From assembly GCA_020832705.1 (NCBI GenBank), contig JAFIEE010000007.1, positions 1 through 41,449 of the forward strand: a DNA stretch of 41,449 nucleotides. Direction: 5' to 3'. The DNA is from Paracoccaceae bacterium. GTDB taxonomy: Bacteria; Pseudomonadota; Alphaproteobacteria; Rhodobacterales; Rhodobacteraceae. The notes beneath the pieces were generated by a model, which saw nothing but the letters and a program-made list of their open reading frames with translations, did not search any database and had not been told where the DNA came from. This document shows, piece by piece, positions 1 through 41,449 of this stretch; positions within the stretch are counted from its first letter, which is position 1; every line of letters starts with the position of its first letter. A program made the position numbers and the translations under genes.

Positions 1-873
1 GGCGGGGCGCAGGAGCGGCCACAGGCCGGGCAGGGCGGCCAGCAGGGCTGCGATGCCGTAGGTGATGCTGGCCGCCACTGCGGCCGCCGCATCGGTGCCC
101 GCCAGCGGCCAGAGCGCGGCGGCCGTCGCCTCGCGCAGGCCCCAGCCGTTGATGCTGATCGGCAACAGCATCGCCATCAGCGTCAGCGGCAGCACCATCA
201 GCGCCGCGCCCGGCGGCAGGGTGATCCCCACCGCCGCCGCCGCCGCCCAGAACCCGCCGAGATTGCAGCCCAGGATCACGAGGCTCAGCCCCGCCTGCGC
301 GGGCCAGGTCCGCCGGTCCAGCCAGACGCGCGCGAGGGCGGCCAGAAAGCGGCGCATCAGGCCCGCCTGCGTGCCCGAACCGCCGCGCAGCGCCGCCAGA
401 GCCACCAGCGCCCCCAGCGCCAGACCGCCGATCACGCCCCAGGCCAGCGGCGCGGGCCAGAGCCAGGCCACCAGCCCCGCCGCGGCCACCAGTCCCAGCA
501 ACACCTGCCCGGTCAGGCGTTCGATCACCACGCTGTGCGCCGCGGCCTCCAGTCCCGCGCGGTGGCGGATGCGCGCGGCGCGGCCCACATCGCCCAGCAC
601 GCCGCCGGGCAGCAGCGTGTTGCCCAGCACCGACAGGAAATACTCGCCCACCGCAGCGCGCGGCGTCACCGCAAGCCCCAGCGCCCGCGCCGTCAGCCGC
701 CAGCGCAACGCCGACAGCACGATCTGCGCCGCCAGCGCCGCCACCGCCAGCGCTGCCCAGCCCGGCGCCACCCCGCGCAGGGCGGCGCCGATCTCGGCCG
801 CGCCCAGAGCCCAGACCACCAGCGCCAGCGCCGCCAGCGTGACGCCCAGCCGGGCCAGCCCGCGCCCGCTCAT
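1..873 (-). CDS. Lysylphosphatidylglycerol synthase TM-region (YbhN/UPF0104-like) membrane protein, truncated at window edge
   Basis: Minus-strand reading from ATG at 873 gives MSGRGLARLGVTLAALALVVWALG...YFLSVLGNTLLPGGVLGDVGRAARIRHR...; many TM segments and an LPG-flippase-like GGxxGDxxR region. The track lists only shadow ORFs here. Confidence 0.75.
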   Translation of the reverse strand, partial: MSGRGLARLGVTLAALALVVWALGAAEIGAALRGVAPGWAALAVAALAAQIVLSALRWRLTARALGLAVTPRAAVGEYFLSVLGNTLLPGGVLGDVGRAARIRHRAGLEAAAHSVVIERLTGQVLLGLVAAAGLVAWLWPAPLAWGVIGGLALGALVALAALRGGSGTQAGLMRRFLAALARVWLDRRTWPAQAGLSLVILGCNLGGFWAAAAAVGITLPPGAALMVLPLTLMAMLLPISINGWGLREATAAALWPLAGTDAAAAVAASITYGIAALLAALPGLWPLLRPA

Positions 874-2513
874 CGCACCCCGCTGCCGAGCACGCGCATC
901 AGCGCATCGCGCATTCCGTCCATGCGCAGCACCGGGGTCTGCGGGTCGGGGATCATGCCGCTTGTCCAGCCCAGCCGGTCGAACCGTTCCACCAGATCGG
1001 GCGGGCCGATCACATGCACCGGCACGTCGAAGCCATCCACCCCCGAGATGAAGCGCGCCGGTTCGTGATCGCCCAGCATGACGATCAGCGGCGGGTCTTC
1101 GGCATGGCGCGCGGCCCAGGCACCCACCGCCTGCAGGCTGTAGTCGATGGCCAGGCGGAACTTCTCGCGCACGCGATCATGGTCGCGCCAGACCACTTCG
1201 GGCGGGTCGCCGGTGCTGGCCCATTGGTTGAACACGGTGCCGTCGCCGATCGCCTCCCAGTCGATCACGGGCGGCACCGGCAGGAACGGCGCGTGGGAGG
1301 ACACCAGCGCCACCTGCACCACCAGCGGCGTGCGGGTGCCCTGCGGCGCGGCGCGTTCCAGCCGGTCCAGCGCGTGGAGCGTGAACTGGTCCGGCATGGT
1401 CACCCAGTTGAAGCGCTCGCCCGCGTAGCCCAGATCGGCGGCGTTGTAGATGGCATCGAAGCCGAAATAATCGCCTTCGGGCCAGGGAAAGACATGCGCG
1501 GGCTTGATCGCCACCGTGCGGCGCCCCTCGGCCTGGGCGTAATGCAGCAGCGTGCGGCGCGGGCTGGCCAGCAGCGCGCGATAGCGGCCCTGCGTGTCCA
1601 GCCACATGCCCGCGGCGACCGAGCCATGCGCCAGCCAGCTTTGCCCGCCCACCATCGGCGCCCGCGACCAGCCCGCGCGCATGGCCAGACCGCGTGCGGC
1701 CAGATCGGCCTCGATCGCGCGCAGGGTGCCGGTGTGGGTGTCGATGTAGAGTGGGTTCTCGAAGCTCGACCGCCCGTAGCTTTCGACATAGATCAGGATC
1801 AGGTCGCGGTCGCCCAGATGGTCGAAGAGCGGCCCCGCGCCCGCCATCGGGTCGCGCCGTGCGGCCTCGCGGAAGGCGGCAAGGTCGGCGCGGGTGTCGC
1901 GCACCTGCTGCGCCCGCTCCAGCGCCACCCGCGCGGTAAAGGCGGCGCCGGGGATCGCCTGCCGGATCTCGGGGGGCAGGGTCCAGGCGCGGCGGGCCTG
2001 GCCGATCTCGGCCACCGCGACCGCCAGTGCCGGAACCAGCAGCACCGCCGCGCCCAGGCGCCACGCCCGCGCCCGGCCGAAGCCCGCCCAGACCCCCAGC
2101 GCCCACCACAGCGCCAGCGCCACCAGCGCCACCGCCCCCCCCGCAACCGCGACCGCCGCCGCCGCCTGCAGGGTGCCGAAACTGCCGCGCGCCAGTTCCC
2201 ATGCGGCGGGGATCAGGTTGTAATCGACCATCAGGTTGAAGCCGCGATTATAGGCGATGAAGGTGCCGAAATCCGCCAGCTTCAGCAATGCGATGATCAC
2301 CAGCAATGCGACCAGCAGCCCGCGCAGCACCGTCCCCGCCGCGCCGCGTCCGGCCAGCACCACCAGCGCCAGCAGCGCGGGCAGTTCCAGCGGAAACACC
2401 CCCAGCGCGCCCCAGGTCAGGGCCGCGGGATGGTTCGGCTGGATCAGCACCAGATAGAGGATCGTCGCCGCAACCAGCGCACGCAGGCCGGTGGACATCG
2501 TGCCGTGCCCCAT
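870..2513 (-). CDS. Sulfatase/alkaline-phosphatase-superfamily membrane protein
   Basis: ORF 870..2789 with likely start MGHGTMSTGL at 2513; N-terminal TM segments, then DLILIYVESYGRSSFENPLY...GGQSWLAHGSVAAG...PPLIVMLGDHEPA typical of the sulfatase superfamily. Start overlaps the upstream stop. Confidence 0.8.
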   Translation of the reverse strand: MGHGTMSTGLRALVAATILYLVLIQPNHPAALTWGALGVFPLELPALLALVVLAGRGAAGTVLRGLLVALLVIIALLKLADFGTFIAYNRGFNLMVDYNLIPAAWELARGSFGTLQAAAAVAVAGGAVALVALALWWALGVWAGFGRARAWRLGAAVLLVPALAVAVAEIGQARRAWTLPPEIRQAIPGAAFTARVALERAQQVRDTRADLAAFREAARRDPMAGAGPLFDHLGDRDLILIYVESYGRSSFENPLYIDTHTGTLRAIEADLAARGLAMRAGWSRAPMVGGQSWLAHGSVAAGMWLDTQGRYRALLASPRRTLLHYAQAEGRRTVAIKPAHVFPWPEGDYFGFDAIYNAADLGYAGERFNWVTMPDQFTLHALDRLERAAPQGTRTPLVVQVALVSSHAPFLPVPPVIDWEAIGDGTVFNQWASTGDPPEVVWRDHDRVREKFRLAIDYSLQAVGAWAARHAEDPPLIVMLGDHEPARFISGVDGFDVPVHVIGPPDLVERFDRLGWTSGMIPDPQTPVLRMDGMRDALMRVLGSGVR

Positions 2514-3313
2514 CAGCCCGCTCGCAGCGGTGCGGGCCCGGGGCGATGGCGCAGCAGCCAGCGGATATCGACAGCAAAGGACAGCAGCATCGCGGCGAGA
2601 ATGGCACCGCCCAGCGCGACCGACAAGGGGGGCACCAGCAGCGGCGCCATCAGCGCCACCTGCACCGTCATCTGCACCGCGGCCATGACCTTGCGCCAGC
2701 GTGCCTCGGGCAGGGGCGCGCGCAGCGCGGGCCAGAGCATGCCCGCCAGCAGGAACGCCGGGCGCAGACCACCGATCAGCACGAACCACGCGCCGACCTT
2801 GCCCGCCTGCCAGGCCAGCGCCGCCATGACCAGCGCAAAGACGACATCGGCCTCGACATCGAAGCGCGCCCCAAAGGCCGAGCGCAGCCCCGACCGCCGC
2901 GCCAGCCAGCCGTCCAGCCCGTCCAGCGCCAGCACAGCGGCGGCCAGCGCCACCACGGCCCAGCCGAAGCCGCCGCCGCCTGCCAGTGCGCCGGGTGCCA
3001 TCACCAGCCCCGCCAGCACCGCAACACCCGCGCCCCGCGCCATGGTGACGCCGTTACACAGGCCCAGCCGGTCGTGCGGATAGGCGCCGCTGCCCAGGCC
3101 GCGAAGGATCGCCCAGCCGCCGGTCGCGCAGGCCGCCAGCGTGATCAGCGCCGCGCCTGCCGCCGCGCCGCCGTTGCCCCCCGCCGTGACCATCGTGGCG
3201 CTGCCCGCCACCGCCAGCACCGTCAGCACCGCCCAGAGCGCCAATGCCGAGCGCTGCGCCGCGGCCATGCCGGCCGGGCTGACGGAGAGGGCGATATCGG
3301 CGCGATCAACCAT
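2513..3313 (-). CDS. CDP-alcohol phosphatidyltransferase family protein
   Basis: LDGLDGWLARRSGLRSAFGARFDVEADVV matches the DGxxAR...GxxxDxxxD CDP-OH-phosphotransferase motif; multiple TM segments. Confidence 0.85.
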   Translation of the reverse strand: MVDRADIALSVSPAGMAAAQRSALALWAVLTVLAVAGSATMVTAGGNGGAAAGAALITLAACATGGWAILRGLGSGAYPHDRLGLCNGVTMARGAGVAVLAGLVMAPGALAGGGGFGWAVVALAAAVLALDGLDGWLARRSGLRSAFGARFDVEADVVFALVMAALAWQAGKVGAWFVLIGGLRPAFLLAGMLWPALRAPLPEARWRKVMAAVQMTVQVALMAPLLVPPLSVALGGAILAAMLLSFAVDIRWLLRHRPGPAPLRAG

Positions 3314-3538
3314 GGACCGGACCTAGCATTTTCACACGCGTGTCAACCACGCATTTCCCGGGTCCGGCGATCACGAGCCGGTGAACCTGCGCGGTCTTGA
3401 GACGCGCTAGGGTGACTTGCCTTCGGTGCGGGCGCATTATGTCGCCAGGTTGCGGATGCGGCGGCGGGGCGCGCCGCCTGCTGATCGGCATGACCGGCGC
3501 ACCCGGAGCCCGCACCGGAACAGGAGGGCGCGATGACC

Positions 3539-4105
3539 ATGAAAGCCGAAACAGCAACGCCAGCGACGGGGGGCGGGCGCTATCCGGTGCCGGTGCGGTT
3601 CCTGCACTGGATCGTGGCGGTGATGATCATTGCCACCATCCCCGTTGCCAACATCATGCAGCAGGACGGGCTGGCGCGGTCGACGCAGGATCTGCTGTTC
3701 ATCCTGCACAAGAACGGTGGCGTGATCATCTTCCTGCTGGTCGTTGCGCGCATCCTGTGGCGCGTGCTGACCCCGGCGCCGCCCATGCCCGCGCAGATGC
3801 CCGGCTGGCAGGTCGCGGCGGCGAAGGCGGCGCATTGGGCGCTGTACGCAATGCTGCTGGTCATGACGGTCAGCGGCTATGTCCGGGTCCGCGCGGGCGG
3901 GTTTCCGGTGGAAATGCTCGATGCGCTGGGGGTGCCGCATTTCGTGCCGCGCTCGGATGCGCTGGCCGAGACCGCGCAGAGCATCCATTCCACGGGTCGG
4001 TTCATCCTTGTGGCGCTGATCCTGCTGCATGTCGGCGCGGCGCTCCAGCACGCGTTCCGGCGGGACGGCGTGTTCGGGCGCATCTGGCCGCCGCTGGGGC
4101 GCTGA
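3539..4105 (+). CDS. Cytochrome b561-type (cytochrome b/b6 fold) membrane protein
   Basis: RYPVPVRFLHWIVAVMIIATIP...LHKNGGVIIF...AAHWALYAMLLVMTVSGY...STGRFILVALILLHVGAALQH; conserved His positions and 4 TM segments. Start could also be 3533. Confidence 0.88.
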   Translation: MKAETATPATGGGRYPVPVRFLHWIVAVMIIATIPVANIMQQDGLARSTQDLLFILHKNGGVIIFLLVVARILWRVLTPAPPMPAQMPGWQVAAAKAAHWALYAMLLVMTVSGYVRVRAGGFPVEMLDALGVPHFVPRSDALAETAQSIHSTGRFILVALILLHVGAALQHAFRRDGVFGRIWPPLGR

Positions 4106-4108
4106 GCG

Positions 4109-6703
4109 ATGGTGCGGGCGCTGACAGTCGCGCGGCGTTGGCAGCTTGGTGCCGTGGTGGCGCTGGCGGTCGCGCTGGTGGGGCTGCTGGCGCTGGGGCT
4201 GGACCTGCCCGCGACGCACCCCTGGCTGGCTGCGCTGGTGCTGGCGCTGTTCGCGCTCAACGCGCTGTGGCTGGCGGGCGCGGCGGTGACGGCGGTGCTG
4301 GGGGTGCGGCCCCTGCCTGCGTCTGTCTTGCACGCACATGTCGGGGCCGAGGCCGAGGCCGCACCGGGCGGGCGCACCGCGATCCTGTGGCTGATCTGCG
4401 GCGAGCCTGTGGCGCCGGTCGCGGCGCGGGTGCGCGCCATGTTGGCGGGACTGGCGCGGACCGGGCAGGCGGGCGCGTGCGACATCTTCATTCTGTCGGA
4501 CACGCAGGGCGCGGCGGCACGCGCCGCCGAAGCGGACGCCTTCGCCGCGCTGGGCGCCCATGTGCATTACCGCAACCGCGCCTGCCCCGAAGGCCGCAAG
4601 CCCGGCAATCTGGCCGACTGGATGGCGCGGAACGGGGGCGGGTATGACACGGTCCTGCTGCTTGATGCCGATAGCGGTTTCTGCGCCGAACGCCTGCGCG
4701 GCTTGCGCGCGTGGATGGCTGCCGACCCGCGTCTGGGGCTGGTGCAATGCGCGATCCGCCTGCGTCCCGGCGGCTCGCGGCTGGCGGCGATGCAGCGGCT
4801 CTCGGTGCGGCTGTGCGGGGCGGGGTTCGCGCGCGGGCTGGCGCGGCTTTCGGGGGATGCGGGGAATTTCTGGGGTCACAACGCGCTGATCCGCACCCGC
4901 GCGCTGGCTGCGGTCACGCCGCTGCCGGCGTTGTCCGGGCGCGCGCCCTGGGGCGGGCCGGTGCTGAGCCATGACTTCATCGAGGCCGCCGCCCTGCGTC
5001 GCGCGGGCTGGAAGGTGGTGATCGACGCCGACGCACGCGGCAGTTTCGAGGATGCGCCCGAAACCGTGGCCGAGTTCCTGCGCCGGGACCGGCGCTGGGC
5101 GCAGGGCAACCTGCAGCACCTGCGGCTGGTTGGGGCGAAGGGCTGGCATCCGGCCAGCAGGGTGCACATGCTGGCGGGGATACAGAGCTATCTGTCCGCG
5201 CCGGTCTGGCTGGCGCTGGTGGTGCTGTTCGGCTCGGGCGCGGTGCATGCCACGGCGGCGGCGGCGGTGCCGCTCGCGGCGACGCTGGCGCTCCTGCTGG
5301 TGCCCAAGGCCGCAGGCTGGGCGGACTGGCGCGGGCGGGGCCGGATGACCGCCGCGCGCCGCCGCATCCTGCGCCGCGCCTTCGGGGCCGAGGTCGCGCT
5401 GACAACGCTGTTTGCGCCGCTGGCCATGGTGCGGCGCACCGGCTTCGTGGCCGCCGTTCTGGCGGGGCGCGACTGCGGCTGGCGGCCGGCGGGGGCTGGT
5501 GGACCAGCGGCACTGGCATCGGCTCGGGCACCGGCACGGGCACGGGCACGGGCATTGGCACCGGCACGGGCACCCGGCCGGGCCGAGGCGGTGGCCGGGG
5601 GGGCGATCCTGCTGGCGGTGACCGGACCGCAGATGGCGCTTGGCGCGGGGCTCAGCGCTGCCGTGCTGGCCGCCGCGATGGTGGCGCCGGTGATCGCGCC
5701 CCTGCTGGCCGCGCCCTGGCTGGTGCGCGGGTTCGACCGCCCGCTCGGCCGCCACATCGACCGCCCCATCGACCGCCTCATCGACCGCCCCTGTGACCGG
5801 GCACCCGCGGGGCCGAACCGCGTGGCCGCCTATTACGACGCCAGCACCCGGCGGTTCCTGCGCCTTGGCGGCAGCGGGGCGGCGCTGGCCATTCACCGCC
5901 CGCTCTGGGCCGAGGGCGTGGCCGACCTGCCCGCCGCTTCGGACCATGTCAACGCGCTGGTGGCCGAAGCCGCCGAGGCCGCGCTGGGCCGCCCGCCCGC
6001 GCAGGTCTGCGATCTGGGGTGCGGGGTGGGGGGGACGCTGTTCCATCTGGCCGCGCGCTGGCCCGAGGCCGCGCTGACCGGCGTGACCCTGAGCGCCGAG
6101 CAGGTCCGCATCGGGCGCGCGCAGGCGCAGGCGCGGGGGCTGGCCGAACGCGTGCGCGTGGTGCGCTCCGATTTCACCCATCCGCCGACCCTGCCGCAGG
6201 CCGATCTGGTCATCGCCATCGAAAGCCATGTGCATGCAGCGAGCGCCGGGGCGTTCCTGCAAGCGGCGCGCGCGCATCTGCGCCCCGGCGGGGTGCTGGT
6301 GGTGGTGGATGACATGCTGGCGGTGCCGGACGCCGCGTTGACCGCGCGCGGGCGGCGGCTGCTCGATGCCTTTCGCCGGGGCTGGCGGCTGGGGCATGTC
6401 ACGCCTGCCGCCGGCTTGATCGCGGCGGCGCGGGCCGAGGGCTTTGCGCCTGCGGCAGAGGCCGACCTGAGCCGGTATCTGCGCCTGAACCGGCTGCGCG
6501 ACCGGGCGTTGCGGCTGGCGGGGCCGCTGGCCGATGCGCTGGGGCTGGGCCGCGTGCCGCTGTTCGCCAACATGATCGGCGGCAATGCGCTGACCGAGGC
6601 GCATCGCGCCGGTTTGCTGCGCTATCAGATGGTGGTGCTGCGCGACCGGGCCGGGAGGGTGGCGGACCCTGCCGAGGGACGGGCGGGGAAGCAGGCGGCA
6701 TGA
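4109..6703 (+). CDS. OpgH/MdoH-like glucan glucosyltransferase fused to a C-terminal SAM-dependent methyltransferase
   Basis: N-terminal half: CPEGRKPGNLADWM..DTVLLLDADS..NFWGHNALIR..LSHDFIEAAALRRAGWKV..DRRWAQGNLQHLRL..SYLSAPVW (MdoH signature blocks). C-terminal: VCDLGCGVGGTLFHLA..TGVTLSAEQ..RPGGVLVVVDDM (class I methyltransferase). One uninterrupted 864-aa ORF. Confidence 0.88.
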   Translation: MVRALTVARRWQLGAVVALAVALVGLLALGLDLPATHPWLAALVLALFALNALWLAGAAVTAVLGVRPLPASVLHAHVGAEAEAAPGGRTAILWLICGEPVAPVAARVRAMLAGLARTGQAGACDIFILSDTQGAAARAAEADAFAALGAHVHYRNRACPEGRKPGNLADWMARNGGGYDTVLLLDADSGFCAERLRGLRAWMAADPRLGLVQCAIRLRPGGSRLAAMQRLSVRLCGAGFARGLARLSGDAGNFWGHNALIRTRALAAVTPLPALSGRAPWGGPVLSHDFIEAAALRRAGWKVVIDADARGSFEDAPETVAEFLRRDRRWAQGNLQHLRLVGAKGWHPASRVHMLAGIQSYLSAPVWLALVVLFGSGAVHATAAAAVPLAATLALLLVPKAAGWADWRGRGRMTAARRRILRRAFGAEVALTTLFAPLAMVRRTGFVAAVLAGRDCGWRPAGAGGPAALASARAPARARARALAPARAPGRAEAVAGGAILLAVTGPQMALGAGLSAAVLAAAMVAPVIAPLLAAPWLVRGFDRPLGRHIDRPIDRLIDRPCDRAPAGPNRVAAYYDASTRRFLRLGGSGAALAIHRPLWAEGVADLPAASDHVNALVAEAAEAALGRPPAQVCDLGCGVGGTLFHLAARWPEAALTGVTLSAEQVRIGRAQAQARGLAERVRVVRSDFTHPPTLPQADLVIAIESHVHAASAGAFLQAARAHLRPGGVLVVVDDMLAVPDAALTARGRRLLDAFRRGWRLGHVTPAAGLIAAARAEGFAPAAEADLSRYLRLNRLRDRALRLAGPLADALGLGRVPLFANMIGGNALTEAHRAGLLRYQMVVLRDRAGRVADPAEGRAGKQAA
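5509..5574 (+). repeat. Hexanucleotide tandem repeat (GGCACG-like, 11 imperfect units) inside the OpgH-methyltransferase ORF
   Basis: ggcact ggcatc ggctcg ggcacc ggcacg ggcacg ggcacg ggcatt ggcacc ggcacg ggcacc; encodes ALASARAPARARARALAPARAP. Confidence 0.9.
5732..5803 (+). repeat. 12-bp tandem repeat encoding IDRP-type tetrapeptides at the glucosyltransferase/methyltransferase junction
   Basis: ttcgaccgcccg ctcggccgccac atcgaccgcccc atcgaccgcctc atcgaccgcccc tgtgaccgggca = FDRP LGRH IDRP IDRL IDRP CDRA. Confidence 0.85.
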
Positions 6704-6752
6704 TCCCGGTGTGTCGCTTTCCGGCATCTTCGGGCATGGACGAGGGCAGGAA

Positions 6753-6809
6753 GGAAGCGCCCGCGAAGGGTGCCCACCCACCCACCCCGCACCCTTCGCG
6801 GGCGCTTCC
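6753..6809. other. Perfect 21-bp inverted repeat with a 15-nt C-run loop (G-quadruplex motif on minus strand)
   Basis: GGAAGCGCCCGCGAAGGGTGC (6753-6773) / GCACCCTTCGCGGGCGCTTCC (6789-6809); CCCACCCACCCACCCC at 6773-6788. Confidence 0.95.
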
Positions 6810-6830
6810 GGCGCGCGCGCCGGGGCTGGC

Positions 6831-8405
6831 ATGAGACGCCGGAGCCTGTTGCAGGGCGCCGCCGCGCTGGCGCTTGGCACGCTGCCCGGCGGACCGCTGC
6901 GCGCCGACCCGTCCGGGCTGAGCACGCCCGAGTCCATTGTTGCGGCGGCACGCGCCCGCGCCCGCGCGCCCTACGCCCCGGCCGATGCGGCGCTTGTGCC
7001 CCCGTTCGACGCGCTGACCTATGACAGTCACCGCGCCATCCGCCCGCGCCCCGGTGGTGCGGCACAGATCCCGCTGGGCGGGCCGTTCCGCGCCGATCTG
7101 CTGCCGCCGGGGTGGCTGTTTGCGGACCCGGTGGCGGTGCAACTGCCGGGGCAGGGGGCGCCGGTGCCCTTTGACCCTGCGCATTTCACCTATGATCCGC
7201 GCTATTTCCCCGACGGCGCGCCCGAAAGCGCCGATCCGGCCATGGGCTTTTCCGGCCTGCGCCTGACCGCGCCGTTCAACACGCCGGACCGGCGCGACGA
7301 ACTGGCGGTGTTCCAGGGGGCAAGCTACTTCCGCGCGCTGGCCCATGGCGCGGCCTATGGCCTGTCGGCGCGGGGGCTGGCGCTGGGCACCGGCGGCGCC
7401 GGCCCCGAGGAGTTCCCCGTCACCCGGCACATCACCATCTTCGGCGCCGATGAGGCAGGCGTGCACATGGGCTGCCTGATCGACAGTCCGCGCGCGGCGG
7501 CCGCGCTGATCCTGCGCATTGCGCCGGGGCGCGCAGGCGCGCCGGATACGGTGATGGACTGCGCCCTGCATCTGTTCCCGCGCGACACCATCACGGATGC
7601 GGGGATCGCGCCGCTCACGTCCATGTTCCAGCATGCGGACCTCGGCCCCGGCTTCATCGACGATTTCCGCCCCGCGGTGCATGACAGCGACGTGCTGGTG
7701 ATGGACAATGGCGCCGGGGAACGCTTGTGGCGGCCGCTGACGAACCCCGCGCGGGTGGAGCTTGCGGCCTTTGCCGACGAGAACCCGCGACGCTTCGGCC
7801 TGCTGCAATCGCCCGATGCGTTCGAGCGGTTCCGCGATGCCGAAGGCGCCTATCACCGCCGCCCCTCGGCCATGGTGGAGCCGCTGGGCGACTGGGGCGC
7901 GGGCGCGGTGATGCTGCTGGAAATCCCCACCATCGATGAATACGCCGACAATATCGTCGCCTTCTGGCGCCCGGCGGACCCGTTGCAGCCGGGGCAAGAA
8001 CATCGCTTCGCCTATCGCCTGCGTTGGCAGCCCGCCGGGCTGGATGCGCTGCCCGCAGGCGCACAGGCGCTGCCGCTGCTGCCGGTGCGCAGCGCCTCGG
8101 GGGTGGAGCCGGTGACGCGCGCTGGGCGTCTGTTCGTGATCGATTTCGCGCCCGGCCCGGGGGCTGTGATGCCGGATGCGGATGCCCTGACGCTGGATTT
8201 CGGCGCGCTTGCGGGCGCCGGGATCGAGGGTGCGGCGCTCTACCCGCTGGATGAAGGCACGCTGCGCGCCAGTTTCGTGCTGGTGCCCGAAAGCGCCACC
8301 GACGTGGCGGAGCTGCGCCTGCGCCTGCGCCACCGTGCGGGCGGCGCGCTCGCCGCGCCGGTCTGGATGTTGCGCTGGACGCGGGCGCGCGGGGGCGGGA
8401 TCTAG
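6831..8405 (+). CDS. opgG: Periplasmic glucan biosynthesis protein, MdoG/OpgG-OpgD family
   Basis: MRRRSLLQGAAALALG (Tat-like signal), FDALTYDSHRAIRPRP, PVTRHITIFGADEAGVHMGCLIDSPRAA-type blocks, FRYDPRYF-like region (HFTYDPRYF), AYRLRWQP. Internal ATG at 6831 preferred over ORF start 6711. Confidence 0.82.
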   Translation: MRRRSLLQGAAALALGTLPGGPLRADPSGLSTPESIVAAARARARAPYAPADAALVPPFDALTYDSHRAIRPRPGGAAQIPLGGPFRADLLPPGWLFADPVAVQLPGQGAPVPFDPAHFTYDPRYFPDGAPESADPAMGFSGLRLTAPFNTPDRRDELAVFQGASYFRALAHGAAYGLSARGLALGTGGAGPEEFPVTRHITIFGADEAGVHMGCLIDSPRAAAALILRIAPGRAGAPDTVMDCALHLFPRDTITDAGIAPLTSMFQHADLGPGFIDDFRPAVHDSDVLVMDNGAGERLWRPLTNPARVELAAFADENPRRFGLLQSPDAFERFRDAEGAYHRRPSAMVEPLGDWGAGAVMLLEIPTIDEYADNIVAFWRPADPLQPGQEHRFAYRLRWQPAGLDALPAGAQALPLLPVRSASGVEPVTRAGRLFVIDFAPGPGAVMPDADALTLDFGALAGAGIEGAALYPLDEGTLRASFVLVPESATDVAELRLRLRHRAGGALAAPVWMLRWTRARGGGI

Positions 8406-8500
8406 GGGATGCAGGCATGTGATTCGCCGCCGCCGCTGCGCAGGAAACGTGCAAGTGCCCCCCGAATTGGCGGGTTTCTTCGGCATTTCCGGTGCCTGTG

Positions 8501-8528
8501 TTGCTGAAACGGGCGCATGATCTACACT
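8501..8528 (+). promoter_or_regulatory. Candidate sigma70-type promoter for the ABC importer
   Basis: TTGCTG (8501-8506), 16-nt spacer, TACACT (8523-8528), 32 bp upstream of the ATG at 8560. Confidence 0.4.
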
Positions 8529-8559
8529 TTTCGGTCTGACACGCAAAGCGAACAGGAGA

Positions 8560-9561
8560 ATGACCATGACACGACTGATCATGTCCCGCCGCCATCTGAT
8601 GGGCATGGGCCTCGGCAGCCTTGGCGCGCTGGGTCTCGGGCTGGGGCCACGCGTGGCGCGGGCACAGACGAATGTGGCACTGCAGCTTTCCTGGCTGCAT
8701 TCGGTGCAGTTTGCGGGCAGCTACATCGCCGATGAACGCGGCTTCTGGGCCGAGCGCGGGCTGAACGTGCGGCTGGACAGCGGCGGGCCGAACGCGCCAG
8801 TGGAGCCGCCGGTGGTTTCGGGCACCGCTCTGGTGGGGATTTCGGCGGCCGATTACACGGCGGCCGCCGTGCAGCAGGGCGCGCCGTTCCGCATCATCGC
8901 CGTGGCGATGCAGAACAACCCTTTTGCCATCACCTCCTTGCCCGACAACCCGGTGAACAGCCCCGCCGATCTGGAGGGCAAGCGCATCGGCATGGCCACC
9001 GCCAACACGCCTGTCCTGCGCACGCTGGCCACGCTCAATGATGTCGATTTCGACGCCATCACCATCATCCCCACGCAATACGATGCCGCCCCCCTGATCG
9101 CCGGCGAGGTGGATTGCCTGCTGACATGGTCCACCGATATCCCCGTCTCCATGTCTGTGCGCGGGATCGAAGCGACGGTCATGCTGATGGCTGACTTCGG
9201 CTATACGTTGCATTCGCAGACCTATATCGCCACCGATGACTCCATCGCCACCCGCCGCGCCGAACTGGTGGCGCTGATCGCGGGCGAGGTGCAGGGCTGG
9301 GAGGAATACCGCCGCGACCTGGAGGCCGCGACCGACCTGACGCTGGCGCGCTTTCCCGATGCCGGGCTGGACCGCGACACGCAGCTTGAACAGGCCCGGC
9401 GCCAGGTGCCGCTGATGTTTTCCGACCTGACCGACGCAAACGGCTTCGGCTGGTGGACGGATGAGACCGTGGCGCAGAACATCGAGACACTGGATCTGCT
9501 GGGCATGCCTGTCAGCGCCGATTTGTGGGACCGTTCGATTCTGGAAGAGGTGCATGGCTGA
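8560..9561 (+). CDS. NMT1/THI5-like ABC transporter substrate-binding protein
   Basis: Tat-type leader SRRHLMGMGLGSLGALGLG; NVALQLSWLHSVQFAGSYIADERGFWAERGLNVRL..LEGKRIGMATANTPVLRTL. Confidence 0.88.
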   Translation: MTMTRLIMSRRHLMGMGLGSLGALGLGLGPRVARAQTNVALQLSWLHSVQFAGSYIADERGFWAERGLNVRLDSGGPNAPVEPPVVSGTALVGISAADYTAAAVQQGAPFRIIAVAMQNNPFAITSLPDNPVNSPADLEGKRIGMATANTPVLRTLATLNDVDFDAITIIPTQYDAAPLIAGEVDCLLTWSTDIPVSMSVRGIEATVMLMADFGYTLHSQTYIATDDSIATRRAELVALIAGEVQGWEEYRRDLEAATDLTLARFPDAGLDRDTQLEQARRQVPLMFSDLTDANGFGWWTDETVAQNIETLDLLGMPVSADLWDRSILEEVHG

Positions 9562-10357
9562 GCAAAGCGCAGGGCGCGGCCCCGCGATCATCTGCGCGGG
9601 GCTGGCCAAGACCTTCGGTAGCGGCCCGGCGGCGGTGGAGGCCGTGGCACCGCTGGAGCTGACATTCGGCGCGGGCGAGTTGACGGCGCTGGTCGGTCCT
9701 TCGGGCTGCGGCAAGTCCACGGTGCTGCGCATGGTCGCGGGGCTGGAGGCGCCGAGCGCGGGCGCGGTCACGCTGGACGGCGCCGCGCCCGCCGATCTGC
9801 AAGGCGCGGGCGAACTGGCGATGGCGTTTCAGGATGCCTCGCTCCTGCCGTGGCGGTCGGTGCGCGGCAACGTGGCGCTGGCGCTGAAGCTGGCGCGCAG
9901 GCCGGTGGACCTTGCGGCGGTGGATGCGATGATTGCCCGCGTGGGGCTGGCAGGCTTCGAAGGCGCGCGCCCGGCGGAGCTTTCGGGGGGCATGCGCCAG
10001 CGCGCGGCGATTGCGCGCTGTCTGGTCACGCAACCGCGCGTGTTGCTGCTGGATGAGCCCTTCGGCGCGGTTGATGAACTGACCCGCGCGCGGTTGAACG
10101 CCGATCTGCCCGCGCTGTGGCGCGCGCAGGGCACGACGGCGCTGCTGGTCACCCATTCGGTGCGCGAGGCGGTGGCGCTGGCGGACCGGATCATCGTTTT
10201 CTCTTCACGCCCGGCGCAGGTGGTGGCCGATCTGCCGGTGCCTGACGCGGTGTCACCCGACACTGCCGACGGTCGCGCGCTGATGGCGCAGGTCACCGAG
10301 GCGCTGTCGCAGGGCTGGGACGATGATGCGGCTGCAGGGCGCCATGCCGCGCAATAA
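9554..10357 (+). CDS. ABC transporter ATP-binding protein (nitrate/taurine/thiamine-type)
   Basis: Walker A GPSGCGKST, signature LSGGMRQRAAIAR, Walker B VLLLDEPFGAVDE; ATG at 9554 overlaps the upstream stop. Confidence 0.93.
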   Translation: MAEQSAGRGPAIICAGLAKTFGSGPAAVEAVAPLELTFGAGELTALVGPSGCGKSTVLRMVAGLEAPSAGAVTLDGAAPADLQGAGELAMAFQDASLLPWRSVRGNVALALKLARRPVDLAAVDAMIARVGLAGFEGARPAELSGGMRQRAAIARCLVTQPRVLLLDEPFGAVDELTRARLNADLPALWRAQGTTALLVTHSVREAVALADRIIVFSSRPAQVVADLPVPDAVSPDTADGRALMAQVTEALSQGWDDDAAAGRHAAQ

Positions 10358-11960
10358 GGGGATCGCCGTGCAAGGCCCGGCGCTGCGCCTGCCGCGCCTG
10401 TCGCGCGAAGGGGCGCAGGCGCTGGCGGGCGCGCTGGGCGCGGTGCTGTTGTGGGAACTGGCGGCGCGGTGGCTGGCGGGGAGTTACCTGCTGGCCGGGC
10501 CGGTGGATGTGGCGCGCTATCTGCAGGCCAACAGCGGGCTGATGGGCCGCGCGCTGGCGATCACGCTGGAAAACGCGGCCTGGGGGTTCGTGGCGGGGAA
10601 TCTGGCGGCGGTGGCCCTGGCGCTGGTGGTGGTCATGGCCCCACGCAGCCAGCCGGTGGTGGCGGCATTTGCGCTGGTGGTGTTCTGCCTGCCGCTGGTG
10701 GCCACGGGGCCGATCCTGCGGGTGTTGTATGGCCCCGGGTCGGGGCCGCAGATCACGCTGGCGGCGCTGGCGGTCTATTACACCACGTTCATTCCGCTGA
10801 TGGTGGGCCTGCGCGCGGCCCCGGCAAGCTGGTTCGACCTGATGCGCGTCTATGGGCGCGGGGCCTGGACGGCCTTTGTGCAGGTCCGGATGATGGCGGC
10901 GCTGCCCTATCTGCTGGCGGGGTTGCAGATTGCCGCGCCCGCGGCGTTCCTTGGCGCGATGGTGGGCGAATTCACCGGGGCCGAGCGCGGCATGGGCGTG
11001 CTGGCCCTGCGCGCCATGCGCGGTCTGGATGTCGAGGCCACCTGGGCGCTGGCCACGGTGGCCGCAGGGGTGGCCATGCTGGCCTATGGCGCGCTGGGCT
11101 GGGTCGCGCGCGCCCTGGCCCCCGCGCGCCCCGAGGTGCTGCTGGCCCCGCCGCCCGCAACGGCGGTATCCGGCCGCGCGGGCCGGGCCCTGCGCGGGGC
11201 AGGGGTGGCGCTGGTGTCCCTTGTGCTGATGCTGGCGCTGTGGTGGGGGGTGATGGAGGCCTTCGGCCTCAACCGCTTCTTCGCCAAGCGCCCGGATGAT
11301 CTGTGGGGCTTTCTGGTCACCGCGCCCAACGCCGCCGCCAACCGCGCGGTGCTGTGGGAGGCCAGCGCGCAGACCCTGGCCTTTGTGCTGCCCGGTTATC
11401 TGGCCGGGCTGGGGCTGGGGGCGGTGCTGGCCATGGTGCTGGTGCTGGCGCCGGGCATTGCGGGCGCGGTGCTGCCGGTGGCGGTGGCGCTGCGCTCGGT
11501 CCCGATTGTGACCACGGCGCCGCTGATCGTTCTGGCGCTGGGGCGCGGGGCTGCGGGGACCATCACCATCGTGGCGGTGATGATCTTCTTTCCGGCGCTG
11601 GTGGCCTGTCTGCAGGGGCTGCGGCAGGCGCCGGGGCAGGTGCTGGACGTGATGGCGACCTATGGCGCCTCGCCCCTGTCGCGGCTGGTCCATGCACGGC
11701 TTCCGGCCATGCTGCCCGCGTTCTTTGCGGCGGCGCGCATGTCGGTCCCGGCGGCGGTGCTGGCGGTGACGGTGGCGGAATGGCTGGCCACGGGCACCGG
11801 GCTGGGCAATCTGATGGCGCTGACGGCCTCGACCTCGAACTACAACCTGTTGTGGTCGGCGGTGGTGCTGGTGGCGCTGGGCTCGGCGGCGGGCTATGCG
11901 CTGGTGGGGGCGGTGGAACGGCGCGTGCTGGCCCGCGTGGCCCCCGAACAGTTGAGGTGA
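10344..11960 (+). CDS. ABC transporter permease with two fused BPD-type permease domains
   Basis: Two permease units: EAA-like loops around YYTTFIPLMVGLRAAPASWFDLMRVYGRG and FPALVACLQGLRQAPGQVLDVMATYGASP. Exact start uncertain (10323-10368). Confidence 0.9.
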   Translation: MPRNKGIAVQGPALRLPRLSREGAQALAGALGAVLLWELAARWLAGSYLLAGPVDVARYLQANSGLMGRALAITLENAAWGFVAGNLAAVALALVVVMAPRSQPVVAAFALVVFCLPLVATGPILRVLYGPGSGPQITLAALAVYYTTFIPLMVGLRAAPASWFDLMRVYGRGAWTAFVQVRMMAALPYLLAGLQIAAPAAFLGAMVGEFTGAERGMGVLALRAMRGLDVEATWALATVAAGVAMLAYGALGWVARALAPARPEVLLAPPPATAVSGRAGRALRGAGVALVSLVLMLALWWGVMEAFGLNRFFAKRPDDLWGFLVTAPNAAANRAVLWEASAQTLAFVLPGYLAGLGLGAVLAMVLVLAPGIAGAVLPVAVALRSVPIVTTAPLIVLALGRGAAGTITIVAVMIFFPALVACLQGLRQAPGQVLDVMATYGASPLSRLVHARLPAMLPAFFAAARMSVPAAVLAVTVAEWLATGTGLGNLMALTASTSNYNLLWSAVVLVALGSAAGYALVGAVERRVLARVAPEQLR

Positions 11961-11965
11961 GTGCA

Positions 11966-13033
11966 ATGCAGGCGGCCTTTGCCATCCCCGGCGATCTGAA
12001 CACCCGCACCGGCGGCTATATCTATGAACGCCGGATGCTGGAAACCCTCAACGAGATCGGCCTGCCCACGGCGCATGTGGCCCTGATGCCCTCGTGGCCG
12101 CACCCCACGCCCGCGGCCGAGGGGGAACTGGCCGAAAAGCTGCGCGCCCTGCCGCCCGGCACGCCGCTGATCCTGGACGGGCTGGTGTTCGGCTCGATGG
12201 ACACGGGCCTGCTGGCGGCGCTGGATCTGCCGGTGGTGGCCATGCTCCACCACCCGCTGGGGCTGGAGGCCGGGCTGCCCCCGGATGTCGCCCGCGCGCT
12301 GATTGCGCGTGAAACCGCGAACCTGCGCCATGCCGATCATGTGGTGGTGCCCAGCCCGCATACGAAGGCGATCCTGATCCGCGATTTCGGCGTGGCCGAG
12401 GGCGATGTTTCCATTGCCCTGCCGGGCTTCGACCGCCCCGACCCCGCCGCCGCCCCGGTGCCCAGGGCCGACCCGCCGCTGATCCTGTCGGTGGGGATCC
12501 TCTGCGAACGCAAGGGGCATGACGTGCTGCTGGCGGCGCTGGACCGGCTGCGGGACCGGCGCTGGCAGGCGGCGATTGTGGGGTTGACCCATGATCCGGG
12601 GGTCGCGGCGGCCCTGCGCCGCCAGCGCGCCGATCTGGGGTTTGACGAGCGGGTGGATTTCACCGGCGTGATCCCGGGGGAAACGCTGGACCGGCTGTGG
12701 CGGCAGGCGCATCTGTTTGCGCTCGCCACCCGCTACGAAGGCTATGGCATGGTGCTGTCCGAGGCGCTGCTTTACGGCCTGCCGGTGGTCAGTTGCGCCG
12801 TGGGCGCCGTGCCGGACACCCTGCCCGAAGGCGCGGGCATCCTGACCCCGCCCGATGACCCCGCCGCCTTTGCCGCCGCACTGGCGCACTTGCTGGACGA
12901 TGACGCCGCCCATGCCGCCATGGCCGCACGGGCGCGGGCCGAAGGCGCGGCGCTGCCGGAATGGCGTGATGCGGCGCGGGTCATGGCGGGCGCGCTCGCG
13001 CGGGTCAGTTCAGGGCATAAAGGTCGCGGCTGA
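11966..13033 (+). CDS. Family 4/1 glycosyltransferase
   Basis: ILSVGILCERKGHDVLLAALDRL..ALATRYEGYGMVLSEALLYGLPVVSCAVGAVPD; 5 nt after the permease stop. Confidence 0.9.
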   Translation: MQAAFAIPGDLNTRTGGYIYERRMLETLNEIGLPTAHVALMPSWPHPTPAAEGELAEKLRALPPGTPLILDGLVFGSMDTGLLAALDLPVVAMLHHPLGLEAGLPPDVARALIARETANLRHADHVVVPSPHTKAILIRDFGVAEGDVSIALPGFDRPDPAAAPVPRADPPLILSVGILCERKGHDVLLAALDRLRDRRWQAAIVGLTHDPGVAAALRRQRADLGFDERVDFTGVIPGETLDRLWRQAHLFALATRYEGYGMVLSEALLYGLPVVSCAVGAVPDTLPEGAGILTPPDDPAAFAAALAHLLDDDAAHAAMAARARAEGAALPEWRDAARVMAGALARVSSGHKGRG

Positions 13034-14120
13034 ACACCTTGTCGCCGATGTCGCGCAATTCGGGTGTCATACGCTGCGCGATCACCAGATCGCAGTCCGA
13101 TTTCAACGTGTCCAGGCGCGCCCCGTCGCAAACCAGCACATCGGCGCCGGCCTGGGCCAGCCGGTCGCGCAATTCGGCCAGCGGGTTCAGGGCCATCGCC
13201 TCGCCTTCGGGGTGATAGATGCCGATCCGCCGTGCGCCGCGCTCCAGAACCTTTGAGGCCAGAAGCGCGATCCGCGCCCCCCCGGCGGCGGGCAGTTTCG
13301 GCACCACATGCGCGGGCACGGTGCCAAAGACCTCGCACAGATGCCCGGTGCTGCGCGGCAGCCGGTTGCCGCCATAGCCGAAGCAGGGATTGTTGGCATA
13401 GGTGCCGATGCGCGGGTCCAGGCACACGCCATCGATCACCTGCCGCGCGTTCAGCCCGTGCGACAGCGCGTAGCTGTCCAGCTCGTTGAAATAGGCCACC
13501 CGCGCGGCCAGCCAGGTCTGCGAGAAGTGCTTCACCGCCTCGGCCTCGGACGGACCCATCAGGCGCAGGGGCAGGTCCGGGGTGTCGGTGGCCTGCTGGA
13601 ACAGCGCGCCGACCATGGTGCCCAGCGGGCCGCGCTCCCCCACGATCAGGAAGCGCGGCGCCAGCGCATCGGCCAGCGCGGCGCCTTCGCGCAGGAATTC
13701 GGGGACGCAGAGGATCGAATCGGTGCACAGCGCGCGCCGCATCCGGTCGGTGAAGCCGATGGGCACCGCCGAGCGGATGACGATGGGCGCGGCGGGGCAC
13801 ATCCGGTGCGCCAGCGCGATGCGGGTTTCCAGTTCCGTGGTGTCGCAGGTGCCGCGCGCCGGGTCCAGCCGCAGGGGCACCGAAATCAGCACCATCTGCG
13901 CGCCTTCGAGCGCGGCGCGCGTGTCCAGCGTGGCGCGGATATTCAGCGCATTGGCCGCGACATGGGCATTCAGACCGGGGTCGGGCAACGGGAACTGCCC
14001 GGCGTTCACGGCCTCCACACGGTCGGGAACGGGGCCGGTCATGGTGACCGAATGGCGGCGTGCCAGCACCAGCGCGTCGGCCAGCGCCACCATGCCCAGC
14101 CCGATGATTGCAATCCGCAT
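13005..14120 (-). CDS. UDP-glucose dehydrogenase paralogue lacking catalytic residues (predicted pseudoenzyme)
   Basis: Full-length Ugd fold (RVAYFNELDSYALSHGLNARQVIDGVCLDPRIG..NNPCFGYGG) but the active-site block reads GGNRLPRST instead of GGYCLPKDS. Confidence 0.88.
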   Translation of the reverse strand: MRIAIIGLGMVALADALVLARRHSVTMTGPVPDRVEAVNAGQFPLPDPGLNAHVAANALNIRATLDTRAALEGAQMVLISVPLRLDPARGTCDTTELETRIALAHRMCPAAPIVIRSAVPIGFTDRMRRALCTDSILCVPEFLREGAALADALAPRFLIVGERGPLGTMVGALFQQATDTPDLPLRLMGPSEAEAVKHFSQTWLAARVAYFNELDSYALSHGLNARQVIDGVCLDPRIGTYANNPCFGYGGNRLPRSTGHLCEVFGTVPAHVVPKLPAAGGARIALLASKVLERGARRIGIYHPEGEAMALNPLAELRDRLAQAGADVLVCDGARLDTLKSDCDLVIAQRMTPELRDIGDKVFSRDLYALN

Positions 14121-14137
14121 GTCAGACTCTCCTGCTG

Positions 14138-15304
14138 TCAGTTGGTGCCGAACACGTCACGGGTGAAGACCTTGTGCGCAACCGGCGCCAGTTCGGCGGC
14201 CATGCGGTTCGCCACGATCAGGTCCACATCCTCGCAGAACCGCGCGAAGTCGTTTTCGACCGGATGGCCCGCGCAGGCCGGTCCGGAATGGGCGGGTTCA
14301 TGGATCACCGTGTCGATCCCGGCGGCGCCCAGATGCGCGATGATGTCCTGCACCGCGCTTTCGCGGAAATTGTCCGATCCCTGCTTCATGACCAGCCGAT
14401 AGATGCCGACGCGGCGCGGGCGCCGCGCGATGATGGCATCGGCGATCACGCGCTTGCGGGCGGCGTTGGCCTCGACGATGGCGGACATGAGTTGTTGCGG
14501 GACGGTGGCGAAATTGGCCAGCAACTGCCGGCTGTCCTTGGGCAGGCAATAGCCGCCATAGCCAAAGGACGGGTTGTTGTAATCATTGCCGATGTTGGGA
14601 TCCATGGACAGCCCGCCGATCACCTCGGCCGCGTTCAGCCCCGACGCCATGGCCACGGTGTCGATCTCGTTGAAGAAGGCCACGCGCATGGCCAGGCAGG
14701 TGTTGGCGAAAAGCTTGATGGCCTCGGCCTCGGTCGGGTCGGTCAGCAGCACGGGCACGTCCGGGTCCAGCGCGGCGGCGCGGAACATCTCGGCCAGGCG
14801 TGCGCCGCGGGCGCTGACCTCGCCCACCACGATCCGGGTGGGGTGCAGGTTGTCATGCAGCGCGCGCCCCTCGCGCAGGAATTCCGGCGAGAAGAGGATA
14901 TCCGGGCAGCCGATGCGACTGCACAGCTTGCGGGTATAGCCGACCGGCACCGTGGACTTGATGAGCAGCAGCGCGCCGGGGTTGATGGCGCGGGCCAGCC
15001 TGACCACGGCTTCGATGCTGGATGTATCGAAGGCGTTGGTTTCGGCGTCATAGTTCGTGGGGGTGGCGATGATGATCAGTTCGGCATCGCGATAGGCATC
15101 GACCGGGTCGGTGGTGGCGCGCAGGTCCAGCTTGCCCGAGGTCAGCCAGGCGCTGCAGTCCGCATCGTCGATCGGTGCCTGCCCGGCGTTCAGCGCGGCG
15201 ACGCGGTCGCGGTCGATGTCGATGGCGCAGACACTGTGCTGGCGCGCCAGAAGCACGGCGTTCGACAGACCGACATACCCCAGACCGGCAACGGTAATTC
15301 GCAT
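14138..15304 (-). CDS. ugd: UDP-glucose 6-dehydrogenase
   Basis: MRITVAGLGYVGLSNAVLLARQHSVCAIDID..IKSTVPVGYT..SPEFLREGRALHDNLHP..EAEAIKLFANT..NNPSFGYGGYCLPKDSRQL; close to the Escherichia-type Ugd pattern. Start refined to 15304. Confidence 0.93.
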   Translation of the reverse strand: MRITVAGLGYVGLSNAVLLARQHSVCAIDIDRDRVAALNAGQAPIDDADCSAWLTSGKLDLRATTDPVDAYRDAELIIIATPTNYDAETNAFDTSSIEAVVRLARAINPGALLLIKSTVPVGYTRKLCSRIGCPDILFSPEFLREGRALHDNLHPTRIVVGEVSARGARLAEMFRAAALDPDVPVLLTDPTEAEAIKLFANTCLAMRVAFFNEIDTVAMASGLNAAEVIGGLSMDPNIGNDYNNPSFGYGGYCLPKDSRQLLANFATVPQQLMSAIVEANAARKRVIADAIIARRPRRVGIYRLVMKQGSDNFRESAVQDIIAHLGAAGIDTVIHEPAHSGPACAGHPVENDFARFCEDVDLIVANRMAAELAPVAHKVFTRDVFGTN

Positions 15305-15350
15305 CTTCTCTCTCCGCTCGAAATCAGGCGCCCGAAGGGGGGCGGATGCG

Positions 15351-16331
15351 TTAACCATCTGCGGACAAACGGGCCGAAATCGGGGCATTCACGGGCAATA
15401 CGGTGACAATGTCGCCCGCGCGCAGGTGGAAACGTCCCCCGACCTGCGGGCTGTCAGCGCTCCCGGCGCCGAAGCGATAGGCCACTGGCCCGGTGCCGCC
15501 CGTGCGCTGCACCGTCATCGGCGCCGATGCGCCGGGCGCATAGGCTGCCGCAAGCTGCATCAGCGTCACCGGCGCCTCCCCCAGGGCGATGGTGCGCGGC
15601 GCGGCTCCGCGCAGGGCAAGCTGCACGGTCCGGGGGGGCGTCGCCGGGGCACTGTTGCGGCGGCTGGCGCGTTCGACGCGCAGCACATCGCCGTCCAGCA
15701 GGGCGGGCAGGGGGTGCCCGTGGGTCAGGAACCCGGCCAGGTTCAGCGGCTGTTCCCGCCCGCCGCGCACCAGCACCAGCGCCGCGCGTTCGGGCGCAAG
15801 CGCAAAGCCGCCTGCCGCGTGCACCGCGTCGATGGCGGTCAGGGGGCGGTCGGTCAGCGGCTGGCGGCTGGGCCGGTTCACCGCGCCGACCACCGACACG
15901 GCGCGCGCGTTGAACCCGGTGATGCGCACATCGACCTGCGGGGCCGGGAAATAGGGGCGCAGCCGCTGCGTCAGGTCGGCGCGCAATTCGGCGGCGCTGC
16001 GCCCGTCGGCGGGGACCGCGCCCAGATAGGGCAGATGCACGGCGCCATCGGCGCCGACCTGATACCCGGCGGGGGCGGTCAGTTCCGGTGCCTCGGGGGC
16101 GTGGATCTGCACCACATCGCCCGGACCGATGCGATAGGTCGCATCCTCGGCGGGCGCGCCGTGGCGGGCGACCGTGTCGGCGGTCACCTCGACCACGCGC
16201 ACCGGCGTTGCGTCCAGCGCGCCGGCGTGGTCCTGGCGGCTGGGCAGGTCCGAAGGCGCCGACATGCAGCCCGCAAGGGTCAGTGCCAGCAGTGCCAGAA
16301 GCGCGGTGCGGGGGAAACGCTCAGAAACCAT
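15351..16331 (-). CDS. Wza-like polysaccharide export (OPX) lipoprotein
   Basis: Lipobox LALTLAGCM; YRIGPGDVVQIHAPEAPELT..GYQVGADGAVHLPYLGAVPADGRSAAEL, SLBB-like VVGAVNRPSRQPL. Confidence 0.88.
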   Translation of the reverse strand: MVSERFPRTALLALLALTLAGCMSAPSDLPSRQDHAGALDATPVRVVEVTADTVARHGAPAEDATYRIGPGDVVQIHAPEAPELTAPAGYQVGADGAVHLPYLGAVPADGRSAAELRADLTQRLRPYFPAPQVDVRITGFNARAVSVVGAVNRPSRQPLTDRPLTAIDAVHAAGGFALAPERAALVLVRGGREQPLNLAGFLTHGHPLPALLDGDVLRVERASRRNSAPATPPRTVQLALRGAAPRTIALGEAPVTLMQLAAAYAPGASAPMTVQRTGGTGPVAYRFGAGSADSPQVGGRFHLRAGDIVTVLPVNAPISARLSADG

Positions 16332-17874
16332 GGATCAACTCCGCTCGGATATCCTCGGCCTGCAGGTCGAAGCGCAGGCTGTTCGAGGCGACATTGCTCA
16401 GGATGACGACCGCCGCGACAAAGGCCGAAACCGATGCCAGCAGCAGGATCTTCGAATCGGCGCGCGGCAGCGCATCGCGCGATCCGCCGGTGTTCTGACG
16501 GGTCCATTTCTGCACATTGGGATTGTGCGAGACGAAGATCTTGAGCGCCGCGCCGCTCATCTGGCCGAACCAGGTCAGCGCCGGAAACAGCGGGTGCCAG
16601 CGCCCTGCGATCAGTCCCACCAGCCCCGAATGCAGCGTGCGGGTCAGGGCCACCCACAGGAAATAGATGGCCAGGAACGCCGGGTCATGAAACAGCGCCG
16701 CCAGCCCGAAGAACACCAGCCCGAAGAGCGGCGTCCACATGGACACCTTCTGATCCAGCAGGCAGGCATAGGTGAAATGCCCCAGCCGCCGCGGACCCAG
16801 CTTCAGCGCCTTGGACCCGCCGCGCACCATGTTGCCGAACCAGCGTTTCTGCAGGCCCCAGGTGTCGGCGAAGAAGCCCTTGCCGGGCAGGGATTCCAGG
16901 CAGAAGATGCTGGTGTCGGGGACATAGGTGATGTCCCAGCCGCGCTCCACCACCCAGCGCCAGGTGGATTTGTCATCGCCCGTCAGCATGGTGATCCGGC
17001 CCAGACGCGGGTGATGCAGCACGTCCTGCAGCAGGTTGGCGGCGAAATTCGGGTCGGTCAGGATCTGGCTGCGGAACATGGACCAGCGCCCGGTCAGCAC
17101 CAGCACCCGGCCCGAAAGCGCCATCGAGGCCATGTAGACATGGCGTTGCGCCATGCGCAGGCGATACCATTCGCGGTCCGGCGTGCCGCCCTGCACCAGC
17201 GGCGTGTTGTCGATGGTCAGCGCGCCCACGCGCGGCTGGTGCAGCAGGATCGGCGCGGTGCGCGCGATGGCGCCGGGTTCCACCAGCGTGTCGCCGTCCA
17301 TCAGGATGCCGGGGCAGTCCGGGGGCACGCCCAGTTCGCGCAGCCGGGCCAGCGCATCGGCCATGGCGCTGCGCTTGCCGCTGCCGTCCTGCAGGGTAAA
17401 AGCCAGCCGGATGGTGCCCGCGCGGTCGATGCTGCGGTGGACATGGGCGATCAGCGCCATGTCCTCGTCGGATGACACGGCGGCAACGACGGTGCCGTGG
17501 CCGGAATAGTCCAGGATATCGCGGAACAGGTTGCCATAGACGGCGGCGTTCATCGCATCGCCCATCTTCCAGCTCAGCACCACAACGGCGACATGGCGCC
17601 CGCGCACGGACGGGTCGGCCTCGGCGGCGCGGCGGATCATGGGGAACACCCGGCGGGTATAGAACCAGGCGCGCAGCATGTGAAACCCGCCCCAGGACCA
17701 GCGCCACAGGCCAAGAAATCCCATCGTGGCCAGAAACGCCGCATCGCCCGGGGTCAGCGTCCGCGCGGGCAGAAGGCCCACCAGCCAGACGATCAGCGCC
17801 AGCCACCCGGCGGCCCAGAGCACGGCCTCGCCGCGCGGCGAGCGGCGCAGGAAGGTGTCGGCATCCCCGGCCAT
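16321..17874 (-). CDS. Alg8-like family 2 polysaccharide synthase
   Basis: GSGKRSAMADAL, MDGDTLVEPGAI, EWYRLRMAQRHVYMASMALSGRVLVLTGRWSMFRS, MLTGDDKSTWRWV, LQKRWFGNMVRGG, LDQKVSMWTPL; characteristic Alg8 blocks. Confidence 0.88.
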   Translation of the reverse strand: MAGDADTFLRRSPRGEAVLWAAGWLALIVWLVGLLPARTLTPGDAAFLATMGFLGLWRWSWGGFHMLRAWFYTRRVFPMIRRAAEADPSVRGRHVAVVVLSWKMGDAMNAAVYGNLFRDILDYSGHGTVVAAVSSDEDMALIAHVHRSIDRAGTIRLAFTLQDGSGKRSAMADALARLRELGVPPDCPGILMDGDTLVEPGAIARTAPILLHQPRVGALTIDNTPLVQGGTPDREWYRLRMAQRHVYMASMALSGRVLVLTGRWSMFRSQILTDPNFAANLLQDVLHHPRLGRITMLTGDDKSTWRWVVERGWDITYVPDTSIFCLESLPGKGFFADTWGLQKRWFGNMVRGGSKALKLGPRRLGHFTYACLLDQKVSMWTPLFGLVFFGLAALFHDPAFLAIYFLWVALTRTLHSGLVGLIAGRWHPLFPALTWFGQMSGAALKIFVSHNPNVQKWTRQNTGGSRDALPRADSKILLLASVSAFVAAVVILSNVASNSLRFDLQAEDIRAELIHGF

Positions 17875-19458
17875 CTAGAGCCCCACCAGCGACGCGAAGC
17901 CCGAGAACGGCCCGCCGGTGCGGATCATCACATTCGCCGCCATGCCCACGGGCGCGTCGATGGGCGCGCCGGGTGCGATGGCAACGCGGGCGTAGCGCTC
18001 GGCGGCGAACACGTCCTGCGGCAGTCCGGCGTGACCGGGCCAGCGGGCATCGAAATTCATCTGCGCCACGCGCCCCTGCAGACGGGTGCCGTCGGCCAGT
18101 TCGATCCGCGCCCGGTCGCCGAGTTCAATCTTGCGGGCGTCCTCGGCAGGGATCAGCGCGTGAATGGCGGCCGTCGCATCGCCGATCAGCACCGCCACCG
18201 CGCGGTCGGGGCGGGCATATTCGCCCGGTGTCATGTCGACCCGGTGCACGGTGCAGTCGCAGGGCGCCAGCACCGGTTCGCCCGTGGCGATACGCTCCTC
18301 GCGCGCGTAAAGCGCGGCGATTTCGGCGGCCAGCCCGGCCAGCCGCAATTCGGCAATCTCGATCGTGGTGCCATCGCCGCGCGGGGCGTCCAGGCCCAGC
18401 CCCAGCGGCGCCAGCGTGCCCGCGCGGGCCGCCGCATCGCGCCGGGCACGCAGGTCCAGCAACGCGGTCTCGGCGCGCAGCACTTCGGCTTCCTGCCGGG
18501 CGCGGTCGCGCTGGCGCGTGGGCGTGGGCAGCCCCTGGGCGTTCAGCGTGGTGAGTTCGGCGCGCTCCACCGCCAGCCGCCGCTCGGCCAGGCGCAGGGC
18601 ATCGTCCAGTTGCGCAAGCTGTTCCTCGGCGCCCTGGGTGGAGAGGTCGGCCACAGTGCCCAATGTGGCCAGCCGCGCGCGCCATTCGGCCTGTTCGGCT
18701 TCGAGCGCGCGGCGGCGGGTGTCCAGATCGTCCAGCCGCGCGTCATGGTCGGCGGGCCGCACATGGCCCAGCACCTCCCCGGCGGCGACCTTCTGGCCGG
18801 CCTTGGCCTGCACCCCGGCGATGACCCCGGCCACCGGCACCGCGACCGTGGTCGCGGGCATGGTGACCGCCGCATACCGCGCGCGCACATTGGCAAGGTT
18901 GTTCCATGTCAGCGTGCCCGCGACCGCCAGCACCGTCGCCGCCAGGCCAAGCTGAAAGGCGGTGCGCATCCCGCGCGTGCGCGTCTCGGTCGCGGTCCGG
19001 GCGGTGCGGGTGGTTTCGGTCTCGTTGAGCAGTTGCGTCAGGCTCAGCGCCTTGTTCGCCACCACCTGATCGACGATCCGGTGCAGCACCTCGGCCTGGG
19101 CGCGGTCCAGATCGACAAAGGCGAACGCCTGCGGGGTCCGGGTGTCGGGATCGGTGGCGCGGGCCTGCACCTGCATCTCGATCCGCGTGCCGCCGCGTCC
19201 GATCAGCAGCGTCACGCCGATCACCCGGCCCCGCCCGGGCGCCAGCACGCGTGGCAGCGGCGCGGCAAGTTCGAAGCCGTTGACATCCCAGGTGGCGACC
19301 GCGTGCTCGACCCCCTGCCAATGCACCGCCATCGGCTCGGGGATACGCACCGGGCGCTGCGCCGCGGGCGCGGTGTGCGGCGCCGGAATGCCCCGCGCTT
19401 CAGGCAAATCGCCATGGGCGCCCTGCGGCGGAAGGGTCATCCATTCTGAATGCGTCAT
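17875..19458 (-). CDS. Alg44-like protein: N-terminal PilZ-like domain plus HlyD/membrane-fusion region
   Basis: Single TM (FQLGLAATVLAVAGTLTWNNLANV) followed by HlyD-type VAVPVAGVIAGVQAKAGQKVAAGEVLGHV, coiled coil, TPGEYARPDRAVAVLIG; immediately upstream of the Alg8-like gene. Start set to ATG 19458. Confidence 0.8.
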   Translation of the reverse strand: MTHSEWMTLPPQGAHGDLPEARGIPAPHTAPAAQRPVRIPEPMAVHWQGVEHAVATWDVNGFELAAPLPRVLAPGRGRVIGVTLLIGRGGTRIEMQVQARATDPDTRTPQAFAFVDLDRAQAEVLHRIVDQVVANKALSLTQLLNETETTRTARTATETRTRGMRTAFQLGLAATVLAVAGTLTWNNLANVRARYAAVTMPATTVAVPVAGVIAGVQAKAGQKVAAGEVLGHVRPADHDARLDDLDTRRRALEAEQAEWRARLATLGTVADLSTQGAEEQLAQLDDALRLAERRLAVERAELTTLNAQGLPTPTRQRDRARQEAEVLRAETALLDLRARRDAAARAGTLAPLGLGLDAPRGDGTTIEIAELRLAGLAAEIAALYAREERIATGEPVLAPCDCTVHRVDMTPGEYARPDRAVAVLIGDATAAIHALIPAEDARKIELGDRARIELADGTRLQGRVAQMNFDARWPGHAGLPQDVFAAERYARVAIAPGAPIDAPVGMAANVMIRTGGPFSGFASLVGL

Positions 19459-19659
19459 GCCACGGCTTCCAGATTTTGCCGCCCCAGAATGCGGGCGCTG
19501 CGGTCTCTGTTGCCGGTATCGGAACGAATCGTGTTTGAAATTGGGCGTGTAGCGAACAATCCCGGGGCAATGCGCCGGATTGCCTGCTGCGCCGGAAACA
19601 AAGCCGCTGGGCGTTGTTGCGGTCAAGGCGCCAGTGGCCCCGCCGGGCTCGAACGCGAA

Positions 19660-19682
19660 GGGGGCGCCGTTGTGGCGCCCCC
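19660..19682 (-). terminator. Hairpin downstream of the BCCT gene
   Basis: GGGGGCGCC-gttgt-GGCGCCCCC, perfect 9-bp stem, 5-nt loop, 29 bp past the stop; no long U-run. Confidence 0.5.
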
Positions 19683-19710
19683 CTGCCATGGTGTCGGCCC
19701 GGGCCGTGCG

Positions 19711-21369
19711 CTATCGCGGCTCGGACATCAGCCCCTTGATCAGCGCATAGCAGGCAACCAGCAGCACGATCGCGAAGGGCAGCCCGGTGGACACCGCCGC
19801 CGCCTGCAAGGCGACAAGCCCGCCACCAAGCAGGAGCGCTGAGGCCAGCAGCCCCTCGAAGATCACCCAGAAGATGCGCTGGCTGACCGGTGCGTTGATC
19901 TTGCCGCCTGCGGTGATGGTGTCGATCACCAGCGAGCCGGAATCCGACGAGGTGACAAAGAACACGATCACCAGCGTGATGGCGATGATCGAGGTCACGG
20001 TCGCCATCGGCAGTTCCGACAGCATGCCGAAGAGCGACAGCTCGGGCACGTAGTCGGCGACGACAAAGCCGTAGACGGCGCTTTCGGTCACGCGGTCGAT
20101 CATCTGCTGGATCGCGGTGCCGCCGAAGCTGGTCATCCAGATCGCCGAGACGATGGTGGGGATCAGCAGCACGCAGATGATGAATTCGCGCACCGTGCGG
20201 CCCCGGCTCACGCGGGCGATGAACATGCCCACGAACGGCGACCAGCTTATCCACCACGCCCAGTAGAACGCCGTCCACCCCTGCCGGAACCCGTCATCAT
20301 CGCGGCCCACCGGGTTCGACAGCGCCACGATCTCGGAGAAATAGGCGCCAAGGTTGCCGAAGAACTGCGTCACCAGCAGCATCGTCGGCCCAACCAGGAT
20401 GACAAAGAGCATCAGCACGATGGCCAGCACCATGTTGATTTCCGACAGCCGCTTGACCCCGCCATCCAGGCCGCGGATGACCGAAATCAGCGCCAGCACG
20501 GTGATGCCCGCAATCAGGATCACGGCGAAGTTCACGTTCTCGCCCGCGCCCTCGATCCCGAAGACGAAGCCGATCCCCGCCGAGGCCTGCTGCGCGCCGA
20601 ACCCCAGCGAAGTCGCCAGCCCGAACAGCGTGGCGAACACCGCCAGAATGTCGATCACATGGCCCGGCCAGCCCCAGACACGTTCGCCCAGGATCGGATA
20701 GAAGATCGACCGCACCGTGAGCGGCAGCCCCTTGTTATAGGCAAAAAGGGCCAGCGACAGCGCCACCACGGCATAGATCGCCCAGGGGTGCAGGCCCCAG
20801 TGATAGATTGTTGCCGCCATGGCGGTCAGGCGCGCGGCCTCGAACACGGCAGGGTCGGCCAGTTCGCCATCCACCACGCCGATATCGCGCATCAGCGGCT
20901 GGTCGCCCCAGGGCGTGGCGAAGTAATAGACCGGTTCCAGCACGCCAAAGAACATCAGCCCGATGCCCATGCCGGCGGCAAAGAGCATGGCGAACCATCC
21001 CGCATAACCATAATCCGGCGTGGCATCCGCGCCACCGATCCGGATCTTGCCCAGCGGCGAGATCAGGATCCCGAGGCAGACCAGAACAAAGATGTTGCCC
21101 GCCATCAGGAAGAACCAGTCGAAGCTGGAGGTCAGGAAGCCGCGCATGGCGGTAAACAGCGGCTCGGCCTGCGTCTGGAAGGCAAGGGTGATGATGACGA
21201 AAGCCACCGTCACCAGCCCCGAGACAACGAAGACCGGATTGTGGATGTCCAGCCCGAAGGGGCCGATGGAGGGGGTGATGTTGTCCTGGCCGATCTCGTA
21301 ATCGGTTTCGATGATGTCCGATGCCCCCTCGGGTGCCGGAATCGACTCCTGTTCGTCTTCGGTACTCAT
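19711..21369 (-). CDS. BCCT-family (betaine/carnitine/choline) transporter
   Basis: GMGIGLMFFGVLEPVYYFATPWG and WAWWISWSPFVGMFIARVSRGRTVREFI. Confidence 0.95.
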   Translation of the reverse strand: MSTEDEQESIPAPEGASDIIETDYEIGQDNITPSIGPFGLDIHNPVFVVSGLVTVAFVIITLAFQTQAEPLFTAMRGFLTSSFDWFFLMAGNIFVLVCLGILISPLGKIRIGGADATPDYGYAGWFAMLFAAGMGIGLMFFGVLEPVYYFATPWGDQPLMRDIGVVDGELADPAVFEAARLTAMAATIYHWGLHPWAIYAVVALSLALFAYNKGLPLTVRSIFYPILGERVWGWPGHVIDILAVFATLFGLATSLGFGAQQASAGIGFVFGIEGAGENVNFAVILIAGITVLALISVIRGLDGGVKRLSEINMVLAIVLMLFVILVGPTMLLVTQFFGNLGAYFSEIVALSNPVGRDDDGFRQGWTAFYWAWWISWSPFVGMFIARVSRGRTVREFIICVLLIPTIVSAIWMTSFGGTAIQQMIDRVTESAVYGFVVADYVPELSLFGMLSELPMATVTSIIAITLVIVFFVTSSDSGSLVIDTITAGGKINAPVSQRIFWVIFEGLLASALLLGGGLVALQAAAVSTGLPFAIVLLVACYALIKGLMSEPR

Positions 21370-21414
21370 GCGTGTTCCCCCGTTTGTTGTGATTGTTCGG
21401 TCTGGCGGCCCGGC

Positions 21415-21828
21415 TCAGCGCACCAGAAACACCGACACATCGCTATGCGCCGAGATCGTGGCGCCGTGCCCGGCCCAGATATAGTCGGTCACGCCCGGCA
21501 CATGCGAGGCCATGACCACAAGATCGCCCTGCAATTCCTTGATCGCATTCAGCAATGTCTTGTCGGTGTCGATCGTCGGATCATGGCTGGAATAGGCGTG
21601 CGCCTCGGCGGTGATGCCATGGGCCTCGGCCTGGCTCCGGGCGAAGGCCTCGAGTTTCTGGCCGAATTCCGCCGGGTTGTGGGCAATTGGCGTGGGCACC
21701 TCTGCGGTCACCGAAACAAAGATCACGGTCGCACCGTAATGCTTTGCCAGATCGGCGGTGACCTGAAGCGCTTTCGGCAGGCGCTCCACATGGCCCAGAT
21801 CTACGGGCATGACGAGTCTGCGATACAC
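21415..21828 (-). CDS. UspA-family universal stress protein
   Basis: YRRLVMPVDLGHVERLPKALQVTADLAKHYGATVIFVSV..GDLVVMASHVPGVTDYIWAGHGATISAHSDVSVFLVR; GTG start at 21828 preceded by AGGAGGGAGCCA. Confidence 0.88.
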   Translation of the reverse strand: MYRRLVMPVDLGHVERLPKALQVTADLAKHYGATVIFVSVTAEVPTPIAHNPAEFGQKLEAFARSQAEAHGITAEAHAYSSHDPTIDTDKTLLNAIKELQGDLVVMASHVPGVTDYIWAGHGATISAHSDVSVFLVR

Positions 21829-22044
21829 TGGCTCCCTCCTTTTGCTGTCTGACGTGGCGTTCTGACGCGGCATTGCGCAAAATTCAGGCATCCGCTGACG
21901 CCTGCTGCACGGAACCTAACACGCAAGCGAGAGGGTCAGAAACCGGGTGCGACCGCGAATGTTCAGAAAGCGACGCAAGACTGTCGCTTATGAGCCACGC
22001 CTGCGCCCCCGGACCATGTCCATGACGTGCGCGCGGGCGGTTCT

Positions 22045-22119
22045 GGCGCATGGGCTGCCGGCGCATGGGCTACCGGGGCATGGGGTGCCGGGGCATGGGG
22101 TGCCGGCGCATGGGGTAAA
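22045..22119. repeat. 15-bp tandem repeat, 5 units
   Basis: ggcgcatgggctgcc ggcgcatgggctacc ggggcatggggtgcc ggggcatggggtgcc ggcgcatggggtaaa. Confidence 0.93.
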
Positions 22120-22180
22120 GCAGCCCGGACCGGTCCGGAGCGGGATGCGCCGCGCCTGTGCGGCGGGTGCCGGGCTCGGG

Positions 22181-23134
22181 TCAGACCGGGTTGGGCAATT
22201 CGCGGCCTTCCTTGAAGGCGAGTGCATTGGCGACCGCCATCAGCCCCATGTCGGTGCGCACCTCCAGCGCGGCGGTGCCCAGATGCGGCAGCAGGACCAC
22301 GTTTTCCATGGCGCGCAATGCCTCGGGCACTTCCGGCTCGAACTCGTAGACATCCAGCCCCGCCCCGGCGATGCGGCCCTTCTGAAGCGCCGTGATCAAG
22401 GCGGATTCGTCGATCACGTCGCCGCGGGCGATGTTGACGATATGGGTGTGCGGGCGCATGGCGGCGAGCGCCTTCGCGCCGATCAGATGCCGGTTGTCGC
22501 CGCCGCCCGGCACCGCCACCACCACCATGTCGGCGGCTTTCATCACCGCGGCAATGCTGTCCAGTTGCCGCGCGGGCAGGCCCTCGACCGCCTTGGGCGA
22601 GCGGTTGTGGAACACCACCTCCATGCCCAGCCCGAAATGCGCGCGCCGGGCGATGGCCTGGCCGATCCGTCCCATGCCGATCACGCCCAGCACCTTGCCG
22701 CCCAGATGCAGGCCCAGCATCTGGGTCGGATGCCAGCCCGCCCAGCCCCCTGCGCGCACCAGCCGCTCGCCTTCGCCCGCACGGCGCGCGGTCATCAGCA
22801 TCAGCATCAGCCCGATATCCGCCGTCGCCTCGGTCACCGCGCCGGGGGTGTTGGTGACCGCCACGCCTGCGGCCCGGGCCGCCGCCACGTCGATGTGGTT
22901 GTAGCCGACGCCGAAATTGGCCAGCAGCCTGCAGCGCGGCTGCGGCACTTCGGCAAAGACCTCGGCCGAGAACAGATCGCCCAGTGTCGGCAGCACCACG
23001 TCATAAAGCGCGAGCGCGGCGCGCATCTCGCCGGTTTTCAGCGGCGTGGTCGCCTCGCGCGCGGTGACATTGAAGTGTTTGCGCGCCTCGGCGAGCACGG
23101 GCGCGGGCAGGGGGCGGGTGATGTAGAGTTCCAC
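22181..23134 (-). CDS. D-isomer-specific 2-hydroxyacid dehydrogenase
   Basis: VLGVIGMGRIGQAIARRA, NIARGDVIDESALITAL, AGAGLDVYEFEPEVPEAL..NVVLLPHLGTA. Confidence 0.92.
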   Translation of the reverse strand: MELYITRPLPAPVLAEARKHFNVTAREATTPLKTGEMRAALALYDVVLPTLGDLFSAEVFAEVPQPRCRLLANFGVGYNHIDVAAARAAGVAVTNTPGAVTEATADIGLMLMLMTARRAGEGERLVRAGGWAGWHPTQMLGLHLGGKVLGVIGMGRIGQAIARRAHFGLGMEVVFHNRSPKAVEGLPARQLDSIAAVMKAADMVVVAVPGGGDNRHLIGAKALAAMRPHTHIVNIARGDVIDESALITALQKGRIAGAGLDVYEFEPEVPEALRAMENVVLLPHLGTAALEVRTDMGLMAVANALAFKEGRELPNPV

Positions 23135-23146
23135 GGGCGGTTCCTT

Positions 23147-23500
23147 TCAGTGCATGCGCTGGCCTTCGGGCACGTCGCGGTCGGGGGCGATCAGCACAAC
23201 GCGGCCTTCGGCGTCCGAGACGCCCAGCACCAGCACCTCGGAGCGCATGGGCCCGATCTGGCGGGGCGGGAAGTTCACCACCGCCATCACCTGCCGCCCG
23301 ACCAGTGCCGCCGGGTCATAGTGTTCGGTGATCCGGGCCGAGGATTTCCTTTCGCCGATCTCCGGGCCGAAATCGATCCACAGGCGCAGGGCGGGCTTGC
23401 GCGCCTCGGGGAAGGGTTCGGCGCGGGTGATGCGGCCCACGCGGATGTCGACCTGCAGGAAGTCATCGAAACCGATGGTCGCCGCGGGCGTGCCGCTCAT
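23147..23500 (-). CDS. csaA: CsaA-like tRNA-binding-domain protein
   Basis: FLQVDIRVGRITRAEPFPEARKPALRLWIDFG..GPMRSEVLVLGV; 117 aa. Confidence 0.88.
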   Translation of the reverse strand: MSGTPAATIGFDDFLQVDIRVGRITRAEPFPEARKPALRLWIDFGPEIGERKSSARITEHYDPAALVGRQVMAVVNFPPRQIGPMRSEVLVLGVSDAEGRVVLIAPDRDVPEGQRMH

Positions 23501-24306
23501 TGCCCCAGCTCCCGCGAGCGGGCGGCGGCGGCGGCCACCGCGCGGGGCAGGAGTGCGGGAAACCCCGTGTCCCTGTCCATAAGCACCGCCAGCGCGGCGG
23601 CGGTGGTGCCGCCGGGGCTGGTGACATTGACGCGCAACTGTCCGGGGCTGTCATCCGATGCTTCGGCCAGCGCGCCCGCACCGGCGACGGTGGCGCGCGC
23701 CAGTTGCAGGGCCAGGTCGGAGGGCAGGCCCTCGGCCTCGGCGGCCGCCGCCAGCGTTTCGATCAGGTGAAACACATAGGCCGGGCCGGAGCCGGAAACG
23801 GCGGTCACCGCGTCCATCTGCGATTCGTCGTCAAGCCGGACCACCTGACCCACGGCCGAGAGCAGGGTTTCGGCCAGTGCCAGCCCCTCGGCCCCGGCAT
23901 GGGCGTTGCCCACAATGGCGGTGATGCCGCGTCCCACGGCGGCGGGGGTGTTGGGCATGGCGCGCACCAGCGGGGTCTGCGTGCCCAGCGCGGCCGCGAA
24001 GGCGCGCAGTGACGTTCCGGCGGCCACCGAGACAAAGAGCGTGGCGCCATTGCCGAAGCCCTGCAGCGCGGGCAGCGCTTCGCCCATCATCTGCGGCTTG
24101 ACGGCGACCACGACCACCGCCGGGGCCGGGGGAAGTTCGGCGTTCACGTGCACGCCCTGCGCCTGCACCCAGTCCGAAGGCTGCGGGTCGATCACATGCA
24201 CCGCGCCCGGGTCCACGCCGCGCGCCAGCCAGCCCGCCAGCATGGCCGAGCCCATCTTGCCGCACCCCAGCATCACCAGCCCGTCACGGTTGACCCTGTC
24301 CATCAT
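23497..24306 (-). CDS. proC: Pyrroline-5-carboxylate reductase
   Basis: VMLGCGKMGSAMLAGWL, VRAMPNTPAAVGRGITAI, DAVTAVSGSGPAYVFHLIE, VTSPGGTTAAALAVL. Confidence 0.95.
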   Translation of the reverse strand: MMDRVNRDGLVMLGCGKMGSAMLAGWLARGVDPGAVHVIDPQPSDWVQAQGVHVNAELPPAPAVVVVAVKPQMMGEALPALQGFGNGATLFVSVAAGTSLRAFAAALGTQTPLVRAMPNTPAAVGRGITAIVGNAHAGAEGLALAETLLSAVGQVVRLDDESQMDAVTAVSGSGPAYVFHLIETLAAAAEAEGLPSDLALQLARATVAGAGALAEASDDSPGQLRVNVTSPGGTTAAALAVLMDRDTGFPALLPRAVAAAAARSRELGQ

Positions 24307-24577
24307 CGGCTGCCCCTTGCTTCCGTTGCGCGCACCCTAGGACAGGGGCGGCCCCGGCGGAAAGCGGTTTTTCGTGGTGGATGACGGGCGGGGTGAATTC
24401 GTGTTCCAGCCCCGGAGACCCGGGGTAATTCGGTGCGGTCACGGATCGAAGCCTGCAGAAAGCGCCCGCTCAGCGCCCCGCCCGCCCGCCCATGGCGCTT
24501 CGCGGGCGCTGCCCGGCGCGGGGCGCCGGGCGGGCATTGGTGCGGGCGGCGCGCAAGGGGCCGCAGCGCAAGCCCGG

Positions 24578-25081
24578 TCAGGCGCGGCCGAAGGCTTCGG
24601 CGATGGCAACCTTGAGCGCGGTCTCCGCGCCGTGATCGGCCCAGGCGACAAGCTGGAACGCGGGATAGAACCGCTCGCAGGCGTTCACCGCATCCAGCAC
24701 CATCCGCGCGATCTGCGCGCTGCTGGCCATCTGCCCGCCGGTGAGCAGCAGCCCGTAGCGCCAGACCATCAGGCTTTGCTCTTCCCACAGGCTGAACGAC
24801 CCCGACCAGAGCATGTCATTGGCCCGGTTGATGGTGTCGAGCAGGTCACCGCGCCGCGCCGCGGGGGGGTCCATCTCGAACGAGCAGATCAGCCGCAGCG
24901 TTTCATCGCCCGCCGACCAGGCCAGCGTCAGCGAATAGGTGCGCCATTGCCCCTCGACCGCCATGGCGATCTGGTCCTCGCCGACGCGGTCGAACTCCCA
25001 CGCGCGGGTTTCGGCCAGCGATTCGACGATGTCGATGGGATGGATTTCGGCGGTGCTCAGATCGGTATCGATGTATGACAT
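24578..25081 (-). CDS. YbjN-domain protein
   Basis: 167-aa reading from ATG 25081: MSYIDTDLSTAEIHPIDIVESLAETRAWEFDRVGEDQIAMAVEG..LRLICSFEMDPP..NRANDMLWSGSFSLW. Confidence 0.82.
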   Translation of the reverse strand: MSYIDTDLSTAEIHPIDIVESLAETRAWEFDRVGEDQIAMAVEGQWRTYSLTLAWSAGDETLRLICSFEMDPPAARRGDLLDTINRANDMLWSGSFSLWEEQSLMVWRYGLLLTGGQMASSAQIARMVLDAVNACERFYPAFQLVAWADHGAETALKVAIAEAFGRA

Positions 25082-25460
25082 GCCCCTGCCCCTTGCGCCT
25101 GTGCGGTTGTTGTCACCGCCCACCAGACCCGGTGTGCCGCGCCAAGAACTTTGGCGCTCCGGGTTCCGAATTACCAGATATGGTGGTCCGAAAGACCGGG
25201 CCTGTAAAGCGGATTCTCGGCGCGGCGTGACCGTGGGGGCACCAGGGCGGGCCGCCTGTGGCGCGAATGCACGCCTTTGGCAAGCCTTCGGAGGGGCAGG
25301 GCCGGGCCATGGCGGCTGCAAAGCCGGCGCGTTCGGGCAGCCACGCGGGGATTCGCGCGGCGGCCTTGCAGGGCGTTGACGGTTGTGGTGCGGCGTGGTT
25401 TGCGCAGATATGGTCGGACACAGACCGACCGCCAGGATATCCGATGACGGGCACAACCGC

Positions 25461-26258
25461 ATGACCCTTGCCTTCCGCTGCCTGCTGGCCACCCTTGCGG
25501 CTGCGGTGCTGGGCATCCTGCACCCCGCCGCCGCCCCCGCGAGCGCGCGCGAGGGGGCGCCGGTGATCGCCGCTGCCTCGGACCTGCAGTTCGCCGTCGA
25601 GGAAGTGGCCGCCGCCTTCACCGCCGAGACGGGCCTGCGGGTGCGGCTGGCCATGGGGTCGACCGGCAATTTTGCCCGCCAGATCCGCGAAGGCGCCCCG
25701 TTCGAGATCTTCATGGCCGCCGACGAGCAGTTCATCGCCGACCTGCACGCCGAAGGGTTCACCCGTGACGCAGGCGACCTTTATGCCATCGGACGGCTGG
25801 TCATCATCGTTCCGCAGGGGGGGATGTTGAAGCCGGACCCGTCGCTGGACCATCTGGCCGAAATGCTGGCGGCCGGACAGATCACCCGCTTCGCCATCGC
25901 CAACCCCGAACACGCGCCCTATGGCATGCGCGCCCGCGAGGCGCTGGTTGCGCGCGGGCTCTGGGAGGATCTGCAAGCCGTTCTGGTCCTGGGCGAGAAT
26001 GTCAGCCAGGCCGCGCAGTTCGCGCTTTCGGGCAATGCCGAAGGCGGCATCATCGCCTGGTCGCTGGCGCTGGCCCCGCAGGTGGCGCGGCGGGGCGTGC
26101 ACGCGCTGATCCCCGAGGACTGGCACGCGCCCCTGCGCCAGCGCATGGCGCTGCTGAACGGCGCCGGGCCGGTGGCCGAAGCCTTCTACGCGTTCATGAT
26201 GGCGCCCGAAGCGCGCGAGATCATGGCGCGCCACGGCTTTACCCTGCCGGAGGAGTAG
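25461..26258 (+). CDS. modA: Molybdate ABC transporter substrate-binding protein
   Basis: PVIAAASDLQFAVEEVAAAF..VRLAMGSTGNFARQIREGAPFEIFMAADEQF..IANPEHAPYGMRAREAL; start refined to 25461. Confidence 0.92.
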   Translation: MTLAFRCLLATLAAAVLGILHPAAAPASAREGAPVIAAASDLQFAVEEVAAAFTAETGLRVRLAMGSTGNFARQIREGAPFEIFMAADEQFIADLHAEGFTRDAGDLYAIGRLVIIVPQGGMLKPDPSLDHLAEMLAAGQITRFAIANPEHAPYGMRAREALVARGLWEDLQAVLVLGENVSQAAQFALSGNAEGGIIAWSLALAPQVARRGVHALIPEDWHAPLRQRMALLNGAGPVAEAFYAFMMAPEAREIMARHGFTLPEE

Positions 26259-26261
26259 CGC

Positions 26262-26930
26262 ATGGATTGGACCGCGCTGTGGCTGTCGCTGAAACTGGCG
26301 GGCTGGACGGTAGCGATCCTTCTGCCGGTGTCCGTGCTGGCGGGGCGCGCGCTGGCCTGGCGCGATTTTCGCGGCAAGCGCCTGGCCGAGGCGGTGGTGA
26401 TGCTGCCGCTGGTGCTGCCGCCGACGGTCTTCGGCTTCTATCTGCTGGTGGCCTTCGGGCGCGAGACCTTTGTCGGCCAGATGTGGCAGACGCTGTTCGG
26501 CGGGCAGTTGGTGTTCAGCTTTCAGGGGCTGGTGGTGGCCTCGGTGATCTTCAACCTGCCGTTCGCCATCCAGCCCGCGCAGCGCGGATTCGAGGCGGTG
26601 TCGCGCGAGTTGCGCGAAGCGGCGGCCTGCTGCGGCATGTCGCCCTGGCGGTCTTTGTGGAAGGTGGAACTGCCGCTGGCCTGGCCCGGGGTGATGACGG
26701 CGATGGTGCTGACCTTTGCGCATACGCTGGGCGAATTCGGCATCGTGCTGATGGTGGGGGGCGCGATCCCGGGCGAGACCAAGACCATCGCCATCGCCAT
26801 CTATGACCGGGTGCAGGCGTTTGACGACCGCTCGGCGGCGGTCATGTCGGCGGTGCTGGTGGGGATCTCGCTGTTTGCCATCGCCGTGACCTTCGCGCTG
26901 TCGGCGCGCGTGGGCCGGAAGCTGGGATGA
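26262..26930 (+). CDS. modB: Molybdate ABC transporter permease
   Basis: VMLPLVLPPTVFGFYLLVAFG..LREAAACCGMSPWRSLWKVELPLAWPGVMTAMVLTFAHTLGEFGIVLMVGG. Confidence 0.94.
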   Translation: MDWTALWLSLKLAGWTVAILLPVSVLAGRALAWRDFRGKRLAEAVVMLPLVLPPTVFGFYLLVAFGRETFVGQMWQTLFGGQLVFSFQGLVVASVIFNLPFAIQPAQRGFEAVSRELREAAACCGMSPWRSLWKVELPLAWPGVMTAMVLTFAHTLGEFGIVLMVGGAIPGETKTIAIAIYDRVQAFDDRSAAVMSAVLVGISLFAIAVTFALSARVGRKLG

Positions 26931-26940
26931 GGGGGGCGGA

Positions 26941-28050
26941 ATGCTGGAAGTGACGGCCCGCGCCGCAGCGCCGATCCCGCTGGACGCGGCCTTCACGGTC
27001 GCGCCGGGGGAGCTGCTGGCGCTGGTGGGGCCTTCGGGGGCGGGCAAGACCACGCTTCTGCGTGCGGTGGCCGGGCTGTGGCGCCCGGATGCAGGGCGCG
27101 TGGCGGTGGATGGTGTGACCTGGCTGGATACGGGCGCGGGCGTCGATTTGGCACCGCACCGCCGCAGGGTGGGGGTGGTGTTCCAGTCCTACGCCCTGTT
27201 TCCGCACATGAGCGCGGTGCAGAATGTCATGGCAGCCATGGATGCGCCGGACGGGCGCGCGGCCGCGCGGCTGCTCGATCTGGTCAACCTGCACGGGCTG
27301 GCCGACCGCCGGCCGGCGCAGTTGTCCGGCGGGCAGCAGCAGCGCGTGGCGCTGGCCCGCGCGCTGGCGCGTCGCCCGCAGGCGCTGCTGCTGGACGAGC
27401 CGTTTTCCGCCGTCGACCGCGCCACGCGCGAGAAGCTGCACGCCGAGGTGGTGGCGCTGCGCGCGCATCTGAACATGCCGGTGGTGCTGGTCACCCATGA
27501 CGTGCACGAGGCGCAACTGCTGGCCGACCAGATGGTGGTTCTGGCGCAGGGGCGGGTGGTGCGCGCAGGCGCCACCGCCGAGGTCATGTCCGATCAGGAG
27601 GCGCTGCGCGCACTGGGCATCCGCGAGGTCGCCGCCATGCTGCCCGCGACCGTGGCCGAACATCTGCCCGACGACCTGACCCGGCTCACGGCGGCGGGCG
27701 GGACGCTGTATCTGCCCCGCGTCAATGCCGGTATCGGCGCGCAGGTGCGGGTCCGGATCCTGGCGCATGAGGTCATCCTGGCCCGCAGCCACCCTGCGGG
27801 CCTGTCGGCGCAGAACATCCTGGCCGGGCGTGTCAGCCGCACCGTTCCGGGTGCCGGTCCGGCGGTCATGGTTCATGTGGCGGTGGGCGGGCATGAGGTT
27901 CTGGCCCGAATCACCCGCCGCGCCGCCGCGCAACTGGACCTGCAGCCGGGGATGGAGGTGTATGTGATCGTGAAGTCCATGTCGGTCGCACGCCACCATA
28001 TCGCGCCGGCCTCGGCACCGATGCCTCCCGCCGATATTCCGCAATATTGA
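26941..28050 (+). CDS. modC: Molybdate ABC transporter ATP-binding protein with TOBE-like C-terminus
   Basis: GPSGAGKTTLLRAVAGLWRPDAG, LSGGQQQRVALARALA, LLLDEPFSAVDR; C-terminal TOBE-like region. Confidence 0.93.
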   Translation: MLEVTARAAAPIPLDAAFTVAPGELLALVGPSGAGKTTLLRAVAGLWRPDAGRVAVDGVTWLDTGAGVDLAPHRRRVGVVFQSYALFPHMSAVQNVMAAMDAPDGRAAARLLDLVNLHGLADRRPAQLSGGQQQRVALARALARRPQALLLDEPFSAVDRATREKLHAEVVALRAHLNMPVVLVTHDVHEAQLLADQMVVLAQGRVVRAGATAEVMSDQEALRALGIREVAAMLPATVAEHLPDDLTRLTAAGGTLYLPRVNAGIGAQVRVRILAHEVILARSHPAGLSAQNILAGRVSRTVPGAGPAVMVHVAVGGHEVLARITRRAAAQLDLQPGMEVYVIVKSMSVARHHIAPASAPMPPADIPQY

Positions 28051-28104
28051 CACAGCGTCCGATTTAGTGGATATGCGGGTGCAGACGCAGCCGGAGGTTC
28101 TTGC

Positions 28105-29292
28105 ATGTCGGACGCATTCCTCGATCATCTTCGCACCACGCTTGACGGGATCGCGGCCGAGGGCCTGATGAAGCGCGAGCGGCAGATCACCTCGGCCCAG
28201 GGCGGGCGGGTGCAGGTGGACGGGCGCGCGGTCATCAACCTGTGCGCCAACAATTACCTTGGCCTCGCCGATCACCCGGCGCTGATTGCGGCGGCAACGC
28301 AGGCGATGGCGGATCACGGCTTCGGCATGGCCTCGGTCCGGTTCATCTGCGGCACGCAGGACCTGCACCGCGCGCTGGAGGCGCGGCTGGCGCGGTATCT
28401 CGGCACCGATGACAGTATCCTGTTCGCCGCCTGTTTCGATGCCAACGGCGCGCTGTTCGAACCGCTGCTGGGCCCCGAGGATGCGGTGATCTCGGACGCG
28501 CTGAACCATGCCAGCATCATCGACGGGATCCGCCTGTCCAAGGCGCGCCGCTTTCGCTACGCCAATTCCGACATGGCGGATCTGGAAGCACAGTTGAAAG
28601 CGGCGCGGGCGGGCGGCGCGCGCCATGTGATGATCGCCACGGACGGGGTGTTCAGCATGGATGGATATCTGGCGAAACTGCCGGACATCCGCGCGCTGGC
28701 CGACCGTCATGATGCGCTGCTGATGGTGGATGACTGCCATGCCACCGGCTTCATCGGCCCGCAGGGGCGCGGCACCCCCGCACATTTCGGGGTGCGCGCC
28801 GATATCCTGACCGGCACGCTGGGCAAGGCGCTGGGCGGCGCGCTTGGCGGCTATGTCGCCGGGCCGCAACCGGTGGTGGACCTCTTGCGCCAGCGCGGGC
28901 GGCCCTATCTGTTCTCCAACGCGCTGCCGCCTGCGATTGTCGCGGCGGGGCTGGCCGCGCTCGATCTGGTCGAAGCGGCTGATGATCTGCGCGCGCAGCT
29001 TTTCGACAATGCCGCCTATTGGCGCGCGGGGCTGGAACGCGCAGGCTTTGACCTGCTGCCCGGCGCGCATCCGATCATTCCGGTCATGCTGCATGACGCG
29101 CACCGCGCGCAGGCAATGGCGGCGCGGCTGTTCGATCTTGGTGTTTATGTCTCGCCCTTCTTCTTTCCGGTCGTGCCCAGGGGGCAGGCGCGCATCCGCA
29201 CGCAGATGAACGCCGCATTGACGCGCACCGATCTGGACGAAGCCTTGGCCGCCTTTGCGCAGGCGGGCCGCGACACGGGGGTATTATCTTGA
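28105..29292 (+). CDS. kbl: 2-amino-3-ketobutyrate CoA ligase (glycine C-acetyltransferase)
   Basis: [82 protein letters not shown]. Confidence 0.96.
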
Positions 29293-30314
29293 AGGCGCTG
29301 GAAAAATCCCGCCCCGAGCCGGGGCTTTGGCAGATCGAGGCAGCGGTGCCCGAAATCGGCCCCGATGACGTGCTGATCCGGGTGCGCAAGACCGGCATAT
29401 GCGGCACCGATATCCATATCTGGAACTGGGACGACTGGGCGGCGCGCACCGTGCCGGTGCCGCTGATCACCGGCCACGAGTTCGCGGGCGAGATTGTGGA
29501 ACTGGGCCGCAACGTGACCGGGCTGGAGATCGGCCAGCGTTGCTCGGGCGAGGGACACCTGATCGGCCGCGAGAGCCGCCAGAGCCGCGCCGGCAAGTTC
29601 CACCTCGACCCGGAAACGCGCGGCATCGGGGTCAATGAGCCCGGCGCATTCGCCGAATACCTGCGTTTGCCTGCGTTCAACGTGGTGGCCTTGCCGGATG
29701 CCATCGACGACGAGATCGGCGCCATCCTCGACCCGCTGGGCAATGCGGTGCATACCGCGCTCAGCTTCGATCTGGTGGGCGAGGATGTGCTGATCACCGG
29801 CGCCGGGCCCATCGGCATCATGGCCGCCGCCGTCGCCCGCCATGTCGGCGCGCGCCATGTGGTGATCACCGATGTGAACCCCGCGCGGCTGGAGCTGGCC
29901 ACGCAGGTCGCCGATGTGGTGCCGGTGAACGTGGCGCAACAGGATCTGGCCGAGGTGAAAGCCCGCCTGAAGATGCGCGAGGGCTTCGACGTGGGGCTGG
30001 AGATGTCCGGCAACCAGGCCGCACTGGATCAGATGGTGGAAAACCTGGTCATGGGCGGGCGTATCGCGCTGCTGGGGATCCCGCCGGGCAAGTCGCCGGT
30101 GGACTGGTCGCGGATCGTGTTCAAGGCGATTACCATCAAGGGCGTCTATGGCCGCGAGATCTTCGAGACCTGGTACAAGATGATCGCCATGCTGGAAAAC
30201 GGGCTGGACGTGCGACCGGTCATCACGCACCGCTTCGCGGCCGGGGACTTCGCGCGCGGGTTCGAGGTGATGCGCAGCGGCACGTCCGGGAAGGTGGTGC
30301 TGGACTGGCGCTGA
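29289..30314 (+). CDS. tdh: L-threonine 3-dehydrogenase (TTG start overlapping the kbl stop)
   Basis: [75 protein letters not shown]. Confidence 0.96.
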
Positions 30315-30322
30315 GGCCCGCG

Positions 30323-30338
30323 CCGGGGAAACCCCCGG
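30323..30338 (+). terminator. Short GC hairpin after tdh
   Basis: CCGGGG-aaac-CCCCGG a few bp past the tdh stop; no U-run, so weak. Confidence 0.3.
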
Positions 30339-30481
30339 GCGGCAACGGGGCGGCGGTTGCGTCCCGGTCCTGCTGTCACTTCCTGTGCAACCTGTCCGGA
30401 AGGTCCTTGGTCACGGTGCACCCTGGCGCCGGGCGCGCCGGAATTCATGGTTGCTCCGGCGCATGGGCTGCGGTTGGCCGG

Positions 30482-30982
30482 TCATGGTTTCGTCTTCGTG
30501 CCTGCAAGACCGGGCGCCGGGCCGGTGCGTTTGGCGCGTTTCAGGGCGGCGTCAAGGGCCTCGGCAAACCGGGCGCGGTCGGCGCGGCTGAAGCTGCGCC
30601 CGCCGCCCTGCCGGAACGGGTCGGCGGCGCGCAGGTCCGCCATCAGGTCGCGCATGGCCAGCGCGTTGCCGATATTGGCCGCGGTCAGCACGCTGCCGTC
30701 ATGGCGCAAAACCTGCGCGCCCGCTTCCACGGCGCGCGCCGCCAGCGGCATGTCCGAGGTGACCACCACATCGCCCGGCCCGGCGCGCTCGGCGATCCAG
30801 CGATCGGCGGCATCCGCGCCCTGATCCACATAGACCACCTGCACCAGCGGATGGTCCACAGGGCGCAATCCGCCGTTGGTCACCAGCTTCAGCGCCACGC
30901 CGTGGCGCAGGGCCGTCAGCTCGGCCTCGGCCCGGACGGGGCAGGCATCGGCATCGACATAGATGCACGCCACGCCCGTCAC
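30482..30982 (-). CDS. YaiI/YqxD (DUF188/UPF0178) family protein
   Basis: IYVDADACPVRAEAELTA..VVYVDQGADAADRWIAERAGPGDVVVTSDMPLAARAVEAGA. Confidence 0.92.
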   Translation of the reverse strand: MTGVACIYVDADACPVRAEAELTALRHGVALKLVTNGGLRPVDHPLVQVVYVDQGADAADRWIAERAGPGDVVVTSDMPLAARAVEAGAQVLRHDGSVLTAANIGNALAMRDLMADLRAADPFRQGGGRSFSRADRARFAEALDAALKRAKRTGPAPGLAGTKTKP

Positions 30983-31809
30983 CGGCGCAGCGCGCGGGCG
31001 TGAAACCGGATGTGGCTGGCCATGAAGCTGGAGACGAAGAAGTAGCTGTGGTCATACCCCGCCTGCATCCGGAACGCGCCGGGCTGGCGCCGCGCCGCCA
31101 TGGCCTGGGCCAGCGATTCGGGCTTCAGCAGGTCGAGGAACTGGTCTTCGGTGCCCTGATCGATCAGCACCTCGCCGTCGAAGCCGCGCGCGCGCATCAG
31201 CGCGGTGGCGTCATGTTCGGACCAGCCGCTTTCATCCGCGCCCAGATAGGCGGCGAACTGCTTGCGGCCCCAGTCGCTGGCCACCGGGTTGGCGATGGGC
31301 GCAAAGGCCGAGACCGAGGCAAAGCGCCCCGGCAGCCGCATCGCCAGCGTCAGCGCGCCATGCCCGCCCATGGAATGGCCGGTGATCGCCTGCGCGGCCT
31401 CGTCCAGCGGGAAGTTGTTGAACAGCACCCGGGGCAGGTCCTCGGTCACATAGTCCCACATCCGGTAATGCGCCGCCCAGGGCGCCTGCGTGGCGTTGAC
31501 ATAGAACCCCGCGCCCTGGCCCAGATCATAGGCATCGTCATCGGCCACGCCTTCGCCCCGGGGCGAGGTGTCGGGGAACACCAGCGCCAGCCCGCGGCGC
31601 GCGGCGTGTTCCTGCGCTCCCGCCTTGACCATGGCGTTTTCATGCGTGCAGGTCAGCCCCGACAGATACCACAGCACCGGCACCGGCCCGCGCGCGGCCT
31701 GCGGCGGCAGGAACAGGCCAAAGGTCATCGCGCACCCCGTGGCGCGTGCCTCGTGGCTGTAGACACCCTGCACCCCGCCGAAGGCGCGGTTTTCCGATAT
31801 CGTCTTCAT
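30979..31809 (-). CDS. fghA: S-formylglutathione hydrolase
   Basis: PVLWYLSGLTCTHENAMVKAGAQEHAARRGLALVFPDTSPRG..FYVNATQAPWAAHYRMWDYV..ITGHSMGGHGAL; start refined to 31809. Confidence 0.95.
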   Translation of the reverse strand: MKTISENRAFGGVQGVYSHEARATGCAMTFGLFLPPQAARGPVPVLWYLSGLTCTHENAMVKAGAQEHAARRGLALVFPDTSPRGEGVADDDAYDLGQGAGFYVNATQAPWAAHYRMWDYVTEDLPRVLFNNFPLDEAAQAITGHSMGGHGALTLAMRLPGRFASVSAFAPIANPVASDWGRKQFAAYLGADESGWSEHDATALMRARGFDGEVLIDQGTEDQFLDLLKPESLAQAMAARRQPGAFRMQAGYDHSYFFVSSFMASHIRFHARALRR

Positions 31810-31846
31810 GTTTCCCCCTTGCGGTCCGCTCGTTTCGCACAGCCTG

Positions 31847-32776
31847 TCAGAACGTGCCCACCCAGGCAATCACCACCGGGATGGTGGCGATGCTGATGAT
31901 CGTGGAGATCAGGATCGCCGCCGAGACCCGCGCCGGGCCGACCTGATACTGCTGCGCCAGGATGAACACGTTGCCCGCCACCGGCAGCGCGGCGGCGGCG
32001 ATCATCACGCCCGCCATGAACGGATCGACCCCGAAGACCAGCAACGCCGCCACCGCCACCAGCGCCGGATGCAGCACCAGTTTGCCGAAACACAGCCAGG
32101 TGACGATCCCCAGCCGTTCCACCCGCTTGTCGGCCAGCGAGGCGCCGATGGCGAAGAGCGCGCAGGGCGTGGCCGCAGCGCCCAGCAGCGTCATGAATTC
32201 ATCCACCGGCGCGGCCAGTCCCAGCCCCGTGGCAGACCAGGCCAGCCCCGCCGCCATGGCCATGACCATCGGGTTCTTCAGCACCGCGAGCGCCAGCATC
32301 CGCGGCAGTTCCGCCGAGATCCGCCCCTCGCGCGCGAGCGTGATCAGCATGACGAACAGCGACGAGAACACGATCAGGTCGATGGTCAGGATCATCAGCA
32401 CCGGGGGCACCGACTCGGGGCCCAGCAGCACCACCAGCATGGGCACGCCCAGAAACCCGGTGTTGCCGATGGTCGCCGTATGCGCCTCGATCGTCGCCTC
32501 GGCCAGGGGGCGGCGGCGGGCGAAGGCCACCGCCATGACCAGCCCGTAGAGCATCAGGCACGCCCAGAGATAGGCCGCGAAGGCGCGCGCATCGAACAGT
32601 TCGCCGATGCTCAGGTTGGCCGAGAACCCGAACAGCATCGCCGACAGCGCGAAGTAGAAGACGAAGCGCGTCAGCCAGGCGGTCGCCTCGGGACCGAACA
32701 GTCCCAGCCGACCCGCGCCAAAGCCCAGGCCGATCACGGCAAAGAACGGCAGGGTCTTGACGAAAACCTCGAACAT
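31847..32776 (-). CDS. AEC-family (auxin efflux carrier-like) transporter
   Basis: 10-TM-like protein; TATIGNTGFLGVPMLVVLLG..VLKNPMVMAMAAGL..LPVAGNVFILAQQY. Confidence 0.9.
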   Translation of the reverse strand: MFEVFVKTLPFFAVIGLGFGAGRLGLFGPEATAWLTRFVFYFALSAMLFGFSANLSIGELFDARAFAAYLWACLMLYGLVMAVAFARRRPLAEATIEAHTATIGNTGFLGVPMLVVLLGPESVPPVLMILTIDLIVFSSLFVMLITLAREGRISAELPRMLALAVLKNPMVMAMAAGLAWSATGLGLAAPVDEFMTLLGAAATPCALFAIGASLADKRVERLGIVTWLCFGKLVLHPALVAVAALLVFGVDPFMAGVMIAAAALPVAGNVFILAQQYQVGPARVSAAILISTIISIATIPVVIAWVGTF

Positions 32777-32870
32777 GGCCGGTCCGGTAGCAGATGCCTC
32801 GGAGCCTTGCCAGCACCTGCGGGCTTTTCCTGCGGGTGCGAACGCACTAATCTTGCCTCAGCCGGGAGGG

Positions 32871-33539
32871 ATGATGACAGCAGCAGCACCGAAGCTTCGC
32901 AAGGGCCGGAAATTCGACCAGGTGATCGAGGGCGCGCGCGACGTGTTCATGGCGCATGGCTTCGACGGCGCCGGCGTGGACGAGATCGCGCGCGCCGCCG
33001 GCGTGTCCAAGGCCACGCTCTACAGCTACTTCCCGGACAAGCGGGTGCTGTTTTCCGAGGTCGCGGCGCGCGAATGCCTGCGCCAGGCCGATGCGGCGCT
33101 GGCCAGCATCGACCTGACGGCACCGCCTGCGCGGGTGCTGGATGCCGTGGCGCGGCGGATCATCGCGTTCTTCGCCTCGGACTTCGGGCAGGCGATGTTC
33201 CGGCTCTGCGTGGCCGAAACCGCCCGGTTTCCCGAACTCGGGCGGCGGTTCTATGAAAGCGGGCCGCTGATGGCGCGGGCAAAGCTGGGCGACTACCTGC
33301 GCGCCGCCGCCGCGCGCGGCGAGCTTTGCATCGACGATGTGGACCTGGCCGCCGACCAGTTCGCCCATCTGTGCCATGCCGATCTGCATGACCGGCTGCT
33401 TTGCGGGGTGCAGACGCGGTTCTCGCAGCCCGAAATCGACCGCGTGGTCAAGGGCGCGGTGCGCATGTTCCTGGCCGCCTATGGACGCGGGGCTCCGGTT
33501 CAGGGCGCCAGCAGCGCCACCGCCGCGCCCACGCCATAG
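32871..33539 (+). CDS. TetR-family transcriptional regulator
   Basis: FDQVIEGARDVFMAHGFDGAGVDEIARAAGVSKATLYSYFPDKRVLFSEV; ATG 32871 preceded by GGGAGGG. Confidence 0.93.
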   Translation: MMTAAAPKLRKGRKFDQVIEGARDVFMAHGFDGAGVDEIARAAGVSKATLYSYFPDKRVLFSEVAARECLRQADAALASIDLTAPPARVLDAVARRIIAFFASDFGQAMFRLCVAETARFPELGRRFYESGPLMARAKLGDYLRAAAARGELCIDDVDLAADQFAHLCHADLHDRLLCGVQTRFSQPEIDRVVKGAVRMFLAAYGRGAPVQGASSATAAPTP

Positions 33540-34240
33540 GCGACCGAGGCGCCGACCACGCCGACGCCCAGCATTTCGGCCAGGCAGCGCCCGGTCGGTT
33601 CGGCGCTGGCCCGCGCGCGCACCAGCGCCAGCCCGGTCACTGACAGCGCCGTCATCGCCACCGAGAGCGCGAACACCTGCGGCGTGGGGCTGAGAAAGAA
33701 ATACGGGATCAGCGGCACCGCGCCGAAGGTGATGAAGGCGCCCACCGTCAGCGCCCCGTTCAGCGCGGGTGATTCGAACCGGTTGTCGGTCATGCCCTTG
33801 TCATAGACCATCATCAGATCGCCCAGCATTTCGGGGTTGCGGCAGATCAGCCGGGCGGCCTCGTCCGCATCCTCGGGGCGCATCCCGTGCGCAACCAGAT
33901 GCCGCGCCACCTCGGCTTGCCCGGCACCGTCGCTGTTGGCATAGCGCGCGATCAGCGCCCGGCGCTGGCTGCCATAGACCTGCTGCTGCGAGCGGGTGGA
34001 CAGATACTCGCTCAGCCCCATGGACACGCCATCGGCAAACAGGTTGGCCAGTCCGAAGATCAGCACCGCCAGCGCGCCCACCGCAGCGATGGATTCGCTG
34101 GCCGAGGCACCGGTGAACCCGGCCACCACCGCGAATGTGGTGATGGCGCCGTCGTTGCCGCCATAGATCACCGGCCGCGGGTTGTGGCGCATGGCGTGCG
34201 CGGTGTCCGCCAGCCTGCGCCGCAGGAACGCCCGGGGCAT
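33500..34240 (-). CDS. VIT1/CCC1-family transporter
   Basis: PVIYGGNDGAITTFAVVAGFTGAS..LFADGVSMGLSEYLSTRSQ..GALTVGAFITFGAVPLIPYF; start refined to 34240. Confidence 0.88.
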   Translation of the reverse strand: MPRAFLRRRLADTAHAMRHNPRPVIYGGNDGAITTFAVVAGFTGASASESIAAVGALAVLIFGLANLFADGVSMGLSEYLSTRSQQQVYGSQRRALIARYANSDGAGQAEVARHLVAHGMRPEDADEAARLICRNPEMLGDLMMVYDKGMTDNRFESPALNGALTVGAFITFGAVPLIPYFFLSPTPQVFALSVAMTALSVTGLALVRARASAEPTGRCLAEMLGVGVVGASVAYGVGAAVALLAP

Positions 34241-34280
34241 CAGCGCACGGAGGCCCGGGGGGATGCGCGGCGGTGCATGG

Positions 34281-34398
34281 CCCGGCACGCCCCGGGGGGG
34301 CCGGCACGCGGAACGCGTTGCCGGACGGGGGCAGGGCCCCCCGTTCCGCCCGCAGGGCCAGAAGGCTTGCGCGCGGAACGCGCGCGCCGCAAGGTCAC
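34281..34398 (-). repeat. Copy B of a ~120-bp multi-hairpin intergenic element, downstream of guaA
   Basis: Minus strand: GTGACCTTGCGGCGCGCGCGTTCCGCGCGCAAGCCTTCTGGCCCTGCGGGCGGAACGGGGGGCCCTGCCCCCGTCCGGCAACGCGTTCCGCGTGCCGGCCCCCCCGGGGC; aligns to 37816-37937. Confidence 0.88.
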
Positions 34399-34427
34399 GC
34401 CCGGCAGGGGGAGGGACGCCGCGGCGC

Positions 34428-35996
34428 TCACTCCCATTCGATGGTTCCCGGAGGCTTCGAGGTGATGTCATAGGTCACGCGGTTGATCCCGCGCACCTCG
34501 CCCACCAGCCGTGTGGCCGTTTCCGACAGGAATTCGTGGCTGAACGGGTAGTAATCCGCCGTCATCCCGTCCACGGATGTCACCGCGCGCAGGGCGCAGG
34601 CGTAGTCATAGGTCCGTGCGTCCCCCATCACGCCCACGGTGCGCACCGGCAGGATCGCCACGAAAGCCTGCCAGATCTCGTCATAAAGCCCGTGCTTGCG
34701 GATCTGGTCGATGAACACCGCATCCGCCCGGCGCAGGATTTCCAGCTTCTCGCGGGTGATCTCGCCGGGGCAGCGGATGGCCAGGCCCGGGCCGGGGAAG
34801 GGGTGGCGGCCGATGAAGCTGGGCGGCAGGCCCAGTTCACGCCCCAAGCTCCGCACCTCGTCCTTGAACAGTTCGCGCAGGGGTTCGACCAGCTTCAGCC
34901 CCATCTTCTCGGGCAGCCCGCCGACATTGTGGTGGCTCTTGATCGTCACCGATGGCCCGCCACTGAACGAGACACTTTCGATCACGTCCGGGTAAAGCGT
35001 GCCCTGCGCCAGAAACGCCGCGCCTTCGATCCCGTCGGCGTAGTGCTGGAACACATCGATGAACAGTTTGCCGATGGTCTTGCGCTTTGTTTCCGGGTCG
35101 GAAACGCCCTCCAGCGCGGTCAGGAAGCGTTCGGATTCATCGGCATGGATCAGCGGGATGTTGTAATGGTCGCGGAACATGGTGACCACTTCCTCGGCCT
35201 CGCCCAGCCGCAGCAGTCCATGATCCACAAAGACGCAGGTCAACTGCTCGCCGATCGCCTCATGGATCAGCACCGCGGCCACCGAACTGTCCACCCCGCC
35301 CGACAGGCCACAGATCACCCTGGCATCGCCGACCTGTTCGCGGATCCGCGCCACCGCTTCGGCGCGATAGGCGCCCATGGTCCAGTCGCCGCTGAACCCC
35401 GCCAGCCGGATGAAGTTTTCCAGCAGTTTGCGCCCGTTGGGGGTGTGGTGCACCTCGGGGTGGAACTGCACGGCATAGAAATGTCGCGCGGCATCGGCAA
35501 TCATGGCAAAGGGCGCGCCGCCGGAGGTGCCGATCACCTCGAAGCCTGGCGCCAGTTGCGTGACCCGGTCGCCATGGCTCATCCAGACCTCTTCGCGGCC
35601 GGTGGCGAACAGGCCGTGAAAGATGCCGTCGCCCCGATGCCCCGGCGCGGGTTCGACAAAGGCGCGCCCGAACTCGGCGTGGTGGCCGCCTTCGACCGCG
35701 CCGCCAAGCTGCGCCATCATCACCTGCTGGCCGTAGCAGATGCCCAGCACCGGCACGCCGAGGCCGAACAGTGCGTCCGGCGCGCGCGGGCTGCCCGGGC
35801 GCGTGACCGAATCCGGGCCGCCCGACAGGATCACGGCGCGCGGCGCGCGCTCAGTCAGCAGCGCGTCAGTGACGGTCTGATAGGGGTGGATTTCGCAATA
35901 GACGTTCAACTCGCGCAGGCGCCGCGCGATCAGTTGCGTCACCTGGCTGCCGAAATCGACGATCAGCAGCAGGTCATGGGGCGTGTTCTGGGTCAT
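34428..35996 (-). CDS. guaA: GMP synthase (glutamine-hydrolysing)
   Basis: [82 protein letters not shown]; start 35996. Confidence 0.97.
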
Positions 35997-36093
35997 GGCC
36001 ACGCAATAGGGCGCGCGCCACCTGTGCGCAAGATCCTGCCTTAGCGCCGCGCTGGGCGCGGCCACGCCCGGCCCATGTCGTTTTGCACCCTGA

Positions 36094-36115
36094 AGCGCCG
36101 CAAACCGGCGGCGCT
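36094..36115 (+). other. Perfect 8-bp inverted repeat in the leader region of the MttB-like gene
   Basis: AGCGCCGC-aaaccg-GCGGCGCT. Confidence 0.6.
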
Positions 36116-36196
36116 CGGGGGCGGGGCCTGCGTATGAACGGCGCATCCGGTGCGGGCAGAACCGCCCCGGCCACGTGCGGCGAAAAGGGGGTCGGC

Positions 36197-37774
36197 ATGT
36201 CAGACGCAGCAGCGGACGCAACCGGGGCATCGGCAGGAGCGGCATCGGCGCGGCGCGCACGCGGCGGGGGCGGTGCGGCACGGCGCGCGGCGCGCACGGC
36301 GGTCAGCGTGGAAACCGCGCGCTACATCACGCGCAATATCCCCGATTTCGAAGTGCTGAACGCCGAGGCGCTGGAGATCATCGAGACCAACGCCGAAACC
36401 GTGCTGGCCGAGATCGGCGTCAATTTCGTCGACAACCCGCAGGCGCTGGAGCGCTGGCGCGCCGCCGGGGCCGAGGTGACGGGCGAGCGGGTGCGCATCC
36501 CGCGCGGGCTGGCGCGCCAGCTTTGCGCAACGGCCCCGTCAACCTTCACGCAAGCCGCCCGCAATCCGGCCCGCAACGTCGAGATCGGCGGCCGCAACCT
36601 GGTGCTGGCGCCGGTCTATGGCCCGCCCTTCGTGCGCTCCGCCGGCGGCGGGCGGCGCTATGCCACCATGGAGGATTTCCGCAATTTCGTGAAACTGGGC
36701 TACATGTCCAAATGGCTGCACCATTCGGGCGGCACCGTGTGCGAACCCACCGACGTGGCCGTGAACAAGCGCCACCTGGACATGCTGCTGGCGCATATGA
36801 CGCTGTCGGACAAGCCCTTCATGGGATCGGTCACCGAACCCGAGCGCGCCACCGATTCGGTGGAGATGGCAAAACTGCTGTTCGGCGCCGACTTCGTGGA
36901 TGCGAACGCGGTGATGACCTCGCTCATCAACATCAATTCGCCGCTGACCTTTGATGCCACGATGATGGGCGCGCTTGAAGTCTATGCGCGCGCCGGGCAG
37001 GCCTGCATCGTCTCGCCGTTCATCGTCGGCGGGGCGATGGCGCCCACCACGGTGGCGGGCACGCTGACGCAGGTGCTGGCCGAGGTGCTGGCAGGGGTGG
37101 CCTACAGCCAGCTTGTCCGCCCCGGTGCACCTGTGATCATGGGCGCCTTCGTTACCTCGATCGACATGAACTCGGGGGCGCCCACCTTCGGCACGCCCGA
37201 GGCCGCGCTGATCACCTATGGCGCGGGGCAACTGGCCCGGCGTCTGGGGCTGCCCTACCGTTCGGGCGGAGCTTTCTGCGGATCGAAACTGCCCGATGCG
37301 CAAGCCGCCTATGAAACCGCCAACAGCCTGAACATGGCGCTGCTGGCGGGGGTGAACTTCATGCTCCATGCCTGCGGCTGGCTGGAAGGCGGGCTTGTGG
37401 CGAGCTTCGAGAAATTCGTGATGGATGCCGACCAGTTGGGGGCGCTGCATCATCTGGCGCGCGGCGTGGACATGAGCGACAACGGGCAGGCCATGGACGC
37501 GATCCGCGAGGTCGGCCCCGGCGGGCACTATCTGGGCTGCGCGCACACGCAGGCCAATTTCAAGGATGCGTTCTGGCGCACCGAGCTTCTGGATTACAAG
37601 CCCTACGAGACCTGGGACGAGGAAGGCGGGCGCGACACCCAGGCGCTGGCCGAGGCACGGGTCAACCGTATGCTGGCGGATTACCAGCAGCCGCAACTCG
37701 ATCCGGGCATCGCCGAGGCGCTGAAGGATTATGTCGCCCGGCGCAAGGCCGCCGAGCCGGACGCTTTCGGGTAA
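36197..37774 (+). CDS. Trimethylamine methyltransferase (MttB) superfamily protein, no pyrrolysine codon
   Basis: [90 protein letters not shown]; continuous ORF without in-frame TAG; start at 36197. Confidence 0.92.
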
Positions 37775-37815
37775 GCGGCGCCCCGCGCGCTGGAGCGGCG
37801 CGCGTCTGAAGCGCC

Positions 37816-37937
37816 GTGACCTTGCGGAGCGCGCGCGCCGCGCGCGCAAGCCTTTTTGCCCTGACGGGCGGATGGGGGGCTCTGCCCCCGCCCGGCAGCG
37901 CGTGCCGCGCGCCGGTCCCCCCGCGGGGCGGCCCGCG
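37816..37937 (+). repeat. Copy A of the ~120-bp multi-hairpin intergenic element, downstream of the MttB-like gene
   Basis: GTGACCTTGCGGAGCGCGCGCGCCGCGCGCGCAAGCCTTTTTGCCCTGACGGGCGGATGGGGGGCTCTGCCCCCGCCCGGCAGCGCGTGCCGCGCGCCGGTCCCCCCGCGGGGCGG; homologous to copy B on the minus strand. Confidence 0.88.
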
Positions 37938-37967
37938 GGTCAGCCGGGGCGCGCGTCAGTTCGCGCA

Positions 37968-38597
37968 TCAGTTCGCGCGTTGCACCGCGCGCACGAAATC
38001 CCCGATCTTGGCGCGCCCGTCGTCGGCGGCGATGGGGGCGGATTGGGTGGCGTGGACGCTGAGCATCAGACCGTAACCGCCCAGCGCAAAGGCCGCGCGC
38101 CAGTGATCGGCGGCCAGCCGGGCACCGGGGTTGGGGCTGGTGTCGCGCACATGCAGATAGAGCACCCCCTGTGCGATGCGGCTGTCCAGAATGGTGACCG
38201 TGCGCGGGTCATCGGCGCGGCTGAGCATCGCGCGCCCCTGCGCCGTGGCGAAGAAATCCGCGTAGTCCCGCGCCGATCCGGGGCCGTCGGACGCGGCATA
38301 GGTGGCGCTGAGGATCGCATAGTGCCGCGGTCCGCGCCGGGCCCCGGCCAGCACGTCGCAGCCGCCCAGCAGCACGAAGCCCGCGCCGTCGGCGGCTTCG
38401 CTGTTTTCAGGGTCCACGCAATAGCCGCGCGGCCCGGCGATGCGCAGCCCGCCCGGGTCGCTGAACACGCGCGTTTCGGTGCCGCCGCGGCTGAGGTCGG
38501 GCACCGCGCGCCCGAGGTCGAGGCACCCCCCCAGAGCCAGCACCGCCACGAGCGCAAGGCGCGTGGCGGCCCGCCGGGGGGGCGCCCCCTTGCGCAC
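37968..38597 (-). CDS. Hypothetical lipoprotein
   Basis: Signal with lipobox LVAVLALGGC; probable GTG start at 38597; no recognised domain. Confidence 0.65.
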   Translation of the reverse strand: MRKGAPPRRAATRLALVAVLALGGCLDLGRAVPDLSRGGTETRVFSDPGGLRIAGPRGYCVDPENSEAADGAGFVLLGGCDVLAGARRGPRHYAILSATYAASDGPGSARDYADFFATAQGRAMLSRADDPRTVTILDSRIAQGVLYLHVRDTSPNPGARLAADHWRAAFALGGYGLMLSVHATQSAPIAADDGRAKIGDFVRAVQRAN

Positions 38598-38601
38598 CGT
38601 G

Positions 38602-40335
38602 TCAGATATCCATGTAGACATGGGCTTCGGCTTTGGCGCCCGGATGCGTCACCGCGCCAAGCCGGGTGGAGCCGACCTGCATTGCGTATTTCCACAGTGC
38701 GCCCGAGGCATAGATGGTCTGGCGCGGGCCTTGCCAGTCTGCCTTGCGCGCGGCCAGTTCGTCTTCGGACAGGTCCACGGACAATTCGCCCCTGAGCGCG
38801 TCGATGGTGATCATGTCACCATCGCGCAGCAGCGCGATGGGGCCGCCATGCGCGGCCTCGGGGCCCACGTGACCCACGCAGAAGCCGCGCGTGGCGCCGG
38901 AAAACCGCCCGTCGGTGATCAGCGCCACCTGCTTGCCGCGCCCCTGTCCGCTGATGGCGGCGGTGGTGGCCAGCATCTCGCGCATGCCGGGGCCACCGGC
39001 GGGGCCTTCGTTGCGGATGACAATCACCTCGCCGTCACGGTATTCGCGCGCCTTGACGGCGGCAAAGGCGTCTTCCTCGCATTCGAAGACGCGGGCGGGG
39101 CCGGTGAAGACCTGCTCTGCCTCGCTCATGCCCGCAACCTTCACGATCGCCCCTTCGGGCGCAAGGTTGCCTTTCAGGCCCACGACACCGCCGGTTTTCG
39201 TGATCGGCGTGGCCGCAGGATAGATCACGCGGCCATCGGCCTCGCGCGTGACGATGTCCAGCTCCTCGCCCATGGTGCGGCCGGTGGCGGTCATGCAATC
39301 CTCATGGATCAGGCCCAGCTTGCGCAGTTCCTTCATGACAACAGGCACGCCGCCGGCCTCGTACATGTCCTTGGCGACGAATTTCCCACCCGGTTTCAGA
39401 TCGACGAAATAGGGCGTGTCGCGGAAGATGTCGCAGACGTCGAACAGGTCGAAATCGATCCCGGCCTCATGCGCGATGGCGGGCAGGTGGAGCCCCGCAT
39501 TGGTGGAACCGCCGGTGCAGGCCACGATCCGGGCGGCATTTTCCAGCGACTTGCGGGTGACGATATCGCGGGCGCGGATGTTGCGCTCGATCAGGGTCAT
39601 GACGGCCACGCCCGAGGCCTCGCAATACTGGTCGCGGCTTTCATAGGGCGCGGGCGCGCCGCTGGAATTGGGCAGCGCCAGGCCGATCGCCTCGGACACG
39701 CAGGCCATGGTGTTGGCGGTGAACTGGCCGCCACAGGCGCCCGCCGAGGGGCAGGCCACACGCTCGAGGATCGCAAGCTCGGCGTCCGAGTAATTGCCGG
39801 CCTGATGCTGGCCCACGGCCTCGAACACGTCCTGCACGGTGACGTCGCGGCCATCCAGCCGCCCCGGCAGGATCGAACCGCCGTAGATGAACACCGACGG
39901 CGTGTTCAGCCGCACCATCGCCATCATCATCCCCGGCAGCGACTTGTCGCAGCCCGCAAGGCCCACGATCGCGTCATAGCAATGCCCGCGCATGGTCAGT
40001 TCCACCGTGTCGGCAATCGCCTCGCGCGAGGCGAGCGACGAGCGCATGCCCTCGTGCCCCATGGCGATGCCATCGGTCACGGTGATGGTGGTGAATTCGC
40101 GCGGCGTGCCGCCGCCCATCTTTACCCCGTGTTTCACGGCCTGCGCCTGACGGTTCAGGGCGATGTTGCAGGGCGCGGCCTCGTTCCAGCAGGTGGCGAC
40201 ACCGACCCAGGGCTGGTGAATTTCCTCCTCGGAGATGCCCATCGCATAGAAGTAGCTGCGATGCGGGGCGCGGGCCGGGCCTTCGGTGACGTGGCGCGAG
40301 GGCAGGCGGGACTTGTCGAAACGGCTCTGGCTCAT
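38602..40335 (-). CDS. ilvD: Dihydroxy-acid dehydratase
   Basis: [86 protein letters not shown]; start 40335. Confidence 0.97.
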
Positions 40336-40432
40336 GGGCTCCTCCCGAAATCTGGCCGGATGCTGGCTTGGGCTCCGGGATAGCGCCGGGCCGGGGCGGG
40401 GGCAAGAGCGGTTGCCCCTTGCGGGCGCTGGA

Positions 40433-41281
40433 TCAGCGATGGTGCGGACGCCACAGCGCCAGCGCGACCCCGCCCAGCACCAGCGCCGCGGCCAGCCAGA
40501 AGCGCAGGTCCGGCACCTCGGCCAGCAGCACGAACCCGCCCGCCGCGGCAATGAGCGGCACCGAAAGCTGCGCTACCCCCGCCCCCGAAGCGCTGAGCCG
40601 GGGCAGCACCGCATACCACAGCGCATAGCCCAGGCCCGAGGTCACCACCCCCGAGACGATGGCCAGCGCCATGCCGGGGGCTGTCGGGGCAACCGTGTCC
40701 GGCCAGGGCAGCAGCACCGCCAGGGCCAGCGGCGTGGCAAGGGCGAAGTTCGCCGCCGTGGCGGCCAGCGGGTCCGACGCCCGGCGCCCGGCGAGCGAAT
40801 AGACCCCCCAGCCAAGCGCTGCGGCCAGCATCAGCGCCGTGGCCAGGGGCGGCAGGGGCGGCACCGGCCCGGTCGGCCACAGCAGGACCGCCAGCCCGCC
40901 GAAGGCGAGCGCCGCGCCCGCGATCCGGCGCGCGCCCGTGGCCTCGCGCGCCAGCAGGGCGCCGGCGAACATGGTCACCTGCACGCCGCCGAACAGGATC
41001 AGCGCGCCGACACCGGCATCAAGCGTGACATAGGCGTAGGAGAAGCCAAGCATGTAGAGTGCGAGCGCCAGGGCCTGCAGCGCCCGCCCGGGGCCGCGCA
41101 GCGCAGGCCATGCGCCGCGTCGCAGGGCCACCAGCGCCCAGAGCGCCAGCGCCCCCGCGCCCAGCCGCAGCGCCGCGAAGGCGCCGGGACCGATCAGGCC
41201 CTCGGCCAGCGCCAGCCGGTTGAGCACCGAATTGGCGGCAAAGGCGGTCATCGTCAGGGCGGCAAGAAGAAACAGGCGCAT
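40433..41281 (-). CDS. EamA/DMT-family transporter
   Basis: 10-TM-like protein; [43 protein letters not shown], two EamA-like halves. Confidence 0.9.
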
Positions 41282-41449
41282 GGCGCTTCGTGCCTGCCCC
41301 GGCGCCCGACCGCAAGCCCCGCCGCCGCGCGCCGCCGCCCGCTGGCGCCCGCCGCCGCCCGCTGCCGGATGCGGTCCGAACCGGTCCGCCCCGGCGACTG
41401 GCGCGCAAGGGGCAACGGGGCGCTCCCGCCCGTCTTCCGTCGGCTGACG

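Follow-up and report, generated by a model that had tools for sequence, protein, structure and literature searches.

Hairpins tipped by a G-quadruplex motif recur between genes of Rhodobacteraceae

The hairpin upstream of opgG and a second copy in the window

The window analysed here is a 41,449-nucleotide stretch of DNA from a Paracoccaceae bacterium. It contains a gene for a fusion of a GT2 glycosyltransferase with a SAM methyltransferase (4109–6703, plus strand), followed on the same strand by opgG/mdoG (6831–8405, with its ATG at 6831). The names opgH-MT and opgG, used for these genes in a preliminary description of the DNA, hold in outline, the first standing for the fusion and the second for MdoG/OpgG. 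The fused gene lies directly upstream of opgG; congeners have the same order, with a 4-nt gene overlap. In the window, a hairpin at 6753–6809 (minus strand) stands between the two genes. The stop codon of the fusion gene is 49 nt ahead of it, the opgG start codon 21 nt past it, and its C-rich strand is in the sense of the fusion gene.

The perfect 21-bp inverted repeat reported there was confirmed. The arms at 6753–6773 and 6789–6809 are complementary at 21/21 positions, with 15 nt between them. The window holds no other perfect inverted repeat of 21 bp, and the chance expectation is about 1e-5 (70% GC, loops ≤40). The four G3 runs were also found as described, the minus strand reading GGGGTGGGTGGGTGGG at 6788–6773. 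The 16-mer CCCACCCACCCACCCC, quoted earlier as the interval between the arms, is correct as a sequence but not as an interval, as it includes the final base of the left arm. Because of this overlap, a quadruplex made of all four G3 runs needs one or two apical base pairs to be opened.

The apical motif (6773–6788, minus strand; C-rich on the plus strand) has the four G3 runs and short spacers of a G-quadruplex motif, and its folding was predicted by an energy model. For the minus strand, ViennaRNA gave a model energy of −47.9 kcal/mol without quadruplexes and −80.6 with the quadruplex option; in the latter fold the stem is kept, the apical pairs open and the quadruplex forms. The plus strand gained nothing, with a model energy of −46.6 with or without the option. 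The fold of the main hairpin is favoured on the G-rich (minus) strand. A small second hairpin, CCGGCG(CGCG)CGCCGG (6808–6823, minus strand), which is absent from the preliminary description, adjoins the main one on the 5′ side of its G strand.

A second copy of the element, also missing from that description, was located at 24458–24513 (minus strand) by the own-genome search and the covariance model R1 described below. Its loop is GGGCGGGCGGGCGGGG, its stem contains tandem G·A mismatches, and its own small hairpin, GCCCGGCGC(CCC)GCGCCGGGC (24511–24531, minus strand), abuts the main stem. Our gene caller predicted a minus-strand gene on either flank (23497–24306 and 24578–25081), and the G-rich strand of this copy lies in the sense of both.

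The element upstream of opgG is present in one congener (G001) and absent from two others (G002 and G003), in which the fusion gene and opgG overlap by ATGA; the contig of a further congener (G004) ends short of the site. Lack of conservation at orthologous intergenic sites, together with no effect of deletion on opgG expression, had been proposed as evidence against a role of the hairpin, and the empty sites in G002 and G003 go half way towards it. Presence in G001 and absence in G002 and G003 indicate a gain or a loss of the opg copy inside the genus. The 127-bp stretch that G002 and G003 do not have (6704–6830), whether by insertion or by loss, carries GGCATGA at both borders (6697–6703 and 6828–6834). 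This heptamer is a possible target duplication, judged from one comparison of empty and filled sites; most of its sequence is dictated by the stop codon and the start codon.

A dispersed repeat in the soda-lake genus

Searching the organism's own genome with 131 bases returned about 40 similar places. R1, a covariance model built from 31 own-genome copies, matched about 100 places in the same genome at E≤0.001, including 24458–24513, and scored the hairpin at 6753–6809 as the genome's top copy (77.8 bits). The genome search that the preliminary description had suggested thus uncovered about 100 related copies of which it gave no account. Across all five genomes of the genus, which are soda-lake relatives of Natronohydrobacter/Rhabdonatronobacter, R1 found 100, 75, 90, 15 and 20 matches, and it found almost none in other genera. 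In a scan of GTDB genomes, the matches listed were all from Rhodobacteraceae, mostly MAGs with soda-lake labels, together with Natronohydrobacter and Rhabdonatronobacter sediminivivens. An ionic or osmotic regulator specific to opg, as had been suggested, is not supported by these data: copies of the repeat are dispersed over the genome, and two congeners have none at the opg site, so we reject such a regulator as a general explanation.

The unit that spread in the soda-lake genus, to about 100 copies per genome at most, is a two-hairpin version, in which a smaller hairpin abuts the main one on the 5′ side of the G strand. In two genomes, 28/36 and 35/44 copies have a small hairpin on this side, compared with 7/36 and 4/44 that have one on the opposite side. 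Of the 31 genus copies in alignment A1, 27 retain the G3 runs, with T (45), C (23) or A (1) as single-nucleotide spacers. Past the G-strand stem, the genus copies have a short T run of 2–4 nt (T 0.92/0.58/0.31 and 0.80/0.34/0.25).

Between copies, the sequence of the small hairpin is nearly all different (e.g. L029, L049, L217–L256) while its arms are still complementary. Loops of 4 nt are common in it (CCTG, CTTG, GCCA), and it turns over faster than the main stem. Some soda-lake loci (L011, L222, L226, L235) hold two elements about 110–420 bp apart and in opposite directions; in G002, such loci sometimes pair one genus-type with one family-type element (see below). About a quarter of the own-genome matches lie at or near a contig end (position 1 of C51, C70, C110, C139, C164 and C220; the ends of C97, C157, C170 and C267 of G000). 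From this clustering, the repeat, or the quadruplex hairpin, seems to break metagenome assembly. In another genus, one genome (G253) has eight genuine genus-type copies, most of them within about 40 kb of a single contig (C258, 30302–72000), through either horizontal transfer or a misbinned contig.

Loop, strand and position in other genera

In other genera, the weak R1 matches are hairpins that share the loop but have unrelated stems. A pattern search for GGGGTGGGYGGGTGGG found it in 38/298 Rhodobacteraceae genomes, and outside the genus a reversed control pattern was much rarer (e.g. 11 versus 1 and 9 versus 1 in the richest genomes). The search pattern selected the loop of these places but not their stems. 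The motif forms the tip of a hairpin (stem score ≥10) at 80 of the 83 distinct places outside the genus, compared with 18 of 4,980 positions drawn at random from the same DNA. The stems are unrelated in sequence, yet complementary. Stem sequence turns over completely while complementarity persists. With the G3 runs kept within the genus and the same loop tipping hairpins in many other genera, the earlier reading of a quadruplex within a hairpin gains support.

A second model, R2, was built from 68 family elements, using rows with at least 12/15 Watson–Crick pairs. It had matches in G090 (43), G259 (25), G022 (25), G261 (22) and G117 (22), and none in several other Rhodobacteraceae genera. Presence throughout Alphaproteobacteria was rejected, as 289 other sampled genomes, three of them Rhodobacteraceae, gave no match. 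Since many Rhodobacteraceae genera lack the element, it is not essential. At the 3′ end of betB, which allowed an unbiased test of the loop in 30 genera, most genera have no hairpin at all; this showed gain and loss of the element, not drift of the loop. The class can thus be described as a GC-rich hairpin of 14–29 bp with free stem sequence and the tip GGG-N-GGG-N-GGG-N-GGG, situated between Rhodobacteraceae genes. We consider its anatomy and distribution to be firmly established.

Elements were placed relative to genes with a home-made caller trained on the element loci. Of the 78 family elements that could be placed, none is within a gene. The G strand is antisense to tandem genes in 44 cases and sense in 8, while 23 elements have convergent and 3 have divergent neighbours; background gene pairs, from sampled 20-kb stretches of two carriers, were 343 tandem, 69 convergent and 73 divergent. 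On the 3′ side of the G strand, a stop codon falls at −10 to +20 nt in 57/67 cases, with elements typically 0–20 nt beyond the stop, and the C-rich strand is usually in the mRNA sense of the gene whose stop adjoins the element. The same junctions recur: in 19 pairs of loci, the members of which belong to different genera, both flanking genes are the same. Examples are betB–betA in four genera and M20 peptidase–arginase (domain calls were made for ten shared neighbours).

The G strand also has a consistent direction along the chromosome. All 43 matches in G090 lie on one strand per contig (minus on C1 and C7; plus on C8, C9 and C10). On the 5.56-Mb chromosome of G259, minus-strand matches occupy 0.30–2.15 Mb and plus-strand matches 2.97–4.65 Mb, with two exceptions. 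With leading and lagging strands read from sampled GC skew only, the G-rich strand of the family set is on the negative-skew (lagging) strand in 75 cases versus 5 (p=4e-17). For the genus copies in two genomes the counts are 62 versus 16, so some break the polarity. Convergent gene pairs are neutral as to gene direction, and between them the family set still shows 21 versus 2; the view that gene orientation alone causes the polarity was therefore rejected. The same 20-kb stretches contained 11 ordinary quadruplex motifs, all of them on the opposite strand (11:0 versus 0:5), and a published survey reports that bacterial quadruplex motifs tend to the leading strand (PMC12581993). As the element polarity is opposite both to the skew and to these motifs, composition cannot produce it, and a by-product of GC skew was rejected. 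The class thus runs opposite to the surveyed trend, with its motif always at a hairpin tip and at gene ends.

Covariation and mismatches bear on which strand folds. Covariation in the family set was 1.028 versus 0.211 when shuffled, a value inflated by preselection of the rows for pairing; for the genus copies, which were not selected on their stems, it was 0.327 versus 0.117. At the M20 peptidase–arginase junction, 12 of the 15 pairs have changed on both sides among six genera. The non-Watson–Crick pairs of the family set, which come from related copies and so are not all independent events, read GT rather than AC (53 versus 8), AG rather than CT (32 versus 5) and GG rather than CC (21 versus 5; altogether 106 versus 18). 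The pairs in excess are those that a folded G-rich strand tolerates. Family stems are more stable on the G strand in 50 cases and on the C strand in 8 (p=1.6e-8). The genus copies have 20 GU pairs versus 0 AC, and about half of them have a tandem G·A mismatch at a position where the window copy at 6753–6809 has Watson–Crick pairs. This bias further supports the quadruplex-in-hairpin reading. Mismatches of the two types numbered 61:5 in tandem antisense elements versus 24:12 in convergent ones (Fisher p=0.002), a difference that is not significant when counted per element (p=0.12).

Possible function and relation to known elements

As the most likely function, we tentatively propose a one-way element acting against antisense, head-on transcription into gene 3′ ends. 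Such an element would fit because the G strand is the strand that folds, is antisense to the gene with the adjoining stop codon, corresponds to the sense of head-on RNA and occurs at junctions that are normally co-transcribed. Sense transcription, co-directional with replication, would yield C-rich RNA that forms no quadruplex and pairs more poorly within operons, and the polymerase would pass. Antisense transcription, head-on to replication, would make G-rich RNA (or expose G-strand DNA) able to form the hairpin and quadruplex, and the folded G strand would halt or release RNA polymerase just before it entered the co-directional gene from its 3′ end. Where two genes converge, such an element would terminate the transcript of the head-on one. 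The T run of the genus copies would help such a one-way stop; elsewhere, where there is no U-tract, the stop would depend on Rho or on a stall induced by the quadruplex. The acting form of the G strand could be DNA instead of RNA.

The elements share with Rho-independent terminators a GC-rich hairpin near a stop codon and, in the genus copies, a T run of 2–4 nt on the G-strand side. They differ from them in that loop and strand are conserved, in that they occur inside likely operons, and in that no U-tract was found on either side of the family-set elements outside the genus. A canonical intrinsic terminator is therefore not indicated there, which is the main weakness of the one-way reading. 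The second copy in the window, which lies in the sense of its genes, and the genus copies that break polarity count against it as well. With still less assurance, the whole family may be regarded as one-way nucleic-acid valves, with loop, strand and position fixed, the stem free and the orientation set against replication, so that antisense head-on transcription would be stopped and sense transcription would pass.

The main rival, which we consider doubtful, holds that the orientation is merely tolerated. The element would be a self-maintaining quasi-palindrome without a direct role, its arms kept alike by template switching during replication. It would survive only at sites where its G strand does not serve as the lagging-strand template and is not the RNA-like strand of an active gene, since elsewhere the quadruplex hairpin would cause fork stalling or R-loops, or would itself be deleted. 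Both orientation biases would be accounted for at once, and template switching would yield paired changes without selection. Observations in Escherichia coli agree with this account: a (G3T)8 repeat mutated far more readily with its G strand as the non-template strand, and hairpins on the lagging template raised deletions 20–1000 fold (PMC7023247). In the same work, however, short G3T repeats showed little leading/lagging bias (PMC7023247). Mere tolerance also does not account for the quadruplex loop being retained with the hairpin across many genera, nor for the closeness to stop codons and the recurrence at the same gene junctions in 19 locus pairs.

It is unlikely that the elements act as DNA in the manner of REP/BIME sequences, as gene-3′-end palindromes that bind a topoisomerase or nucleoid protein and relieve supercoiling between convergent genes. 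The REP/BIME of enterobacteria and pseudomonads are likewise short palindromes with many dispersed copies, intergenic, at gene 3′ ends and often arranged as paired hairpins. High copy number, two-hairpin units and the frequency of genus copies between convergent genes (47/78, versus 69/485 background gene pairs) speak for such a role. In contrast to REP/BIME, the present elements have a conserved quadruplex loop, stems without common sequence outside the genus and a strong replication polarity; to our knowledge, neither the polarity nor the quadruplex tip is a feature of REP. The REP-associated Y1 (RAYT) transposase (PF01797) was found neither in the own genome (G000) nor in the complete congener G002, which has about 90 copies, and REP borne by RAYT was rejected on this ground. 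In G003, with 15 copies, PF01797 had one match at the edge of the cut-off.

A role in the sense mRNA, where an intercistronic hairpin would stabilise the transcript as at puf, is in our view distinctly unlikely. The elements are near stop codons, have the C-rich strand in sense and often lie in likely operons (betB–betA, rpoA–rplQ, rnc–era), and the Rhodobacter puf intercistronic hairpin, between operon genes in the same family, is a precedent (Klug 1987, cited in PMC6238624). The puf hairpin differs in its loop, its folding-strand preference and its replication polarity. The earlier proposal that the stem stabilises the upstream mRNA or attenuates opgG through the sense (C-rich) strand is weakened, because the poorer mismatches fall in the sense RNA and the orientation tracks replication even between convergent genes. 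Moreover, a stem 0–6 nt off the stop codon is inside the footprint of the terminating ribosome, and a U-tract is absent. A block to sense transcription by the G-rich template, folding as DNA and tuning downstream genes, is very unlikely: in 67/78 placed elements the abutting gene has the G strand as its template, and the G strand is also the favoured folding strand, but such a block does not explain polarity that tracks replication between convergent genes, and a C-rich transcript was found to form no quadruplex (PMC7023247).

Several other known systems were compared. Like the elements, KOPS and other replication-polar octamers are G-rich and polarised along replichores. KOPS, GGGNAGGG, is an 8-mer without a hairpin and is located on the leading strand, whereas the elements lie on the negative-skew strand (75 versus 5). 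A MITE or IS derivative implies one sequence family for all copies, which is true within the genus and false across Rhodobacteraceae. A known RNA family was rejected, as Rfam gave nothing above the gathering score in the window and no relevant match to E=1 in five loci, and a plasmid-borne repeat was rejected as PLSDB gave no match. The nasT promoter of Paracoccus denitrificans, of the same order, also contains an intergenic G-quadruplex (PMC5123632). It consists of GGGAGCGGGACGGGGGCCGGG, with longer loops, and is described as lying 150 nt upstream of a gene; the accessible part of that report mentions neither a hairpin nor a repeat (PMC5123632).

Taken alone, the genus repeat is REP-like. We know of no kind of element that resembles the family-wide class, with loop, strand, position and polarity fixed and the stem free, and searches of open-access papers yielded no description of quadruplex-tipped hairpins as a class. 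Conservatively, we describe the class as intergenic palindromic elements of a new variety. With tens of elements per genome, it offers a natural set for the study of quadruplex function, transcription–replication conflict and antisense control.

In several genera, elements also lie between genes of the choline/glycine-betaine (bet) operon (L268, L271, L275, L278, L296, L308, L325), sometimes two per operon; bet names beyond betA and betB are by sequence recognition. Given this occurrence, an osmotic link still deserves attention. The elements are found equally at rpoA–rplQ, rnc–era and coaBC–dut, which argues for a general role.
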